Shown here in pieces: positions 1 to 64,000 of a stretch of 64,000 nt of DNA. The notes below the pieces were generated by a model, which saw nothing but the letters and a program-made list of their open reading frames with translations, ran no database searches and was not told the DNA's origin. Location of the stretch: the NCBI RefSeq assembly GCF_001676785.2, contig NZ_CP015910.2, forward strand, positions 434,001 to 498,000. The letters are read 5' to 3'. Each line of letters opens with the position of its first letter. The first letter of the stretch is position 1. This stretch comes from Brachyspira hyodysenteriae ATCC 27164 (GTDB lineage Bacteria > Spirochaetota > Brachyspiria > Brachyspirales > Brachyspiraceae). Made by a program: the position numbers and the translations under genes.

Positions 1-686
1 TTTTAAATCTAAAAAAGCAGTGCTATCTTTAAATGGATATAAAAGTATATGTTCTTCAGTAAATATTATATTGATATATTTGTTTATACATTCATCAATG
101 TTTTTTTGATAAGATTGTTCTGAAAACATATTTCTTATTTTTTTATATTAAATACTAATACAGCAGCCGCTATATAACTATATTCAGGATCTTTATAACC
201 TATGTCTGATATGTATTTATATAAATTAGGAAATATTTTTTTTAGATTTTTGTAATATAATTGTTGGCAAATTAAGGAATAATTAGATATATCTATATCA
301 TATATATAATTAATATTATCCAAAACTATTGAGTCAGCATCTATAAATAATACATAATCTAAATCTTTTAATATAAATGGAATATCTAATTTAATAAAAA
401 CACTATAATGCCATAAAGGATGTCCGTTTTTTTTGAATATTTCCTGCCATTTTTTATATTTTTCTATATTATCATAATTTGGCTTATAAAATTTTATTTC
501 AAAATCTTTAATTTCCTTAAGCATTAATAATTTATTTTTGTTTTCTTCTCTTATATTATCTTCAATAATATGAAAATAAAATTTATCATTTTCAGATGAA
601 TTTTTTAATATTGATACTATTAATGTAGCAATATATGTTACGAATTTATCATCTGAAATTAAGCATATATTCATTATTTTATTCAT
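1..686 (-). pseudogene. Family 8 glycosyltransferase, frameshifted in an A7 tract, C-terminus beyond window
   Basis: The first 183 codons (686 down to 135) resemble family 8 glycosyltransferases, which transfer sugars from nucleotide donors onto LPS or glycans. The metal-binding DxD motif is DAD at residues 116-118, inside YVLFIDADS, and the ...AAAVLVFNIKK strand is the usual place for the family's F-N-x-G-x-x-L-x-N motif. The frame then stops at TAA just after a run of seven A (minus strand; T's at 138-144). Adding one base restores an open frame from there to the window edge, reading IRNMFSEQSYQKNIDECI and on through EEHILLYPFKDSTAFLDL, a plausible family continuation. So the gene is either broken, phase-variable by slippage, or carries a homopolymer sequencing error. 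The true C-terminus lies left of base 1. Confidence 0.7.
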
Positions 687-838
687 TATACTTCCAATTA
701 TTTTTTAGTTAAATAAAAAGATTAGACAGATATTTTATATAATTGTGTTGTCTAAATAATTTTATACTAAAAAACATAATAATCTAGAAATAATATTTTA
801 TTAATTATATCAACAATATATAAATAATGCAATAAATT

Positions 839-1747
839 CTAAAATAGAGTAGGAGCTTCTTCTACTACTTTGTTATTATATCTGTTGTAAACGCTGTCTT
901 CAGTATTGAGTTCTTCTTTTGTTTTGTATGTGATATTATATTTTTCTTCTAATGATTTTATTTTTTTATATAGCTTTTCTCTGTACTCATCTTTAAGAAT
1001 GCCGTCAGAATCATAAATATATAGATACTTTTTATAATGTTCAGGAAATACTTGCCTTACGAAGTTGAGATATATTTTTCTGCATTCGCCTCTTAGTTTT
1101 AATGCATCAGCAGCACAGTAATCTATTTCGTACTCTTTTACTTTTTTAAAAATATCTTCTATACTGTCTTCTGTTATAAAAGGCATTATAGGCATAGCAT
1201 GAACGGCAACTATTGCTTTTGTCTTTTTAAACTCTCTAAGCATATTAAATCTTTTCTCTGGGCTTATTACATTAGGTTCTATTAAAGAAGATAACTTTTC
1301 ATCTAATGTTGTTATAGTTGAAGCTATTCTTACAGGCACTATACTTGAAAGCTCATCTATCAAATCAAAATCTCTTAATATTAAATTGCTTTTTGTGGAT
1401 ATGCACATAGGAGTTTTATATCTTATAAGAAGTTTTAAAACATCTCTCATAAGTTTATAATCTTTTTCAGCCTCCTGATAATTATCAGTAACGCTTCCAA
1501 GATTAATAATATCTCTATTCCAATTCCTTGAAGAAAGTTCTTTTTCTAATACTTCGGCAATATTTTTCTTTACGAATATCTCTCCGAAAAAATCTTTTGA
1601 GTTAATATATTTATGAGAATAAACAGCAAAACAGTAATAACATTTATGCAAACATCCTCTGTAAATATTTAAATCATAACAGAATCCGTATTCATTATCT
1701 ATTTTATTTAAAGCCGATTTGCAGTTAATTTCTCTATATTTAAGCAT
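839..1747 (-). CDS. Radical SAM protein of the SPL / Rv2578c-like family
   Basis: This 302-residue protein carries the radical SAM iron-sulfur motif as C32-x3-C36-x2-C39 in YRGCLHKCYYCFAVYSH. That form (NxYRGCxHxCxYCyA) is typical of the spore-photoproduct-lyase-like group annotated as SplB-related or Rv2578c/PA0069 family. Members bind a [4Fe-4S] cluster and cleave S-adenosylmethionine to a 5'-deoxyadenosyl radical, but the substrate of this subgroup is not established. The barrel continues through INLGSVTDNYQ, ISTKSN and VAVHAMPIMPF. The gene stands alone, divergent from rtcB, with a good promoter 46 bp upstream. True spore photoproduct lyase is unlikely because spirochaetes do not sporulate. 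Confidence 0.85.
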   Translation of the reverse strand: MLKYREINCKSALNKIDNEYGFCYDLNIYRGCLHKCYYCFAVYSHKYINSKDFFGEIFVKKNIAEVLEKELSSRNWNRDIINLGSVTDNYQEAEKDYKLMRDVLKLLIRYKTPMCISTKSNLILRDFDLIDELSSIVPVRIASTITTLDEKLSSLIEPNVISPEKRFNMLREFKKTKAIVAVHAMPIMPFITEDSIEDIFKKVKEYEIDYCAADALKLRGECRKIYLNFVRQVFPEHYKKYLYIYDSDGILKDEYREKLYKKIKSLEEKYNITYKTKEELNTEDSVYNRYNNKVVEEAPTLF

Positions 1748-1793
1748 TGATTTTATCTCTTTATCAAATCTGTATTAAAATATTGTGTTTATA

Positions 1794-1821
1794 ATAATAC
1801 TGTATTTTAATATTTTGTCAA
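1794..1821 (-). promoter_or_regulatory. Sigma-70-type promoter for the radical SAM gene
   Basis: On the minus strand a TTGACA (1816-1821) is followed after 16 bp by TATTAT (1794-1799). The gene start is at 1747. Confidence 0.5.
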
Positions 1822-1953
1822 CTTATTATTTATTAATAATATATAAATTAAAAATATGCTTATATTAAAATATAACTTTTTTGACAAATTCTGACATTTC
1901 AATGATTTATAATAAATGGTAGAATATAATTTAATGTAAATGAAGAGGTGTTT

Positions 1954-3132
1954 ATGATAGAGCTTAAAGGAAAATACAATAAAGACTGCAAAATTTTTAC
2001 TGATAATATTGATGAAGAATCTTATTCTGTATTGTATAAAATATTAAATGAAAAAGCCAGTGAAGATGTAAGGATAAGAATAATGCCAGATACCCATTTG
2101 GGCAAAGGAATAGTTGTTGGTTTTACAATGCCATTAACTGACAGAGTAAATCCTTTTCATATAGGTGTTGATATAGGCTGCGGAATGCTCACTTCAAAAT
2201 TAAGCGATGAAATAAAAGATATACCATTAGAAAAGATTGATAAAACTATAAAACAAAATATTCCAATGGGACAAAGCACTCATAAAAAAAGTTTTAATAC
2301 ACTTTTTAATTTTAAAGAACTTAATGAATTAATAAGAAATTTTATACTTAATTATAATAAAAAATTTAATACCAAATTCGAAGTTTTTGAAATAGATAAT
2401 GAGTATATAGAAAAATTATGTCAAAGAGTAGAAATAGATTTAGAAAAATTCCATAACTCTATAGGAACACTCGGCGGAGGAAATCATTTTATAGAAATAG
2501 GCAAATCATCAAACAACGATTATTATATAACCATACATTCAGGTTCTAGAAATTTCGGTAATCAGGTTTGCAGATATCATGCCAAAATAGCTAAAAATAG
2601 TGAAGACTGTTATTTGCATGATAAAGAAATGTTTGATTATTTAATTGATATGGTAATAGCACAATACTATGCAAAAATAAACAGAGATACTATTTTAAAA
2701 ATTATAAAAGATTTATTAAACATAGAAATAGAAAATTCTTTTTCATCTGTGCATAATTTTATTGATTTTGAAGATTTTATCATAAGAAAAGGTGCTATAA
2801 GAAGTTATGAAAATGAAAAAATGATAATACCTTTTAACATGCGTGATGGTATATTAATATGCGAAGGAAAAAGCAATGAAGATTGGAACTGTTCTGCACC
2901 TCATGGAGCTGGAAGGGTTTTATCAAGAGCACAGGCAAAAAATCAGCTGAATATGAGTGAATTTATAGATTCCATGAAAGGAATATATTCAAGCAGTATA
3001 TGCAAAAATACTTTAGATGAATCTCCTATGGCTTATAAAAATCCTAATGAAATAGAAAAATTAATAGAACCCACAGTTAATATTATAGATAAAATAAAAC
3101 CTGTTCTTAATATAAAGTCAACTTCAAAATAA
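1954..3132 (+). CDS. rtcB: RtcB family RNA ligase
   Basis: RtcB joins RNA 2',3'-cyclic phosphate (3'-phosphate) ends to 5'-OH ends using GTP and Mn2+. Family motifs seen in order are HIGVDIGCGM (metal Cys), GTLGGGNHFIEIG, HSGSRNFG and SAPHGAGRVLSRAQA, whose His (residue 317) matches the histidine that is guanylylated. The protein is 392 residues, within the range of shorter bacterial RtcB forms. I place the start at ATG 1954 because GAAGAGG lies just upstream at 1942-1948; an in-frame GTG at 1948 overlaps that site and is less likely. No rtcA, archease or rtcR is next to it, so a role in tRNA repair or stress response is only inferred. Confidence 0.93.
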   Translation: MIELKGKYNKDCKIFTDNIDEESYSVLYKILNEKASEDVRIRIMPDTHLGKGIVVGFTMPLTDRVNPFHIGVDIGCGMLTSKLSDEIKDIPLEKIDKTIKQNIPMGQSTHKKSFNTLFNFKELNELIRNFILNYNKKFNTKFEVFEIDNEYIEKLCQRVEIDLEKFHNSIGTLGGGNHFIEIGKSSNNDYYITIHSGSRNFGNQVCRYHAKIAKNSEDCYLHDKEMFDYLIDMVIAQYYAKINRDTILKIIKDLLNIEIENSFSSVHNFIDFEDFIIRKGAIRSYENEKMIIPFNMRDGILICEGKSNEDWNCSAPHGAGRVLSRAQAKNQLNMSEFIDSMKGIYSSSICKNTLDESPMAYKNPNEIEKLIEPTVNIIDKIKPVLNIKSTSK

Positions 3133-3415
3133 AATTATTATATAGTTTTCTAAAATTATTCTATGTTAAAAATACAAATATATTATGAATATTGAAAATT
3201 TTATGAGAAAAAGCTTTATAAATGATAAAAAAATCTATTATATAGTAATTAAATATAAAATTAATGTTAAAAAATGTATACAATTATGAAAAAATTTATT
3301 ATACTTAATACATGATTTGATATTTTATATGTGATATAAGTATACATAATTCTTTATATTAATTTCATATTTATGATATCAAAAAAAAAAATTCTAATAA
3401 TCTGGAGTTGTTTGT

Positions 3416-5575
3416 ATGAAGGATAAAATTTTCGGTGTACTGCAAAGGGTAGGAAGATCATTCATGCTTCCTATAGCCGTACTTCCTGTAGCAGGTTTAT
3501 TTTTGGGTATAGGTAGTTCATTAACCAATACTACAATGCTTGAAACCTATAATTTGATAGGTATTCTAGGCCCTGGAACTATTGCTTATGATATATTATC
3601 AGTATTAAGTGAGGCAGGAAATATAATATTTGGAAATTTGCCTATTATATTTGCTATGAGTGTAGCTATTGGTATGGCAAAGAAAGAGAAAGAAGTTGCA
3701 GCTTTATCAGGAGCTATAGCATTTTTTGTAATGCATGCTTCTATTGGTAAAATGATAACAGTTATGGGCGGAGCTGATAAACTTTTAGCTGGTTCTACTA
3801 CTAATGTTGTGGGTATACTATCACTTCAAATGGGTGTATTTGGAGGTATTATAGTAGGACTTGGAGTAGCTGCTTTGCATAATAAATATTATACAATAGA
3901 GCTTCCTCAGGTATTATCATTCTTCGGCGGTACAAGATTCGTACCTATAATATCTTCTATAGTATTTTTAGTAGTAGGTATATTGATGTATTATGTATGG
4001 CCTCCTGTACAGGTTGTAATGAATAAATTAGGTGATTTAATAGCTGGTTCAGGTTATATTGGTACTTTATTCTATGGTATCATAGAAAGAGCATTAATAC
4101 CTTTCGGACTTCACCACGTATTCTATACACCTCTATGGCAGACTTCTTTGGGCGGTACTATGATGATAGATGGTAATTTAGTAGAAGGTGCTCAGAATAT
4201 ATTCTTTGCTCAATTAGGATCTCCTACTACAACAGCATTCAGTGTTGAAGCTACTAGATTTATGACAGGTAAATTCCCATTCATGATATTCGGATTACCT
4301 GGCGCTGCTTTAGCTATGTATAGAACTTCTAGACCAGAGAAAAGACAGGTAGTAGGTGCATTACTTTTCTCAGCAGCATTAACAGCAATGCTTACAGGTA
4401 TTACTGAGCCTATAGAGTTTACATTCATATTTGTAGCTCCTATATTCTATGCTATTCACTGTGTACTTGCCGGTATATCTTTCATGCTTATGCATATACT
4501 TCATGTTACAGTAGGTATGACTTTCTCAGGCGGTTTTATAGACTTGTTATTATTCGGAATAATACAAGGTAATGCTAAAACTAATTGGATATGGATTGTA
4601 GTTGTAGGTGCTGCTTATTTCTTCATTTATTATTTCTTATTCTCTACTTTGATTAAAAAATTTGATTGGAAAACTCCAGGAAGAGAACCAGATAGTGAAG
4701 AACCAAAATTATACAGAAGAGCAGATGTTGCTGCTGCTAAGGCTGCTGCAAGCGGAGAATCAGTTGATACAAATCCTTTATTCCAATATGAAGAGGCTCC
4801 TTTAATAACTGCAGGACTTGGAGGAAAGAAAAATATAAGCGATGTTGACTGCTGTGCTACAAGACTTCGTATAACAGTATTTGATCCTTCTAAAGTTGTT
4901 GATGCTACATTAAAAGCAAGCGGTGCTGCAGGTATAATCAAAAAAGGTAATGGTATACAGGTAATATATGGTCCTAAAGTTACTGTAATAAAATCAAGAC
5001 TTGAAGATTATTTACATGATCCTATAAGTGATCAGGAAGTTCAGGCACCAGCAGATACTCCTAAAGCAGAAGAGAAAAAAGAAGAAAAGAAAGAAGCAGT
5101 AAAAACTTCTTCTTCATCTGCAGCATATAAAGTTTATGCTCCTATAAAAGGAAATATAATAAAATTAGAAAGTGTTAAAGATGAAGCATTCTCAAGCGGC
5201 GCTATGGGTAAAGGTATAGCTATTGAACCTAAAGAAGGAAAAGTATATGCTCCTTATGATGGTGTAATAGAAACTGCATTCCCTACAAAACATGCTATAG
5301 GATTAACTTCTGATGATGGTGTTGAATTACTTATACATGTTGGTATGGATACAGTAAAATTAGGCGGTGCTCATTTCATTTCACATATAGAAGAGGGACA
5401 GAAAGTTAAGAAAGGAGATTTATTGTTGGAATTTGATGTTGAAAAAATTAGAGAGGAAGGATATCCTACATTGACTCCTGTAATAGTAACAAATTCTGAT
5501 GATTATACAGATGTTATTACTATTAATGCAGCTTCTGTTAATGTTGGTGATGATTTGATTGAAGTAAAAAAATAA
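3416..5575 (+). CDS. PTS glucose/N-acetylglucosamine-type EIICBA
   Basis: A 719-residue single-chain phosphotransferase permease that imports and phosphorylates a hexose. EIIC fills about residues 1-410 (opening with VGRSFMLPIAVLPVAGL, with later GITEPIEFTF and GMTFSGGFIDLLLFGI motifs). EIIB is about 455-530 with the phospho-Cys at 480 in DCCATRLR. After an Ala/Glu/Lys-rich linker, EIIA occupies about 565-719 with H626 and the phospho-acceptor H641 in LLIHVGMDTV. The SGGFIDLLLFG segment is closer to NagE-type than to PtsG-type permeases, so GlcNAc is possible; substrate is not fixed by sequence alone. ATG 3416 follows TGGAG. EI and HPr are not in this window. The gene is monocistronic, closed by a strong terminator. 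Confidence 0.93.
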   Translation: MKDKIFGVLQRVGRSFMLPIAVLPVAGLFLGIGSSLTNTTMLETYNLIGILGPGTIAYDILSVLSEAGNIIFGNLPIIFAMSVAIGMAKKEKEVAALSGAIAFFVMHASIGKMITVMGGADKLLAGSTTNVVGILSLQMGVFGGIIVGLGVAALHNKYYTIELPQVLSFFGGTRFVPIISSIVFLVVGILMYYVWPPVQVVMNKLGDLIAGSGYIGTLFYGIIERALIPFGLHHVFYTPLWQTSLGGTMMIDGNLVEGAQNIFFAQLGSPTTTAFSVEATRFMTGKFPFMIFGLPGAALAMYRTSRPEKRQVVGALLFSAALTAMLTGITEPIEFTFIFVAPIFYAIHCVLAGISFMLMHILHVTVGMTFSGGFIDLLLFGIIQGNAKTNWIWIVVVGAAYFFIYYFLFSTLIKKFDWKTPGREPDSEEPKLYRRADVAAAKAAASGESVDTNPLFQYEEAPLITAGLGGKKNISDVDCCATRLRITVFDPSKVVDATLKASGAAGIIKKGNGIQVIYGPKVTVIKSRLEDYLHDPISDQEVQAPADTPKAEEKKEEKKEAVKTSSSSAAYKVYAPIKGNIIKLESVKDEAFSSGAMGKGIAIEPKEGKVYAPYDGVIETAFPTKHAIGLTSDDGVELLIHVGMDTVKLGGAHFISHIEEGQKVKKGDLLLEFDVEKIREEGYPTLTPVIVTNSDDYTDVITINAASVNVGDDLIEVKK

Positions 5576-5600
5576 TAAAATAACATTATGAAAATTTCAG

Positions 5601-5628
5601 GGGGGCTTAATAATAAGCCCCCTTTTTT
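5601..5628 (+). terminator. Rho-independent terminator after PTS gene
   Basis: A 9-bp perfect stem GGGGGCTTA/TAAGCCCCC (5601-5609, 5614-5622) with a 4-nt loop is followed by six T. Confidence 0.92.
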
Positions 5629-5734
5629 ATGGAAAATTAAATAGTATTGATAAATTGTAAAAAAAAATCGCTTGACAATAAAAAAATAAAAAGTTATACT
5701 ATTTCAAAGTTTTATTTATTTGGAGAAATTATTT

Positions 5735-7534
5735 ATGGAAAAAAAGAAGTACGTCTTAATGCTCAAATTCTTAATTCCCTTTGCAATATTTATAATAATA
5801 GTTGTTATAGGTTTAATGTTATATTTTATTCCTAGATATAAAAAAGAATTTTTATTAGAAATAGAATCTAATATTTATAAGAAAGAATCTTCAGTTTCTT
5901 CTTGGCTTAGTTATTTTTATTCAGAAATAGATGTTTTATCTTCATATTGTAAGTATGAAACAGATTATAATCAAATGCTTGATTCTTTTAAAGAATTGGA
6001 AAAAATAAAAGATGAAATTAGTAATATACACTTTAGCGGTACAGTAGGATATAAATACGGAGGACTATTAGTTATAGTATATCGAGATAATATAGAAGGA
6101 TTTGATCAAACTACAAGAGAATGGTATATAGAGGCTGTAAAAAATCCTTCTTCTATTTATTTAAGTGCTCCATATCAAGATGCTGAAACAAAGGAAACAG
6201 TTATAACCATATCTAAAGCTATTTTTGAAAATAATCAGCTTAAGGGAGTAGTTGGATTAGATATATCTTTTAGTAAAATATCTAAGGTATTAACTGCTGA
6301 TAAAGACAATAAATTTTTTATAGCATTAGATGACGGAAGATTTATTACGCATACAGATTCAAATTTATTATTTAATGATCAAAGAAATATTTATACAGAA
6401 TTGAATGCTCCTAAACTTAATGGTGAAATTTATAATGTTATATTAGGTAAAAAAGAGTGGACAGCTGTTTATACTATACCTAATACTCCTTGGCTTCTTG
6501 TTGGAAATGGAAGTTCTGTAAGCCTTGCAAATAAAACACTTACATTATCTATTATAATGGTAATAGTAGCAATAGGTTTTTTAGTGATTCAGTTTATGCT
6601 TGTTCTATTAAATGTTAATCCTTTATCTCAAACTTTAGACAGAGCCATAGAAGTTATTAAGAATATGACTAATAAACATTTTAATGCTGTATTTGATGAA
6701 AGATTATTAAATAAATCAGATCAGACAGGTGTTTTAGTTAATTCCATTAAGGATATGCAAAAATCTCTTGGAGATTCTATTCATTTCTTTCAAGAATCTC
6801 TTAATTTTATCAATCATGAAATAGATGCTGTATCAGATGGAACTGTAAATTTAGCAGATAGAAGTAATACTCAGGCTAGCTCTCTTGAAGAATTATCAAG
6901 CCTTATAGAATCATTGTCAACATCTCTTGATGAAACTAATGTGCATTCTGAAGATGCTAGAAATATGAGTGCTAAAGTTGCGGATGCTACAAAGGTAGGT
7001 GTTGAATCTTCTTCTGAAATTACCAGCAGTATGAATGAGATATTAGAATCTAGTAAGAAAATATCAGACATGACTAAACTTATACAATCTATTGCTTTTC
7101 AAACAAATATATTGGCTTTGAATGCAGCAGTTGAGGCAGCTCGTGCTGGAGAACAAGGTAAAGGTTTTGCTGTTGTAGCTAGTGAGATACGTTCTCTTGC
7201 TCAGAATGTAGATGAAACAGCTAAAAACATTACTACTACAATAAATGATGCTTTAACTAAAGTAGAGATAGGAAATAAAGCTGTGGAAAATTCTTCTAAA
7301 ATACTTTCTGAAATTGAAACTTTGGCTCAAGATATGCTTAATAAATTAACTTCTATATCAGAACGTGCTGTAATAGAAGCAGATAGTATTAATCAGATAA
7401 ATGTTTCTGTAAGACAGCTTAATTCTATAACAAGTGAAAATAGTACATTGGCTGAATCTAATGCAAACTCTACTAAAGAAGTAAGAGAAAAAATAGAGAA
7501 TATGGTTGATCGTATTAGTAGTTTTAAATTTTAA
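5735..7534 (+). CDS. Methyl-accepting chemotaxis protein with dCACHE-type sensor
   Basis: A 599-residue receptor that relays ligand binding in the periplasm to CheA/CheW. Transmembrane helix 1 is about residues 8-30, followed by an extracytoplasmic dCACHE-like domain (motifs [25 protein letters not shown] and [11 protein letters not shown], typical of amino-acid or organic-acid sensors). Helix 2 lies around 270-292, then a cytoplasmic coiled coil whose hairpin tip contains [20 protein letters not shown] and [16 protein letters not shown] (about 452-490). There is no C-terminal CheR-binding pentapeptide. ATG 5735 is preferred because GGAGA sits at 5722-5726; an upstream in-frame TTG at 5720 overlaps that site. 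The ligand is unknown. Confidence 0.95.
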
Positions 7535-7556
7535 TTGAATATTATTTCATTTATAA

Positions 7557-7586
7557 AAAGAAATGGCTTTTAATAGTCATTTCTTT
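7557..7586. terminator. Bidirectional terminator between convergent genes
   Basis: Stem AAAGAAATGGCT (7557-7568) pairs with AGTCATTTCTTT (7575-7586) with one wobble pair, flanked by A's on the left and T's on the right, so it can serve the chemotaxis gene and the opposing acetyltransferase gene. Confidence 0.8.
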
Positions 7587-7588
7587 TT

Positions 7589-8128
7589 TTATATATTTTC
7601 AGCACAGAATATATAATGCGGCATATCAATATTATAATAATGTTTTACTATATTATCTATTATCTTCATACCGTTTCTTATTGCAACTTTTTGTGATGAT
7701 TTATTATTGTCTCTTATTATAGAATATACTCTTTTTTCTTTTAGAACATTAAAAGCATAATTTTTACAGGCAATTGCAGCCTCTGTTGCAAATCCTTTAT
7801 GCCAGTAATTTTTATTGAATAAGTATCCTATTTCAAGAAGCTCATAGGAATCATATATTTTTTTATCTACTTTTTGTATTGTAAGTCCGCATTGTCCTAT
7901 AAACTCATTATTTTCTTTTAGTATACAAGCCCATAGGCCAAATCCATAAGTTTTATATCTATTTATTTGATTATTAAACCATTGATTTACTTCATCATCA
8001 GAAAAAGCATGCTCATAAGCGTACATAGTTTCTTTATCTTGAAGTATTGATGATAATCCTGCATAATCGAATTTATTATATTCTAATTCTCTTAAAATAA
8101 GTCTCTCTGTTTCTAGTATTCTTTTCAT
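7589..8128 (-). CDS. GNAT family N-acetyltransferase (RimJ/RimL-like)
   Basis: This 179-residue protein begins ETERLILRELEYNKFD, the usual opening of RimJ/RimL-type acetyltransferases, and continues with the strand FGLWACILKENNEFIGQCGL, YELLEIGYLFNKNYWHKGFATEA (the acetyl-CoA binding region, Q/RxxGxG-like in degenerate form) and RNGMKIID near the end. Such enzymes move an acetyl group from acetyl-CoA to an amine, often a protein N-terminus or a small molecule. The substrate cannot be told. The gene stands alone, convergent with the chemotaxis receptor. Confidence 0.9.
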   Translation of the reverse strand: MKRILETERLILRELEYNKFDYAGLSSILQDKETMYAYEHAFSDDEVNQWFNNQINRYKTYGFGLWACILKENNEFIGQCGLTIQKVDKKIYDSYELLEIGYLFNKNYWHKGFATEAAIACKNYAFNVLKEKRVYSIIRDNNKSSQKVAIRNGMKIIDNIVKHYYNIDMPHYIFCAENI

Positions 8129-8188
8129 AAATTATAAAACTAAATAAAAGTATTTTAGAAAAAATGATATTAAAAATTTATTTTTAAT

Positions 8189-8504
8189 CCCACCCTATAT
8201 ATTTATTGTTCATTTTAGAATTTTTAGCTATCGTTCTTTTATAGTATTTTCTGTAATTATAAATCCCACCCAAAATTTTATTAATGTTATTGTCTTTAAA
8301 CCGCACGCAGAGCGGCACTATAAATATAAATTAATTAATAATAACATATAAACTATATAATAAATTTTATTCACCGTGCGTTGAATAGATAGAAAATTTA
8401 ATTTAAGCTTGGGCGGATGTTTATATATTCTTATTTTGTATATAAGAAATAATGAATTAAAACTGCATATAATTTAATAAGGAAAAAGGGCGGGCATATG
8501 TAAT
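8189..8504. repeat. Dispersed GC-box inverted-repeat element, copy A
   Basis: A 316-bp stretch with an ordered set of short GC-rich boxes in AT-rich DNA: CCCACCC at 8189 and 8265 (76 apart), a centre with CCGCACGC (8301) and ACCGTGCGTTGAATAG (8373-8388), then GGGCGG at 8411 and GGGCGGG at 8488 (77 apart) ending in CATATGTAAT. The left boxes are the reverse complement of the right boxes, so the whole is a large imperfect palindrome. The same layout recurs at 29303-29610, and a half copy lies at 63475-63565. It fills most of the gene-free stretch 8129-8520. No open frame of note is seen inside it. Confidence 0.75.
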
Positions 8505-8540
8505 AGTAATAAAAAAATATAGTTTTTTGTTTTTTAGGTA

Positions 8541-8577
8541 TTGACAAAGTTTTAAAATATGTTAGAATATACTAACA
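8541..8577 (+). promoter_or_regulatory. Promoter with overlapping TGTTAG/CTAACA palindrome
   Basis: TTGACA (8541-8546), 16 bp, TAGAAT (8563-8568). An inverted repeat TGTTAG-AATATA-CTAACA (8560-8577) covers the -10 box, and a third TGTTAG follows at 8580-8585, as expected of an operator. Nearest downstream signal is the terminator at 8666-8700, not a gene. Confidence 0.55.
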
Positions 8578-8700
8578 AATGTTAGAAAGCATTGATAAAG
8601 TCAACAACTTTGTATCCCTAAATTGATACAATATATTTTATAACCTTCATTTAATTAAACTGTACGCCCCCTAATAATAAATAGGGGGCAATATTTTTTT
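8575..8700 (+). ncRNA. Candidate small RNA of about 125 nt
   Basis: A good promoter at 8541-8568 and a strong terminator at 8666-8700 frame about 125 nt with no ORF longer than about ten codons. Short hairpins are possible: AAAGT/ACTTT around 8597-8612 and GTATC/GATAC around 8613-8630. The terminator stem is GCCCCCTA (8666-8673) with TAGGGGGC (8682-8689) and a T7 tract. I do not recognise it as a known RNA family. Confidence 0.35.
8666..8700 (+). terminator. Strong intrinsic terminator
   Basis: 8-bp perfect stem GCCCCCTA/TAGGGGGC with an 8-nt loop, followed by seven T (8694-8700). Confidence 0.88.
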
Positions 8701-8805
8701 ATTAAATATAAAAAATAAATATAGCAAATTATTTTTTATAGATTATAATATTTTATCAATAAAAAAAATTTTATAGATAAACAAATGGAGGATTAAAATA
8801 TCATT

Positions 8806-9174
8806 ATGAAAGCTATAACAACTATAGTATTACTTATATTGTCAAATACATTTATGACAATAGCTTGGTATGGACATTTAAAATTCAGTGAAATGAAAGG
8901 TTTTGCTAAATTATCACTTCCTTTAATTATATTAATAAGTTGGGGTATTGCTTTATTTGAATATTGTTTTCAAGTTCCAGCAAATAGAATAGGATTCCAA
9001 GGAAATGGAGGACCTTTTTCATTAATGCAGCTTAAAGTCATGCAGGAAGTTATTACATTAACTATATTTACTATTTTTACTGTTGTATTTTTCAAAACAG
9101 AAACTTTAAGAATAAATCATTTTATAGGTTTTTTATGTTTGATATTAGCAGTATTCTTCATTTTCAAGAAATAG
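8806..9174 (+). CDS. DMT-superfamily DUF486 membrane protein
   Basis: A 122-residue inner-membrane protein with about four hydrophobic helices (residues 4-20, 33-52, 78-98, 101-120). The central motif EYCFQVPANRIG and the following QLKVMQEVITLTIF match the DUF486/DMT_6 family of small drug/metabolite-transporter-like proteins of unknown substrate. The likely ribosome site GGAGG (8787-8791) lies 14 nt before ATG 8806, longer than usual. A terminator closes it from the right. Confidence 0.88.
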   Translation: MKAITTIVLLILSNTFMTIAWYGHLKFSEMKGFAKLSLPLIILISWGIALFEYCFQVPANRIGFQGNGGPFSLMQLKVMQEVITLTIFTIFTVVFFKTETLRINHFIGFLCLILAVFFIFKK

Positions 9175-9204
9175 TAATTATCATTATATAAAAAAGATAT
9201 AATA

Positions 9205-9240
9205 AAAGGCAATTATATAAAATATAATTGCCTTTATTTT
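9205..9240. terminator. Bidirectional terminator
   Basis: A perfect 14-bp stem AAAGGCAATTATAT/ATATAATTGCCTTT (9205-9218, 9222-9235) with a 3-nt loop separates the convergent DUF486 and foldase genes; T-rich on the right and A-rich on the left. Confidence 0.85.
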
Positions 9241-9255
9241 ATTGATGATTTTTTA

Positions 9256-10731
9256 TTATCTTAGATCATGTTTTTTTACTCTAGCATCTGCTATATGCTG
9301 ATTTTCCCATTCTATTTGAATTAGATTCATTCTTTGCATAGATAATTCTCTTTTAACAGCATTTTTAGTAGCAGCATCTAAAGTAGTTAAAGTAGCCATA
9401 TTTGGTTTTTCTTCAGAAACTAATCTTATAACAGCCACACCATTATCCAATTTTATAACATCGCTTACTTGATTAGTCTGCATGGAGAAAACATGCATAT
9501 AGAAAGATTCAGTAGTAGAATCAGGTATAATAGCTCCTTCAGCAGTATTTAGTCTTCCCTGATTATAAGAGAAAGGTTGAGCTGGTTTATAATATTTTAT
9601 AAGTCCATTTCCATTTAATCTTGCTAAATTATTAACATTAGCAACAGCAGCTTTCAATACTTCAGCCTGTTTTGTTTTTTCAGCTTCTAAAAGAGTATTC
9701 ATATTGGCATTCAAATATTCTCTTCTTAAAACTTCTTTGTTAACATCAGTATATTTTTCAGGTATTCTAATATCATTAACTAATACAATATAATAGTATC
9801 CATTTGCATATATAGGCTGTAAAAGGTTGCTTCCCTTAGTATTATTGTTGTTGGCAAAAATTTTATTAGCAAAATCTTCATTAGGCATCTGCATTCTTGT
9901 AAGATATCCTAATTTATAATTGTTAGTATCAAAACTTTTTTCCATAGCTGTTTTTTCAAATAAACTTATATCAGCTTTTAAACTTTTATATAAATTATCA
10001 GCTACTCCGCCGCTTTGAGTTATTATCCAAGAAATATCAGCCTGAGCAAAATTAGTTTTATTATCTGTAAAATACTTTTCTAAATCAGCATCAGCTACTT
10101 GATTAGACTGTACTATTTCAGAAGCATTTATATAAACCATTTCAATATCTCTTTTTGTAAGATTTTTTTTGTATTCTCTTTGCATTTCTAAATCATTTAA
10201 TTTTACAGAAGTAAATAATTCAGCAGAAACAGTTTGTGCCAATATATCTTCTTTTAAATCTTTTTCTATTTTTACTTTCTCAGACTGAGAAGAATTTTTT
10301 ATGAATGATTCATAAGCCATTTGATTATAAACACCATTAGTATCTATGAATTGGCTTTTCATAGCTTCTACTACAAAATTATCGCTTACATTTATATTTT
10401 TTCTTGCTACATCATTTAACAGCATAGTAGAAACGGCTCTTCTGAATGCCAAATCTTCTATGTAAGTATACATTTCATTATTTATTTGTATTCCTAATTG
10501 CTGATAATATCCTTCTATTTGTCTGAAAGCTCTACCATAAGGACTAGTGCTTGTATAATATATAGGTTTTCCATTAACAGAACCTATAGTAGGAGTTTTC
10601 TGACTTCCTCTAGTATCAACTACCAAGAAATAAATTATCAAAAGTATTGAAACTGCTGATACTCCTAGCCATTGTAAAGTTTTTATTACTGGGCTTTTCT
10701 TTTTAGGTACAAACTTTTTATTAGATGACAT
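9256..10731 (-). CDS. SurA/PpiD-like membrane-anchored periplasmic foldase
   Basis: A 491-residue protein with a Lys-rich cytoplasmic start, one transmembrane anchor (about residues 20-39, QWLGVSAVSILLIIYFLVV) and a periplasmic remainder. Residues 60-190 look like the SurA/PpiD N-terminal chaperone region (AFRRAVSTMLLNDVARKNINVSD, VEAMKSQFID). The part from about 215 to 330 has a degenerate parvulin-like layout (ADLEKYFTDNKTNF..., LYKSLKADISLFEKTAMEKS, IYANGYYYIVLV), so peptidyl-prolyl isomerase activity is uncertain. In Gram-negative bacteria such proteins help outer-membrane and secreted proteins fold. The gene is single, with AAGGA before the ATG. Confidence 0.8.
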   Translation of the reverse strand: MSSNKKFVPKKKSPVIKTLQWLGVSAVSILLIIYFLVVDTRGSQKTPTIGSVNGKPIYYTSTSPYGRAFRQIEGYYQQLGIQINNEMYTYIEDLAFRRAVSTMLLNDVARKNINVSDNFVVEAMKSQFIDTNGVYNQMAYESFIKNSSQSEKVKIEKDLKEDILAQTVSAELFTSVKLNDLEMQREYKKNLTKRDIEMVYINASEIVQSNQVADADLEKYFTDNKTNFAQADISWIITQSGGVADNLYKSLKADISLFEKTAMEKSFDTNNYKLGYLTRMQMPNEDFANKIFANNNNTKGSNLLQPIYANGYYYIVLVNDIRIPEKYTDVNKEVLRREYLNANMNTLLEAEKTKQAEVLKAAVANVNNLARLNGNGLIKYYKPAQPFSYNQGRLNTAEGAIIPDSTTESFYMHVFSMQTNQVSDVIKLDNGVAVIRLVSEEKPNMATLTTLDAATKNAVKRELSMQRMNLIQIEWENQHIADARVKKHDLR

Positions 10732-10849
10732 TATATATATCCTTAATTCTTTATTAAAAAATTATATTATAATTTAATAATTATATAAGAAGAGTTTAAA
10801 AAATTCAAGTTTTTATAAAATTAAATTTTACTATTGATAAGCTCTATAT

Positions 10850-10889
10850 AAAAAGCTGATAACCTTATTATTAAAATAAAATTATCAGC
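10850..10889 (-). terminator. Terminator after guaB
   Basis: GCTGATAA (10855-10862) and TTATCAGC (10882-10889) form an 8-bp stem; read on the minus strand it is followed by TTTTT (A's at 10850-10854). Confidence 0.6.
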
Positions 10890-10907
10890 CTATATTTTTA
10901 TACAAAA

Positions 10908-12092
<1,185 letters not shown>

Positions 12093-12239
12093 CTATAGTA
12101 AAAATGCTTTAATTGCAATGATTTTTTATTTTTTTAATTAATATTTTCATTAAAAACATTAAAATGTATTAAATGTGTTTTACAATTATTATAGCAATGT
12201 AAAATTCATGCAATTTTTTTATTTTTTAAGTAAAATATA

Positions 12240-12268
12240 TTTACAAAATAGAGATAATATATTATACT
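12240..12268 (+). promoter_or_regulatory. Promoter for the HD-GYP-like gene
   Basis: TTTACA (12240-12245), 17 bp, TATACT (12263-12268), ending 42 bp before the start codon. The rest of the intergenic stretch 12030-12239 is plain AT-rich DNA. Confidence 0.55.
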
Positions 12269-12310
12269 ATAATTGTAAAGAAAGTTTACTAAGTGTGAAG
12301 GAGGTAAATT

Positions 12311-13402
12311 ATGACTATGACAATAAAAGATAAGAATTTACTTGATGCATATAAGATTTATTTTAATCATGATAATTTGAATGATTTTTCTAATGTAAAA
12401 AGAAATTATATATTATCTTCACTAATCAAAGAAGTAAAAACTATAAATTCCAAAAAAGAGAGTATAACTGATAAAGAAATAGAAACTATTTATGATATAT
12501 TAATAAAACTTTCCATTATGGCAAGAATAGATTTGATTATGTCTATGAAAAGCATAAAAAATAAGGATACATCATTCATAAGCGGTATAAAACGTTCTAG
12601 AGATGTTATAGATTATGCTTTGAAAGTGATTATAAAATTATTGTATAAACTTGATGAACAGCAGATTATTTCATGTTATTCAAATAAGTTCATTGATAAT
12701 GACAGTATATCACATACTAGCAGAGTATTTATTATTGCTGTAAGATTTATGAAATATTACAATAGCAGTATAAATAATAATGTTGTATCTAATATAAAGA
12801 AAAAATTTAAAAATAGATATGCTAAATATTATAAAAATGTATTAAGAAAATTTAATATCAGTAAAAAAATAACAAGATTAGAGCATGTATACAAAAGCGG
12901 TTTAAGAGATATTTTATTTAATGAGCTTGTTAATATTGCTATAGCCGCATTTTGGCATGATATATCAAATTTATTTAATAATTATAATAAAGATTATAAT
13001 ACTTCAAAATGCTATTCATATTTAAAGCATTTTATAAGATATAATTATGATATATCATTAACAGTAGGGCTTCATAATGAATATTACGGATATGGAAGCG
13101 GAGTATTTTTGAATTATTATAATACTATCATCAATTCAAATACACTTTTTGCTCCTAATTATATTGTAAGTTTTGATTATAATGATACTTTGAGATTAAA
13201 CAGCGTATCATATTTTCCTTCAAAAGTTCTTGAAATAATAGATTTATTTGATAGAATAACTTATTCCGATAATCCATTAAATGATGAAGATGCTTTGTCA
13301 TTTATTAGTGATAATTATTTAGAGAAAGAAGTAAAAGTAGATCCTATAATTTTTGATATATTTTCTTCTTTTGTATCTGATAATATGAAATTAATAGCTT
13401 AA
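12311..13402 (+). CDS. Divergent HD-GYP-like protein
   Basis: A 363-residue cytoplasmic protein whose second half follows the spacing of HD-GYP cyclic-di-GMP phosphodiesterases. H135 in SHTSRVFIIAVRFMKYY resembles the first helix His, H216-D217 in AAFWHDIS is the HD pair, H255 in GLHNEYYGYGSG stands where HHExxDGxGYP is expected, and FPSKVLEIIDLFDRITY matches the later helix I-x-x-D-x-x-D/A. Several canonical residues are changed (HH to LH, E to N, D to Y, YP to SG), so catalysis may be altered or lost. The first 120 residues are helical and unrecognised. A GGAGG ribosome site precedes the start, and a terminator follows. The assignment rests on motif spacing by eye. Confidence 0.55.
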   Translation: MTMTIKDKNLLDAYKIYFNHDNLNDFSNVKRNYILSSLIKEVKTINSKKESITDKEIETIYDILIKLSIMARIDLIMSMKSIKNKDTSFISGIKRSRDVIDYALKVIIKLLYKLDEQQIISCYSNKFIDNDSISHTSRVFIIAVRFMKYYNSSINNNVVSNIKKKFKNRYAKYYKNVLRKFNISKKITRLEHVYKSGLRDILFNELVNIAIAAFWHDISNLFNNYNKDYNTSKCYSYLKHFIRYNYDISLTVGLHNEYYGYGSGVFLNYYNTIINSNTLFAPNYIVSFDYNDTLRLNSVSYFPSKVLEIIDLFDRITYSDNPLNDEDALSFISDNYLEKEVKVDPIIFDIFSSFVSDNMKLIA

Positions 13403-13421
13403 TAATATACCTTGTAAAAGA

Positions 13422-13455
13422 AAAGAGAGGGAAATAATTTCCCCCTCTTTTTTTA
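13422..13455. terminator. Terminator between convergent genes
   Basis: AAAGAGAGGGAAA (13422-13434) pairs with TTTCCCCCTCTTT (13438-13450) with one mismatch, then a T tract. Confidence 0.82.
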
Positions 13456-13479
13456 TTAAAAAAATATAAATTCTAAAAA

Positions 13480-14016
13480 TTAGAAGTTTTCAACACGTAC
13501 TTCAAAGAATTTTTTAGCATGTTTACAAACTGGGCAAAGTTCAGGAGCTTCTTCGCTTTCAACGATGAAACCGCAGTTTCTACATTTCCATTGAACTTTA
13601 GTAGCTTTTTTGAAAACGCTTCCGCTTTTTACAGCTTCTCTTAATTTAGCATATCTTTCTCTGTGTTCTTTTTCAACATCACCGATTAATTTCATAGAAC
13701 GAGCTATTTCTTCAAAACCCTCTTCAGTAGCTTCTTTAGCCATTCTTGGGTACATATTTTCGTACTCTTCGTTTTCACCTTCCCAAGCAGCTTGTAAGTT
13801 TTGAAGAGTATCACCTATACCGTTAAGATATTTGAAGTGTATTTTAGCATGTTCTCTTTCATTTTCAGCTGTTTCAAGGAAAATAGCAGCGATTTGCTCA
13901 TAACCTTCATTTCTTGCTACGCTAGCAAAATAAGTATATTTGTTTCTAGCCATAGATTCGCCAGCAAAAGCTTCATTTAAGTTTTTTTCTGTTTTTGTAC
14001 CTTTTAAATCCTTCAT
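13480..14016 (-). CDS. rbr: Rubrerythrin
   Basis: A 178-residue non-haem iron protein that reduces hydrogen peroxide in the cytoplasm of anaerobes. The ferritin-like diiron domain (about 1-135) shows the Glu-rich helices NLNEAFAGESMARNKYTYFA, LETAENEREHAKIHF and ARSMKLIGDVEKEHRERYAKL. The C-terminal rubredoxin-like domain has CRNCG and CPVC, a Cys4 iron site. It lies 45 bp after the Fe-SOD gene with its own AGGAG site and is probably co-transcribed. Codon use is richer in AAC, TTC and CGT-type codons than neighbours, as in strongly expressed genes. Confidence 0.96.
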   Translation of the reverse strand: MKDLKGTKTEKNLNEAFAGESMARNKYTYFASVARNEGYEQIAAIFLETAENEREHAKIHFKYLNGIGDTLQNLQAAWEGENEEYENMYPRMAKEATEEGFEEIARSMKLIGDVEKEHRERYAKLREAVKSGSVFKKATKVQWKCRNCGFIVESEEAPELCPVCKHAKKFFEVRVENF

Positions 14017-14061
14017 TTTAATTCTCCTAAAAAAATATATAAATAATTAGTTTAAACTATA

Positions 14062-14658
14062 TTATTTAGCAAGTTTAATTCTTTCAGCAACATAGTCCCA
14101 ATTTACTAAATGATCAACAAAAGTAGTTAAGAAATCAGGTCTTCTGTTCTGATAATCTAAATAATATGCGTGTTCCCAAACATCGCAAGTTAAAACACCA
14201 TGTACTTTATCAGCAACAGGGTTCATAGCATTAGCATATTTTCTAACTTCTAATTTACCATTGTTAATTACAAGCCAAACCCAGCCAGAACCGAATTGAG
14301 TTTTACCGCCAGTAGTGAAAGCTTCTTTGAAAGCATCAAAAGAACCGAAATCTGCTTCGATTTTTGATTTTACTTCAGCAGGTATGGCAACATCTTTTTT
14401 AAGCATTTTAAAGAATTCTTCATGGTTATAAACCTGACCTGCATTATTAAATACAGCTTGTTTATCAGCATTGTTATGAGATAAAGTGATTAATTCTTCA
14501 ATGCTTTTTCCCTGTAATGATGAATCCTTAGATACTAAATCATTAAGAGTTGTTACATAAGTGTTTAAGTGTTTTCCATGATGGAAATCCAATGTGTTAG
14601 AAGACATATATGGTGCTAAATCTTCTTTTCCATAAGGTAATTTCATTAGATCAAACAT
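14062..14658 (-). CDS. sodB: Superoxide dismutase, iron type
   Basis: Converts superoxide to hydrogen peroxide and oxygen; the peroxide could then go to rubrerythrin encoded next. The 198-residue sequence has the Fe/Mn family features: LPYGKEDLAPYMSSNTLDFHHGKH, FNNAGQVYNHEEFF, QFGSGWVWLV and the DVWEHAYYLDYQN signature. The Gln in NNAGQ is the iron-type outer-sphere residue and no C-terminal-domain Gln is seen, which favours iron. The promoter at 14690-14717 and GAAGGAG precede the ATG. ATG at 14658 is used; the second Met (residue 5) is an alternative. Confidence 0.95.
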   Translation of the reverse strand: MFDLMKLPYGKEDLAPYMSSNTLDFHHGKHLNTYVTTLNDLVSKDSSLQGKSIEELITLSHNNADKQAVFNNAGQVYNHEEFFKMLKKDVAIPAEVKSKIEADFGSFDAFKEAFTTGGKTQFGSGWVWLVINNGKLEVRKYANAMNPVADKVHGVLTCDVWEHAYYLDYQNRRPDFLTTFVDHLVNWDYVAERIKLAK

Positions 14659-14689
14659 ACATTTTACTCCTTCATTTTATTTTAAATAA

Positions 14690-14717
14690 ATAATAAACTA
14701 TTTTAAATTAATGTCAA
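14690..14717 (-). promoter_or_regulatory. Promoter of the sod-rbr transcript
   Basis: On the minus strand TTGACA (14712-14717), 16 bp, TATTAT (14690-14695), 32 bp before the SOD start. Confidence 0.65.
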
Positions 14718-14770
14718 GCATTTATTAAATAATAAGAAAGTTTTATTAGTAAAAATTACTATTAATAAAT

Positions 14771-14798
14771 AAAGGCACACCAAAAATGGTATGCCTTT
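14771..14798 (-). terminator. Terminator after the secreted Thr/Glu-rich protein gene
   Basis: AAAGGCACACCA (14771-14782) with TGGTATGCCTTT (14787-14798). The single mismatch becomes a G-U pair only on the minus strand, which fits its use by the gene ending at 14823. Confidence 0.75.
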
Positions 14799-14822
14799 AA
14801 ATTAGTTTTCTTATTTTTTTAA

Positions 14823-15872
14823 TTAGTTAGCAGCATCAGTAGTTTCTGTTTCTGTAGTAGCTGTTGTGTCAGTAGTAGTTCCTGGAGCTGCTGCTTCGTT
14901 TTCATAATCTCTGTAAACAGGCATTTTTTCTCTGCTTAATACTTCGCTTTCAGTTTGACCATAAACAAATCCTAATTCATCATAGTATTTAGCATAAGTA
15001 GTTCTAAATCTTTCAGAAGTAGTATATAAAACTTTATGGTATTTAGTTATTAACAATTTATATTTAGCAGTTTTAATATTTTCATCAGCTGTTTTTAAAG
15101 TAGTTAAATCCCAAAGATTATTGAACATTTCATTTAAGAAATAAACTTTACTTACATCGCTGTTCTGATTGATAGTAGCTAAATTGTAGTTAACACCTGC
15201 TAAATAAGTGTTTAACATAATCAATTTTTGAGCATCATTTTCACCTGATAATTCATTATTTAAAGCATTCATTAAATGGAATCTGCTTTTTGCATAATAT
15301 CCAGCAGTACCTTTAAATAGATTCAAAATACCAGCATAAAGATTTAATTCATAATCAGCTTGTTTTAATTCATTAGTTTTTCCAAGTATTTCATAAATAG
15401 GCTTTATATCATCATAAAGTTTGAAAGATTTATCTAATTCATGAAGAGCTATATCTATATTATTATCATTAGCTAATGGGTTAGCTACTAAATCATAGTA
15501 ATAAACAGCGTTATAGAACATTTCATTAGTATCAGTGAAATTAACATTAGTATAACGCTCTAATATTTTATTAGCTTTGTAAAGTACTCTAAATAAATAA
15601 TCTTCTCTCATTTTTGTAAGATTAGTTTGAAGAAGATTGTATTCTTTATCAAGAGCAACATCATCAGTATTTCTTAAATCAGTGAAAGAAGGACCAAAAG
15701 ATGTTATTTCACCTACAGTGTTAGTTCCTGTAGATTCTTGATTTTCAGTTGTAGTTCCAGCAGTAGTTTCTGTTGTTTCAGTAGCAGTAGTATCTGCTGT
15801 AGTTTCATCCTGAGCGTATACTGGGCTTAACGCTAGAATCATTACGCTTAATACAAGAAATAGTTTTTTCAT
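14823..15872 (-). CDS. Secreted Thr/Glu-rich protein of unknown function
   Basis: I do not recognise a family. The 349-residue product starts with a clear signal peptide (MKKLFLVLSVMILALSPVYAQ, cleavage after about residue 20). A Thr/Glu/Ala-rich low-complexity segment follows to about residue 50, then a helical body of about 270 residues with many Tyr, Asn and Leu (KANKILERYTNVNF, YYDLVANPLA, YAGILNLFKGTAGYYAKSRFHLMNALN), which could be a TPR-like or other all-helical fold, and a second Thr-rich tail. There is no lipobox, so a periplasmic or surface location is inferred. It starts 9 bp after the delta' gene with AGGAG inside the end of that gene, so the two are an operon. Confidence 0.7.
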   Translation of the reverse strand: MKKLFLVLSVMILALSPVYAQDETTADTTATETTETTAGTTTENQESTGTNTVGEITSFGPSFTDLRNTDDVALDKEYNLLQTNLTKMREDYLFRVLYKANKILERYTNVNFTDTNEMFYNAVYYYDLVANPLANDNNIDIALHELDKSFKLYDDIKPIYEILGKTNELKQADYELNLYAGILNLFKGTAGYYAKSRFHLMNALNNELSGENDAQKLIMLNTYLAGVNYNLATINQNSDVSKVYFLNEMFNNLWDLTTLKTADENIKTAKYKLLITKYHKVLYTTSERFRTTYAKYYDELGFVYGQTESEVLSREKMPVYRDYENEAAAPGTTTDTTATTETETTDAAN

Positions 15873-15881
15873 GTATAACTC

Positions 15882-17276
15882 CTATATGTTTTTATTATAA
15901 TTGTGTAACCAAGTATAAATGTTGCCTAAAGTTTTATAAAGCAGCATTTTAGGTTGAGTATTTGTATTAATTAGGGTATTGATTGTAGAATCTAATTCAT
16001 CAATAGTCCATACAATACTTTCATCTGAAATAGAACTAGGAAATATATAATCTCTATTTTCTATTTCAAGATATTTATCTTCTAAAGACTTTTTTAAAAT
16101 ATTAATCATTTCTCTAAAAGCATCAATTATCTCATAGTCTCCGTCACTTAATAATGTGGTAAGTGAGGCTACTTGAGATGGATTGTTATTTAAAGCAGCG
16201 TCCATAAAAGATAATAATACTTTGTATATATTATCGCTTGTATTTGATTTTTTGTCAAGTACATATTTTACTGCTTTAGCTACACTTCCATAAGAATTTT
16301 CTAGTGCTAGGGCTGCTTTTTCCTCATTTAGTCTTAATCTCTTCATTAATATGGATCTTAAAGTATTTTCTGACAAAGGTGAAAATTTTAGCTCCATCAT
16401 ACGAGATCTTAAAGGTTTCATGCCGTCTTGCACTAATTTATTAGTATCAGAAGTAATTAGAATAAATATATTATTGTCGGAAGGCTCTTCTAAAGTACGT
16501 AAAAATATATTAGGAGCCCTCTTATCCATTAATTCTATGCCCTCTATAATAATAATTCTCTTATTTGATATTCTCGGCTTTCTATACGTTAATTCTATAA
16601 TATTTCTTACCGTATCAAGAGGAATTACTGTATGTATTATGTTATAATATATTTTTTTTAAAGCACTAAAGAAATCTCCTTCTATTGAAATTTTCTTCTT
16701 TCCGCCTTTATTTTTGGCTATATTCAAAGCTTCTTTTGATTTATTTCTGAATATTGAATCTATAAACTCAACATTATCTGCATTTAATTCATTTAAAGTG
16801 TAGTTTACAGCTAAATAATATGGTTCTATTAGGGCATATCTTGAAGTTTCTTTCTTGCTTCCAAGCATATATTCTTTTGGTTCGCTTGTAGGATAATTAT
16901 CATAACTATCAAAAAGCATAGATTCTACTTTATACAGTATAGAACGGCATGCAGAATAAAAATTATTAAATAAATGCGGAAGTTTATACTCTAAATATTG
17001 ATTAAAATAAAGCTCTGCATTTCTAAACCTTTCATCTGTACCTGCTACTATAACATCAGGGTGTTTGTATTGATCTATCATTTTACAGGATTTACATTCA
17101 TCGCAATAAGTTCCGTTTCCTCTCTCACAGCATATAGCTTTAGCATAATTCAAAGCACTTTCAAATTTTCCAATCCCTTCATCTCCGTAAAAGAGGTATG
17201 CATGATGAAGCCTGCCGCTTTTATATATTCCTGACATTATTTTAAGCGGAGTTGTTTGTCCCAATACTTTAGCCAA
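15882..17276 (-). CDS. holB: DNA polymerase III subunit delta' with internal insertion
   Basis: Delta' is part of the clamp loader that places the beta clamp on DNA. The N-terminus has the RFC-like LGQTTPLKIMSGIYKSGRLHHAYLFYGDEGIGK, a degenerate P-loop (GDEGIGKF, no Ser/Thr), and a zinc module C-x8-C-x2-C-x2-C in CCERGNGTYCDECKSC. IIIIEGIELMDKRAPNIFLRTLEEP and ITSDTNKLVQDGMKPLRSR match the sensor region. At 464 residues it is over 100 longer than the E. coli protein, because of an extra block of about 110 residues (roughly 95-205) after the zinc module. The start is a TTG at 17276 with AGAGG 7 nt upstream. DnaX was considered, but the P-loop is not functional. Confidence 0.85.
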   Translation of the reverse strand: MAKVLGQTTPLKIMSGIYKSGRLHHAYLFYGDEGIGKFESALNYAKAICCERGNGTYCDECKSCKMIDQYKHPDVIVAGTDERFRNAELYFNQYLEYKLPHLFNNFYSACRSILYKVESMLFDSYDNYPTSEPKEYMLGSKKETSRYALIEPYYLAVNYTLNELNADNVEFIDSIFRNKSKEALNIAKNKGGKKKISIEGDFFSALKKIYYNIIHTVIPLDTVRNIIELTYRKPRISNKRIIIIEGIELMDKRAPNIFLRTLEEPSDNNIFILITSDTNKLVQDGMKPLRSRMMELKFSPLSENTLRSILMKRLRLNEEKAALALENSYGSVAKAVKYVLDKKSNTSDNIYKVLLSFMDAALNNNPSQVASLTTLLSDGDYEIIDAFREMINILKKSLEDKYLEIENRDYIFPSSISDESIVWTIDELDSTINTLINTNTQPKMLLYKTLGNIYTWLHNYNKNI

Positions 17277-17450
17277 TATTAAACCTCTTGTATATTTTTT
17301 TACAGATACATGTATAAAGCATAAATAAAATTATATCAACAATAATTTTTGAGTTTTAAATTATAAGTATAATTATGACGATATTTTAGTGTTAGGTTTT
17401 TATTTTATCTATTTATTAAACATAACAATATAATTATAAGGAATATTTAA

Positions 17451-20400
17451 ATGGCTGCAAATGATGATATGACAAAAAAAGATTTAATTGAAAATGATGA
17501 GCAATCACTTGATAATAAAATTGTAAATATTTCTGAAAGACTAGATAAGTTGGAAAAAGATATAGAAAATATTTTTTCTGATGATAAGATAACAGATGAA
17601 GAAAAGGAAAATATTGTTAAAGAAATTTTACAAAATGAAGAGTTTTTAAAATCTGCAGCAGAAACTATAAATAAAGATAATTCAAAATATGATGAACTTA
17701 TAAATGAATTAAAAGAACAATTGTCTAATAGTTTTGATGATAAAATAGACGACAAAATAGAAAAAAACAATGCTAATTATAACAGCATAATGTTAGAACA
17801 GAATCTTAAAAATTTTAAAGAAATTTCTAGTTTAAGAAAAAATCAGAAAGATTTAGAAAATTCTGTTAATGATAATAATGCAAAATATGATGATATTGTC
17901 AATAATGTTAATAGTATCAATGAAAAATTAGATACTTATTCAGAAGAATATAAAAAAGAGATAGATATATTAAATACTAAATTAGAAGAATCAAAAGAAG
18001 AGCAAACTAAATTTTTAGAAGAAGAAAAAGAAAATTTAACTAGTCTCAAAGAAGAGCTATCTAATAACATTGAAGAAAAGATTGATGAGAAGATAGAAAA
18101 AAATAATGCTAATTATAACAGCATAATGCTAGAACAGAATCTTAAGAATTTTAAAGAGATTTCTAGTTTAAGAAAAAGTCAGAAAGATTTGGAAGATGGC
18201 ATAAAAGAAAATATTTCTAATATAGTTAATGCTTCTATAAGTGAAAATAATTTAAAATATGATGAAGTTATAAATAATATTAATAATAAATTAGATTCCA
18301 ATTCAGAAGAATATAAAAAAGAGATAGATATATTAAATACCAAATTAGAAGAATCAAAAGAAGAGAATATTAAATTTTTAGAAGAAGAAAAAGAAAATTT
18401 AACTAAGCTTAAAGAAGAGCTATCTAATAACATTGAAGAAAAGATTGATGAGAAGATAGAAAAAAATAATGCTAATTATAACAGCATAATGTTAGAGCAG
18501 AATCTTAAAAATTTCAAAGAGATTTCTAATTTAAGAAAAAGTCAGAAAGATTTGGAAGATGGCATAAAAGAAAATATTTCTAATATAGTTAATGCTTCTA
18601 TAAGTGAAAATAATTTGAAATATGATGAAGCTATAAATAATATCAATAATAAATTAAATACTTATTCAGAAGAATACAAAAAAGAAATATATGACTTAAA
18701 TGCTAGATTAGAAGAATCAAAAGAAGATAATGTCAAATTTTTTGAAGAAGAAAAAAGCAATTTAAAGAAAAATTATGAAGATATACTAATTGATATAAAA
18801 GATATTAATGAACAAATGGAAAGATATAAATCTATATATGATGAAAAACTTTCCACAGCAGAAAATCAATTCAGTACATTAATGTTGGATCAGAATTTAA
18901 AAAATTATAATGAGATTGATGCTTTGAAGAAAGATCATTCAGATTTAAAAGATATTGTAGAGAGAATAGATAATACAGTAAGTATAAATAGTCTAAAATA
19001 TGATGATTTAATAAATGATATTAATAATAAATTGTCAGATAATTCATTGAAATACAGAAGAGAGTTGGAGAAATTCAATACTATATTAGAAGAATCAAAA
19101 GAAGAAAATAAAAAAGATATAGATAGTTTAAATACTAAATTAGAAGAAGTAAGAGAAGAGCAGAATAAGTTTTTAGAAGAGGAGAGAGAATCTTTAACTA
19201 ATCTTAAAGAAGAACTATCTAATAATGTTGATTCAAAAATTGATGAGAAAATAGAAAAAAACAATGCTAATTACAACAGCATAATGCTAGAGCAGAATCT
19301 TAAGAATTTTAAAGAGATATCAGATTTAAGAAAAAGTCAGAAAGATTTAGAAGATAGTATAAAAGAGAGTATCTCTAATACAGTTTATGCTTCAGTAAAT
19401 GAGAATAATACAAAATACGATGAATTAATCAATCAGTTAGAAAGTAAAACAGAAGAAAATAAAAAAGATATAGATAGTCTAAATACTAAATTAGAAGAAG
19501 TAAGAGAAGAGCAGAATAAGTTTTTAGAAGAGGAGAGAGAATCTTTAAATAATCTCAAAGAAGAACTATCTAATAATGTTGATTCAAAAATCGATGAGAA
19601 AATAGAAAAGAACAATGCTAATTATAACAGCATAATGCTAGAGCAGAATCTCAAGAATTTCAAAGAGCTTTCAGATTTAAGAAAATGTCATAAAGATTTG
19701 GAAGAGAGTATAAAAGAAAATATCTCTAATACAGTTTATGCTTCAGTAAATGAGAATAATATAAAATACGATGAATTAATCAATCAGTTAGAAAATAAAA
19801 CAGAAGAAAATAAAAAAGATATAGACAGCTTAAATTCTAGATTAGAAGGAGTAAGAGAAGAACAGAATAAATTCTTAGAAGAAGAAAAAGAAACTTTAAA
19901 TAATCTCAAAGAAGAACTATCTAATAATGTTGATTCAAAAATCGATGAGAAAATAGAAAAGAACAATGCTAATTACAACAGCATAATGCTAGAGCAAAAT
20001 CTTAAGAATTTTAAAGAGATATCAGATTTAAGAAAAAGTCAGAAAGATTTGGAAGAGAGTATAAAAGAAAATATCTCTAATACAGTTTATGCTTCAGTAA
20101 ATGAGAATAATATAAAATACGATGAATTAATCAATCAGTTAGAAAATAAAACAGAAGAAAATAAAAAAGATATAGACAGCTTAAATTCTAGATTAGAAGG
20201 AGTAAGAGAAGAACAGAATAAATTCTTAGAAGAAGAAAAAGAAACTTTAAATAATCTGAAAGAAGAACTATCTAATAACATTGAAGAAAAGATTGATGAG
20301 AAAATAGAAAAAAATAATGCTAATTATAACAGCATAATGTTAGAGCAAAATCTCAAGAATTTCAAAGAGCTTTCAGATTTAAGAAAAGGTCAGAAAGATT

Positions 20401-22940
20401 TGGAAGAGAGTATAAAAGAAAATATCTCTAATACAGTTTATGCTTCAGTAAATGAGAATAATATAAAATACGATGAATTAATCAATCAGTTAGAAAATAA
20501 AACAGAAGAAAATAAAAAAGATATAGACAGCTTAAATTCTAGATTAGAAGGAGTAAGAGAGGAACAGAGTAAATTCTTAGAAGAAGAAAAAGAAACTTTA
20601 AATAATCTCAAAGAAGAACTATCTAATAATGTTGATTCTAAAATCGATGAGAAAATAGAAAAGAACAATGCTAATTATAACAGCATAATGCTAGAGCAGA
20701 ATCTCAAGAATTTCAAAGAGCTTTCAGATTTAAGAAAAGGTCATAAAGATTTAGAAGATTCTATCTTATCAAATAATACAAAATATGAAGAAGTAATAAA
20801 TAATATCAATGGCATCAATGATAAATTAGAAAGTTATTCAGAAGATCATAAAAAAGATATAGACAGCTTAAATACTAGATTAGAAGAAGTAAGAGAGGAA
20901 CAGAATAAATTCTTAGAAGAAGAAAAAGAGAATTTAAATAATCTCAAAGAAGAGCTATCTAATAACATTGAAGAAAAAATTGATGATAAGATAGAAAAGA
21001 ACAATGCTAATTATAACAGCATAATGCTAGAGCAAAATCTTAAGAATTTTAAAGAGCTTTCAGATTTAAGAAAAGGTCATAAAGATTTAGAAGATTCTAT
21101 TTTATCAAATAATACAAAATATGAAGAAGTTCTAAATAATATTAATGGCATCAATGATAAATTAGAAGGTTATTCAGAAGATTATAAAAAAGATATAGAC
21201 AGTTTAAATACTAGATTAGAAGAAGTAAGAGAGGAACAAAGTAAATTCTTAGAAGAAGAAAAAGAGAATTTAACTAATCTTAAAGAAGAGCTTTCTAATA
21301 ACATTGAAGAAAAGATTGATGAGAAGATAGAAAAGAACAATGCTAATTACAACAGCATAATGCTAGAGCAGAATCTTAAGAATTTCAAAGAGCTTTCAGA
21401 TTTAAGAAAAGGTCATAAAGATTTAGAAGATTCTATCTTATCAAACAATACAAAATATGAAGAATTAATCAATCAATTAGAAAATAAAGCAGAAGAAAAT
21501 AAAAAAGATATAGACAGCTTAAATAACAAATTTGAAGATGCAAGAGTAGAGCAGAATAAATTCCTAGAAGAAGAGAAAGAAAATTTCAATAATCTTAGAG
21601 AAGAATTATCTAATATTGTAGATGAGAAAATAGAGAGAAGTAATGCTAGTTATGGCAGTTTAATGGTAGAGCAGAACTTAAAGAATTTTCAAGAGATTTC
21701 AGATGTTAAAAAGAGTTGTGAGGATTTAGGAAATTCTATAAATGAAAATAATGCCAAGTATGATGAGTTAATAAAAAATATAGATGATAAATTATCTTCT
21801 TATTTAGAAGAAAATAAAAAAGAAATAGACAGCTTAAACACTAGATTAGAAGAAATTAAAGATGAACAAAGTAAATTCTTGGAAGAAGAAAAAGAGAATT
21901 TAAATAATCTCAAAGAAGAACTATCTAATAACATTGAAGAAAAGATCGATGAAAAGATAGAAAAGAATAATGCTAATTACAATAGCATAATGCTAGAACA
22001 GAATCTCAAGAATTTCAAAGAGCTGTCAGGTTTGAAAAAAGTTCAGAAAGATTTAGAGGATTCTATTTTAAGCAATAATGCAAAATATGATGATTTAATA
22101 AGTCAGTTAGAAAGTAAAATAGAAAACTTTAATAATCTTAAAGAAGAGTTATTGCAAAATGATAACAATAATAATATCTTTGATTCAAAAATCGATGAGA
22201 AAATAGAAAAGAATAATGCTAATTACAACAGTATAATGTTAGAGCAGAATCTTAAAAATTTCAAAGAGTTGTCAGATTTAAGAAAAGGACATAAAGATTT
22301 AGAAAATTCTATTAATGAAAATATTTTGAAATATGATGAATTGATAAGTAAATTAGAAAGCAGAATAGAAAATTTCAATAATCAAGATGAGTCATTACCT
22401 CATAATAATAATGATATTGATTCAAAAATCGATGAGAAAATAGAAAAGAACAATGCTAATTACAACAGCATAATGTTAGAGCAGAACCTTAAAAATTTCA
22501 AAGAATTATCAGATTTAAGAAAGCATTATAAAGATTTGGAAGATGAAGTTAATAAACTTGCAAATAAAGATTATCAATATAATCCTAATAATTCTGATTT
22601 TGAAGAATTTGCTAATTTAATAAATAAAAGATTAGATAATCAGGAATCAAAAACTGATGAGTTTATAAAGGCTGTAAATAATATTTTGAATAAAAATAAT
22701 ATAAGGTACGAACAGTTATTTGATGCAGTAAATAGAAGACCTGAAATTAATAGTGTTACTAATAATTCTGAGCATGTTAGATATGTGAAAAATAAAGAGG
22801 AGATATGCAGAGATACTAATGATAGTAGAGTAGCTAAGGATATTAAGAGGTTAGATAAAAAAATAAGCGATGTTACTATATTATCTATTTCTATTTTTGC
22901 AATTATAGTTGTGATATTTTTAGCATATCAATTGCTGTAA
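17451..22940 (+). CDS. Giant tail-anchored repeat coiled-coil protein
   Basis: I do not recognise a family. The 1829-residue product is almost all charged coiled coil (Glu, Lys, Asn, Leu, Ser) with no signal peptide. Its core is a tandem repeat: the segment EKNNANYNSIMLEQNLKNFK occurs 13 times exactly, and two further copies are degenerate (near codons 480 and 1400). Units are mostly 117 or 112 residues and join by NTKLEEVREEQNKFLEEE-type helices. The last 25 residues (TILSISIFAIIVVIFLAYQLL region) form one transmembrane helix, so the protein is probably C-tail anchored with the rod in the cytoplasm. AAGGAA precedes ATG 17451. A structural or membrane-tethering role is a guess. RNase HII follows 23 bp later. 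Confidence 0.8.
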   Translation: MAANDDMTKKDLIENDEQSLDNKIVNISERLDKLEKDIENIFSDDKITDEEKENIVKEILQNEEFLKSAAETINKDNSKYDELINELKEQLSNSFDDKIDDKIEKNNANYNSIMLEQNLKNFKEISSLRKNQKDLENSVNDNNAKYDDIVNNVNSINEKLDTYSEEYKKEIDILNTKLEESKEEQTKFLEEEKENLTSLKEELSNNIEEKIDEKIEKNNANYNSIMLEQNLKNFKEISSLRKSQKDLEDGIKENISNIVNASISENNLKYDEVINNINNKLDSNSEEYKKEIDILNTKLEESKEENIKFLEEEKENLTKLKEELSNNIEEKIDEKIEKNNANYNSIMLEQNLKNFKEISNLRKSQKDLEDGIKENISNIVNASISENNLKYDEAINNINNKLNTYSEEYKKEIYDLNARLEESKEDNVKFFEEEKSNLKKNYEDILIDIKDINEQMERYKSIYDEKLSTAENQFSTLMLDQNLKNYNEIDALKKDHSDLKDIVERIDNTVSINSLKYDDLINDINNKLSDNSLKYRRELEKFNTILEESKEENKKDIDSLNTKLEEVREEQNKFLEEERESLTNLKEELSNNVDSKIDEKIEKNNANYNSIMLEQNLKNFKEISDLRKSQKDLEDSIKESISNTVYASVNENNTKYDELINQLESKTEENKKDIDSLNTKLEEVREEQNKFLEEERESLNNLKEELSNNVDSKIDEKIEKNNANYNSIMLEQNLKNFKELSDLRKCHKDLEESIKENISNTVYASVNENNIKYDELINQLENKTEENKKDIDSLNSRLEGVREEQNKFLEEEKETLNNLKEELSNNVDSKIDEKIEKNNANYNSIMLEQNLKNFKEISDLRKSQKDLEESIKENISNTVYASVNENNIKYDELINQLENKTEENKKDIDSLNSRLEGVREEQNKFLEEEKETLNNLKEELSNNIEEKIDEKIEKNNANYNSIMLEQNLKNFKELSDLRKGQKDLEESIKENISNTVYASVNENNIKYDELINQLENKTEENKKDIDSLNSRLEGVREEQSKFLEEEKETLNNLKEELSNNVDSKIDEKIEKNNANYNSIMLEQNLKNFKELSDLRKGHKDLEDSILSNNTKYEEVINNINGINDKLESYSEDHKKDIDSLNTRLEEVREEQNKFLEEEKENLNNLKEELSNNIEEKIDDKIEKNNANYNSIMLEQNLKNFKELSDLRKGHKDLEDSILSNNTKYEEVLNNINGINDKLEGYSEDYKKDIDSLNTRLEEVREEQSKFLEEEKENLTNLKEELSNNIEEKIDEKIEKNNANYNSIMLEQNLKNFKELSDLRKGHKDLEDSILSNNTKYEELINQLENKAEENKKDIDSLNNKFEDARVEQNKFLEEEKENFNNLREELSNIVDEKIERSNASYGSLMVEQNLKNFQEISDVKKSCEDLGNSINENNAKYDELIKNIDDKLSSYLEENKKEIDSLNTRLEEIKDEQSKFLEEEKENLNNLKEELSNNIEEKIDEKIEKNNANYNSIMLEQNLKNFKELSGLKKVQKDLEDSILSNNAKYDDLISQLESKIENFNNLKEELLQNDNNNNIFDSKIDEKIEKNNANYNSIMLEQNLKNFKELSDLRKGHKDLENSINENILKYDELISKLESRIENFNNQDESLPHNNNDIDSKIDEKIEKNNANYNSIMLEQNLKNFKELSDLRKHYKDLEDEVNKLANKDYQYNPNNSDFEEFANLINKRLDNQESKTDEFIKAVNNILNKNNIRYEQLFDAVNRRPEINSVTNNSEHVRYVKNKEEICRDTNDSRVAKDIKRLDKKISDVTILSISIFAIIVVIFLAYQLL
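17745..22510 (+). repeat. Tandem coding repeats, about 351/336 bp period
   Basis: Near-identical units encode the core motif at about 17.77, 18.11, 18.47, 19.26, 19.61, 19.96, 20.31, 20.67, 21.00, 21.34, 21.97, 22.22 and 22.45 kb, with degenerate copies at 18.87 and 21.64 kb. Four consecutive units between about 19.26 and 20.67 kb are spaced exactly 351 bp and are nearly identical at the DNA level, a substrate for unit gain and loss by recombination. Confidence 0.9.
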
Positions 22941-22963
22941 TTTTTTATGAAGATGAATTATAT

Positions 22964-23644
22964 ATGGATATGTTTTTAGATAATAAAGCAGATAAATTTG
23001 TTTATGAAAAAGAATATTTATCATTGGGATATAAATATATATGCGGCATTGATGAAGTAGGCAGAGGATGTTTATTCGGACCTGTTACAGTTGCTGCTGT
23101 TATAATGCCATTAGAACTTTATAATGAAAATGAATTAAAAAAAGAAAATATAGTTGAAGAGATTGATGATTCAAAAAAAATATCTGCTAAAAAAAGAGAA
23201 GAGCTTTATGATAAAATTATAGATAAAGCTTTATGCTATAGTATTTATTCTGTTGATTCAAAAACTATAGATGAAATAAATATTTATAATGCTGTAAAAC
23301 TTGCTATGGTTAATGCTGTTAATAATTTGAATATTAAACCGGATATATTATTAATAGATGCTGTAAAGTTAGATATTAATATAAAGCAATGCTCCATAAC
23401 TAAAGGCGATGCCAAATCATATAGTATAGGCTGTGCAAGTATAGTTGCTAAAGTATATAGAGATAGAATGATGAATGAACTTCCGGATTTTTATCAAAAA
23501 TATAAAGTTTCAAAAAATAAAGGATATGGAACTAAAGAGCATATGAAAACTATAGAAATGTATGGACCAAGCGATATGCATAGATATTCTTTTGAGCCTA
23601 TAAAATCAAATTATAAAAAAACAGAAGATGATTTATTATTATAA
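22964..23644 (+). CDS. rnhB: Ribonuclease HII
   Basis: RNase HII cuts the RNA strand of RNA-DNA hybrids and starts removal of misincorporated ribonucleotides. Motifs: GIDEVGRGCLFGPVTVAAV with the first Asp-Glu pair, DDSKKISAKKREELYDKI, LLIDAVKL (third acidic residue) and KGDAKSYSIGCASIVAKVYRDR with the last Asp. Length 226 is normal. It begins 23 bp after the coiled-coil gene; ATG 22964 and ATG 22970 are both possible and the ribosome site is weak (GAAGATGAA). Confidence 0.95.
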   Translation: MDMFLDNKADKFVYEKEYLSLGYKYICGIDEVGRGCLFGPVTVAAVIMPLELYNENELKKENIVEEIDDSKKISAKKREELYDKIIDKALCYSIYSVDSKTIDEINIYNAVKLAMVNAVNNLNIKPDILLIDAVKLDINIKQCSITKGDAKSYSIGCASIVAKVYRDRMMNELPDFYQKYKVSKNKGYGTKEHMKTIEMYGPSDMHRYSFEPIKSNYKKTEDDLLL

Positions 23645-23683
23645 AATACTTGTTTTTGATCAATTTTATGATAATATATTCAT

Positions 23684-24478
23684 ATGATTAATAGTAATAT
23701 AAAATTAATAGCAACAGATTTAGACGGTACATTTTTTAATAGCAGCAGTGCTATAAGCGATTATAATAAAGATGTTTTTCAATTTCTTATGAAAAACGGC
23801 ATAGAAATAATACTTGCTACAGGAAGATCTTTAAGCGGTATGAAAAATTATAAAGATATCATAGCTAATAATAATGATTCTATAATATTCAATGGCGCTG
23901 CTATAATAGATAATGACGGAAATTTTATATATGATAAAGTTATAGATTCTGAAATATCAAAATCTATTATAGATATTTACGATAAATATGATGTCTATTT
24001 GCATCTTTATAGAAGAAATATGCATATAGCTTCAGAGCCTGATTTTTATTTAAAAAAATACATAGAAAAAGAAAAGGTTAATAATATAGCTATTGGTTTG
24101 GAAAACATTGAGAATTTTGAGTTCAATAAAATGGTATTTATAGGCGATAGAGAAGAACTTGAAAGACTTCAGAATGATATAAGAAGTAATTTTAATGTTC
24201 ATACTTGTTTTTCCCATACAAATTTTTTGGAAGTATTGTCATCTGGTATTAATAAGGGCAGTGCTTTAAAATGGATATGCTCTCAAAAAGGTATAAAGAG
24301 AGATGAAGTTATAGCTTTCGGAGATAATTATAATGATATTGAAATGATAGAATATGCCGGTGTGGGAGTTGCTATGGAAAATGCGGAAGAAGAATTAAAA
24401 AGAAGGGCTGATTGTATATGTTTGACTAATGATGAGGATGGAGTTGGTAAATTTTTAAAAAGCTATATTGGATTTTAG
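23684..24478 (+). CDS. Cof-type HAD hydrolase
   Basis: A 264-residue HAD-superfamily phosphatase of the Cof/YbiV type with a C2 cap. Motif I is LIATDLDGTFFNS (nucleophile Asp), motif II ILATGRS, motif III lies at the Lys of INKGSALKWIC, and motif IV is VIAFGDNYNDIEMIEYAGVGVAMENA. Such enzymes dephosphorylate sugar phosphates, FMN or other phosphometabolites; the substrate is not predictable. No Shine-Dalgarno sequence is visible before ATG 23684, and a possible promoter (TTGTTT, 16 bp, TAATAT at 23672-23677) would place the transcript start almost at the ATG, so it may be leaderless. Confidence 0.93.
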   Translation: MINSNIKLIATDLDGTFFNSSSAISDYNKDVFQFLMKNGIEIILATGRSLSGMKNYKDIIANNNDSIIFNGAAIIDNDGNFIYDKVIDSEISKSIIDIYDKYDVYLHLYRRNMHIASEPDFYLKKYIEKEKVNNIAIGLENIENFEFNKMVFIGDREELERLQNDIRSNFNVHTCFSHTNFLEVLSSGINKGSALKWICSQKGIKRDEVIAFGDNYNDIEMIEYAGVGVAMENAEEELKRRADCICLTNDEDGVGKFLKSYIGF

Positions 24479-24517
24479 AGTTAAGTGAATTTTATAATAT
24501 ATTTTTATTCTTGACTA

Positions 24518-24546
24518 TTGACATTTTTTATATTTAATGTTATATT
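24518..24546 (+). promoter_or_regulatory. tRNA-Gly promoter
   Basis: TTGACA (24518-24523), 17 bp, TATATT (24541-24546), 15 bp before the tRNA 5' end. Confidence 0.8.
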
Positions 24547-24561
24547 TCTTTTAATGTCTAT

Positions 24562-24634
24562 GCGGGAATAACTCAGTTGGTAGAGTTTCTGCTTGCCATG
24601 CAGACTGTCGCGGGTTCGAGTCCCGTTTCCCGCT
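24562..24634 (+). tRNA. tRNA-Gly (GCC)
   Basis: A full 73-nt cloverleaf: acceptor GCGGGAA/TTCCCGC with discriminator T, D arm ACTC...GAGT, anticodon stem TCTGC/GCAGA with loop TTGCCAT (anticodon GCC), variable CTGTC, T arm GCGGG-TTCGAGT-CCCGT. The 3' CCA is not encoded. Confidence 0.97.
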
Positions 24635-24642
24635 CATTAATA

Positions 24643-24685
24643 AACCCCAATAGATGTATTTTTTTCTATTGGGGTTATTTTTTTT
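24643..24685 (+). terminator. Terminator after tRNA-Gly
   Basis: AACCCCAATAGA (24643-24654) pairs with TCTATTGGGGTT (24665-24676), followed by ATTTTTTTT. It separates the tRNA from tig. Confidence 0.9.
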
Positions 24686-24712
24686 ATTTTTATTTAAAAA
24701 GGTATTGCTAAA

Positions 24713-26023
24713 ATGGATATTAAAGATTTAAATTTTGAAACTTCAACAGATGAAAAAGATTTAGTTACATTAAAAATCACTATTTCCAAAGATGCTTATG
24801 ATAAAGAATTAGAAAAGCAAATAGAGTATTATAAGCCTAGAGTTAATGTTAAAGGTTTTAGAGTAGGTCATGCTCCTAATAATATTATACTTTCAAGATA
24901 CAGAGAGGCTTTAGAGGGTGCTACTAATGAAGTTTTGATAGAAGATGCTTGGAATACTTATCATGATGAAAAAAATGTTAAGGCTTTAGGTACTCCTAAA
25001 CTTCTTAATTTAGATAAGAAAGATGACGGACTTCATCTTGATTATGAATATTATCCTATACCTGAATTTGACTTGCCTGATTTGGCTTCTATAAATGTTG
25101 AAAAAAATAAATATATAATTGATGATAATGTTGTAGAGGAAGCTTATAAACTTTCTCTTCAAAGATTTTCTCATTTTGAAGAAAGCGATTTGAAATCTGA
25201 ACTTGGAGACAGAGTTTTTGTTAAAATAGAATTCGATGATGATGAAAATAAAAAATATGATAAAGAACTTACAGTAGTTGCAAGCGATGATGAAAATGAA
25301 AGTATTTTTGCTAAAAATGCTGTAGGCGTAAAAAAAGATGATAAAAAACTTCTTAAAACTTTTGTTGATGGAAGAGAAGCTACTCTAATAATGAATATAG
25401 TAAAAGTAGAAAAACCAGATATGAAAGATGATTCTAAAGAAGAAGACAGACAAAAAGTAAAAGAATCATTAAAAGAACATTTAGCAAAAAGAGCAGAAGA
25501 CAGAGCTAACAGCGAACTTATTAATGATACATTATTCAATAAATTAATAGAATTAGTTAATATTACTCTTCCTAAAGGTTATTTTGAAGAACAACTTGAA
25601 ATATCTTTAAATGAATTTGACAGATCTATGTCCAGCAGAGGAATGAGTAAAACTGATTTCTTAATTTCTGTTGCTAAAACAGATGATGATATCAAAAAAG
25701 AATATGAAGAAAATGTAAGAAAACAAATAACTTTTGATATGATTATGGCTAAGCTTTCAGAAACTTATAAAGATTCTATAACAGTGAATGAGGAAAAAGC
25801 CAAAGAATATGCTAATAGAATGTATCAATATCAAAGCTATATGGGACTTTCTAAACTTCCAAAAGAAGAACAGCAGAATATAGTTAATTATATAATGCGT
25901 GATGCTCATACTAGAGCAACTTCTGAAGCTATAATGGATTATGTTAAAGAGCATGTAAATGTTTCAGAAAAAGATGCAGGTGAATTTAAACCTGAAGAAA
26001 GCGATATATGGGGCGGATATTAA
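24713..26023 (+). CDS. tig: Trigger factor, with reduced PPIase domain
   Basis: Ribosome-bound chaperone for nascent chains. The N-terminal ribosome-binding domain is clear, with the signature VKGFRVGHAPNNIILSRY standing for GFRxGxxP. The C-terminal helical arms follow from about residue 240 (KESLKEHLAKRAEDRANSELINDTLFNKLIELVNITLPKGYFEEQL). The FKBP-type middle domain (about 150-235) is short and degenerate: the region VVASDDENESIFAKNAVGVKKDDKKLLKTFVDGREATL lacks the usual aromatic pocket pattern, so isomerase activity is doubtful. It is the first gene of the tig-clpP-clpX cluster common in bacteria, which supports the call. Confidence 0.93.
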   Translation: MDIKDLNFETSTDEKDLVTLKITISKDAYDKELEKQIEYYKPRVNVKGFRVGHAPNNIILSRYREALEGATNEVLIEDAWNTYHDEKNVKALGTPKLLNLDKKDDGLHLDYEYYPIPEFDLPDLASINVEKNKYIIDDNVVEEAYKLSLQRFSHFEESDLKSELGDRVFVKIEFDDDENKKYDKELTVVASDDENESIFAKNAVGVKKDDKKLLKTFVDGREATLIMNIVKVEKPDMKDDSKEEDRQKVKESLKEHLAKRAEDRANSELINDTLFNKLIELVNITLPKGYFEEQLEISLNEFDRSMSSRGMSKTDFLISVAKTDDDIKKEYEENVRKQITFDMIMAKLSETYKDSITVNEEKAKEYANRMYQYQSYMGLSKLPKEEQQNIVNYIMRDAHTRATSEAIMDYVKEHVNVSEKDAGEFKPEESDIWGGY

Positions 26024-26069
26024 TAATAATTAATCGCGGTTAATAGGTAATTAGAGAGGTAATGTATAA

Positions 26070-26666
26070 ATGGAGAAGAATTATATGACTATACCTTATG
26101 TAATAGAACAAACAAGCAGAGGAGAACGTTCCTACGATATATATTCCAGACTTTTAAAAGATAGAATTATATTTTTGGGCGGTGAGATTAATGATGATGT
26201 TGCTAATGTAGTTATAGCACAGCTTTTATTTTTGGAATCAGCTGATCCTGAAAAAGATATATCTTTATACATAAATAGTCCTGGAGGAGTTGTTACAGCT
26301 GCTTTAGGTATGTATGATACTATGCAGTATGTTAAGCCTGATGTTGCTACTTTATGTGTTGGACAGGCTGCTTCAGCAGGCGCTTTACTTCTTGCAGGAG
26401 GAGCTAAAGGTAAAAGATTTGCAACTGCTAATTCAAGAATAATGATTCACCAACCTTCAGGCGGTTCTAGAGGTATGGTTACTGATATGGAAATACAATT
26501 AAAAGAAACTATTCGTTTGAAAAGCATACTTAATAACATTATGGCTAATCATACAGGTCAGGATATTAAAAAACTTGAAGCTGATATGGACAGAGATTAT
26601 TTTATGAGTGCTGAAGAAGCTAAAGATTACGGCATCATAGATAAAGTTTTCTCAAGCAGAGAATAA
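26070..26666 (+). CDS. clpP: ATP-dependent Clp protease proteolytic subunit
   Basis: Serine protease that forms the barrel of ClpXP/ClpAP. 198 residues. Catalytic triad by motif: Ser102 in [11 protein letters not shown], His127 in [10 protein letters not shown], and Asp176 in [19 protein letters not shown]. The start [29 protein letters not shown] is the standard family opening, and AGAGAGG lies upstream. It is 46 bp after tig and followed by a hairpin and clpX. Confidence 0.98.
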
Positions 26667-26688
26667 TTTTTTTAATCTTAAAATATAT

Positions 26689-26726
26689 AAAAGCTAATAA
26701 TCTTTTTATTAAGTTTATTAGCTTTT
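26689..26726 (+). terminator. Terminator-like hairpin between clpP and clpX
   Basis: AAAAGCTAATAA (26689-26700) pairs perfectly with TTATTAGCTTTT (26715-26726), followed by a T-rich run. It may separate or attenuate clpX. Confidence 0.7.
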
Positions 26727-26847
26727 ATTTTTAATTTTTTTATTGTAATTTTTTATTGCAATAGTTTTATTATAATATAGAATATGCTAATTAAATTTAA
26801 ATTATTGTTATTTTTATAAAAAATAATACAGTTGATATTGGAGAGAT

Positions 26848-28080
26848 ATGTCTAAAAAGAATAATGATAAGAAAGAAGTTTGTTCTCTTTGCGGAAGAGA
26901 ATTAAAAGAATTAAGCCGATATATTGAAGGCAATGAAGGATATTTGTGTTCGGATTGTTCTTCCATAGCAAATGACTATTTTAATATGAATATGCAGAAG
27001 AAAAAATCTAAAGAAAAAGATTATGATATAAAGATATTGCCTCCAAAACAAATAAAATCTTTACTTGATGAATATGTTGTAGGTCAGGATTATGCCAAAA
27101 AGGTATTATCTGTATCTGTTTATAATCATTATAAAAGAATCACTCAGAATGCTGAAGATAAAAATGATGTTGAAATAGAGAAGTCTAATGTACTTTTAAT
27201 AGGACCTACAGGAAGCGGTAAAACATTATTGGCAAGAACTTTGGCTAAGGCTTTAAATGTACCTTTTGCTATTGCTGATGCTACTACTGTAACAGAGGCT
27301 GGTTATGTAGGCGATGATGTTGAGAATATACTTTTAAGACTTATACAGAATGCTGATGGAGATATAAAATTAGCTGAAAAAGGCATAATATATATTGATG
27401 AGATAGATAAAATTTCACGTAAAAGCGAATCTCGTTCTATAACAAGAGATGTATCAGGTGAAGGAGTTCAGCAGGCTTTATTAAAAATTGTTGAAGGTAC
27501 TGTTGCTACTGTTCCTCCTCATGGCGGAAGAAAGCATCCTCATCAAGATAATCTTCATATAGACACTTCTAATATACTTTTTATATGCGGAGGTGCTTTC
27601 ATTGATATAGAAAAATCTATTGCTGAAAGAACTTCTAAGAAAGGTTTAGGATTTGCTGCTGAAGTTAATTCTATGGATAATCTAAATTATGATGAGATAA
27701 TGAAAAATATTGCTACTGAGGATTTAGTTAAATACGGGCTTATACCTGAACTTATAGGAAGGCTTCCTGTTATAGCTACTTTAGAAGAGCTTAAAGAAGA
27801 AGAGCTTTTGAAAATATTAAAAGAGCCTAAGAATGCTTTGACTAAGCAGTATCAGAAATTATTCTCTTATGATAATATAGAATTAAAAATAGATGATGAT
27901 GCATTAAAATCAATAGTTAAAAAGACTATGGAAGAGCATACTGGAGCTAGAGGACTTAGAGCTTTATTTGAGAGAGTTATGCTTGATGCTATGTATGATA
28001 TGCCTAATGAAAGTAAAGAAAAACAAGTGTTTGAGCTTGATAAAAAATATGTTAATGAAAAATTAGGTATTGATGATTAA
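26848..28080 (+). CDS. clpX: ATP-dependent Clp protease ATP-binding subunit ClpX
   Basis: AAA+ unfoldase that feeds substrates to ClpP. The N-terminal zinc domain has C12-x2-C15 and C34-x2-C37. Walker A is GPTGSGKT (119-126), Walker B is [10 protein letters not shown], the pore loop follows GYVGDDVE, and [20 protein letters not shown] is the usual small-domain sensor-2 region. Length 410 is normal. GGAGAG directly precedes the ATG. Confidence 0.98.
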
Positions 28081-28162
28081 TTTTATCAATATTGAAATTT
28101 TATCTTTAATAAAATATAATTCACAAACTAAAAATTAATAAATTTTATTATAGGGGTTTTTA

Positions 28163-28726
28163 ATGTTACCAGTAAATGATTTAAGAAAAGGCGATGCTAT
28201 AATTTTAGACGGAGAAACTTATTTAGTAGTAGATGCACATTTTCACAGAGCACAGCAAAGAAAGGCAAATGTTAAGACAAAATTAAAAAATATGCTTAAA
28301 GGAAATATGATAGAAAAAACTTTTTCTTCTACTGAAAGCGTTGAAGAAGCAGATTTATCATATAAAAAAGCTCAGTACCTTTATGAAGAAGGCGACAGTT
28401 ATGTATTTATGATATTAGATAACTATGAGCAGGTTCATGTAAGTGCTGATATTTTGGGTGATAGTAAATATTATTTATTAGATAGCTGTGAAGTTGATTT
28501 ACAATATATCAATGATGAAGTTACAGCCGTTCGTTTCCCTATTCATGTAATATTAGAGGTTACTTATACAGAGCCAGGTTTTAAAGGCGATACTACAGGT
28601 TCTACATTAAAACCTGCAAAACTTGAAACAGGTATAGAAGTTAATGTACCTCTATTCATAAATATTGGTGATAAAATAAAAGTTGATACTAGAGATGACA
28701 GCTACGTTGAACGCGTAAATAAATAA
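28163..28726 (+). CDS. efp: Elongation factor P with altered tip loop
   Basis: EF-P binds the ribosome between P and E sites and relieves stalls at polyproline. The three-domain length (187) and motifs LRKGDAIILDGETYLVV, TKLKNMLKGNMIEKTF and the domain III EVTYTEPGFKGDTTGSTLKPAKLETG are clear. The KOW loop that normally reads PGKG with a modified Lys or Arg at the tip here reads HFHRAQQRKANVK. Gap-free alignment from both sides with E. coli EF-P (VKPGKGQAF) puts Gln32 at the position of Lys34. AGGGG precedes the ATG. The next gene overlaps its stop codon by one base. Confidence 0.94.
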   Translation: MLPVNDLRKGDAIILDGETYLVVDAHFHRAQQRKANVKTKLKNMLKGNMIEKTFSSTESVEEADLSYKKAQYLYEEGDSYVFMILDNYEQVHVSADILGDSKYYLLDSCEVDLQYINDEVTAVRFPIHVILEVTYTEPGFKGDTTGSTLKPAKLETGIEVNVPLFINIGDKIKVDTRDDSYVERVNK

Positions 28727-29289
28727 TGTTTTACTTACTATATATTATTTCAGCTTTATTATTATTAATAACTATATTTTTTATAAAAGTTAATTATTTG
28801 ATATATATTGCAATAGCTTTTTTTATACTTCATATAATATTTACAAAATCTATTTTTATGACTATAAAAAAGCTATTGTATTTAATACCTTATTTTTTAG
28901 CTATATTCATAATTCAGGCTTTAAACTCCAGAGGGGAGTATTATAATTTATTTGGATTTTATATTGATAAAGTAGGTGCCGATTTTACAATTATATATTT
29001 TATCAGAATAGCTTCTGTACTTTATTTCCTATCAATTTTCTTTATTATCATAAAAAAATTAAAAGTTCCAAATGGGCATATTTTTGATGAGATGATAAGA
29101 ATAAGTATTTTTATGAAAATAGTGAGAAAATCATTTTTTGCTGAGTTTGCTAAGATAAGAGATAAAAATAAGACTTTTAAAGAAAAACTCAATTTAATAA
29201 AAAATCTATTAGAAAATGTTTATAATGATTCTTTTAAACTTTATCCTTATGATATGCTAATCTCTCACTATAGAAATTTAAAAAAATAG
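28726..29289 (+). CDS. Membrane protein of unknown function, coupled to efp
   Basis: Not recognised with confidence. The 187-residue protein has about four hydrophobic helices in its first 120 residues (2-20, 22-40, 46-64, 88-110), then a basic, amphipathic C-terminal half (KVPNGHIFDEMIRISIFMKIVRKSFFAEFAKIRDKNKTFKEKL). This layout is loosely like EcfT/CbiQ-type transporter subunits, but no diagnostic Ala-Arg-Gly motif is seen, so that is only a suggestion. Its ATG shares one base with the efp stop codon (TAATG), so translation is probably coupled. Confidence 0.65.
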   Translation: MFYLLYIISALLLLITIFFIKVNYLIYIAIAFFILHIIFTKSIFMTIKKLLYLIPYFLAIFIIQALNSRGEYYNLFGFYIDKVGADFTIIYFIRIASVLYFLSIFFIIIKKLKVPNGHIFDEMIRISIFMKIVRKSFFAEFAKIRDKNKTFKEKLNLIKNLLENVYNDSFKLYPYDMLISHYRNLKK

Positions 29290-29302
29290 ATTTATTTTCA
29301 TT

Positions 29303-29610
29303 CCCCGCCCTTTATATTTATTAATTTATTTTTTATATGTATTTTATTATTCCTCATTACTTTATTAGATATTTCTGTATCCCACCCAAGCGGAGGATAA
29401 ATTTTTTGCCTATTCAACGCACGGTAAGCCAATCTAAAAATTTAAATCGATTTATAATACAATTTTTATTATATCATAAATTTTACTAACCGTGCGTTAT
29501 ACTGATAATAAATCTAATAGCATCTAGGGTGGGGCATGCTTTTTCTTATTCAGCCTTATATATGATTATAGATTGTGATTTAAAGTTGATCTTATATCTA
29601 ATGGGCGGGG
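29303..29610. repeat. Dispersed GC-box inverted-repeat element, copy B
   Basis: Same architecture as the element at 8189-8504: CCCCGCCC (29303) and CCCACCC (29381) 78 apart, a centre with CTATTCAACGCACGGT (29410-29425) and ACCGTGCGTT (29489-29498) as inverted repeats, then GGGTGGGG (29527) and GGGCGGGG (29603) 76 apart, ending TATGTAATTG. The 16-mer at 29410 is the exact reverse complement of 8373-8388. It fills the gene-free stretch 29290-29628. Confidence 0.8.
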
Positions 29611-29628
29611 TATGTAATTGATTTTAAC

Positions 29629-29662
29629 AAAAAAGGAAACCAGATTAACTGATTTCCTTTTT
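29629..29662. terminator. Terminator of the OppA-type gene cluster
   Basis: AAAAAAGGAAACCAG (29629-29643) with CTGATTTCCTTTTT (29649-29662), usable from both sides; it lies 20 bp after the stop of the minus-strand lipoprotein gene. Confidence 0.8.
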
Positions 29663-29682
29663 ATTTAATTGAAATTTAAAAA

Positions 29683-31272
29683 TTATTTTTCCAGATATGC
29701 ATAATCGAATCTATATTTAGCTAAAGGATCAAGTTTATAATCTTTAAGCTGTTTTGAAATCATTAAAGCATTTGCTCTGTAATGTATAGGTATTATAGGC
29801 ATATCATACATAAGTATTTTTTCAGCATCATGAAGAACTTTCATTCTTTCTTGAGGATTAACTATCTGCTTTGAGCCTTCTACAAGTTTATCATATTCAG
29901 GATTATTGTATCCAGGATTACTAGGAGCATAACTTAAATATAATTCAAGCATAGTCATAGGGTCATTATAATCACCTGTCCAACCGCTAAGCACCATTTG
30001 ATAGCTTAAATCTCTGAAGCTCTGAAGTATAACAGCCCATTCTCTTGGTACTATAACAGCATCAACACCGATGTTCTTCCACATTTGCTGTATAGCTTCA
30101 ACCATAACAACATTTCCGTCATTTGCTACTAAAACTTCTAAAACAGGATAATTTTCACCGTTAGGATATCCTGCTTCAGCCATCAATTTTTTAGCTTCCT
30201 CTATATTTTTTTGATAATCATTGCTTTGTACGCTTATATAGTTTCCTCCTTTAGCTCTGAACTCACCTTCATAATCGCTGATTAAAGGCGGAACAAAAGC
30301 ACCAGCAGGTTTTTGACCTGATTTATTTATTGAGTCTACTATATAGTTTCTGTCAATAGCAAGAGCTAATGCCCTTCTAACTCTAGAATCTTTTAATGCT
30401 TCATTTGTTAAATTCATTTCAAAGAATACAGTACCATAAGCCTGATTCATAACTATTAAACCTTCTTTTTGAAGATTATCAACTTCCTGAGCAGGTACTA
30501 AATTAGAGAAATGTATTTGTCCGTTTCTCAAAGCAGCTAATGCAGTATTTTTATCGGCTATCATTGAAACAGTAATTTTTTTAGCAACTATTTTATCTTT
30601 ATCATAATAGTTTGTGTTAATTTCCATAACTATTCTGTCATCTCTTACCCTTTCAGTCATTCTATAAGCACCATTACCTATATAACTTTCAGGACTAGAA
30701 ACCCAAGTATCTCCATATTTTTCTATGATATCTTTTCTAACAGGTACAAACATATCAGAAAGTTCTAGGAAATATGCAGTAGGATTTTCTAATGTTATTT
30801 CTATGGTGTAATCATCTATCTTTTTTATTCCTAATTCTTCAACATTAACTTCGCCTTTTGATATCTTTAATGCATTTTTCACAGGGGCCATAAGTGAAGC
30901 GTAAGGAGCAGCTGTTTTAGGGTCTACAAATCTTCTATAGCTATATACAAAATCATCAGCAGTAACAGGCATACCATCAGACCATTTTGCATTAGTTCTT
31001 AGATAGAATGTATAAGTAATTCCATCTTCGCTCATTTTGTAGTTTTCGGCCATACCTCCTACTATTTTTCCATCCTTATCTTTTTTCATAAGACCTTCAA
31101 AGAAATGTCTAATATAAACTGTACCGGCACTTGCAGTATTGAGGTGAGGATCTATAGTAGCAACTTCTCCTCCTAAAGATACAACTATAGAATCATCTGT
31201 AGTTTTTTCACTACTTGAACATGAAAATATAAAAAATAATAATAGAGTTATTGAAAGTATAATTTTTTTCAT
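29683..31272 (-). CDS. OppA-type peptide-binding lipoprotein (copy 1)
   Basis: A 529-residue solute-binding protein of the SBP_bac_5 family that would capture oligopeptides for an ABC importer. It has a lipoprotein signal (MKKIILSITLLLFFIFSCSSSE, lipobox Cys at residue 18). Family motifs are EVATIDPHLNTASAG, FEGLMKKDKDG, YTFYLRTNAKWSDGMPVTADDFVYSYRR, RRALALAIDRNYIV and a C-terminal MPIIPIHYRANA. It lies 92 bp from a closely related paralogue. No permease or ATPase gene is near, so it must share a transporter encoded elsewhere. Confidence 0.93.
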   Translation of the reverse strand: MKKIILSITLLLFFIFSCSSSEKTTDDSIVVSLGGEVATIDPHLNTASAGTVYIRHFFEGLMKKDKDGKIVGGMAENYKMSEDGITYTFYLRTNAKWSDGMPVTADDFVYSYRRFVDPKTAAPYASLMAPVKNALKISKGEVNVEELGIKKIDDYTIEITLENPTAYFLELSDMFVPVRKDIIEKYGDTWVSSPESYIGNGAYRMTERVRDDRIVMEINTNYYDKDKIVAKKITVSMIADKNTALAALRNGQIHFSNLVPAQEVDNLQKEGLIVMNQAYGTVFFEMNLTNEALKDSRVRRALALAIDRNYIVDSINKSGQKPAGAFVPPLISDYEGEFRAKGGNYISVQSNDYQKNIEEAKKLMAEAGYPNGENYPVLEVLVANDGNVVMVEAIQQMWKNIGVDAVIVPREWAVILQSFRDLSYQMVLSGWTGDYNDPMTMLELYLSYAPSNPGYNNPEYDKLVEGSKQIVNPQERMKVLHDAEKILMYDMPIIPIHYRANALMISKQLKDYKLDPLAKYRFDYAYLEK

Positions 31273-31364
31273 TTTATTTACCCTTTTTATAAAGATACTA
31301 TATTGTAGTATAAAATTATAAAAAGTACAAATTTATATTGATAAAATATGTAATTTATTTATTA

Positions 31365-32972
31365 TTATTCTAAATAGCAATAATTAAATCTATGTCTTCC
31401 AAATGGATTTAAAACAAGATCTTTTAGATTAGGAGACACTATAAATGAATCAGATCTATAATATAAAGGTATAATAGGCATTTCATCTAATAGTATAGCT
31501 TCAGCCTTTTTCATATTTTCCATTCTTAATCCATTATTTGTGTATATTGTTTTAGCTTCTGTTATTAGATTATCATATTGAGCATTAGAAAATCCTGAAT
31601 GATTGACTCCTCCGTAGCTAACCATAACATCAAGCATAGTCATAGGATCATGATAATCTCCAGTCCAACCCATTCTTGCAATTTGATATTTCTTTTTTGT
31701 AAGAGCAAGTAATGTAACAGGAAATTCTTCTTCAATTAATTCAACATCAATATTTAAATTATCTTTCCACATTGTTTGTATGGCTTTTCCTACTTCATAA
31801 AATAAACCAGGAGATACTTTAAGCTCTAAAATAGGATAATTATCCCCATTAGGGAATCCTGCTTCAGCCATTAATTCTTTGGCTTTTATTATATTTTCAT
31901 TATGTTTATCGATATTTATAAAATTTGATGACTCTTCTCTAAAATAAAATCTTTCCCCTTTTACGGCAGGCGGTACAAATGCTCCTGCCGGTGTTTGAGC
32001 TCCTTTAACTACATGTTCTATTAAGTATTTTCTGTCTATAGCTAATGATAAAGCCTGTCTTACCTTTTTGTCATTTAATGCATTATTAGTTATATTCAAT
32101 TCCAAATAAATTGTTCCTATAGCGTCATTTGCTCTGATATATCCTTGTTCAATAAGATATTCTATTTCACCAGGAGAAGGCTCTAAAGCCGAGAAATGCA
32201 ATTCATTGTTTCGTATTTTTTCTACCATATCAAAAACATCTGCACTTGGTATAAAAGTAAGTCTTTTTGCTATTATTTCATTTTTATCATAATAGAAAGG
32301 GTTTTCTTCAAATACTATTTTTTCATCTTTTATTCTCTCTTTAAGTATATATTGTCCGTTACATACATAAGTCTTTGGTTTTAATGTCCATTTATCACCA
32401 TATTTTTCTATTATATCTTTTCTTAAAGGCAGGAATACTCCAGAAGATGCCAGAAAATCTAAGAAATACAAAGAAGGTGTCTCTAATACCACTTTTAATG
32501 TAGTATCATTGATAGTTTCTACACCTAAATCACTAATATCCATAATACCAAGATTGATATTTTTGGCATTTTTTATTATATCAAGCATATATGAATATGA
32601 AGAGTTAAGTTTTTTATCTAAAGCCCTTTTCCAGCTATATTCGAAATCATTTGCTGTTACAGGCTTACCATCAGACCATTTTGCATTAGTTCTTAAATAG
32701 AATATATAAGTCATTCCATCTTCAGAAATATCCCATCTTTCAGCCATACCAGGGATAATATTATTATTTTTGTCTATTTTTGTAAGGCCTTCAAAAGCAT
32801 GTAATATATAAGTACCTACTACCCCTATGGAGTTTAGTGTAGGATCTATAGTTACAGGCTCGCTTCCCATATTAATTATTATATCTCTTTTCGGATCTAT
32901 TACAGTACTTTTTTTATTACAGGAAATTATTATAAGCAATGTAAAAATAAATAATATTTTTTTTATATTCAC
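31365..32972 (-). CDS. OppA-type peptide-binding lipoprotein (copy 2)
   Basis: A 535-residue paralogue of the preceding protein with the same signature blocks (SEPVTIDPTLNSIGV, FEGLTKIDKNN, FYLRTNAKWSDGKPVTANDFEYSWKRA, RQALSLAIDRKYLI, MPIIPLYYRSD). The lipoprotein signal is KKILFIFTLLIIISCNKK with the lipid Cys near residue 18. The start codon is GTG at 32972, five bases after AGGAGG; this is preferred over internal Met. The two copies have drifted apart through much of their length, so the duplication is not recent, and they may bind different peptides. Confidence 0.92.
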   Translation of the reverse strand: MNIKKILFIFTLLIIISCNKKSTVIDPKRDIIINMGSEPVTIDPTLNSIGVVGTYILHAFEGLTKIDKNNNIIPGMAERWDISEDGMTYIFYLRTNAKWSDGKPVTANDFEYSWKRALDKKLNSSYSYMLDIIKNAKNINLGIMDISDLGVETINDTTLKVVLETPSLYFLDFLASSGVFLPLRKDIIEKYGDKWTLKPKTYVCNGQYILKERIKDEKIVFEENPFYYDKNEIIAKRLTFIPSADVFDMVEKIRNNELHFSALEPSPGEIEYLIEQGYIRANDAIGTIYLELNITNNALNDKKVRQALSLAIDRKYLIEHVVKGAQTPAGAFVPPAVKGERFYFREESSNFINIDKHNENIIKAKELMAEAGFPNGDNYPILELKVSPGLFYEVGKAIQTMWKDNLNIDVELIEEEFPVTLLALTKKKYQIARMGWTGDYHDPMTMLDVMVSYGGVNHSGFSNAQYDNLITEAKTIYTNNGLRMENMKKAEAILLDEMPIIPLYYRSDSFIVSPNLKDLVLNPFGRHRFNYCYLE

Positions 32973-33003
32973 AGATGCCTCCTGATAAAATTGTTACAAT
33001 ATA

Positions 33004-33032
33004 ATATTATATTCTATTTTGTATAAAGTCAA
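33004..33032 (-). promoter_or_regulatory. Promoter of the OppA-type gene pair
   Basis: On the minus strand TTGACT (33027-33032) with TAATAT (33004-33009) after 17 bp, or TATAAT after 15 bp. Confidence 0.55.
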
Positions 33033-33634
33033 TATATTGTAAATATTGAACATAATTCTATAATATATAATTATTATTTATTGCTATTTATTATTATAAA
33101 TATATTTAAAGTTTGATATAGTATAAATTTATTTGTATAATGTCTTTAATAATGTCGTTAATATTTTTTTTAATAAGAATTAGTGATTTATATTTTGTAT
33201 AATAGTTTAAAATAATGATATAATTTTTGTATATTATTAGTATTTATTACATATTAGTAATATTTATTAAATTGATTATTATTTTTTTATCAAATTTATA
33301 GCTAATTTATATTGTATACTAATACCCGGTATAATTATATTAATTAAATGACTTATATTAATATAAATTAGATAATAAATATGAAATTATTATAAAAATT
33401 GGAATTTTAATGTATATGAATACATTAAAATAGAGATGATAAACTAAACAAAACAGTATAATTTTAATATTAGTAACTTTATTTTTAATAAAAAGATTTT
33501 AATATTTTATATTTTACAATTTAAAACATATATTTTTCACAATAAATATTATTTATTAATGTATCTTTTAGAATAAAAAATTAAATAAAATAAATTTTTT
33601 TATAAATAAAATTAAAAAAAATGCTCGCAAATGA
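33033..33634. other. AT-rich gene-free stretch with two inverted repeats
   Basis: About 600 bp of nearly pure A/T with no credible ORF. Two symmetric sites stand out: ATACC-C-GGTAT (33322-33332), the only GC-rich spot, and TTTTAATGTAT (33405-33415) with ATACATTAAAA (33420-33430), an 11-bp perfect inverted repeat with a 4-nt spacer. Either could be a regulatory site; nothing else is seen. Confidence 0.5.
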
Positions 33635-33671
33635 AAATTCAATTGACAATTGAATTTAATTTTACTATACT
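33635..33671 (+). promoter_or_regulatory. Consensus promoter with a 23-bp palindromic operator
   Basis: TTGACA (33643-33648), 17 bp, TATACT (33666-33671) is a near-ideal sigma-70 promoter 46 bp before the CoA-transferase ATG. A perfect palindrome, AAATTCAATTG and CAATTGAATTT around one central A (33635-33657), covers the whole -35 box. A repressor bound here would block RNA polymerase. The half-site CAATTG is of the kind seen with some MarR-type regulators, but no regulator gene is adjacent. Confidence 0.75.
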
Positions 33672-33716
33672 AGAGTTTATTAAAATAACTATTAAAAAAT
33701 TAATCGGAGGTATTTC

Positions 33717-35063
33717 ATGGATTTCAAAGCCTTATATAAACAAAAATTAACAACTGCAGATGAAGCAGTCAAAGTTATAAAATCTGGTGATTGGATTGAC
33801 TATGGTTGGGTTACTGCTACAGTAATAGATTTGGATAAAGCTTTAGCAAAAAGATTGCCTGAATTAACAGATCTTAATTTCAGAGGCGGTATATTAATGT
33901 GGGAGCCTGAAATTTTTAAGATAGAGAATCCTGAAAAACATATAACTTGGAATTCATGGCATATGTCAGGATTAGAAAGAAAAGCAGTTGATAAAGGTTT
34001 TTGTTTCTATGATCCTATTCGTTATTCAGAAATGCCTAGATATTATAGAGAGTTGCCAAGAGGAATAGATGTAGCTATGTTCCAAGTATCAGAAATGGAC
34101 GAAAACGGCTATTTCAACTTTGGTCCTAATGCTTCACATATGCAGGCTTTAATAGAAAGATCAAAATGCGTAATAGTAGAAGTAAATAAAAATATGCCAA
34201 GATGTTTAGGTGCTGCTAATATAGGCGGAGAAGCTGTACATATCAATCAAGTAGATATGATAGTAGAAGGAAGCAACACTCCTATAAAAGAAATGCCAGC
34301 AGGCGGTGCTACAGAAGTAGATAAAACAGTAGCTAGACTTATAGTGGAAGAAATACCTAACGGTGCTTGTTTACAATTAGGTATAGGCGGTATGCCTAAT
34401 GCTGTTGGTTCATTAATAGCAGAATCAGACTTGAAAGATTTAGGTGTTCATACAGAAATGTATGTTGATGCTTTTGTTGATATATCTTTAGCAGGCAAAA
34501 TTACAGGTTCTAAAAAGAATATAGATAAAGGCAGACAAACTTATGCATTCGGTGCTGGTACTAAGAAATTGTATGATTATATACATAATAACCCTGAATG
34601 TTTATCAGCTCCTGTAGATTATACTAATGATGTAAGAGTAATTTCTTCTATAGACAATTTTATGTCAATAAATAATGCTGTAGAAATAGATTTATTCGGA
34701 CAAGTAAGTGCTGAATCAACAGGATTCAAACATATAAGCGGAGCAGGCGGACAATTAGACTTCGTATTAGGAGCTTATTTATCTAAAGGCGGAAAAAGCT
34801 TTATCTGCTTATCTTCAACAGTAACAGGAAAAGACGGACAATTAAAATCAAGAATAGTTCCAAGTTTTGCTAATGGTACTGTAATTACAGATACTAGAGC
34901 TAATACTCATTATGTAGTAACAGAATATGGTAAAGTTAACTTAAAAGGTTTAACTACTTGGCAAAGAGCTGAGGCTTTAATCTCTATAGCACACCCTGAT
35001 TTGAGAGATGGCTTAATAAAAGAGGCAGAAAAAGCAAAAATTTGGAGAAAGAGTAACAAATAA
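33717..35063 (+). CDS. Acetyl-CoA hydrolase/transferase family CoA-transferase (butyryl-CoA:acetate type)
   Basis: A 448-residue class of CoA-transferase that exchanges CoA between butyryl-CoA (or 4-hydroxybutyryl-CoA) and acetate, releasing butyrate. Motifs include [29 protein letters not shown], the glycine loop [11 protein letters not shown], the active-site region [26 protein letters not shown] (Glu in SAES the likely CoA-thioester residue), and [20 protein letters not shown] precedes ATG 33717. It heads a three-gene operon with an acyl-CoA dehydrogenase fusion and a flavodiiron protein, which makes the butyrate reading more likely than 4-hydroxybutyrate use. Confidence 0.9.
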
Positions 35064-35127
35064 ATTTGAATATTGATGATCATTTTTATATACTATTAAA
35101 TAAATAATATTGTTAAAGGAGAAGCAA

Positions 35128-37047
35128 ATGTTTAAAACAACAGAAAAGCATGAAGAACTTCGTGCCAAAATTAGGGCATGGGCTGAAGAAGTTGTAACTC
35201 CAATAGCTCATGAGCACGATCAGACAGGTAAATTCCCAACAGAAGCTGTAAAACAATTAGGTAAAGGCGGATTAGATATAATGGGTTTGCCTTTTGAAAC
35301 AAAATACGGCGGAGCAGGATTTGATAATATTGCTTATGCTATAGCTGTAGAAGAGCTTTCAAGAGTAGACGGAAGTATGGGTGTAATTTTATCAGCTCAT
35401 TGTTCTTTAGGTAGTTATCCTATCTACGCTTTCGGTACTGAAGAACAAAAGAAAAAATATTTAGTTCCTCTTGCTGAAGGTAAAAGATTAGGTGCTTTCG
35501 GTTTAACAGAACCAGAAGCTGGATCTGATGCTGGCGGTACAGAAACTACTGCTGAATTAAAAGGTGATCACTATATATTGAATGGTGAGAAAATATTCAT
35601 AACTAACTCTATAGAAGCTGAAAGTTATGTAGTATTCGCTGTTACTACTCCTGGTATCGGAACTAAAGGTATCAGTGCTTTCATAGTTGAAAAAGGTTGG
35701 GAAGGTTTTGAATTTGGTGAAAAATACGACAAATTAGGAATTCGTGCTTCTGCTACAGCTCAGTTACTTTTCGATAACGTTAAAGTTCCTAAAGAAAACT
35801 TGCTTGGTAAAGAAGGACAAGGATTTAAAATTGCTATGCAGACTCTTGACGGCGGTCGTATTGGTATTGCTGCTCAAGCATTAGGTATCGCTCAAGGTGC
35901 TTATGAAGCTGCTGTAGCTTATTCTAAAGAAAGAATACAGTTCGGACGTCCTATCGCTCAGCAACAAGCTATCGCTTTCAAACTTGCTGATATGGCTACT
36001 AAATTACGTGCTGCTAGACTTCTTATCTACAGTGCTGCTGCTATGAAAGACAGACATGAACCTTATGGTACTGAATCTGCTATGGCTAAATTATACGCTT
36101 CTGAAATAGGTTTGGAAGTTGTAAACCAAGCTCTTCAAATCCATGGCGGTAACGGATATATTAAAGGTGCTTATATAGTAGAAAGAGCTTATCGTGATGC
36201 TAAAATTTGTACTATTTATGAAGGTACAAGTGAAATACAAAAAGTTGTTATTTCTGCTGCTATACTTGGTAAAATGCCTAAATCTCCTGTTGCTGCTGCT
36301 GGTCCTATGGCTAAAAAAGGTCCTATCACTGGTGAAAGAAGAAATATCATCTTCAAAGAAGGTTCAGCTCAAGATAAAGTTGACGCTTTAGTAGCTGCTC
36401 TTAAGAAAGATGGAATTGACTTCTCTGTAGGTATTGACATTAATACACCTATCGTTAATGCTGAAAGAGTTGTTTCTGCTGGTAAAGGTATCGGTGCTAA
36501 AGAAAACATGAAACTTGTTGAGGACTTAGCTAAAGCTGCTGGTGCTGCTATAGGTTGTTCTCGCCCTGTTGCTGAAGAATTGAAATACTTACCTATCATC
36601 AGATATGTTGGTATGTCAGGTCAGAAATTCAATGGTAACTTATATATAGCTTGCGGTATTTCAGGTGCTAACCAACACTTGAAAGGTATCAAAAACGCTT
36701 CTATCATTGTAGCTATCAACGTTAAAGGTTCTGCTAAAATCTTCAAAAATGCTGACTATGGTATAGTTGGAGATGTTAAAGAAATCCTTCCATTACTTAC
36801 TAAAGCTCTTGATACTGGTGCTAAGAAACCTGCAGAAGTACCATATAAGAAAATGAAAAAGATTACTCCTAAGAAAACAATCGAATTACCTAAAATCTAT
36901 GTATGTAGCGGTTGTGGTTATGAGTATAATCCATTCATTGGTGATCCAGAATCTGAAATAGCTCCAGGTACAGACTTTACAGCTCTTCCAGAGGAATGGG
37001 TATGTCCTGAATGTAGTGAAGAAAAAGCTAACTTCATTAAGGCTTAA
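35128..37047 (+). CDS. Acyl-CoA dehydrogenase - EtfA FAD domain - rubredoxin fusion
   Basis: A 639-residue three-part redox protein. Residues 1-380 are a short-chain acyl-CoA dehydrogenase (FGLTEPEAGSDAGGTETTA, ITNSIEAESYVVFAV, IHGGNGYIKGAYIVERAYRDAK, and the catalytic Glu in YEGTSEIQ). Residues about 405-575 match the C-terminal FAD-binding domain of electron-transfer flavoprotein alpha (GIGAKENMKLVEDLA, LYIACGISGANQHLKGI, ADYGIVGD); the EtfA N-terminal domain is absent. Residues about 590-639 are rubredoxin (YVCSGCGYEY ... WVCPECSEEK, Cys4 iron). The likely electron path is acyl-CoA FAD to Etf FAD to rubredoxin iron, or the reverse. ATG 35128 follows AAAGGAG; an upstream TTG at 35110 is not used. 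Codons are biased to ATC, AAC, TTC and CGT, as in highly expressed genes. Confidence 0.93.
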   Translation: MFKTTEKHEELRAKIRAWAEEVVTPIAHEHDQTGKFPTEAVKQLGKGGLDIMGLPFETKYGGAGFDNIAYAIAVEELSRVDGSMGVILSAHCSLGSYPIYAFGTEEQKKKYLVPLAEGKRLGAFGLTEPEAGSDAGGTETTAELKGDHYILNGEKIFITNSIEAESYVVFAVTTPGIGTKGISAFIVEKGWEGFEFGEKYDKLGIRASATAQLLFDNVKVPKENLLGKEGQGFKIAMQTLDGGRIGIAAQALGIAQGAYEAAVAYSKERIQFGRPIAQQQAIAFKLADMATKLRAARLLIYSAAAMKDRHEPYGTESAMAKLYASEIGLEVVNQALQIHGGNGYIKGAYIVERAYRDAKICTIYEGTSEIQKVVISAAILGKMPKSPVAAAGPMAKKGPITGERRNIIFKEGSAQDKVDALVAALKKDGIDFSVGIDINTPIVNAERVVSAGKGIGAKENMKLVEDLAKAAGAAIGCSRPVAEELKYLPIIRYVGMSGQKFNGNLYIACGISGANQHLKGIKNASIIVAINVKGSAKIFKNADYGIVGDVKEILPLLTKALDTGAKKPAEVPYKKMKKITPKKTIELPKIYVCSGCGYEYNPFIGDPESEIAPGTDFTALPEEWVCPECSEEKANFIKA

Positions 37048-37087
37048 GTTATAAATAATTTTAATAATTTTTTTGAGGAGGAAAATA

Positions 37088-38302
37088 ATGCATTGCGTTA
37101 GAAAAGTTACTGAAGATTTATATTGGGTTGGAGCGAATGAACATCGCTTGGCTCTATTTGAAAATGTACACCCTTTAACTAAAGGTGTTTCTTATAACTC
37201 TTATGTTCTTTTAGATGAAAAAACAGTTCTTTTTGATACAGTTGACTGGGCTGTTTGCAGACAATTCTTAGATAACTTAGAATATGTTTTAAACGGTAAA
37301 AAACTTGACTATATGGTTATTAACCACATGGAACCAGACCACGCTGCTTCTATAGATGAAGTTTTAATCAGACACCCTGAAACTAAAGTTATAGCTACTG
37401 AAAAAGCTTTCATGTTCATGGATCAGTTTGGATTCACTATTCCTGAAGATAAAAAAGAACAAGTAAAAGAAGGCGATAGCAAAAAATTCGGTAAACACGA
37501 AGTTGCTTTCGTAGCTGCTCAAATGGTACACTGGCCAGAAGCTATGGTTACTTTTGATACTACTAATGGAGTATTATTCTCTGCTGACGCTTTCGGTTCT
37601 TTCATCGCTTTAGACGGAAGATTATTCAATGACGAAGTTAACTTCGACAGAGATTGGTTAGATGAGGCTAGAAGATATTATACTAACATCGTTGGTAAAT
37701 ATGGCCCTCACGTACAAAACTTGCTCAAAAAAGCTGGCGGAATTATTGACAAAATTAAAATGTTCTGTCCTTTACATGGACCTATTTGGAGAAACAATCT
37801 AGGTTATATCCTTGATAAATACAACAAATGGAGTACTTATGAGCCTGAAGAAAAAGGTGTATTAATCGTATATGCTTCTATGTATGGTAATACTGAAAAT
37901 ATGGTTGGCGTTTTAGCTGCTAAATTGGCTGAAAAAGGTGTTACTAATATAGCTATGCATGATGTATCTAGCACTCACGTTTCTTACTTGATCGCTGATA
38001 CTTTCAAATTAAGCCACGTTGTATTAGCTTCTGTTACTTACAACCTTAATATTTATCCTCCAATGCATAACTATTTAGATGATATGAGAGCTCTTAACGT
38101 TCAAAAACGTAAGTTCGCTATCATAGAAAATGGTTCTTGGGCTCCTAAATCTGGTGCTTTAATGCAAGAATTCATTGAAAATAACTTGAAACAATGTGAA
38201 ATCTTAGATGCACAAGTTTCTGTTTCTTCTTCTATGAAAGCTGCTAACGTTGGTGAAATGGACGCTTTAGTAGACGCTATAGTTGAATCTATTAATAAAT
38301 AA
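37088..38302 (+). CDS. Flavodiiron protein (FprA/ROO type)
   Basis: A 404-residue A-type flavoprotein that reduces O2 to water or NO to N2O in the cytoplasm of anaerobes. The metallo-beta-lactamase-like part carries the diiron site H80-x-E82-x-D84-H85 in NHMEPDHAAS, with later His residues in VHWPEAMVTF and PLHGPIW. The C-terminal flavodoxin part has the FMN loop VLIVYASMYGNTENM. GAGGAGG ends 6 nt before ATG 37088. These proteins usually receive electrons from rubredoxin, and the preceding gene, 40 bp away, carries a rubredoxin domain. Codon use is again of the highly expressed type. A terminator follows. Confidence 0.95.
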   Translation: MHCVRKVTEDLYWVGANEHRLALFENVHPLTKGVSYNSYVLLDEKTVLFDTVDWAVCRQFLDNLEYVLNGKKLDYMVINHMEPDHAASIDEVLIRHPETKVIATEKAFMFMDQFGFTIPEDKKEQVKEGDSKKFGKHEVAFVAAQMVHWPEAMVTFDTTNGVLFSADAFGSFIALDGRLFNDEVNFDRDWLDEARRYYTNIVGKYGPHVQNLLKKAGGIIDKIKMFCPLHGPIWRNNLGYILDKYNKWSTYEPEEKGVLIVYASMYGNTENMVGVLAAKLAEKGVTNIAMHDVSSTHVSYLIADTFKLSHVVLASVTYNLNIYPPMHNYLDDMRALNVQKRKFAIIENGSWAPKSGALMQEFIENNLKQCEILDAQVSVSSSMKAANVGEMDALVDAIVESINK

Positions 38303-38338
38303 TGATACCATAATTATTTATTAATCTATATAATAAAG

Positions 38339-38372
38339 ACCGATTCAGGTGATAAACTTGAATCGGTTTTTT
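38339..38372 (+). terminator. Terminator of the CoA-transferase operon
   Basis: ACCGATTCA (38339-38347) pairs with TGAATCGGT (38359-38367), then TTTTTT. Confidence 0.88.
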
Positions 38373-38442
38373 ATTAAACCATTTTTAAATTTTGACGAAG
38401 ATAAAAATAATATAGATAATATAAATAAGGAAATAATTTTTT

Positions 38443-40062
38443 ATGGTAAGTATTAAAAGACAAAGACAGATTAAGTTATTTTTTATATTATCTATTATAT
38501 TAATTGTAATAATTTCTTTATTTATTATATTTGGATACTTTCCTTATGGACTTCATAAAAAAGATATGTCCGAAGTGAAAATACCTAAAGATAATATTGC
38601 CTATGTAAGCGTTAAAAGTCTTGATAAAAGTATACTTAAATTTTCTGATTCCATATATGCTTATAGAATATCTCATGATGAATCTATGTATGATTTTTCT
38701 ATTTTACTTAGAAAAGCAGGTGCATTTGCAGACAGATTAAGAACAAATGATAATTTTTTTATTAAAATGGCTTCTAAACCTATGTTGAGAAGAAATTCTG
38801 CTTTACTTTTTTGGGGATATAATGGAAATTTAGATAACTCAGAAATATTTTATTTATTTGATATAGGAAGATTAAATTCATTTATATTCAGTTCATTTTT
38901 TAATTCTGAAAGTTTGACTATAGATAATATTACTTATGAATTGAAAAAAGTTAACTATAATGGAAATAAAATATATGCTTTAGATAATGGAAGTCCTTAT
39001 TTCTTTTTTACTTTCTATAAAGGACTTTTGATAATTACTAAAAATTACAATCATGTAAAAAAATTGATTGATTTTTTGAATTCTGATGCAAGCGGTATTG
39101 ATGAAGTAGAATTACTTAATAATGTTGAAAATAAATATGAGTCAGATATTTCATTCTATATTAACAAACAACTATTTGATTATAATAAATGTGAAGGCTC
39201 TTTATTATTCACACCATTACAATATTTTAACAATGCATATACTATATATGGAAATGCAAAAATAAATAATGATAATGGATTAATGGATATTTTTGTTGAT
39301 TATGAATATGGCGGATCTGAAAGATATTCTCTTTATGGTTTAGAGGGACAAATAGATATACAGAATTATTTACCTAAAGAAAGAACTGTTATGTATTTTG
39401 CTTTGAAATCATATTTGGCAGGACTTTATCCTATAATGTACAATGATTTAAAAATGGATCATAATAATAAATTATATTCTGAATTATACAATTTATTTAC
39501 AAAGATGAATGATGTTTATTCATTTGGAAGTATTATAAATGATTTGTATGGGGAGATGGCTGTAGCATATATAGAATCAAAAAGATCTGAATTGATATAT
39601 CCTGTGATGATTTTTAATATAGAAAATGATGCTGCTTTGCTTCCTAAATTGGAGGTGGCATTATTAGAAAAATATCCTAATCTTATCAAAAAAGAAAGAA
39701 ATTATAATAACCGTTATATATATTCTTATGATTTAAATAATGGAAATATGTTCTATTATACTTTTGTAGATAAAGTATATTTTGTAAGTGAGAATGAAAA
39801 GGCTATAGAAACAATTATAGACAGCGTTTATGACGGAGAGTCTTTAGATAGTTATATAAAAACTCAAATATCTAAAAATATTAATCCTGATTATGTATTT
39901 ACAATACAGCTTTCAAAATCTCAGGATATTTTAAGATATTTCAATATACCTTTAAGAACTTGGAGTTATCCTAACAGTATAATAATAGGTTCTACTATTA
40001 ATTCTAATTATACCCATGTTAATATAGATTTTAAGGCTAATTTTAATAGTGTAAGTAAATAA
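38443..40062 (+). CDS. Membrane-anchored extracytoplasmic protein of unknown function
   Basis: Not assigned to a family with confidence. The 539-residue protein has a basic start, one transmembrane helix (about 12-33, FFILSIILIVIISLFIIF) and a long extracytoplasmic part rich in Tyr, Asn, Ser and Leu. The body shows two similar-looking halves with motifs NKIYALDNGSPYFFFTFYKGLLIITKNYNHVKKLID and NMFYYTFVDKVYFVSENEKAIETIID, which resembles the DUF3352-type layout seen in some envelope proteins, but that is tentative. AAGGAAA precedes the ATG. The RF1 gene follows with its own promoter. Confidence 0.7.
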   Translation: MVSIKRQRQIKLFFILSIILIVIISLFIIFGYFPYGLHKKDMSEVKIPKDNIAYVSVKSLDKSILKFSDSIYAYRISHDESMYDFSILLRKAGAFADRLRTNDNFFIKMASKPMLRRNSALLFWGYNGNLDNSEIFYLFDIGRLNSFIFSSFFNSESLTIDNITYELKKVNYNGNKIYALDNGSPYFFFTFYKGLLIITKNYNHVKKLIDFLNSDASGIDEVELLNNVENKYESDISFYINKQLFDYNKCEGSLLFTPLQYFNNAYTIYGNAKINNDNGLMDIFVDYEYGGSERYSLYGLEGQIDIQNYLPKERTVMYFALKSYLAGLYPIMYNDLKMDHNNKLYSELYNLFTKMNDVYSFGSIINDLYGEMAVAYIESKRSELIYPVMIFNIENDAALLPKLEVALLEKYPNLIKKERNYNNRYIYSYDLNNGNMFYYTFVDKVYFVSENEKAIETIIDSVYDGESLDSYIKTQISKNINPDYVFTIQLSKSQDILRYFNIPLRTWSYPNSIIIGSTINSNYTHVNIDFKANFNSVSK

Positions 40063-40090
40063 TTTTAATAGTTGTCAAAAATTATAATAG

Positions 40091-40118
40091 TTGATAAATA
40101 TCATTATTTGTATATAAT
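40091..40118 (+). promoter_or_regulatory. Promoter of prfA
   Basis: TTGATA (40091-40096), 16 bp, TATAAT (40113-40118), 32 bp before the ATG at 40150. Confidence 0.65.
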
Positions 40119-40149
40119 TATACTTATTTTTTGGAGTGAAATTTATTTT

Positions 40150-41226
40150 ATGTCAATAATTGATAAACTGTCATTGGTAGAAAAAACTTATGAAGATATA
40201 GTGCAGAAACTTAATGATGCTAATATAAAGGATAATAGAGTTATACAGGATTTGATGAAAAAAAAATCAGAAATAGAAGATATTGTAGAAGAATATAAAA
40301 AATTAAAAGTAGTATTAAAAGAGATAGAAGAATCTAATGAAATGGTTAATAATCCTGAGACTGATAAAGAACTTAAAGACATGGCGCTATTAGAGATAGA
40401 GGATCTTAATCAAAAGAAAGAAGATATAGTAAACGGGCTTAGACTTCTTTTACTTCCTAAAGATAAAAATGACGGAAAGAATATTATAGTTGAGATTAGA
40501 GTAGGTACAGGAGGAGATGAATCTGCTTTATTTGTAGGCGATTTATTTAGAATGTATACTCGTTTTATAGAAAGAACTAATTTAAAAATGGAAATAATAG
40601 ATACTAGTCCTACTGAGCTTGGAGGATATAAAGAGGTTATATTTTCAGTATCCGGTAAAGATGCTTATAGAACATTAAAATTTGAAAGCGGTACTCATCG
40701 CGTACAAAGAATACCTGCTACAGAGTCAGGAGGAAGAATACATACATCAGCTTCTACAGTTGCTGTTATGCCTGAAGCTATGGAAAGCGATGTTGTTATA
40801 AAAGATGAAGATATAAGAGTGGATATATTCCGTTCGAGCGGACCTGGAGGACAGTCTGTTAATACTACTGATAGTGCTGTTAGAATTACGCATTTGCCTA
40901 CAGGATTGGTTGTGCAGTGTCAGGATGAAAAGAGTCAGCATAAGAATAAGGCAAAGGCATTAAAAGTTCTTCGTGCTAGGATATATGAGAAAGAAGAGGC
41001 TGAAAGAAAGGCTAAGGAAGCTAAGGAAAGAAGAGAACAGATTGGTTCAGGTGATAGAAGTGAGAGAATAAGAACTTATAATTTCCCTCAAAATAGGGTT
41101 ACAGATCATAGAATAAATGTTACTCTTTATAAATTGGATAGATTTATGGATGGTGAAATTACAGAGATAACTGATGCTTTATTTAAAAAAGAGCAAGAGG
41201 ATATGCTTGCTTCATATTCTGATTAA
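40150..41226 (+). CDS. prfA: Peptide chain release factor 1
   Basis: RF1 reads UAA and UAG in the ribosomal A site and triggers peptide release. The GGQ motif is in FRSSGPGGQSVNTTDSAVRITH and the codon-recognition tripeptide is PAT in RIPATESGGRIHTSASTVAVMPEA, which marks RF1 rather than RF2. I choose ATG 40150 (358 residues, normal length), after GGAG at 40133-40136; the longer frame upstream runs through the promoter and is not coding. The three genes that follow are closely spaced and may be co-transcribed. Because UGA is the RF2 codon, RF1 does not compete at the selenocysteine UGAs described below. Confidence 0.97.
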   Translation: MSIIDKLSLVEKTYEDIVQKLNDANIKDNRVIQDLMKKKSEIEDIVEEYKKLKVVLKEIEESNEMVNNPETDKELKDMALLEIEDLNQKKEDIVNGLRLLLLPKDKNDGKNIIVEIRVGTGGDESALFVGDLFRMYTRFIERTNLKMEIIDTSPTELGGYKEVIFSVSGKDAYRTLKFESGTHRVQRIPATESGGRIHTSASTVAVMPEAMESDVVIKDEDIRVDIFRSSGPGGQSVNTTDSAVRITHLPTGLVVQCQDEKSQHKNKAKALKVLRARIYEKEEAERKAKEAKERREQIGSGDRSERIRTYNFPQNRVTDHRINVTLYKLDRFMDGEITEITDALFKKEQEDMLASYSD

Positions 41227-41243
41227 TACTTTATGAGTTATTT

Positions 41244-41954
41244 ATGAAAGATATAGAAAATATATTAGGCGAAGAAAAAATTATTCATAAATTATATGAT
41301 GATGATCCTGTTATTAGATATATAAAAAGTTTTGATAATGTTTTATATGCTGATTATTCTTATAGAGGAAATGATAGTTATGAAACTGATGATTCCTTGA
41401 TTGGGTTATTTGCTTATCATAAAGATGATAAATATTTATTTGGTGAATTTGGATATTTTAAAGAAAATAGAGAAGAATTAAAACTTATTGTAAGCGATTA
41501 TCCTGAATATATAACTTTGGATAATTATGAACTTACTAATGAAAAATTTAATGATTTAATTAATTTACATAATATTTCTATGAATCAGTTCAGTGCTTTA
41601 ATGATAGGTAAAAATGAAATAGATGATATAAAATCTAATTCTTTGAAAAAAATAACTTTAGATGAATATATAGAAATTTTTCCGCATAGATATATAAATA
41701 ACAGAATAAGATTTTCATCAAAATATAAACGATTTGAAAGAATATATATAGATGATATATCAGAAGATTTAATTTATAGATGTTCTTATTGCGGGGCTTC
41801 TAATTTATCTAAGTTAATAAATAATGATATTAATAACTTGCATGATATAGATACTTTTTATTATGATGATAACAATATAGAAAAGAGTTTATATATATGT
41901 AAAGTATGCGGTTTGATATCAAGAAGTCCTGATAATATTATGGATTATATTTAA
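41244..41954 (+). CDS. Unknown protein with C-terminal Cys4 zinc-ribbon-like motif
   Basis: Not recognised. A 236-residue acidic, cytoplasmic protein, rich in Asp, Ile, Asn and Tyr. Its only clear signature is a C-terminal pair of CxxC knuckles, CSYCG and, 40 residues later, CKVCG, which would form a zinc ribbon. It begins 17 bp after prfA and is 22 bp before the spiro-SPASM gene, so the genes probably form one transcript. The ribosome site is weak. Confidence 0.7.
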   Translation: MKDIENILGEEKIIHKLYDDDPVIRYIKSFDNVLYADYSYRGNDSYETDDSLIGLFAYHKDDKYLFGEFGYFKENREELKLIVSDYPEYITLDNYELTNEKFNDLINLHNISMNQFSALMIGKNEIDDIKSNSLKKITLDEYIEIFPHRYINNRIRFSSKYKRFERIYIDDISEDLIYRCSYCGASNLSKLINNDINNLHDIDTFYYDDNNIEKSLYICKVCGLISRSPDNIMDYI

Positions 41955-41976
41955 TTAATTTTATAAGAGGTAAAAG

Positions 41977-43416
41977 ATGAGTTTTTTAATATTAGCTGAT
42001 AAAACTTTTTCTAATGAGTTTTCTAAAGAATTTGATAATATCTTCAATGATAAAATTAATATTTTGAAAGATAAATTAAACTGTGATGTTAAATATATAG
42101 AGAATAATGATCTTGAAATAATAGAAAATTATTTAAATAACATATATAAAGAAAGTGAAAATTATGACAATATAATTTATATACCTGGTAATATGCCTTT
42201 ATTTAATGAAGATGAAACAGTTAAATTAACTAAGATACATGAGGAAAATATATCATATTTTAGTTATGGTGAAAATTATCCTGCAGGCATAGTACCTTTT
42301 ATAATAAGAAGAACTGCTTTTGAAAAGTTATTTAATATTATAAAAACAAAAGATATTAAAGTATCTGAAAATGCTATAAATAATATTGTATTCGTTGATC
42401 CTAACTTTTTTGAAATAGAAATACTTATATCTGAACATGATATGAGATATTACAGACTTTCACTTTTTGCTGATAGTAAAAGAAATGCTATTTTAATAAA
42501 AAAACTTATTAATTATAAAGATTATAATGAAATGGTTAAGGCAATAGAAGAAAATCCAAACATTAGAAGAACATTGCCTTCATTTGTAGAAATAGATATT
42601 AATAACAGACAAAATGTATTAAATAAATATTTATTGAAAAATGAAACTATAAAAAATGAAATTTCAAAAGAAGAAAAAAATATTACTTTAGATGAGTTTA
42701 AGAGTATATATGATAAGATTTATGATTTTTGCGGTGATTTTCATATGTCTATAGGCAGTTATTATGAACCGCTTTTAAATAAAGATGTTTTTGAGATATT
42801 AGAATATGCTACTAGAAATAAAAATGTTAATGTATATTTAGAAACTAATGCATTGCTTCTTGATAGTGATAAGGCTAAAAGATTATTATCTATGCAGTCA
42901 GAAAGGAATAATCTTCATGTTATTATACATTTAGATACTGTGGAAGAAGAAGTTTATAATAAGATATATGATAATGGGGATATAAAAACTACTATATCTA
43001 ATATAGATTATTATTTGCTTAGAGAGCCTAAAAATACTTATTTACAGATAACAAAGCAAAAAGATAATTTTGATTATTTAGCTTCATATTATAAATATTT
43101 TGATAAATATAAAATAGATATAATAATGCAGAAATATTATAATTATAGAGGTATTATAGATGATAATAGAGTAGGTGATATGGCTCCTTTAATTAATATA
43201 GGATGCTGGCATTTATCTAGGGATTTATTTATAGATAGTTATGGAGATGTTTATATTTGCCGATTCGATATAAACAAAGAAAAGAAAATAGCTTCCATAT
43301 ATGAAGAAAATTTAGAAAATATATGGAAAAGTCTTGAAAATTATTTTATTGATAATGTTTGCAAAAAATTAGATTTTTGTAATAATTGTGATGAATGGTA
43401 TTTATATAATTTTTGA
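41977..43416 (+). CDS. Spiro-SPASM-type protein
   Basis: A 479-residue protein that matches my recollection of the spirochaete-specific spiro-SPASM family. The C-terminal SPASM-like domain has NIGCWHLSRDLFIDSYGDVYICRFD, SIYEENLENIWKSLENYF and the Cys cluster CKKLDFCNNCDEWYLYNF at the very end, suited to auxiliary iron-sulfur ligation. The middle (about 225-400) has the look of a radical SAM barrel (HMSIGSYYEPLLN, VYLETNALLLD, VIIHLDTVEEEVYNKI) but I see no Cx3Cx2C motif, so SAM cleavage is not expected. The N-terminal 200 residues resemble a nucleotidyl- or glycosyl-transferase-like fold (DNIIYIPGNMPLFNEDET). Function is unknown. AGAGG precedes the start. Confidence 0.75.
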   Translation: MSFLILADKTFSNEFSKEFDNIFNDKINILKDKLNCDVKYIENNDLEIIENYLNNIYKESENYDNIIYIPGNMPLFNEDETVKLTKIHEENISYFSYGENYPAGIVPFIIRRTAFEKLFNIIKTKDIKVSENAINNIVFVDPNFFEIEILISEHDMRYYRLSLFADSKRNAILIKKLINYKDYNEMVKAIEENPNIRRTLPSFVEIDINNRQNVLNKYLLKNETIKNEISKEEKNITLDEFKSIYDKIYDFCGDFHMSIGSYYEPLLNKDVFEILEYATRNKNVNVYLETNALLLDSDKAKRLLSMQSERNNLHVIIHLDTVEEEVYNKIYDNGDIKTTISNIDYYLLREPKNTYLQITKQKDNFDYLASYYKYFDKYKIDIIMQKYYNYRGIIDDNRVGDMAPLINIGCWHLSRDLFIDSYGDVYICRFDINKEKKIASIYEENLENIWKSLENYFIDNVCKKLDFCNNCDEWYLYNF

Positions 43417-43418
43417 TT

Positions 43419-43850
43419 ATGGAAAATATAATAGTAAAATATTTGGAATTTGTTTTAGCTTGTTATGTAGTTAGATTTTTAGCTACTAGATTCATATCAG
43501 AATTTCAATCAGTTAAAAAATTTTATTATAGAAGAGAAATATTGCCAGGGGTTCGTAATTGGAATAATAGAATAAAAATGATGTATTACTTTGAATTTTT
43601 TTCTTTTCTTCAAAGTTTATTAATAGCATTGTTTTTTATGATATTTTTTAATTTTGTTCCTTTAAAAGCTCATATAAAATTGTTCATAGGATTTTTAACA
43701 TACTCATCTTTTATAATAGCAGATAAAGTGAGATTCTCAATACTTCTTACTAATTATCCATATTCACTTTTGATGATGGATACAGGTATATTTTTATTTG
43801 TAAGTTTTCTGCAGTTTATTGTAATGGCTTTTATGAATGCTACTTTATAA
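43419..43850 (+). CDS. Small membrane protein of unknown function
   Basis: Not recognised. A 143-residue protein with three to four hydrophobic helices (about 5-25, 56-78, 84-104, 115-140). Either the ATG at 43419 or an in-frame TTG at 43413, which overlaps the spiro-SPASM stop codon, could start it; no ribosome site is evident, so translation may be coupled. It ends the prfA-spiro-SPASM run just before a strong terminator. Confidence 0.65.
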   Translation: MENIIVKYLEFVLACYVVRFLATRFISEFQSVKKFYYRREILPGVRNWNNRIKMMYYFEFFSFLQSLLIALFFMIFFNFVPLKAHIKLFIGFLTYSSFIIADKVRFSILLTNYPYSLLMMDTGIFLFVSFLQFIVMAFMNATL

Positions 43851-43854
43851 AAAT

Positions 43855-43884
43855 AAAGGAAGTCAATATGACTTCCTTTTTATC
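43855..43884. terminator. Bidirectional terminator
   Basis: Perfect 11-bp stem AAAGGAAGTCA/TGACTTCCTTT (43855-43865, 43869-43879) with a 3-nt loop, T-rich on the right. It lies between convergent transcripts. Confidence 0.88.
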
Positions 43885-43901
43885 CTTTTATAATAAAGAA
43901 A

Positions 43902-44888
43902 TTAATTTTGTTCTATAGTGATGGAAGCACCTATATCCATTGAATGAGTTTTTCCTTTATATGTAACCTTTTCAGATATTATAGAATTATCCATAAATGC
44001 ATTAGATATATTTACTTCTTCAAATATAATGCTATTTTTTAATATGGAATTTTCTATTTTAGAATTCTTTCCAATATGTACATACGGTCCTATTACAGAA
44101 TTTTCTATTTTTACATCTTTATCTATGAATACAGGAGGTATTATAGCAGTGTCTTTTATACCCTTGCTTAATATATCATGTTTTATAATAGATTTATTTG
44201 TTTCTATCATGGTAGATTTTTCGCCGCAGTCATACCAGCCGTCTAATTTGAATGTTTTGAATACTATTGATTTTTCTATCATATATTCTAAAGCATCTGT
44301 AAGCTGATATTCATTTTTAGTTTTTATATCATTTTTTATAATGTAATCTATAGCTTCAAATAATTCTTTAGTATTTACTATATTATACATACCTGTGAGA
44401 GCTAAATTACTTATAGGTTCTTTGGGTTTTTCAACTAATTTTGTTATAACACCTTGTTCATTCAATATTGCCACTCCGAATCTGCTTGGATTATCAACTT
44501 CACATACTCCAAGCGAATTTTCATTTTTACTTACTATATTTGAAAGATTTAATTTGAATATAGTATCTCCTAATATAATAAATATTTTATCATCATCTTT
44601 TATATGCTCTTTTGTAAGCGATATTGCATGAGCTAAACCTTTATACTCTTTTTGCTCTACAAATGTAAGTTTTATATTTGTATATTTATTAGTTAGATAT
44701 TCAATCATTTGATCTTTTAAATAACCAACTATAAATATAACTTCATCCAAATCCTGTATAGAAGATATTTCAGTCATTATAAAATCTATAATGGTAGAAC
44801 CTGCTATAGGAAGTATTGGTTTAGGTTTTGTTATAGTATGCGGTCTTAATCTAGTGCCTTCTCCGGCTGCTGGTATAATAACTTTCAA
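43902..44888 (-). CDS. Sugar-1-phosphate nucleotidyltransferase with hexapeptide tail
   Basis: A 328-residue enzyme that couples NTP and a sugar 1-phosphate to an NDP-sugar for glycan or LPS synthesis. The N-terminal signature is VIIPAAGEGTRLRPHTITKPKPILPIAG, then VIFIVGYLKDQM, and the Asp of LGDTIF for metal binding. From about residue 235 the left-handed beta-helix repeats begin (VFIDKDVKIENSVIGPYVHIGKNSKIENSILKNS). The donor base (TTP, CTP or UTP) and the sugar cannot be fixed. The start codon is TTG at 44888 with AAGGAT upstream; no ATG fits. It lies 16 bp after the DJ-1-like gene, so they form an operon. Confidence 0.9.
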   Translation of the reverse strand: MKVIIPAAGEGTRLRPHTITKPKPILPIAGSTIIDFIMTEISSIQDLDEVIFIVGYLKDQMIEYLTNKYTNIKLTFVEQKEYKGLAHAISLTKEHIKDDDKIFIILGDTIFKLNLSNIVSKNENSLGVCEVDNPSRFGVAILNEQGVITKLVEKPKEPISNLALTGMYNIVNTKELFEAIDYIIKNDIKTKNEYQLTDALEYMIEKSIVFKTFKLDGWYDCGEKSTMIETNKSIIKHDILSKGIKDTAIIPPVFIDKDVKIENSVIGPYVHIGKNSKIENSILKNSIIFEEVNISNAFMDNSIISEKVTYKGKTHSMDIGASITIEQN

Positions 44889-44904
44889 TTTTTGATCCTT
44901 ATAA

Positions 44905-45459
44905 TTATTTAATTAATGGTATTAATAAAGCATTTGATAATTCTTCATTAGATCCATTTAAATATTTTACTATTTCTAAAGCAAAGAATACTGTAGTGGC
45001 AGGACCTTTAGAAGTAATAATATTATCATCACAAACAACTAAATCTTTTTCTACATATTCGCCGCCTTTTACATGCACTTCGCAGCTAGGGTAGCAAGTA
45101 TATTTTCCTTTTATAACACCAGCCTCACCTAATACTATAGGAGAAGCACATATTGCAGATACTAGCTTTTTATTTTCATACATATTTCTAAGTATTTCTA
45201 AAACTCTCATATCTGCTTTTAAATTATTCATTCCTCCCATTCCGCCTGGAAGAGCTATAGCATCAAAATCATAATTCATTATTTTTTCTAAAGTTGTGTC
45301 TGCTTTCAAAAAAATATTATGAGAACCTTTTACTTCTAAATTATCAGTAAGAGAAGCAGTTACAACTTCTATATCTGCTCTTCTTAAAATATCAATGATA
45401 GTTACAGCTTCAATTTCCTCAGCTCCTTCTGCTAAGGGTACTAAAACTTTTTTAGACAT
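44905..45459 (-). CDS. DJ-1/PfpI family protein
   Basis: A 184-residue member of the DJ-1/ThiJ/YajL group. Seen are KVLVPLAEGAEEIEAVTIIDILRRA (conserved Glu), DAIALPGGMGGMNNL, and the nucleophile elbow SAICASPIVLGEAGVIKGKYTCYP with the reactive Cys of CAS. Relatives act as glyoxalase III, deglycase-like or redox-chaperone proteins; the reaction here is not known. AAGGAG precedes the ATG, and the nucleotidyltransferase gene follows. Confidence 0.93.
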   Translation of the reverse strand: MSKKVLVPLAEGAEEIEAVTIIDILRRADIEVVTASLTDNLEVKGSHNIFLKADTTLEKIMNYDFDAIALPGGMGGMNNLKADMRVLEILRNMYENKKLVSAICASPIVLGEAGVIKGKYTCYPSCEVHVKGGEYVEKDLVVCDDNIITSKGPATTVFFALEIVKYLNGSNEELSNALLIPLIK

Positions 45460-45561
45460 ATTATAATCTCCTTATTTACCATAATTTCCTATTATTATAT
45501 AATAGTTTATATTTATAATATTGCAAGTAATTCTTTTTTTATAATTAAAATATTATAATTT

Positions 45562-46143
45562 TTATATATTATTAAGTTTTTCTATAGCTTTTTCATATCC
45601 TAAATCTGCTGACTTTTTTAAATATTTTTTAGATTTAAGAATATACTTTTCTTTTATTTCATTTTCTTTTTCATGTTTTGAAAGTATATTGTATAGTTTG
45701 TATAGATCATAATATGCTATATAATCTTCAGGATTGAATTCTAATGTTTCTTTTAAATATTTTATTGCTTTTTTATATTTTTTCTTTTTTCTGTATACCA
45801 CAGACATTAAATAATAGGCATCAGAATAGGCTTTATTTTTTAAAATAACTTTTTCTAAATCTTCTATAGCCTTATCATAATCTTCCTTATCAATATAAAC
45901 TTCTGCTCTGTAATAATATGCATCACTATCATGCGGATATATTTCTATAGATTTATTATAGGTATCTATTGCTTTATCATAATCTTTTATATCATAATAA
46001 ATTCTTGCTAAATTATGATAAGCATCCAAATTATTACTATCTACTTCTATAACTTTAAGCAGATCATCAATAGCTTCATTATATCTTTTATTTTGAATAT
46101 TATTTAATGCACTATAAAAATACTTGTTTTCCTCACTAATCAT
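45562..46143 (-). CDS. Tetratricopeptide repeat protein
   Basis: A 193-residue soluble protein built of about five TPR units from residue 5 to 160, each with the usual AxxxY...A-Y/F pattern: YNEAIDDLLKVIEVDSNNLDAYHNLA, YDKAIDTYNKSIEIYPHDSDAYYYRA, YDKAIEDLEKVILKNKAYSDAYYLMS, YKKAIKYLKETLEFNPEDYIAYYDLY. The C-terminus KSADLGYEKAIEKL recalls a Sel1-type repeat. No signal peptide is seen. TPR proteins serve as scaffolds; the partner is not evident from the neighbours. Monocistronic. Confidence 0.92.
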   Translation of the reverse strand: MISEENKYFYSALNNIQNKRYNEAIDDLLKVIEVDSNNLDAYHNLARIYYDIKDYDKAIDTYNKSIEIYPHDSDAYYYRAEVYIDKEDYDKAIEDLEKVILKNKAYSDAYYLMSVVYRKKKKYKKAIKYLKETLEFNPEDYIAYYDLYKLYNILSKHEKENEIKEKYILKSKKYLKKSADLGYEKAIEKLNNI

Positions 46144-46200
46144 ATTATATATTATCCTATTATATTAAAAATTATAATATATAAATTATACAAAAAATAA

Positions 46201-46243
46201 TAAGTGAATGCAAATTTATTTTATATAAATTTATATTCACTTA
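46201..46243 (-). terminator. Terminator after eda
   Basis: TAAGTGAAT (46201-46209) and ATTCACTTA (46235-46243) enclose a second stem AAATTTA/TAAATTT (46212-46218, 46226-46232). On the minus strand a TTATTTTTT tract follows. Confidence 0.75.
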
Positions 46244-46278
46244 TATATAAAGTACATGGCAAAATATAAAAAGTTTTA

Positions 46279-46911
46279 TTAATTTTCTAATTCTTTTATT
46301 AATTTACTAGCCTCTTCAAATCTTCTTTTTATTTCGCTCCAGTTTTTTTCTTCCATTAAGTTTCTAGGGCATAACCAAGAACCTCCGCATGCAAATACAT
46401 TTTTATTTTGAAGATATTCTTTTACATTATCAATACTTACACCACCCAAAGGCATAAATTTTACTCCTGTATGCTGATAAACAGGTGCTATATTTTTTAT
46501 CCAATTAATGCCGCCGTATAAACCAGCATGGAAGAATTTTATATATTTATGTCCGTAAGCTAAACATTGCTCAAGTTCCGCAGGAGTTGCAGCACCAGGT
46601 ATATAATGATATTTTTTATTTTTAGCATATTCAAGCATAACAGGCTGAAATCCTGGGCTTATTATTATATTTGTTCCTAAATCAAGTATTCTATCAACTT
46701 GTTCAGTACTCAAAACTGTAGCAGCTGCTCTTGGAAGAGTAGGGTAGTCTTTAGCTAATATTTCTAAAGCTTTGTATCCGTATTCTGTTCTTAAAGTTAA
46801 TTCTATAGAAGGAAGAAATTCTAAACAAAGTTCTGCTATGTTTCTTATTTCTTCTTCATTTTCAACAACTACTACAGGTATTATTTTATTTTGTATATAT
46901 TTTTCCAACAT
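46279..46911 (-). CDS. eda: 2-keto-3-deoxy-6-phosphogluconate aldolase, variant
   Basis: Splits KDPG into pyruvate and glyceraldehyde 3-phosphate, the last step of hexuronate breakdown. The 210-residue sequence has IPVVVVENEEEIRNIAELC, SIELTLRTEYGYKAL (catalytic Glu), ISPGFQP, PGAATPAELEQCLAYG, the Schiff-base Lys in YIKFFHAGLYGG, and the phosphate site CGGSWLCP. Two motifs depart from the usual: FFPAE reads FFHAG and the PTGG loop reads PLGGV. I start at ATG 46911, since GGAG in an upstream in-frame ATGGAG (46923) is the likely ribosome site. It is the last gene after uxuB-uxuA-uxaC, which fits the role. Confidence 0.92.
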   Translation of the reverse strand: MLEKYIQNKIIPVVVVENEEEIRNIAELCLEFLPSIELTLRTEYGYKALEILAKDYPTLPRAAATVLSTEQVDRILDLGTNIIISPGFQPVMLEYAKNKKYHYIPGAATPAELEQCLAYGHKYIKFFHAGLYGGINWIKNIAPVYQHTGVKFMPLGGVSIDNVKEYLQNKNVFACGGSWLCPRNLMEEKNWSEIKRRFEEASKLIKELEN

Positions 46912-46957
46912 AATAAACTCCATAAAATATAAAACTATAATTTATAATCTATCATAC

Positions 46958-48364
46958 TTAATTATTAAAGTAAATATTAGAATTATTGAAACATATATTT
47001 TCTATTATACTTCCTAAATATTTAATATCATTAGGAACTTCACCTTTATCTGCCCATTCTCCTATAATATTGCATAATATTCTTCTAAAATATTCATGTC
47101 TTGAATATGATAAGAAACTTCTTGAATCAGTAAGCATTCCTACAAATAAAGCTAATGATCCAGTATTGGCAAGGATTTTTATCTGCTCTTCCATTCCGTC
47201 TCTATTATCACAGAACCACCAAGCAGAACCTAACTGCATTTTTCCTTTTATACTGCCTTCTTGAAAGCATCCCATAAGAGTTGAAAGAGGATAATAATCT
47301 TTATGATTAAGACTATAAAAAATAATTTTAGGTAAGCCTCCATCATTATTGGCCGTTTTTAATAAAAATGATAATTTTTCTATGATATTAGAATCTCCCA
47401 CTGAATCATAACCTGTATCAGCACCTAATTTTTTAAACATTACTTCATTATTATTCCTCATAGCGGAAATATGTATTTGCATAACTAAATTTGATTCTTT
47501 ATATTTTTTTATTAATTTTATAAGAATATATGTTTTATATTTTTCTATATCTTCAAAATTTAATGATTCTTTGTTCATAGCCTTTTTAAAAATAGCATCA
47601 ATATTTTTTTCATCGTCTAAATTGAAAGGTACTATAGATAATGAACAATCACTTGAAACACATCCTAAACTTTTAAAATAATCTATTCTATTATATAAAG
47701 CTTCAGTTAATGAGTTTATATCTTTTATATTTATTTTGCTTGCATTTTCTAGCTTTTTTATATAATCGCTGAAATCAGGCATTTCTATATTTATAGCTTT
47801 ATCAGGTCTAAAAGATGGAACTACTTTCGTATAAATTTTACCTATTTGAGCTTTTCCTTCATTTATTAATTTATGATATTCTAAATTGTCTGTAGGATCA
47901 TCAGTAGTACCTATTGTATGAACTTTAAATTTTTTAAGAATATCTTTTACAGTCATATTTTGTAATTTTTGATTAGCTTTTTCCCATATTGTATCAGCAT
48001 TATCTTCATTAATCACTTCATGAATATCAAAGTATCTTTGAAGCTCCAAGTGACTCCAATGATAAAGAGGATTTCCTATTAAATTAGGAACTGTTTTTAC
48101 CCAAGCAATAAACTTATCATAATCGGATGCATCGCCTGTTATAAATTTTTCATCTATACCATTAGCCCTCATCATTCTCCATTTATAGTGATCTCCATAA
48201 AGCCAAATCTCTGTTATATTTTTAAATTTTTTATTTTCAGCAATTTCTTTTGGATTTAAATGACAATGATAATCAAATATAGGACATTTGCAAGCATAAT
48301 TATAAAAAAGTGTTTTTGCTGTTTCATTATATAATAAAAAATCTTTATCCATAAAAGTTTTCAT
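46958..48364 (-). CDS. uxaC: Glucuronate isomerase
   Basis: Converts D-glucuronate to D-fructuronate (also galacturonate to tagaturonate). The 468-residue amidohydrolase-fold sequence has the family opening FLLYNETAKTLFYNYACKCPIFDYHCHLNPKEIAENK with the HxH, the central GTTDDPTDNLEYH, VVPSFRPDKAI, LVMQIHISAMRNNN and the C-terminal LVGMLTDSRSFLSYSRHEYFRRIL. TAGGAGG precedes the ATG. It lies 78 bp after uxuA, and that gap holds a terminator-like hairpin, so its level may differ from uxuA. Confidence 0.96.
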   Translation of the reverse strand: MKTFMDKDFLLYNETAKTLFYNYACKCPIFDYHCHLNPKEIAENKKFKNITEIWLYGDHYKWRMMRANGIDEKFITGDASDYDKFIAWVKTVPNLIGNPLYHWSHLELQRYFDIHEVINEDNADTIWEKANQKLQNMTVKDILKKFKVHTIGTTDDPTDNLEYHKLINEGKAQIGKIYTKVVPSFRPDKAINIEMPDFSDYIKKLENASKINIKDINSLTEALYNRIDYFKSLGCVSSDCSLSIVPFNLDDEKNIDAIFKKAMNKESLNFEDIEKYKTYILIKLIKKYKESNLVMQIHISAMRNNNEVMFKKLGADTGYDSVGDSNIIEKLSFLLKTANNDGGLPKIIFYSLNHKDYYPLSTLMGCFQEGSIKGKMQLGSAWWFCDNRDGMEEQIKILANTGSLALFVGMLTDSRSFLSYSRHEYFRRILCNIIGEWADKGEVPNDIKYLGSIIENICFNNSNIYFNN

Positions 48365-48387
48365 AATATTTCCTCCTATAAAATAAA

Positions 48388-48424
48388 AGCAATACTTTTA
48401 TAAAATATTATTATAAAAGTATTG
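48388..48424 (-). terminator. Intra-operon terminator-like hairpin between uxuA and uxaC
   Basis: A perfect 13-bp stem GCAATACTTTTAT/ATAAAAGTATTGC (48388-48400, 48412-48424). On the minus strand it is followed by TTTTATTTTAT and then the uxaC ribosome site, so it can end or attenuate the transcript. Confidence 0.75.
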
Positions 48425-48442
48425 CAAGGAATATATATCTAA

Positions 48443-49510
48443 TTATTTACCCATCTTTTCTATAGCTTCCCATAAGCCTTGTAAATAAACTGCTCCTAAT
48501 GCTCTGTCATAAAGTCCGTATCCAGGCATAGATACTTCATCCCATATAGCTCTTCCATGATCCGGTCTGAATGGACCTTCAAAACCTATATCATAAAATG
48601 CTTTCATAATAGCAAACATATCCATAGATCCGTCGCTTGATAAGTGAGCTGCTTCTTGGAATTTACCTGGTGCTGTATGCTCTAAATTTCTTACATGAGC
48701 AAAGAAAATTTTGCCTTTTAAACTTCTTATTATATCAGGTATATCATTTTTAGGATTAGAGCCCAAAGAACCAGCACATAATGTTATGCCGTTACAAGGA
48801 CTATTAACACTATTAACCATTCTTAATATATTTTCTTTATTGACTATTATTCTAGGAAGTCCGAATACAGGCCAAGCAGGATCATCAGGGTGTATAGCCA
48901 TTTTTATATTGTATTTTTCACATGTAGGCATTATGGCAGTTAAGAAATATTTTAAATTTTCAAATAACTTTTCATCATCAATACCTTTATACATTTCAAA
49001 AAGTTCTTTTAATCTGCTTAATCTTTCAGGCTCCCAACCAGGAAGGACAAAACCATTAGAATTTGAATCAATTTGCTCAAACATTTTCTGAGGATCTATT
49101 TTATCTATTATATCCTGATCATAAGATAAAACAGTAGAGCCGTCAGGTCTTACTTTAGCTAAATCGCTTCTAGTCCAATCAAATACAGGCATGAAATTAT
49201 AACATACTAAATTAATTCCCTCTTTACCTAAAACTTCTAATGTTTTTATGTAATTTTCTATATATTTATCTCTGCTTGGAAGTCCTATTTTTATATCATC
49301 ATGTATATTTACGCTTTCTATACCATATATTTTTAATCCGGCATCTTCTACTTCTTTTTTTATAGCTTTTACATCTTCTTCTTTCCAAGCATCTCCCACT
49401 TTACTATCATATAGAGTTGTTATAACCCCTTTTACTCCTGGTATTTGTCTAATTTGTTTTAGAGTTACAGAATCAAAATTCTTTCCAAACCATCTTAAAG
49501 TCATTATCAT
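48443..49510 (-). CDS. uxuA: Mannonate dehydratase
   Basis: Dehydrates D-mannonate to 2-keto-3-deoxygluconate. The 355-residue TIM-barrel protein has TLRWFGKNFDSVTLKQIRQIPGVKGVITTLYDSKVGDAW, VCYNFMPVFDWTRSDLA, MAIHPDDPAWPVFGLPRIIVN, NGITLCAGSLGSNP, IFFAHVRNLEH and FRPDHGRAIWDE, all standard for UxuA. ATG 49510 is 10 nt from AGGAG; the Met two codons later is an alternative. It lies 25 bp after uxuB. Confidence 0.97.
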   Translation of the reverse strand: MIMTLRWFGKNFDSVTLKQIRQIPGVKGVITTLYDSKVGDAWKEEDVKAIKKEVEDAGLKIYGIESVNIHDDIKIGLPSRDKYIENYIKTLEVLGKEGINLVCYNFMPVFDWTRSDLAKVRPDGSTVLSYDQDIIDKIDPQKMFEQIDSNSNGFVLPGWEPERLSRLKELFEMYKGIDDEKLFENLKYFLTAIMPTCEKYNIKMAIHPDDPAWPVFGLPRIIVNKENILRMVNSVNSPCNGITLCAGSLGSNPKNDIPDIIRSLKGKIFFAHVRNLEHTAPGKFQEAAHLSSDGSMDMFAIMKAFYDIGFEGPFRPDHGRAIWDEVSMPGYGLYDRALGAVYLQGLWEAIEKMGK

Positions 49511-49535
49511 AATAAAAATTCTCCTTCGTTTTTAA

Positions 49536-51161
49536 TTAATTTATATATTTATTCAGACATTCTTTTACAGCATTTTCACTGCATATCATCTCACTGAAAT
49601 ACCTTTCTATTTTTTCTCCAAGATTTATTTCTTTATCATATAAATCAACAGCGAATATAACTTTATTAGAAAGTATAGGCTTTAAATTATTTCCAATACT
49701 CTCTTTATTTTTGAATTGAATATTTTTGATATGTTTTTGTAATTCTTCAAGCATAGGATCAGGGCTTATTTCCATTGTTTTTCCATTATCATCAATACCC
49801 ATTAAATATCTTAGCCAAGCTGCTATAGTTAAAGGTATTGCTATTAATGAAGAAGTATCAAGTCCATTTTTAATGTATGATTTTAAAGTTTCTCCGTATC
49901 TTATAGGAATTTTTTGAGAGGTATCAGTAGCTATTCTTTTTGGTGAATCAGGTATATAAGGATTTACTAAACGCTCTTCAATTACCTCTTTTATAAAATC
50001 TCTTGGGTTTAAAATTTTCGGATCAGCAACTACTTTCATGCCCTCATCATATCCTATTTTCTCAACTAATTTTTTTAATATAGGATCCTTCATTTCTTCA
50101 TAGATAAAATCATAATTGAGTAAGCATCCGAATACTGCTAAAGCTGTATGTAAAGGATTTAAACAGGTTGTAACTTTCATTTTCTCTGATGTTTGAACAG
50201 TTATTCTGTCAGTTACATATACTCCTGCTTTTTCAAATTCTGCTCTTCCATTAGGAAATAAATCTTCGATAACTAAATACTCGGGAACTTCAGCATTAAC
50301 AAAAGCGGCCATATTATTATGTCCTACTTTAAATACTGACATTTCTTCAAGCCCTGTTTCTTCTAATTTTTTTGATATAATTTCAGAAGGTCTAGGAGTG
50401 ATTTTATCAACCATACTTAAAGGAAAAGCAGTTTTTTTATCATCTTCAAGATATTTTATAAAACCTTCATCAGCAAATCCTTTTTTTATCCATTCTTTAG
50501 CTATTTCTATAATAGATGATTTTAATTTATCTCCATTATTTGAACAGTTATCTATACTAAGCATAGCTATAGGATAGGCACCGTTTTTGTATCTTTCTAA
50601 AAGCATAGCAGCAGAGATACTCATAATGTTTTTTGATTTTAGGGGTCCATTATTAATATCTTCTTTAACTGTAATGTTGTAATCGCCGTTTAAATCTTTT
50701 ATAGAGTAACCCTTTTCTGTAATAGTAAAACTTGCTACTTGAAGAGAATTTGATATAAATATTTTTTTTAATTCTTCGTAGCTATTTATAAAATCGGCAT
50801 GTACTACATCAGTTATACTTCCTATAACTTTTTTATCTATATCTCCGCTGCTTTTAATAGATGCTAGAAGAGTGAGATTATCGAAAGGCTTGTAAACTTT
50901 ATTAATCATTTCATAATCATCATCTCTTCCGGCAGCATGCGTATCTATGGCTATTATACCAGTATCTATTATATTATCATTCAAGAGAGTATCTGCTATC
51001 CTTGCTATAAAACCTCTGAATATATTTCCTGCTCCGAAATGAACCCAAGTTGGTTTTTCAGAAGTATTGTTTCTAATCTGCTTTATATCATATTTAGGTA
51101 TTTTTATATCAGCATTTTCAAAAAAAGTTTTATTATTTAGATTTTCTATATTTAGCTTCAT
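49536..51161 (-). CDS. uxuB: Fructuronate reductase (mannitol dehydrogenase family)
   Basis: Reduces D-fructuronate to D-mannonate with NADH. The 541-residue protein belongs to the long-chain mannitol/fructuronate dehydrogenase family: an NAD-binding loop WVHFGAGNIFRGFIARIADTL, then IDNCSNNGDKLK, FPLSMVDKITPRPS, and KVTTCLNPLHTALAVFGCLL carrying the catalytic Lys/Asn/His region. Tagaturonate reductase (UxaB) is related, but the neighbours UxuA and UidA favour fructuronate. It is the first gene of the uxuB-uxuA-uxaC-eda run, behind a promoter and an ATACTAGTAT site. Confidence 0.92.
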   Translation of the reverse strand: MKLNIENLNNKTFFENADIKIPKYDIKQIRNNTSEKPTWVHFGAGNIFRGFIARIADTLLNDNIIDTGIIAIDTHAAGRDDDYEMINKVYKPFDNLTLLASIKSSGDIDKKVIGSITDVVHADFINSYEELKKIFISNSLQVASFTITEKGYSIKDLNGDYNITVKEDINNGPLKSKNIMSISAAMLLERYKNGAYPIAMLSIDNCSNNGDKLKSSIIEIAKEWIKKGFADEGFIKYLEDDKKTAFPLSMVDKITPRPSEIISKKLEETGLEEMSVFKVGHNNMAAFVNAEVPEYLVIEDLFPNGRAEFEKAGVYVTDRITVQTSEKMKVTTCLNPLHTALAVFGCLLNYDFIYEEMKDPILKKLVEKIGYDEGMKVVADPKILNPRDFIKEVIEERLVNPYIPDSPKRIATDTSQKIPIRYGETLKSYIKNGLDTSSLIAIPLTIAAWLRYLMGIDDNGKTMEISPDPMLEELQKHIKNIQFKNKESIGNNLKPILSNKVIFAVDLYDKEINLGEKIERYFSEMICSENAVKECLNKYIN

Positions 51162-51179
51162 AATATATCCTATATTGGT

Positions 51180-51215
51180 ATACTAGTATTTTAATAAAAT
51201 AATATAAATAGTCAA
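51180..51215 (-). promoter_or_regulatory. uxuB promoter with ATACTAGTAT operator
   Basis: On the minus strand TTGACT (51210-51215), 16 bp, TAAAAT (51188-51193). The palindrome ATACTAGTAT (51180-51189) overlaps the end of the -10 box and the transcript start, the same geometry as at 55520. Confidence 0.75.
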
Positions 51216-51228
51216 GTAAAATTCTTGT

Positions 51229-52668
51229 TTATGAATTTTTAGCTTTTATTTCAGCTATAGCTCCCTGTATTTCTTCCATTTTTTCTTTAGTAAGCGGATA
51301 GAATCTCATAGCTATAATATTAAGTACCCATCCAATCATAGGAGCAAAGAATACACAGAACATAGTTACCCAAAAAATAGCTGCAGAATATGGAGTGTCA
51401 GGAGTAGGCTGAGTTTCTTTAAATCCAATCATGGCTATTAATAAACCAACTATAGTAGTGGCAAAAGATGATATGATTTTATCAACACAGCTAAATAATG
51501 TACCCATTAAACCAGGAACATATTTTCCGGATCTGTAAGTTTCATAATCAGCACAGTCAGCAGTCATAGGTATAACTATATTTGTTGAAATTCCAGCAAA
51601 TCCCTGCATAAGTATCCATAATACAATAAACGCTATAGTAAAGAAATTGAGATTTGTAAAGCTCATAGTTTTAGGATCTCCAAATATAAATAATAATGCT
51701 AATAATGCCGCAAAAATTATACATCCTATAGTACCGAATAGAAGTGCCTTTCTCTGTCCTAAACGGCTAGCTACAAATTTCATACCTAATATTATAATAA
51801 TTATACTTGGTATACTATATATAGCAGATACTTCACCGCTAAGTGCATAGTTTCCGCATATTATACCATAAAGCATAACTAAAACTATAGAGTTAGTTTG
51901 TATAGTAACAAAAAGCTTACTTGTAGAAGCGGCAATTACAAGCATTTGTATTGCTCTGTTTTTTCTTATAACAGTCCAATAATCTTTAAATGTAATTAAT
52001 TGCGGCTTTCCAAGTCCGAAATATTCTGTTCTGTCTTTAGTCCATAATCCTATTACAGCCAATGCTGATAAACAACCTGATACAATTATAGTAAATATTA
52101 AGAAAGTATTAAAAAAGTCAGCATTAAAACCGCCGTATTTTGGTATCCATATTTTAGAAACTACAATCTGCATACCGGCAAATAATACAACATTGTAACT
52201 TCCGTCAAATATAGTAAAATAAGGTCTTTGTTTAGGATCATTAGTAAGACAAGTTTGTGCTGATTTTGTAACAACGCATTGTAAAGTATATCCTATAATA
52301 TAAACAGCATAAACTAAAATGAAAAATAATAGCCTCATATTTTGAGGTGCTTTATATACAAATTTGTACATTATTATACAAGATATTATCATTACAATAT
52401 TTCCTGCTACTATAAAAGGTCTATTTTTTCCGAATCTTCCATTTGTTTTATCAAGTAAATACCCTACAAAAGGATCGGTTATGGCATCCCAAATACGCAT
52501 AACTGTAAGTAGTGTAGATACTAAAACTACTCCTAATCCTAACATTCCTGTAGCATAGTATGATATAAAAAACATAAAGAACATATATAAATTTGTTGCA
52601 GTATTGTTAAATGCAAAGAATGCTATTTGCCATATTTTGGCTCTATGATAAGTATTTGTATTATCCAT
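51229..52668 (-). CDS. GPH-family sugar/glucuronide cation symporter
   Basis: A 479-residue inner-membrane symporter of the glycoside-pentoside-hexuronide (MelB/UidB) family with about twelve helices. Diagnostic is MRIWDAITDPFVGYLLDKTNGRFGKNRPFIVAGN near the start (the conserved Asp pair for cation coupling). Later ADCADYETYRSGKYVPGLMGTLFSCVDKI matches the second-half family motif. Given the beta-glucuronidase gene 71 bp upstream it most likely imports beta-glucuronides or glucuronate; this is inferred from context. CGGAGG precedes the start. Confidence 0.92.
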   Translation of the reverse strand: MDNTNTYHRAKIWQIAFFAFNNTATNLYMFFMFFISYYATGMLGLGVVLVSTLLTVMRIWDAITDPFVGYLLDKTNGRFGKNRPFIVAGNIVMIISCIIMYKFVYKAPQNMRLLFFILVYAVYIIGYTLQCVVTKSAQTCLTNDPKQRPYFTIFDGSYNVVLFAGMQIVVSKIWIPKYGGFNADFFNTFLIFTIIVSGCLSALAVIGLWTKDRTEYFGLGKPQLITFKDYWTVIRKNRAIQMLVIAASTSKLFVTIQTNSIVLVMLYGIICGNYALSGEVSAIYSIPSIIIIILGMKFVASRLGQRKALLFGTIGCIIFAALLALLFIFGDPKTMSFTNLNFFTIAFIVLWILMQGFAGISTNIVIPMTADCADYETYRSGKYVPGLMGTLFSCVDKIISSFATTIVGLLIAMIGFKETQPTPDTPYSAAIFWVTMFCVFFAPMIGWVLNIIAMRFYPLTKEKMEEIQGAIAEIKAKNS

Positions 52669-52695
52669 ATTATTATATACCTCCGTTTTGTAAAA

Positions 52696-52725
52696 AGGGC
52701 AGAAAATATTGAAATTTTCTACCCT
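52696..52725 (-). terminator. Intra-operon terminator-like hairpin between uidA and the transporter gene
   Basis: AGGGCAGAAAAT (52696-52707) with ATTTTCTACCCT (52714-52725); the one mismatch becomes a wobble pair only on the minus strand, where TTTTT follows. Confidence 0.72.
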
Positions 52726-52739
52726 AATTTTAATAATGA

Positions 52740-54551
52740 TTATTTTTTGGATTTATAATCTAATGGCAATTTAGTCCATCTGTTTCTTATGTAATGAGCA
52801 ACTGCTTTAGGCTGACGATTTCTTGTGAATATACCTTTTTTATTTCCGTCTACTCTGAATATTCCTTCAGTAGTTTGGAAGTCAGCGAAGTTCCATAATT
52901 GTTCTCCAACTATAAAGTCATAGCTATCAAAAACTTTGAAATTCATTTCATAATATTCGCATTGATATTCTTCAGACCACATAACAGAAGGAAGTTTATG
53001 AACACCTGCATAAGTATCAGCTCCATATTCAGTGAACATAACTGGTTTATTCATGCTAGAATATAAATTCATTTCTTCTCTGAATTTTTCTTCTGACATA
53101 TCTATTTCATAACCGCCTAAGAAATACCATCCATAATATCTATTTAATGTAATCACATCGCATAAATGCATACATTTACATTTTCCAGGTGAAGATGCCT
53201 GAATAGCAGCAAAAGTTTTAGGCAGATTTTGTTTATCCTGACTTTTAGCAAAATTGAATATATCCTCAAAATATGGAACAGCTTCATCTTTTGAAGTATC
53301 AGGCTCATTGAATAAACTCCACATAACAACAGAAGGGTGATTTTTATCTCTTTTGATAAGTTCTTCAACTGCTTTTTTATGTACCTCTTTAGTTTTGTTA
53401 TGTACTTCATCTAAAGAGAAATAATCAGTTTTTGAAGCACCAGGGTTTAGTACTGAACCTACATCAAACATACCTACAGCAGCAACTTCATCTATTATTA
53501 CTATCCCTTCCCTGTCAGCAGCCTGCATTATTTCTTCACTATAAGGATAATGAGATGTTCTAAATGAATTTGCTCCAATCCATTTAATGAGTTCAAAATC
53601 TCTTTTTATAACAGGAGGGTTGTATCCTCTTCCTGCTATTTCACTGTCTTCATGTTTTCCAAATCCTGTAAAGTAGAAAGGTTTTCCATTAATTAAAAAC
53701 TTAGTTCCTTCAACTTTAACAGTTCTTATTCCAAAGTCTAAATAGTATTCATCTATAAGTTCATCACCGTTTTTTATGCAGGCTATGAATTTATATAAAT
53801 AAGAAGCCTTTGGATTCCATAGTTTAGCATTTTTTATAACTATTTTTCCGCTTTTTCCTTCGGCACTTGCAGCTTCATTACCTTCTTCATCAAGTATTTT
53901 AATATATACTTTGTTTTCGCCTGTAGTATGTACTTCATAGTTTACAATTCCGTCACTGCCGTTTACATCTGATACTATATCTATATCATGTATATATTCT
54001 TTATTTGTAACAGTGATTTTTACAGGTCTGTTTAATCCGGCATAGTTAAAGAAGTCAAAAGAAGGCTTAATATATTTTTTGCCTGAAGGTTTAGTTTCAG
54101 TATGTCCGCAAGGTATAGTAGTATTGCTAAGTTCATTATTAACAACTACAACTAATTTATTTTTTTCTCCGAATATGCCTGCTTCATTTACAGGAGCATT
54201 GAAAGGCATAAATCCTCCCACATGAGTACATACTTCTTTTCCATTAATATATACAGTAGCTTCATGAGTTGCACAACCGAATCTTATATTAACATCTTTG
54301 TCTTTCCATTCTGAAGGCAGATAAAATGATGTTTCATACCATACATCTCCTGCATGCTCTCTTATGTTTTTATCTGTAAAAAGATCATTAAAACTAGATG
54401 GTACAGGTATAAATGTAGTGTCTTTAAGTCCGTTAGCATAACCATTTTTTCTGCCTTCATTGTTGGAGTCAATCTTAAATTCCCACATTCCGGATATATC
54501 AACAACTCTTCTTGTTTTGCTTTCTCTAGGATATAACATAGAATTAACCAT
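52740..54551 (-). CDS. uidA: Beta-glucuronidase
   Basis: Hydrolyses beta-D-glucuronides, such as host bile and drug conjugates or glycan fragments, to glucuronate. The 603-residue GH2 enzyme has the sugar-binding jelly-roll (GDVWYETSFYLP, HVGGFMPFNAPV), Ig-like middle domain and TIM barrel. The acid/base is E416 in VVMWSLFNEPD and the nucleophile is E508 in VMFTEYGADT, very close to E413 and E504 of the E. coli enzyme. FRTSHYPYSEE and the late WNFADFQTTEGIFRVDGNKKGIFTRNRQPK (with the N-x-K motif that contacts the carboxylate) support glucuronide over galactoside specificity. No signal peptide, so the enzyme is cytoplasmic. GGAGG lies 11 nt before ATG. Confidence 0.95.
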   Translation of the reverse strand: MVNSMLYPRESKTRRVVDISGMWEFKIDSNNEGRKNGYANGLKDTTFIPVPSSFNDLFTDKNIREHAGDVWYETSFYLPSEWKDKDVNIRFGCATHEATVYINGKEVCTHVGGFMPFNAPVNEAGIFGEKNKLVVVVNNELSNTTIPCGHTETKPSGKKYIKPSFDFFNYAGLNRPVKITVTNKEYIHDIDIVSDVNGSDGIVNYEVHTTGENKVYIKILDEEGNEAASAEGKSGKIVIKNAKLWNPKASYLYKFIACIKNGDELIDEYYLDFGIRTVKVEGTKFLINGKPFYFTGFGKHEDSEIAGRGYNPPVIKRDFELIKWIGANSFRTSHYPYSEEIMQAADREGIVIIDEVAAVGMFDVGSVLNPGASKTDYFSLDEVHNKTKEVHKKAVEELIKRDKNHPSVVMWSLFNEPDTSKDEAVPYFEDIFNFAKSQDKQNLPKTFAAIQASSPGKCKCMHLCDVITLNRYYGWYFLGGYEIDMSEEKFREEMNLYSSMNKPVMFTEYGADTYAGVHKLPSVMWSEEYQCEYYEMNFKVFDSYDFIVGEQLWNFADFQTTEGIFRVDGNKKGIFTRNRQPKAVAHYIRNRWTKLPLDYKSKK

Positions 54552-54600
54552 AAAAATAATTTCCTCCGTAATTCTTAATTAAAATATTTATTTAGCATCA

Positions 54601-55500
54601 TTAATCAAAGAATAATTTTGTTAAATCAATACCAACTTTAAGTTCAAATCCCCATCCATTTTTATTAAATTCAGAATGTCCTATTCCAGCAGCAGACATA
54701 TCTTGCTTGAATATACCGCCGTAGAATAATCTAGGTTCGATAAAGAAAGTCCATTCTTCTAGGAAAAACTGTAAACGAGGATTGAATCTTATCCAATACC
54801 AGTCATTAAATGAAGTTTGAGCACCTGATAATATTTTAAATTGTATTTCAGGTCTTAAAGCGAACCAATCATTGAAGCGCATTTGATAAGCTACTCTGAA
54901 TTCAGTACCGTCATACCAACCTTGATTTAATTTACCTGTATTAGGATCATATTGATTTCCTCTTAAATATATATTCTGCTGAGCCATAAATGTTATAGAA
55001 TGAGATTTGAATGCTGCAACATCAGGAAGTTTTTTATTCAAATACATTACAAATACAAAATCTCCTGTTGAAGTAAAGCCTAAACTGAAAGTATTAAATA
55101 AATACATGTTACCTGTCAATTCGACAGAAGAAAAAGGATTAGAGCTGTTTTTTCCGCTTCTGCTTCCCTCTTTCCAAGTAGGATCATATACGCTTGGATT
55201 ATCAAATTGTGCTTGAAATATAAATCCAAAACCTAACCATGGAGCACTTTTTAATGTCTGCATATAAGTTAATTTTGTGTCAAAATTTTCCATCATTCTT
55301 TTTGCTTTAGGATCTGTTCCCAAACTTGTCAAATCTCCTGAAGCATATTCAATGTAAAAACTTAACATTTTCATTGAACCTGGATACACATTAAAAAACT
55401 GATAAGCAGGATTTGTTTGAGTATTTGCTGCTTGCTGAGCAAATAATGCAGTGCTTGCTAATAATGAAATGGCTAAGATATTAGTTAATAATTTTCTCAT
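54601..55500 (-). CDS. Putative outer-membrane beta-barrel protein of the glucuronide locus
   Basis: Family not recognised. The 299-residue product starts with a clear signal peptide (MRKLLTNILAISLLASTALFAQ). The mature part alternates short amphipathic strands with aromatic residues (SMKMLSFYIEYASGD, LGFGFIFQAQFDNP, GTEFRVAYQMRFNDWFALRPEIQF, FFLEEWTFFIEPRLFYGG) and ends ...KVGIDLTKLFFD with a terminal aromatic, as outer-membrane barrels do. Being first in the transcript with uidA and the GPH symporter, it may be a porin for glucuronides; that is inference. I start at ATG 55500 because the AAAGGAG ribosome site lies in the longer in-frame extension to 55521, which itself overlaps the operator. 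Confidence 0.75.
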   Translation of the reverse strand: MRKLLTNILAISLLASTALFAQQAANTQTNPAYQFFNVYPGSMKMLSFYIEYASGDLTSLGTDPKAKRMMENFDTKLTYMQTLKSAPWLGFGFIFQAQFDNPSVYDPTWKEGSRSGKNSSNPFSSVELTGNMYLFNTFSLGFTSTGDFVFVMYLNKKLPDVAAFKSHSITFMAQQNIYLRGNQYDPNTGKLNQGWYDGTEFRVAYQMRFNDWFALRPEIQFKILSGAQTSFNDWYWIRFNPRLQFFLEEWTFFIEPRLFYGGIFKQDMSAAGIGHSEFNKNGWGFELKVGIDLTKLFFD

Positions 55501-55510
55501 ATATAACTCC

Positions 55511-55556
55511 TTTACTAACATACTAGTATTTTAGTAAAAATAAAATCCAATGTCAA
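55511..55556 (-). promoter_or_regulatory. Promoter and 28-bp operator of the barrel protein-uidA transcript
   Basis: On the minus strand TTGACA (55551-55556), 17 bp, TAAAAT (55528-55533). ATACTAGTAT (55520-55529) is the core of a longer palindrome whose outer arms are TTTACTAA (55511-55518) and TTAGTAAA (55531-55538), with a single mismatched pair. It covers the -10 box. This is the most complete of the three copies. Confidence 0.82.
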
Positions 55557-55674
55557 TAAAAAAGATGATTTTTTTGTAAAAAAGTAATATTCGCTGTTTT
55601 TTTATTTATTTTTTATTGCTTGAAGTTTATTTATAAATGATGTATCTTTTATAAATATGAGAAGACAAACATAT

Positions 55675-55690
55675 AAATTGTGAACAATTT
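55675..55690. promoter_or_regulatory. Inverted repeat upstream of gntR
   Basis: AAATTGT (55675-55681) and ACAATTT (55684-55690) around GA form a perfect inverted repeat 50 bp before the regulator gene. It differs from the ATACTAGTAT sites; a role in control of the regulator is possible. Confidence 0.35.
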
Positions 55691-55739
55691 TTAATAACAA
55701 TGATAAAAAATAATAATTTGAAGGATCTATTTTTACATT

Positions 55740-56450
55740 ATGCCTAAAGCCAAGAATAATAATGCAGATAATTTAATAATATTAGAAAGAGAAGTTAATG
55801 AACCTATAGGTGATTATGCTGTTAGATGTTTGGAATATAATATAATAAATATGACATTGCTTCCTGGCACTTTTATTAGTGAAAAGATAGTAAGTGAGGT
55901 ATTATCTATAAGCAGAACTCCTATAAGAGAGGCTTTCTCCAGACTTGAGAAGATTAATTTGATGGAAATATACCCTCAGAAAGGTACTAGGGTTTCATTG
56001 ATAGATACTAGTATAGTTGAAGAAACTAGTTTTATGAGAATGGTTCTTGAAAAAGAAATCATAAAAATGGTTTGCAAAAATCATACAGAAAAAGATTTAA
56101 AATTATTGAATAAAAATATAGAACAATATGAGAAAAATATAAATACTAATAAATTTTATGAACTTCTTAAATTAGATAATGATTTTCATGAGTTATTATT
56201 TTCAATAGCAGATAAAAAATTAACTTTTAGCTTAATAAGAGATTCTATAAAACATTTTAACAGAGCTAGAATATTTAATATAATGGAAATGGATAGAAAT
56301 AGAACATTAATAGAACATCAGAATATACTTCTTTTTATAAAGGAAAAAAATATAAAAAAACTTATTCCTCTTATGGAAGTACATTTGACTCATGTAAAAG
56401 ATGACATGGTGTTTTTGAAAAATAAATTCCCTGAATATTTTAATAAGTAG
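55740..56450 (+). CDS. GntR family transcriptional regulator, FadR subfamily
   Basis: A 236-residue regulator. The N-terminal winged helix (about 15-80) shows LLPGTFISEKIVSEVLSISRTPIREAFSRLEKINLMEIYPQKGTRVS, the standard GntR recognition region. The C-terminal FCD ligand domain (about 90-230) has FMRMVLEKEIIK, LDNDFHELLFSIADKK and the metal/ligand His pattern ending in LMEVHLTHVKDDM. It is divergent from the barrel protein-uidA transcript and convergent with kdgK. By analogy with UxuR/ExuR it probably represses the glucuronide genes and releases DNA on binding a hexuronate or its product; the effector is not known. AAGGA lies 14 nt before the ATG. Confidence 0.9.
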   Translation: MPKAKNNNADNLIILEREVNEPIGDYAVRCLEYNIINMTLLPGTFISEKIVSEVLSISRTPIREAFSRLEKINLMEIYPQKGTRVSLIDTSIVEETSFMRMVLEKEIIKMVCKNHTEKDLKLLNKNIEQYEKNINTNKFYELLKLDNDFHELLFSIADKKLTFSLIRDSIKHFNRARIFNIMEMDRNRTLIEHQNILLFIKEKNIKKLIPLMEVHLTHVKDDMVFLKNKFPEYFNK

Positions 56451-56455
56451 AGAAT

Positions 56456-57478
56456 TTATCTTTTTACATCTAAACCATTTTCAGATTTCATTAAATTTAT
56501 TACCTCATCTTTTGTGGTTAAATTCCAATCACCAGGTATACTATGCTTTATACAAAATGAAGCAGTGGCAAATTCTAATATATCCTGATAATTGTCAAAT
56601 AGCTGTATACCTGAAAGTATTCCGGCAGCAAATGAATCTCCAGTTCCTATTCTGTCAATAATATTTTTTATATAGTATTTTTTTGATTTATATAAATTTT
56701 TATTAGTATATAACATACTATATATATTATTATGATTAGAACTTACAGTTTCTCTTTTTGTTGTTATTACCATTTCTAATGAATATTTATCGATTAATTG
56801 CTGCATAATATACTTATAATCTTCGTCGTTTATATTTCCGTCTACATCAGCATTACTTTTTATACCTAATATTTTTACAGCATCATATTCATTAGCAAAT
56901 ACTATATCAGAATATTGTACAATTTCAGGCATTACTTCCTCTATAGTTTTGCCGTATTTCCATAATTTTTTTCTATAATTTATATCGCATGACACTTTTA
57001 CATTTCTTTTTTTTGCTTCTTTTACTGCAAATAGTGTAAGATCAGCAGCAGTCTGACTTATTGCAGGTGTTACTCCGCTTATATGAAAATATGAGGCATC
57101 TTTAAACACTTTATCCCAATCAAAATCTTCTATTAAAGCCATAGATATAGAAGAATACTCTCTGTCATAAATAACATTAGAAGTTCTATAGTTATTTCCA
57201 GTATCTACAAAGTATATACCTAGTCTTTTTCCTTCCCAAGATATCGCAGATGTATCAACTCTATGACTTAATAATAATTCTTCAACCTTTTTTCCTATGG
57301 CATTATTAGGAAGTGCTGTTACATATCTGCTTTTTAATCCGAATATAGAAGCCAAAACGCAAATATTAGCTTCCACACCTCCGAATGTTGCATTGAGTTT
57401 TGATGATTGAAATAATCTTTCATTATCTACCGATGAGAGTCTTAACATTATCTCTCCGAAACCTACTATGTATGACAT
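56456..57478 (-). CDS. kdgK: 2-keto-3-deoxygluconate kinase
   Basis: Phosphorylates KDG to KDPG with ATP, between UxuA and Eda. The 340-residue PfkB/ribokinase-family protein has GEIMLRLSSVDNERLFQS, FGGVEANICVLASIFG (substrate loop), and the C-terminal signature IDRIGTGDSFAAGILSGI with the catalytic Asp. Other PfkB sugar kinases are possible by sequence alone, but the opening and the locus fit KdgK well. It ends 5 bp from the stop of gntR on the other strand and has its own promoter with an ATACTAGTAT site. Confidence 0.92.
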   Translation of the reverse strand: MSYIVGFGEIMLRLSSVDNERLFQSSKLNATFGGVEANICVLASIFGLKSRYVTALPNNAIGKKVEELLLSHRVDTSAISWEGKRLGIYFVDTGNNYRTSNVIYDREYSSISMALIEDFDWDKVFKDASYFHISGVTPAISQTAADLTLFAVKEAKKRNVKVSCDINYRKKLWKYGKTIEEVMPEIVQYSDIVFANEYDAVKILGIKSNADVDGNINDEDYKYIMQQLIDKYSLEMVITTKRETVSSNHNNIYSMLYTNKNLYKSKKYYIKNIIDRIGTGDSFAAGILSGIQLFDNYQDILEFATASFCIKHSIPGDWNLTTKDEVINLMKSENGLDVKR

Positions 57479-57501
57479 TTTTTATTACCTCTATTATTTA
57501 T

Positions 57502-57560
57502 ATACTAGTATGTCAATATGATTATAATAATATGATAGTACACTAAATATCAATTGTCAA
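57502..57560 (-). promoter_or_regulatory. kdgK promoter region with ATACTAGTAT operator
   Basis: On the minus strand TTGACA (57555-57560), 17 bp, TATCAT (57532-57537), with the palindrome ATACTAGTAT (57502-57511) just downstream of the expected start of transcription. A second TTGACA (57511-57516) abuts the operator and could be an alternative -35 box. Confidence 0.65.
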
Positions 57561-57595
57561 ATAAATATTAAAAAAATTATTTATTATATAAACAA

Positions 57596-57627
57596 AAAAG
57601 GCTAAATATATAAATATTTAACCTTTT
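57596..57627 (-). terminator. Terminator after the thioredoxin-like genes
   Basis: AAAAGGCTAAATAT (57596-57609) with ATATTTAACCTTTT (57614-57627); the mismatch is a wobble pair on the minus strand and T's follow there. Confidence 0.8.
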
Positions 57628-57651
57628 ATAATTTTGAGAATAAGAAAAATA

Positions 57652-57993
57652 CTATAGATTTTCTTTTAGGATTTTAATGATCTCTTCTTTACTTAGAACT
57701 TTACCATATGAAAGAACTTTATCATCTAATAATAGGGCAGGAGTTGACATTACTCCGTAAGAAGCAATTTCAGCCATATCTTCTACATATTTAATAGCTA
57801 AATCAAGTTTTGCTTCTTCTATAGCAGCTATTGTATTTTCCTCTAATTTTTTACAATTAGAGCATCCTGTACCTAATATTTTTACTCTTGCTTCTATAGG
57901 TGATTCTTTTATAGTTTCCTCTTCAACGAAGGGGGTAATAGAAGGACCTCAGCCGCATCCGCCTTTCCCAAATAATATATCTTTTAATGACAT
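57652..57993 (-). CDS. Thioredoxin-fold selenoprotein with CGU motif (in-frame UGA)
   Basis: A 113-residue small thioredoxin of the MTH895/TM0996 (redox-active disulfide 2) type, if UGA at 57951-57949 is read as selenocysteine at residue 15. The frame opens with AAGGAG and ATG 57993, runs MSLKDILFGKGGCG, then UGA, then GPSITPFVEEETIKESPIEA, and enters the thioredoxin fold KILGTGCSNCKKLEENT (CxxC at 44 and 47) and VMSTPALLLDDKVLSYGKVL (cis-Pro). No second start with a ribosome site lies after UGA. The coding match on both sides of UGA to the Cys paralogue at 58421-58732 (KCICGGLC there) argues against a chance stop. The gene closes a cluster with arsenic transport genes. Redox work on metalloid or thiol substrates is inferred. 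Confidence 0.85.
57918..57934 (-). promoter_or_regulatory. Candidate bacterial SECIS hairpin of the first selenoprotein
   Basis: Starting 15 nt after the UGA, CCCCTTC pairs with GAAGAGG (minus strand; one C-A mismatch) around the tri-loop GUU, which sits 22-24 nt after UGA. Bacterial SECIS elements lie in the coding region directly after UGA, with a small apical loop containing G and U. Confidence 0.6.
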
Positions 57994-58017
57994 ACTTACT
58001 CCTTTTTTATCATTTTA

Positions 58018-58335
58018 TTATAATTTTTCTTTTAAAATATTAACTATTTTTTCTCTATCCAAGACCTCTCCATAAGATATAAGTTCATCATTTACAATAA
58101 GAGCAGGCAAAGTCATAACTCCGTAATATGACATACTTCCTTTGCTGTCAGTATATTTTATGGATAAATCTAAATTTAGATCTAATATAGCTCTTCTTAA
58201 ATTATCAAGCATATCAAGAGAATTTTTATCATCATTCCCTAAAAGCAGTATTTTTTCTACTTCTCTTTCTATACCCTCATCCTCTAGAGGGTCAGGCAAA
58301 CATCCTCAGCCAAATTGTATTTTTTCTATAGCCAT
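58018..58335 (-). CDS. Thioredoxin-fold selenoprotein with UGC motif and no CxxC (in-frame UGA)
   Basis: A 105-residue paralogue of its neighbours if UGA at 58308-58306 is read as selenocysteine at residue 10. ATG 58335 follows GGAGG closely and the frame reads MAIEKIQFG, UGA, GCLPDPLEDEGIEREVEKILLLG. The thioredoxin fold is kept (YYGVMTLPALIVNDELISYGEVLDREKIVNILKEKL, with cis-Pro), but the CxxC of the other two copies is replaced: aligned residues are Asn34 and Lys37 in GNDDKNS. So Sec10 and Cys12 (U-G-C) are the only visible redox residues. A start at the later Met-less stretch is not supported, since no ATG with a ribosome site lies between UGA and the fold. The next gene starts 24 bp after its stop. 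Confidence 0.82.
58273..58292 (-). promoter_or_regulatory. Candidate bacterial SECIS hairpin of the second selenoprotein
   Basis: Starting 14 nt after the UGA, ACCCTC pairs perfectly with GAGGGT around the 8-nt loop UAGAGGAU, which lies 20-27 nt after UGA. This matches the position of the hairpin in the neighbouring gene. Confidence 0.62.
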
Positions 58336-58363
58336 AATATACCTCCAAAGTTAGTATATACAT

Positions 58364-58391
58364 ATTATAGGTATATATAGAATAATTGCAA
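58364..58391 (-). promoter_or_regulatory. Promoter of the two selenoprotein genes
   Basis: On the minus strand TTGCAA (58386-58391), 16 bp, TATAAT (58364-58369), 29 bp before ATG 58335. Confidence 0.6.
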
Positions 58392-58420
58392 ATTTAAAAA
58401 TTAAAAAAATCATACATTTT

Positions 58421-58732
58421 TTACAATTTATCTTTTAATAGTTCAATTATTTCATCTTTATTCAGTACTTTACCATAAGATAATACATTTTCATCTAATA
58501 CTAAGCTAGGTGTGGATATAACTCCATAGGCAGCTATTTTTTCTATATCATAGACATGTCCTACTGTTAAATTAACTCCCATATCTTTTAAAGCTTTTAA
58601 TGTGTTTTCTTCTAATTTTTTACAATTAAGACAGCCTGTACCTAATATTTTTATTCTTGCATTTTCTTCAGATGTATCTGAGCATAATCCGCCGCAGATG
58701 CATTTTGATTTTTTATTGTTATTAAAAAACAT
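58421..58732 (-). CDS. Small thioredoxin-fold protein, Cys paralogue of the selenoproteins
   Basis: A 103-residue cytoplasmic thioredoxin-fold protein with an N-terminal Cys cluster CICGGLC (C11, C13, C17), then the fold KILGTGCLNCKKLEENTLKAL (CxxC at 34 and 37) and VISTPSLVLDENVLSYGKVL. It aligns end to end with the protein at 57652-57993, and C13 falls at or next to the selenocysteine position. Proteins of this group often sit beside ArsP-like permeases and ArsR regulators. AAAGGAG precedes the ATG. A promoter of its own is likely. Confidence 0.92.
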   Translation of the reverse strand: MFFNNNKKSKCICGGLCSDTSEENARIKILGTGCLNCKKLEENTLKALKDMGVNLTVGHVYDIEKIAAYGVISTPSLVLDENVLSYGKVLNKDEIIELLKDKL

Positions 58733-58764
58733 AATTTACTCCTTTTTATAGTTTTTTATTATTG

Positions 58765-58793
58765 ATATCACCTAAACAACTATATTTTGTCAA
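58765..58793 (-). promoter_or_regulatory. Promoter of the Cys thioredoxin-like gene
   Basis: On the minus strand TTGACA (58788-58793), 17 bp, TGATAT (58765-58770), 33 bp before the start codon. Confidence 0.55.
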
Positions 58794-58823
58794 AAATAAA
58801 TTTATATTTTTGTTTTTATATCT

Positions 58824-58925
58824 GAGGCTTTGTCCACCGCGAAGCGTACCAGTAGGGTAAGCTCCCACTTCTTTTATTGCTACAGGTACAGCCCACCTCA
58901 CGAAGTGTGCCTATGGAAGGCGAAA
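58824..58925. repeat. GC-rich intergenic repeat pair with GAA-loop hairpins
   Basis: In the gene-free stretch 58733-59092 two similar units occur about 60 bp apart: CCACCGCGAAGCGTACC (58834-58850) and CCACCTCACGAAGTGTGCC (58893-58911). Each folds into a small hairpin with a GAA loop, CGC-GAA-GCG and CAC-GAA-GTG, and the middle pair differs in a compensating way. The GC content stands far above the surroundings. Confidence 0.6.
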
Positions 58926-59015
58926 AGCTATGTTTTAGCGTAAATTTAATATTTTATATTACATGTAAAACATAATTAGTATTATTTAGTACTCATTTTA
59001 TACTTGCACTTTTTG

Positions 59016-59041
59016 CAACTTTTTGCGGCGGGAAAAAGTTG
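59016..59041. repeat. Hairpin with GC-rich loop
   Basis: CAACTTTTT (59016-59024) and AAAAAGTTG (59033-59041) form a 9-bp stem around GCGGCGGG. It looks like a repeat-type intergenic element; no coding content. Confidence 0.55.
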
Positions 59042-59065
59042 AATAAAAAAATTGACAAACTTAAA

Positions 59066-59089
59066 AATTTTTAGTATCTACTAAAAATT
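59066..59089 (-). terminator. Terminator after the ArsP-like permease gene
   Basis: AATTTTTAGTA and TACTAAAAATT (59066-59076, 59079-59089) form an 11-bp perfect inverted repeat with a 2-nt gap, 3 bp after the permease stop codon; T's follow on the minus strand. Confidence 0.65.
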
Positions 59090-59092
59090 AAA

Positions 59093-60106
59093 TCATACAA
59101 AAAGAAAATAAAAATTATTGAATAAGTATCCAATAATAATTATTCCCAAAGTTACTATAAATACAAAAAACATTAAAAGAGGCATTTTTACTGCTTTTTT
59201 TAGCATAATAATAGATGGTAAAGATAAAGCAGTAACAGACATCATAAATGATAAGATAGTACCAAGTCCAGCACCTTTATAAAATAAACTTTCAGCTATA
59301 GGTAAAGTTCCGAATATATCAGCATACATTGGAATTCCTACTAAAGATGCTAAAGGCACAGAATACCAATTATTTTTTCCTAATATTGTATCTATCCACT
59401 GAGAAGGTATAACATTATGAATAAAAGCACCAATACCTACTCCTATAAAAATATATAAATAAACTTTTTTGATAGTTTGTATAACCTGTTCTTTTGAATA
59501 TATTAATCTTTCTTTTTTTGTCATAGTTTGTATCGCTATTTCTGTATTATTCATTTTTATATTTTTTATAAAGTCTTCTAAATATTTTTCCATTTTTAGT
59601 TTACCTATCAAGGTACCTCCAAGAACTGCAAGTATAAGACCAACTATTACATAAGCAATTGCAATCTTCATACCGAATATACTTGATAAAAGTATCAAAG
59701 AAGCTAAATCTACTAATGGAGATGATATTAAAAATGAAAATGCCATTGAAATAGGTATTCCTGCTGAAGTAAAACCTATAAAAAGAGGAATCGATGAACA
59801 TGAACAAAATGGCGTAACAGTTCCAAGTAAAGCTGCTAATATATTCGCTGATATTCCATTAAATCTGCCCAATATTTTTTTTGTTCTTTCAGGCGGAAAA
59901 AATGACTGAATATATGATATACAAAATATAAGAACTGATAACAGTACAAATATTTTGATAACATCATAAATAAAAAATTGTATTATTCCTTTAACTGTTT
60001 CTGATAAGGCAAAATTATTTAATATATTTCCTATTAAAGTATTAAGCCATTTCATTGATATTATTTGATCTTGTATAAAGATGAATATTGATTTTATAAT
60101 TTCCAT
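59093..60106 (-). CDS. ArsP/UPF0718-family permease
   Basis: A 337-residue inner-membrane permease with about eight helices. The diagnostic motif is LGTVTPFCSCSSIPLFIGFTSAG, with the CSC cysteines that bind trivalent arsenicals in ArsP, followed by FSFLISSPLVDLASLILL; the second half repeats GIPMYADIFGTLPIAESLF. ArsP exports trivalent organoarsenicals, while other UPF0718 members have unknown cargo. The neighbours ACR3 and ArsR support an arsenic role. It lies 51 bp after acr3 in the same transcript. Confidence 0.87.
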   Translation of the reverse strand: MEIIKSIFIFIQDQIISMKWLNTLIGNILNNFALSETVKGIIQFFIYDVIKIFVLLSVLIFCISYIQSFFPPERTKKILGRFNGISANILAALLGTVTPFCSCSSIPLFIGFTSAGIPISMAFSFLISSPLVDLASLILLSSIFGMKIAIAYVIVGLILAVLGGTLIGKLKMEKYLEDFIKNIKMNNTEIAIQTMTKKERLIYSKEQVIQTIKKVYLYIFIGVGIGAFIHNVIPSQWIDTILGKNNWYSVPLASLVGIPMYADIFGTLPIAESLFYKGAGLGTILSFMMSVTALSLPSIIMLKKAVKMPLLMFFVFIVTLGIIIIGYLFNNFYFLFV

Positions 60107-60157
60107 TTTTTATAACTCCTAATTTATTAAAAAAATTATATTGTTAATTTCTTATTA

Positions 60158-61201
60158 TTAATTTTTGAATTTATTTTTTGTGGCATTTGCTATTTTTACA
60201 AGAGTAAGCATTACAGGTACTTCTACCAATACGCCTACAATTGTTGCAAGTGCCGCTCCGGAATTAACTCCGAATAATGATACAGCTACGGCAACAGCAA
60301 GCTCAAAGAAATTTGATGCCCCTATCATTCCTGCAGGTGCCGCTACATTATGAGGAAGTTTTAATAAATAGCTTGCAATATATGCTATAAAAAATATTAA
60401 AAAGGTTTGTAATATTAAAGGTATAGCTATCAAAATTATATGAATAGGGTTAGATAGTATTACATTTCCTTGAAAGCTGAATAATAATATTAATGTTAAT
60501 AGCAGTCCTATTATTGTTATATTATCAAATTTATGTATAAAAGTATTATTGAAATATTCTATTCCTTTTTTACTGCATACATAAACTCTTGTAATAATTC
60601 CTGCTGTTAATGGTATAAGTACAAATAACACAACAGATAAAAATAATGTATCCCAAGGAACTGTAACATTCGATATTCCTAATAAAAATTTTACTATAGG
60701 AACGAATGCTATAAGTATTATTAAATCATTAGTTGCAACCTGCACTACAGTATATGATGGATTTCCATTTGTTAATGCACTCCAAACAAATACCATAGCA
60801 GTACATGGAGCAGCTCCTAAAAGTACAGCACCAACTAAATATTCTTTTGCTAAATCTTTTGGTATAAAATTATTGAGTATAGTATAAAAAAAGAAAGAAG
60901 CTATAAAAAACATAGTAAAAGGTTTTATAAGCCAATTTACAATCCAAGTAACAAATAAACCTTGAGGATTTTTTGTAATATTTTTTATACTTTGAAAATC
61001 AACACTCATCATCATAGGATATATCATAAGCCATATTAATATTGCTATGGGTATAGAAACATTTGCATATTCAAATTTATTTAATGTATTTGGGATTATA
61101 GGCAGGAATTTAGATATTAATACTCCTATAATCATGCATATAAATACCCATAAAGTTAAATATTTCTGAAAAAAACTTATAGACTCTTTCTTATTTTCCA
61201 T
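60158..61201 (-). CDS. acr3: ACR3-family arsenite efflux permease
   Basis: Exports arsenite (and possibly antimonite) using the proton gradient. The 347-residue protein has about ten helices with family motifs YANVSIPIAILIWLMIYPMMMSVDF, GAVLLGAAPCTAMVFVWSALTNGNPSYTVVQVATNDLI (the essential Cys in APCTAMV) and GASNFFELAVAVAVSLFGVNSGAALATIVGVLVEVPVML (essential Glu). It follows arsR by 38 bp. No arsenate reductase gene of the ArsC type is seen nearby, so the operon would act on trivalent arsenic or use another reductant system. Confidence 0.95.
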   Translation of the reverse strand: MENKKESISFFQKYLTLWVFICMIIGVLISKFLPIIPNTLNKFEYANVSIPIAILIWLMIYPMMMSVDFQSIKNITKNPQGLFVTWIVNWLIKPFTMFFIASFFFYTILNNFIPKDLAKEYLVGAVLLGAAPCTAMVFVWSALTNGNPSYTVVQVATNDLIILIAFVPIVKFLLGISNVTVPWDTLFLSVVLFVLIPLTAGIITRVYVCSKKGIEYFNNTFIHKFDNITIIGLLLTLILLFSFQGNVILSNPIHIILIAIPLILQTFLIFFIAYIASYLLKLPHNVAAPAGMIGASNFFELAVAVAVSLFGVNSGAALATIVGVLVEVPVMLTLVKIANATKNKFKN

Positions 61202-61239
61202 TATAAAATACTCCTAAATATTATCTTTAATATTATTTT

Positions 61240-61551
61240 TTAATCGCATAGAGTTTTTATTTTTTTGTCTTTACTAATTTTTGATGAATAGTAATTCAAA
61301 ACATTTTTTGCTCTTTCAAAACCTTCTTTGTTTATGCTGTAATAAGTCCATTTGCCTTCTTTTCTTGGTATCACTACTTCAGCATCGCATAATATTTTCA
61401 TATGATTCGATAATGTAGACTGCACTATTTTTAATTCTTCTAAAAGTTTGCAGGCACATATTTCAGTATCTTTAATCATATCTAATATTTGAAGTCTGTT
61501 TTCATCGCAGAACGCTTTGAATATTACTGCTTCTTTTTTATAGTCTTTCAT
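61240..61551 (-). CDS. arsR: ArsR-family metalloregulator
   Basis: A 103-residue winged-helix repressor that leaves DNA on binding As(III) or Sb(III). The metal site is C32-A-C34 in TEICACKLLEEL at the start of the recognition segment, followed by KIVQSTLSNHMKILCDAEVVIPRKEGKWTYYSI, the usual helix-turn-helix and wing. It heads the arsR-acr3-arsP transcript. A consensus-like operator lies upstream at 61580-61595. Confidence 0.95.
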   Translation of the reverse strand: MKDYKKEAVIFKAFCDENRLQILDMIKDTEICACKLLEELKIVQSTLSNHMKILCDAEVVIPRKEGKWTYYSINKEGFERAKNVLNYYSSKISKDKKIKTLCD

Positions 61552-61579
61552 ATTAATAGTATCCTTATTAAATTTATAT

Positions 61580-61629
61580 ATCGAAGTTTATCGATGCGTT
61601 AATATAGCATACATATCGAAAAATATCAA
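61580..61629 (-). promoter_or_regulatory. arsR promoter with ATCGA-N6-TCGAT operator
   Basis: On the minus strand TTGATA (61624-61629), 17 bp, TATATT (61601-61606). An inverted repeat ATCGA-N6-TCGAT (61580-61595) lies at the transcript start; known ArsR sites have the form ATCAA-N6-TTGAT. Confidence 0.7.
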
Positions 61630-61718
61630 TATATTTTTTATCTTTTTTTATATTATTGAAATAATGCTGTATAATGGTATAATATCTTATTACTATATAA
61701 AATATGGAGTTTGTTATT

Positions 61719-62747
61719 ATGCAAGTTAAAAATTTTGGAAACGGATATCTTTTATATGAATTAAAAAATGAAAATGATATGATATTAAAACTTACAGATA
61801 TAGGGGCATCAATAGCTGGTGTATTTTTCAAAGATAAAAACGGTAAAGAAATTCAGGTATCATTTGGAAGTGATGATTATTCATTTTATTTAAATCCTCA
61901 TGATTATATAGGTGCTTCTGTAGGAAGAATAGCGAACAGAACAATAAATTCAGAATTTACACTTGACGGACAAACATATAAATTAACTAAAAATGATAAT
62001 GGAAAACATCATTTACATGGCGGTGAAAAAGGAATATCATTTCAGCAGTTTGATTCTAAGTTTTTAGATAATCATTCTGTAGTATTTAGCTATAGTTCAA
62101 ATGAAGGTGATGAAGGATATCCTGCCAATATGGATATAGATATAACATATTCTTTGACTGATGATAATGAAATAATCATAGAATATTTTGCAGCAGTTAA
62201 TGCTCCTACACCAATAAATCTTACTAATCATGCTTATTGGAATCTTAATGGGGAAGATACTATATATGATCATGATTTATTTATAGATTCTTCATTTTAT
62301 TTGCCAGTAACAGATGAATGCGTATCTACAGGAGAGATCTTAAAAACAGAAAACACTCCTTTTGATTTTACTAAAACAAAAAAAATAGGTGCTGATATAG
62401 AAAAAGCAAATGGTTATGATAATTGTTTTATATTTAATGAAAAAAATATATTATCCCATACCAATGAAGAAGAAAATAATTTAAATAAATTAAGAGCTTC
62501 ATGCTATAGTGAAAAAACAGGCATTACTTTAGAGCTTTATACTACAAAACCAGCTATGCATTTCTATTCAGGCAATATGCTTAATAATAGAGAAGTTAGA
62601 AATACAGTTTTAAATAAGCATAATGCATTTTGTTTTGAAACAGAGTATTTACCGGGTGCTGTAAACTTCCCGCATTTTCCAAGCATAATATTTGATGCTG
62701 ACAGAAATTACAGTCATAAAACAATATATAAATTATCACTAAAATAA
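61719..62747 (+). CDS. galM: Galactose mutarotase (aldose 1-epimerase)
   Basis: Interconverts alpha and beta anomers of hexoses. The 342-residue protein has LKLTDIGASIAGVFFKDKNG, YIGASVGRIANRTINSEFTLDGQTY, the catalytic His in GKHHLHGGEKG, NLTNHAYWNLNG (second His), and the catalytic Glu in AFCFETEYLPGAVNFPHFPS. I start at ATG 61719 because the upstream in-frame ATGGAG at 61704 supplies the GGAG ribosome site. No galactose genes adjoin it. Confidence 0.93.
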   Translation: MQVKNFGNGYLLYELKNENDMILKLTDIGASIAGVFFKDKNGKEIQVSFGSDDYSFYLNPHDYIGASVGRIANRTINSEFTLDGQTYKLTKNDNGKHHLHGGEKGISFQQFDSKFLDNHSVVFSYSSNEGDEGYPANMDIDITYSLTDDNEIIIEYFAAVNAPTPINLTNHAYWNLNGEDTIYDHDLFIDSSFYLPVTDECVSTGEILKTENTPFDFTKTKKIGADIEKANGYDNCFIFNEKNILSHTNEEENNLNKLRASCYSEKTGITLELYTTKPAMHFYSGNMLNNREVRNTVLNKHNAFCFETEYLPGAVNFPHFPSIIFDADRNYSHKTIYKLSLK

Positions 62748-62784
62748 TTATAAAGAATTATAAAAAATATTTTTGGAAGGATAT

Positions 62785-63432
62785 ATGGAGAGTAACAATA
62801 AAAAATCAATAATAATAGAGCATTATATAGAAAGGGTAAAAGATTTTAATATACCAGAGTATAAAGTGTTAGATTGGGAATCACAGGAAGCTCAGGAGGC
62901 AAGATTTTCTGCTTTGCTTAATCATTTTGATATAAGAAAGTCTATTTTGCTAGATGTTGGCTGCGGGCTTGGACATTTAGCTGAGTATATAGATAAACAG
63001 AATATTAATACTTACTATATTGGTATCGATATAATGCCTGAGATGATTGAGAGGGCTAAGAGTAAAAACTTTAAAAATATCCATCCTCAATTTATGACTA
63101 TAGATTTTTTTAAGAATTCTGATACAAAAGATGATTTTGATTATATATATTCTTCCGGTATATTTAATCTTAATCTTGGAAACAATGAAGAGTTTTTAAA
63201 AAATGCTGTAAAAGATTTTTTGATTGCTGCTAGAAAAGGTGTATGTTTTAATTTGCTTGATATTTCATGCAAAGAAAAATATGGTGATAAATATTATTAC
63301 TATAAAAAAGATGAGGTATTTAATATGATTTGTGATATAGTTAAAGATTTGAATTTACAATGCAAAATAAAAATATCTGATGAGTATTTAAGTAATGATT
63401 TTTCTGTATTCGTAGATTTTTTGCAGTATTAA
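62785..63432 (+). CDS. Class I SAM-dependent methyltransferase
   Basis: A 215-residue Rossmann-fold methyltransferase. Motif I is SILLDVGCGLGHLAEYI, motif II is YYIGIDIMPEMIERAK (Asp binding the SAM ribose), and FDYIYSSGIFNLN gives motif IV. The substrate is not evident. ATG 62785 follows GGAAGG; the upstream TTG at 62773 is not used. It lies 37 bp after galM. Confidence 0.9.
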   Translation: MESNNKKSIIIEHYIERVKDFNIPEYKVLDWESQEAQEARFSALLNHFDIRKSILLDVGCGLGHLAEYIDKQNINTYYIGIDIMPEMIERAKSKNFKNIHPQFMTIDFFKNSDTKDDFDYIYSSGIFNLNLGNNEEFLKNAVKDFLIAARKGVCFNLLDISCKEKYGDKYYYYKKDEVFNMICDIVKDLNLQCKIKISDEYLSNDFSVFVDFLQY

Positions 63433-63470
63433 TAAATATATTTTTCAAAAATATTGCTTATATAATAAAA

Positions 63471-63568
63471 GCTTGGGCGGGAATGCATTTTCTGATTAAG
63501 CATAAAAATAATTGATATTATAATTTTTAATTAAGTAATGAAGAATAAAGGGCGGGGCATGTAATTAA
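63471..63568 (+). repeat. Dispersed GC-box element, half copy C
   Basis: GCTTGGGCGGGAATGC (63471-63486) and GGGCGGGGCATGTAATT (63550-63566) are 75 bp apart, matching the right half of copies A and B (same box order, spacing and orientation). No left half is present. Confidence 0.72.
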
Positions 63569-63603
63569 AGTTTTATGTCTTAAATAAAAATAGGAGCATT
63601 AAA

Positions 63604-64000
63604 ATGAAAAAAATATTCATTACAATATTTTCATTTCTATTATTTTTTGCAAATACATTATTCTCACAATTTGATGCTAGCATATATGCACCATTATCTT
63701 TTACATTAACATTTCCTATGTTGGATACTAAAAATGTTAATGTAAATAATCTTAAAGGAAATGGAAGTTTTTCTGCAGGAGTTATAGGAAATTTCGGACA
63801 TAAATTTTCAATAAATGATGGTAAATATTCTATAAGTGTTTTAACAGAGATTGGATATTACAGACAAACTTTTTCAGCATCATTTCATTATTCTTCCATA
63901 GAGTTTAAAGATACTTTAGCTTTTGATACCTTATTAGTTGGTCTAATGCCTAAATTCAATATAGATTTAAAGGATTTGCTTACATCTATAAGTCCGAATT
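63604..64000 (+). CDS. Putative outer-membrane protein, 3' end beyond window
   Basis: The frame is open from ATG 63604 to the window edge (132 codons). GGAG at 63592-63595 gives the ribosome site. A signal peptide is clear (MKKIFITIFSFLLFFANTLFSQ). The mature part alternates in the style of barrel strands (FDASIYAPLSFTLTFPML, SFSAGVIGNFGHKFSI, YSISVLTEIGYYRQTFSASF). It is likely an outer-membrane protein; the family is not recognised and the C-terminus is missing. Confidence 0.75.
   Translation, partial: MKKIFITIFSFLLFFANTLFSQFDASIYAPLSFTLTFPMLDTKNVNVNNLKGNGSFSAGVIGNFGHKFSINDGKYSISVLTEIGYYRQTFSASFHYSSIEFKDTLAFDTLLVGLMPKFNIDLKDLLTSISPN

Follow-up and report, generated by a model that had tools for sequence, protein, structure and literature searches.

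Tandem thioredoxin-like genes with in-frame UGA codons, probably read as selenocysteine, beside an arsenic-efflux cluster of Brachyspira hyodysenteriae

Introduction

Brachyspira are gut bacteria of livestock, and livestock were fed organoarsenicals in the past. In the 64,000-nucleotide stretch of the B. hyodysenteriae ATCC 27164 genome analysed here (below, the window), a small thioredoxin-like frame containing a single TGA codon lies downstream of a group of arsenic-efflux genes. Two questions arise: whether this codon is a stop or is decoded as selenocysteine (Sec), and what a protein carrying it may do in such a neighbourhood.

The gene is already known as a selenoprotein gene: Santesmasses et al. 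2017 (PMC5330540) named Sec.1 and Sec.2 in this cluster, and that paper reports the family and the cluster in all Brachyspira genomes analysed there. The description of the gene as a hidden selenoprotein in an earlier note on this DNA thus holds in one sense only. Annotation pipelines truncate both Sec genes, but the family itself has been published since 2017. The published case is useful mainly since the pipelines still do so.

Results

The thioredoxin-like genes

Three paralogues follow each other on the minus strand:

58421..58732, minus strand: gene 1, the Cys paralogue; TIGR00412, C-I-C tail and CXXC
58018..58335, minus strand: Sec.1; in-frame TGA at codon 10, U-G-C tail, no CXXC
58306..58308, minus strand: UGA (predicted Sec) codon of Sec.1, codon 10 counted from ATG 58335; TGA in 22 of 22 aligned relatives
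57652..57993, minus strand: Sec.2, the gene under study; TGA at codon 15; tail C-G-U, and residues 44-47 form an intact CXXC
57949..57951, minus strand: UGA (predicted Sec) codon of Sec.2, codon 15 counted from ATG 57993; TGA in 20 of 20 aligned relatives

The frame of Sec.2, from ATG 57993 to TAG 57652, is open save for the TGA at codon 15, as noted earlier. The translation agrees: it reads MSLKDILFGKGGCG*GPSITPFVEEE...LKENL*, where the TGA is the single internal stop and the TAG is the terminal one. The AAGGAG site claimed for this start is found before the ATG, in the sequence aaaaaaggagtaagtATG. When the TGA is treated as a residue, the product matches Pfam Thioredoxin_3 (1.5e-24) and NCBIfam TIGR00412 (4.4e-28). 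The TIGR00412 scores of Sec.2 (97.5 bits) and gene 1 (89.3 bits) are both above the cut-off of 62. The similarity to gene 1, which had been seen on both sides of the TGA, covers the full length with 53% identity. A chance open frame is excluded for Sec.2, because the 98 codons after the TGA never stay open in 20,000 base shuffles, the relatives contain no stop in 1,960 codons downstream of the TGA, and the median dN/dS is 0.11.

The C-G-U of Sec.2 aligns over the C-I-C of gene 1. To this extent the earlier match to a redox motif stands, but the motif is situated in an N-terminal extension and is not the thioredoxin active site. Sec.2 would thus have a C13-x-U15 tail and a separate, intact thioredoxin CXXC, C44-x-x-C47. 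The extension is disordered in the AlphaFold model (residues 8-30 have a pLDDT below 50, most of the domain one above 90).

Sec.1, a second TGA-containing paralogue between gene 1 and Sec.2, was overlooked in the first reading of the region. Automatic ORF calling shortens it to a 93-residue frame with a TTG start. Its predicted N-terminus is MAIEKIQFG-U-GCLPDPLEDEG..., that is, U10-x-C12; the protein lacks a CXXC, and a further cysteine is absent in 21 of 23 genomes. Its TIGR00412 score, 36.2 bits, is below the cut-off of 62. As the tail of Sec.2 is C-x-U and that of Sec.1 is U-x-C, the Sec/Cys motif is mirrored between the neighbours. Two reviews (PMC13188914, PMC9312934) give CxU for Sec.1 and UxC for Sec.2, the reverse of the sequences considered here. 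We assign UxC to Sec.1, since PMC5330540 defines Sec.1 as the member without CXXC.

Comparison across Brachyspira

The family was found in 24 of 26 Brachyspira genomes compared, which include B. hampsonii, B. innocens, B. pilosicoli and B. alvinipulli. No aligned copy of Sec.2 or Sec.1 departs from TGA. At the homologous codon of gene 1, TGA occurs in four genomes, TGC in twelve and TGT in one, and no other codon was observed; therefore Sec and Cys seem to interchange in orthologues at one position of the cluster. The gene 1 copies with the Sec form of the motif (C-G-U) are those of G002, G011, G014 and G020 (loci L069, L064, L068 and L070). The random substitutions or frameshifts around the codon that the earlier note had set against a Sec reading were seen in no close relative.

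Sec.1 and Sec.2 together contain no stop in more than 4,000 downstream codons of the relatives. The median dN/dS after the UGA or the homologous codon is 0.11 in Sec.2, 0.16 in Sec.1 and 0.18 in gene 1. By this measure purifying selection acts on the coding sequence past the TGA.

The gene content of the cluster varies: some species have three Sec genes, others lack gene 1, Sec.1 or Sec.2. In G002, G011 and G020 the three Sec genes are in tandem, gene 1 also carrying a TGA. Further peculiarities occur in single genomes, and as some of these assemblies are drafts or MAGs, they may be errors: arsP is split in G022, G024 and G010 (L052, L053, L062), Sec.2 of G002 (L069) has a frameshift near its end, and Sec.1 of G008 (L050) is nine residues shorter.

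Selenocysteine machinery and SECIS-like hairpins

The Sec machinery, which the earlier note had proposed to look for, is complete in the B. hyodysenteriae genome (two contigs, 3.07 Mb): tRNA-Sec, selA, selB and selD are all present. The tRNA-Sec scores above the Rfam cut-off and has the UCA anticodon. It adjoins selA, and selB is about 3 kb farther in the same locus; selD is located elsewhere.

The other UGA-containing genes of the genus belong to the known selenoprotein families GrdA and glutathione peroxidase. In the genome of B. hyodysenteriae a glutathione peroxidase gene outside the window (G000:C1:2136796-2137119, minus strand) has one in-frame TGA and is a further likely selenoprotein gene. 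The TGA form of this gene is present in most relatives; G004-G006 have TGA-free copies only. No grdA was found in the B. hyodysenteriae genome, and the grd cluster has been reported to be lacking in this species (PMC2897892). In G004, G005 and G006 neither GrdA nor a TGA-containing glutathione peroxidase was found. G006 is B. hampsonii, and this fits the remark in PMC5330540 that none of the selenoprotein families known until then is represented in B. hampsonii.

Candidate hairpins were found just after both UGA codons:

58273..58292, minus strand: SECIS-like hairpin of Sec.1, ACCCTC-TAGAGGAT-GAGGGT; two covarying pairs
57915..57931, minus strand: candidate SECIS hairpin of Sec.2, CCCCTTC-GTT-GAAGAGG, short, with one C-A interruption

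A hairpin whose loop is approximately 22-30 nt past the start of the UGA is present in 23 of 23 Sec.1 copies, versus 4% of control positions, and is supported by the two covarying pairs. All Sec forms of gene 1 contain CCTTC-AGTT-GAAGG where Sec.1 has its hairpin, and among the 14 Cys forms no hairpin qualified (control 17%).

The situation in Sec.2 is less clear. In the relatives the hairpin has the form CCCCTTC-G(T/G)T-GAAGAGG, the C-A interruption is usual, and covariation is modest. Under a strict rule allowing no mismatch only 6 of 22 copies qualify (control 18%). The stability of the region after the UGA, compared with synonymous shuffles, has z-scores from -3.7 to +0.5 and is unremarkable in several species including B. 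hyodysenteriae. This measure being unreliable for Sec.2, we based the judgement on where the hairpin lies, on covariation and on the contrast with Cys forms. Given the strict count, the modest covariation and the unremarkable z-scores, the SECIS evidence for Sec.2 is suggestive, not strong. An Rfam scan of positions 55000-62000 for SECIS and other RNA elements gave nothing above the gathering score. Good SECIS candidates for both Sec.1 and Sec.2 are reported in PMC5330540.

Arsenic-efflux genes and the link to ArsP

The genes preceding gene 1 are as follows:

61240..61551, minus strand: arsR, ArsR/SmtB-family metalloregulator, first in the cluster; NF033788, 80.1 bits versus a cut-off of 55; PF01022
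60158..61201, minus strand: acr3, arsenite efflux transporter; TIGR00832 acr3 equivalog, 382.9 bits versus a cut-off of 282.8
59093..60106, minus strand: arsP, ArsP_1 permease; PF03773, 7.3e-63, 212.9 bits versus a gathering score of 32.3

The gene order is arsR-(acr3)-arsP followed by gene 1, Sec.1 and Sec.2. Several relatives have no acr3 match between arsR and arsP, and therefore ArsP is the steadier partner of the thioredoxin-like genes. The two genomes without these genes, G001 and G003, also have no ArsP orthologue (the search gave a 26% paralogue in one and nothing in the other), and both retain tRNA-Sec and selB. This co-occurrence rests on two negative genomes, one of which is 88% complete. 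An exception is G017, where an arsP fragment stands beside both intact Sec genes. In G010, G012, G013 and G016 a distance of 1.3-2.9 kb separates the Sec genes from the ars gene before them, and thus co-transcription is not universal. Among the loci of the family outside Brachyspira, 39 of 41 contain an arsP-like match.

Between arsP and gene 1 lie 351 bp here, compared with about 20-90 bp in most relatives; the distance is similarly long in G025. An interspersed repeat (positions 58765-59085 of the window, minus strand), for which the same genome gives 83 matches, fills this gap.

Discussion

How the UGA is read

The UGA codons of Sec.1 and Sec.2 almost certainly encode selenocysteine. This was the proposal of the earlier note for Sec.2, and it is supported from several sides of the sequence data: the machinery, the invariant TGA, the exchange of U and C, purifying selection, the position of the hairpins and the gene context. 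The prediction in PMC5330540, made independently, agrees. If the UGA were a true stop, Sec.2 would be a pseudogene, or a 14-residue peptide followed by a downstream restart. Standard annotation does truncate both genes, as is also stated in PMC5330540, but a stop at an invariant TGA followed by 1,960 stop-free codons with dN/dS of 0.11, at a position where gene 1 orthologues exchange U and C, is very improbable. Even harder to credit is decoding as some other amino acid, by a change of the code to Trp or by suppression with a near-cognate tRNA. Any reassignment of UGA would open the frame, and nothing else speaks for it, whereas the genome encodes tRNA-Sec (UCA), selA, selB and selD, the codon alternates with Cys and not with Trp, and the remaining UGA genes of the genus are from known selenoprotein families. 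The readings as a stop codon, as a pseudogene and as UGA for Trp were rejected on the conservation past the TGA and the alternation with Cys.

Possible role in arsenical handling

For the locus as a whole, Sec decoding in Sec.1 and Sec.2 together with a role in arsenical handling is very probably the best explanation. Taken by itself, an ArsP-linked arsenical role of the two proteins could go either way. It is suggested by the ars context in the genus, the joint absence with ArsP in G001 and G003, the 39 of 41 distant loci, the export of arsenicals by ArsP of Campylobacter jejuni, and the MTH895/ArsE name of TIGR00412. The main alternative, possible but on the whole doubtful, is that Sec.1 and Sec.2 are general thiol-disulfide oxidoreductases, which might for instance supply a peroxidase or an arsenate reductase with electrons, and that the ars neighbourhood reflects history. 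Sec.2 and gene 1 combine the thioredoxin fold with a CXXC, which is consistent with this, as are the STRING neighbours described by Santesmasses et al. (PMC5330540), which include thioredoxin reductases and peroxiredoxins. Moreover, redox-active disulfide protein 2 in ars operons has been proposed to feed ArsC (Castillo and Saier, PMC2963123). However, no arsC was found among the ORFs of positions 50-64 kb of the window, Sec.1 has no CXXC, and the genes track the presence of ArsP in the genus and adjoin arsP in most distant loci.

Returning to the arsenical role, we tentatively propose, with some doubt, a Sec-based hand-off, in which trivalent organoarsenicals would be bound or reduced by two or three proteins of the thioredoxin fold, whose tails mirror each other as C-x-U and U-x-C, and would be fed to ArsP. 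SelA, SelB, SelD and tRNA-Sec would insert Sec at the single UGA of Sec.1 and of Sec.2, aided by the hairpin just after it. Trivalent arsenicals, of which organoarsenicals such as methylarsenite are the likeliest, may then be captured or reduced by the flexible selenol/thiol tail and passed to the ArsP permease, which would export the product; the substrate of Brachyspira ArsP is a prediction. Sec.2 may use its CXXC to recharge itself or relay electrons. Sec.1, in which no other Cys is conserved, would be a binding or hand-off protein recharged by its paralogues.

It is the function that would matter, as the genes come and go with ArsP while the Sec machinery stays. If the hand-off exists, then G004-G006, where no other Sec family was found among those tested, keep the whole Sec machinery for that system. 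The predicted occurrence of Sec at opposite motif positions in adjacent paralogues offers a testable case of why a cell would bear the cost of selenium in metalloid handling.

Comparison with known systems

With the family of PMC5330540 the genes share the genus, the three-gene cluster, the PF13192 domain, the short N-terminal Sec/Cys extension and one member without CXXC. That paper gives one Cys and two Sec genes for every genome analysed there, whereas here the number of Sec genes rises to three in some genomes, and in others gene 1, Sec.1 or Sec.2 is missing. Its account of the cluster does not mention arsP or acr3. In the literature consulted we did not find the variable gene content including the third Sec copy, the mirrored motifs on a disordered tail, or the co-occurrence with ArsP.

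MTH895/ArsE (PDB 1ILO), the only PDB relative found, represents TIGR00412; Sec.2 and gene 1 score above the cut-off of this family, and arsP is a neighbour in most of its loci. The examined distant members, at about 75 residues, have no N-terminal C-x-U/C tail. Sec.1 differs further, being below the cut-off and having lost the CXXC. An equivalent Sec tail was found in none of the 41 non-Brachyspira loci examined in the named genome collection, and a phylum-wide search gave no TGA in the best non-Brachyspira matches covering the extension. Several spirochaete matches outside Brachyspira have Cys in the N-terminal extension.

The SAO system, linked to organometallic chemistry in a review, likewise has a thioredoxin-like selenoprotein encoded with a transporter, SaoE, to which ArsP is related by a match below the cut-off; the NCBIfam SaoE and Cu/Zn efflux models both match ArsP only at this level. 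The motif is UxxC in SaoT, as opposed to CxU and UxC in Sec.2 and Sec.1. Membership in SAO was rejected, as neither Sec.1 nor Sec.2 matches NF040730 (SaoT) and ArsP scores 99.1 bits against SaoE, where the cut-off is 325.

Finally, the C. jejuni ArsP, an exporter of methylarsenite and trivalent roxarsone, is encoded in an ars cluster with acr3 (PMC6205960). In Brachyspira, too, the ArsP_1 (PF03773) permease gene adjoining the thioredoxin-like genes belongs to an ars cluster with acr3; the substrate there is only predicted. Compared with C. jejuni, the thioredoxin-like genes, including the candidate selenoprotein genes Sec.1 and Sec.2, are an addition in Brachyspira.

Follow-up and report, generated by a model that had tools for sequence, protein, structure and literature searches.

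A 64,000-nucleotide stretch of the Brachyspira hyodysenteriae ATCC 27164 genome, hereafter the window, contains a small gene with UGA in frame at codon 10, predicted to encode a thioredoxin-like protein without the CxxC motif (Table 1). The locus raises two linked questions: whether the UGA is read as selenocysteine, and what role would be left to such a protein when the canonical thioredoxin site is gone. An earlier note, made from the sequence alone, presented it as a hidden selenoprotein, but a 2017 paper (PMC5330540) had already described the gene, with its lack of CXXC and its SECIS. That study (Santesmasses, Mariotti and Guigo 2017, Fig 7) described 'Redox-active disulfide protein 2' selenoproteins of Brachyspira in a three-gene cluster, in which Sec.1 is without CXXC and both selenoproteins have candidate SECIS elements. 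The window gene is the Sec.1 of that study: it comes from the same genus, belongs to PF13192 with a short N-terminal extension carrying Cys/Sec (here U10), lacks CXXC, has a SECIS after the UGA, and shares its cluster with a Cys paralogue and another selenoprotein, giving one Cys and two Sec genes in both descriptions; the protein itself is no different. Sec.2 has likewise been known since 2017. The main text of PMC5330540 holds no word beginning with 'arsen' or 'permease', and no paper placing the Sec.1 and Sec.2 selenoproteins in an arsenic context came up among those listed in our literature searches. Our additions are the arsenic-resistance (ars) cluster context and a reinterpretation of the tail only.

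In the available parts of two reviews (PMC13188914, PMC9312934), Sec.1 and Sec.2 are tabulated as PF13192 thioredoxin-like selenoproteins with the motifs CxU and UxC, respectively, whereas the CxxC-less copy has UGC here. Because the CXXC-less copy is Sec.1 in PMC5330540, and has UGC in our sequences, the two labels may have been exchanged in these tables. The accessible portion of the 2010 B. pilosicoli genome paper already mentions selenocysteine sites predicted in two genes called 'thioredoxin', which may be Sec.1 and Sec.2.

Table 1. Features of the Sec.1 locus and of the selenocysteine machinery. Positions are those of the window, except for the last three rows, which lie on C1 of the same genome.
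Feature	Position	Strand	Remarks
arsR/smtB-type metalloregulator	61240..61551	-	NF033788 over cut-off
acr3 arsenite efflux transporter	60158..61201	-	TIGR00832 over cut-off
ArsP-type permease (PF03773), CSC motif	59093..60106	-	212.9 bits; TPFCSCSS in translation
Cys paralogue (first copy), tail CxCGGxC and intact CxxC	58421..58732	-	
GGAGG ribosome-binding site of Sec.1	58342..58346	-	sequence, by eye
Sec.1 gene, 105-residue thioredoxin-like predicted selenoprotein without CxxC	58018..58335	-	UGA in frame at codon 10
U10 codon, UGA taken as selenocysteine	58306..58308	-	TGA in 23/23 orthologues
bSECIS-like hairpin, 6-bp stem ACCCUC/GAGGGU, 8-nt loop	58273..58292	-	14-33 nt after UGA
Sec.2 gene, tail C-G-U and intact CxxC	57652..57993	-	UGA at 57951-57949
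tRNA-Sec	C1:1330845-1330932		own genome
SelA	C1:1330981-1332282		own genome
SelB	C1:1333851-1335635		own genome

Conservation and decoding of the in-frame UGA

Re-reading of the sequence bore out the gene as first drawn, with its coordinates, the GGAGG, the ATG at 58335 and the start MAIEKIQFG-UGA-GCLPDP, the stop being at 58020-58018. A protein match to Sec.1 was present in 24 of the 26 Brachyspira genomes (none in G001 and G003), and an orthologue with FGUGC in 23, being absent from G001, G003 and G019, the last of which has a CGU-type copy only. Residue 10 is encoded by UGA in all 23 orthologues and never by a Cys codon; Cys at this position was seen in paralogues only. A Cys counterpart is a usual, yet not a necessary, trait of bacterial selenoproteins. 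F8, G9, U10, G11, C12, P14 and D15 were invariant across the 23 orthologues, and the sequence 3' of the UGA had a median pairwise dN/dS of 0.18 (248 of 253 pairs, the other 5 having been dropped for pS outside 0.02-0.7), indicating purifying selection; the copy in G008 is shorter, with TAG after 86 codons. The earlier note had argued that the GGC-UGA-GG context shared by the two adjacent genes made chance unlikely, and this context recurs in 18 of 23 Sec.1 genes (GGA-UGA-GG in the other 5) and in 20 of 26 CGU-type genes. Outside Brachyspira no Sec.1 was found: a scan of genome contigs gave 14 Brachyspira loci and one partial match (36% over 45 residues) in a gammaproteobacterial MAG, and an exact DNA pattern run against 60 genomes of the phylum gave two matches, both in Brachyspira, which is a weak test because G014, a known Sec.1 genome, was missed too. 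The Sec.1 gene is confirmed as real, conserved and more than chance.

A bSECIS-like hairpin follows the UGA at a short distance (Table 1). In an alignment of the 23 sequences, of which 19 are distinct, pairing holds in 93.9% of 114 stem cells, compared with 42-65% in slid controls, and two of the six pairs have changed on both sides, in 6 such cells against 0-2 when the stem was slid (C-G to U-A at columns 18-35 in 5 sequences, and columns 19-34 in 1); part of this covariation may be inherited. RNAalifold, unprompted, predicted 5 of the 6 stem pairs. In 18 of 23 orthologues no 24-nt segment of the gene was more stable than the hairpin region; in G007, G009, G014, G015 and G021 two or three such segments were. 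Folded as a single sequence, the hairpin of the window had a z of -1.92, with 7 of 200 shuffles as stable, and a search of the whole window with Rfam at gathering scores returned tRNA-Gly only. The genes selC (tRNA-Sec), selA and selB lie within 5 kb of one another in the same genome, and tRNA-Sec and SelA each scored over cut-off in 25 of the 26 Brachyspira genomes, the exception for both being G021, whose assembly is 86% complete. Because the UGA is conserved, the sequence after it is under purifying selection, the hairpin carries compensatory changes and selC-selA-selB are present, the reading of the Sec.1 UGA as selenocysteine is well supported. This small Brachyspira gene very probably makes a selenium-containing protein, as the earlier note had proposed.

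The thioredoxin-like fold, its paralogues and the N-terminal tail

Sec.1 matched PF13192 (Thioredoxin_3) at 38.2 bits (cut-off 24.8) in a match that starts at residue 41, beyond the lost CxxC, and no CxxC follows the tail in any of the 23 orthologues, in keeping with the thioredoxin-like fold without this motif that had been claimed. The homologue alignment suggested earlier as a check thus gave an FG-U-GC tail in 23/23 and an absent CxxC in 23/23. The columns of the lost motif, which thioredoxin-type oxidoreductases have at the start of helix 1, are D36 and S39, both in a MAFFT alignment with the paralogues and in the phmmer alignment to 1ILO; N34 and K37, the replacements first named, are two residues off. 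The claim that U10 and C12 are the only redox pair left stands for the window protein and for 21 of the 23 orthologues, where they are the sole possible pair, and fails in G011 and G013 because each carries one extra Cys in the fold.

In an AlphaFold2 model of Sec.1 (36 sequences; mean pLDDT 83.8, pTM 0.71) the fold is well predicted from about residue 30, with block means of 93-97 over residues 31-100 and the thioredoxin order beta-alpha-beta-alpha-beta-beta-alpha present. The N-terminal tail is flexible or unstructured in this model, with pLDDT below 50 at residues 1-5 and 16-23 and averages of 47 and 49 in the first two ten-residue blocks. The cis-proline loop M68-A78 (MSYYGVMTLPA) is invariant in all 23 orthologues, which suggests continued use of the fold's docking face. 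The closest known structure is MTH895 (1ILO), which was both the best PDB sequence match (E 0.0074) and the top PDB match of the model in Foldseek (E 3.2e-3, none being below 0.001). Sec.1 differs from the TIGR00412 MTH895/ArsE family in its lost CxxC and in its score of 36.2 bits, short of the cut-off of 62 that its paralogues pass at 89.3 and 97.5 bits; moreover, the match begins at residue 3 of the 1ILO chain, where there is no space for an N-terminal U-x-C tail. We also considered a SaoT-type thioredoxin-like selenoprotein and rejected it, there being no SaoT match in the NCBIfam results; the ArsP-type permease scored 99.1 bits against SaoE, for which the cut-off is 325.

In our alignment of the paralogues, which is one of two possible (the figure in PMC5330540 aligns the Sec positions instead), the tail is a C-x-C element that reads U-G-C in Sec.1, C-G-U in Sec.2 and C-x-C-GG-x-C in the Cys copy, so that Sec stands at opposite ends of one motif in Sec.1 and Sec.2. 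Homologues were matched in 79 genomes beyond Brachyspira, and the best-scoring six loci, from other spirochaetes, were inspected: CxxC is present in all six and a Cys-rich N-terminal tail in five, the exception being L056. Because both CxxC-bearing paralogues and five of these six outside homologues also have a tail, the Cys/Sec-x-Cys tail probably predates the disappearance of CxxC. The history of Sec.1 would then be one of a tail kept and a CxxC lost, and not, as had been supposed, of an active site that moved into the tail. Sec.1 formed one group with support of 100/100 on a long stem (1.72) in a tree of 56 sequences, for which the truncated G002 copy of Sec.2 and identical sequences were left out; given the 80 columns and the length of the stem, its exact branching point among the paralogues is uncertain.

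A Sec.2-type copy adjoins Sec.1, before or after it, in 21 of 23 genomes (not in G014 and G018), and that of G002 is shortened by a frame change. Of 24 genomes, 14 carry a first copy with Cys, 4 carry one with UGA (G002, G011, G014 and G020) and 6 have none, whereas one Cys copy and two selenoproteins were reported for all genomes analysed in PMC5330540. The tails of the UGA-bearing first copies, which are orthologues of 58421-58732, read CGUGGSC or CGUAPK (L074:3397-3465, L082:2447-2515, L085:1745-1813 and L096:2032-2100).

The arsenic-resistance neighbourhood

The gene order in the window is arsR, acr3, ArsP-type permease, Cys copy, Sec.1 and Sec.2. A copy of arsR occurs with the cluster in all 24 genomes that have any such thioredoxin-like gene, as a fragment in G017 and on another contig in G020. 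The permease was matched in 23 of the 26 genomes (missing in G001, G003 and G017), the match being split in G010 (with stops), G022 and G024 and spread across contigs in G020; acr3 was matched in 14 of 26. Overall, the thioredoxin-like cluster adjoins arsR and the permease in 23 of 24 genomes, and a permease-like gene is found within 1.5 kb of each of the six homologues inspected beyond Brachyspira, that of L056 with just 21% identity. The trio of Cys copy, Sec.1 and Sec.2 thus comes after three ars genes, arsR, acr3 and that of the ArsP-type permease, which makes it likely that the three proteins work in arsenical handling. The available part of PMC2963123 counts redox-active disulfide protein 2 as a determinant of the ars operon that may act with ArsC.

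Other genes are found within this neighbourhood in some genomes. Two ORFs lie between the ars permease and Sec.1/Sec.2 in G010 and G016 (B. pilosicoli-like; L081:2496-4893 and L087:4364-6771), one of them PTS-permease-like by eye, of 474-475 aa, and the other of 315 aa. In another spirochaete (G223), a 255-aa Cys-rich protein, ferredoxin-like by eye and with the C-terminus CSCGGSCC (L053:620-1387), sits between the permease and the thioredoxin-like gene and possibly has a part in metalloid handling.

G017 retains Sec.1 and Sec.2 (at L088) beside arsR and permease genes that are fragments, a search for the permease elsewhere in that genome gave no match, and its Sec.1 has a dN/dS of 0.15-0.19 to three relatives. 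Because both genes are kept there beside remnants, these sequences favour Sec.1 and Sec.2 acting as a working pair and disfavour strict dependence on the permease. With the permease gone and both genes kept, Sec.1 function in G017 would be permease-independent, unless the loss is recent.

Possible functions of Sec.1

We favour, by somewhat more than even chances, an account that joins decoding, history and function. The UGA at codon 10 would be translated as selenocysteine through the downstream hairpin together with SelA, SelB and tRNA-Sec, a step with support in the sequence. Sec.1 would have arisen by duplication among the tail-plus-fold proteins of the ars cluster and would then have lost the CxxC of its fold while retaining the flexible N-terminal U-G-C tail. 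U10 and C12 may form a selenenylsulfide or selenol-thiol pair, and the tail may exchange electrons, or an As(III)-type metalloid that it has bound, with the CxxC of partners, mostly Sec.2 or else the Cys copy, with the fold and its invariant cis-Pro loop acting as a docking platform. The purpose would be detoxification of arsenicals or repair of thiols that they have damaged. Against this account stand G017, which keeps Sec.1 without the permease, G014 and G018, which hold Sec.1 without a Sec.2-type neighbour, the lack of any known Cys orthologue of Sec.1, the disorder of the tail in the model and the modest single-sequence z of the hairpin. Thioredoxin reductase, a flavoenzyme, has a flexible C-terminal GCUG tail whose selenocysteine serves as a redox carrier. 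A mobile Sec tail is found in both proteins, but at the opposite end in Sec.1, and the likeness is one of analogy only, without homology.

Pairs of Sec and Cys are ligands of soft metalloids, and it is possible, though we think it unlikely, that Sec.1 is a metalloid chaperone: the U-x-C, C-x-U and CxCGGxC tails would capture As(III) or organoarsenicals and deliver them by ligand exchange to the CSC of the ArsP-type permease, with redox chemistry secondary. The location in an ars cluster is consistent with such a role, as is the PF-CSC of the permease, an instance of the C(S/T)C motif that the available part of PMC4435449 reports in all ArsP homologues surveyed. However, Sec.1 and Sec.2 are kept in the permease-less G017, the permease match in G010 is split and contains stops, and Sec.1 offers two ligands only. 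We are more doubtful that Sec.1 serves as a general antioxidant or in protein-thiol redox chemistry, with partners such as thioredoxin reductase or peroxidases, and that the ars neighbourhood is incidental. Such a role would fit the STRING neighbours of the family, which are thioredoxin reductases and peroxiredoxins (PMC5330540), and the persistence of Sec.1 and Sec.2 beyond the ars genes in G017, but against it the cluster has arsR and the permease beside it in 23 of 24 genomes, and a permease-like gene is near at 6/6 outside loci. Equally doubtful is a relay in which the Cys/Sec-x-Cys tails of all three proteins would collect thiol-reactive arsenicals and pass them to the permease CSC or to each other's CxxC, making Sec.1, devoid of CxxC, a dedicated carrier based on selenium and so a selenoprotein metallochaperone for arsenic. 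Finally, it is very improbable that the UGA is a true stop, with a shorter protein of 93 aa begun at TTG 58299 and nine upstream codons left as a leader or in decay: a TTG or ATG stands at codon 13 in 15 of 23 orthologues, but the other 8 have no start there and reach their first later one 14 to 31 codons beyond the UGA, and the ATG, F8 G9 and the UGA are conserved while the hairpin co-varies.

Since the gene had been published, our result for Sec.1 chiefly confirms earlier work. Sec.1 nevertheless represents a clean case, in which the canonical thioredoxin site is gone and the predicted selenocysteine tail is under strong selection. Organoarsenicals were once used in farm-animal feed. For these gut spirochaetes of farm animals, the ars neighbourhood lets a redox protein that had no assigned role be tied to arsenic in a testable hypothesis, in which the tail of Sec.1 may exchange electrons or metalloid with the CxxC of a partner.
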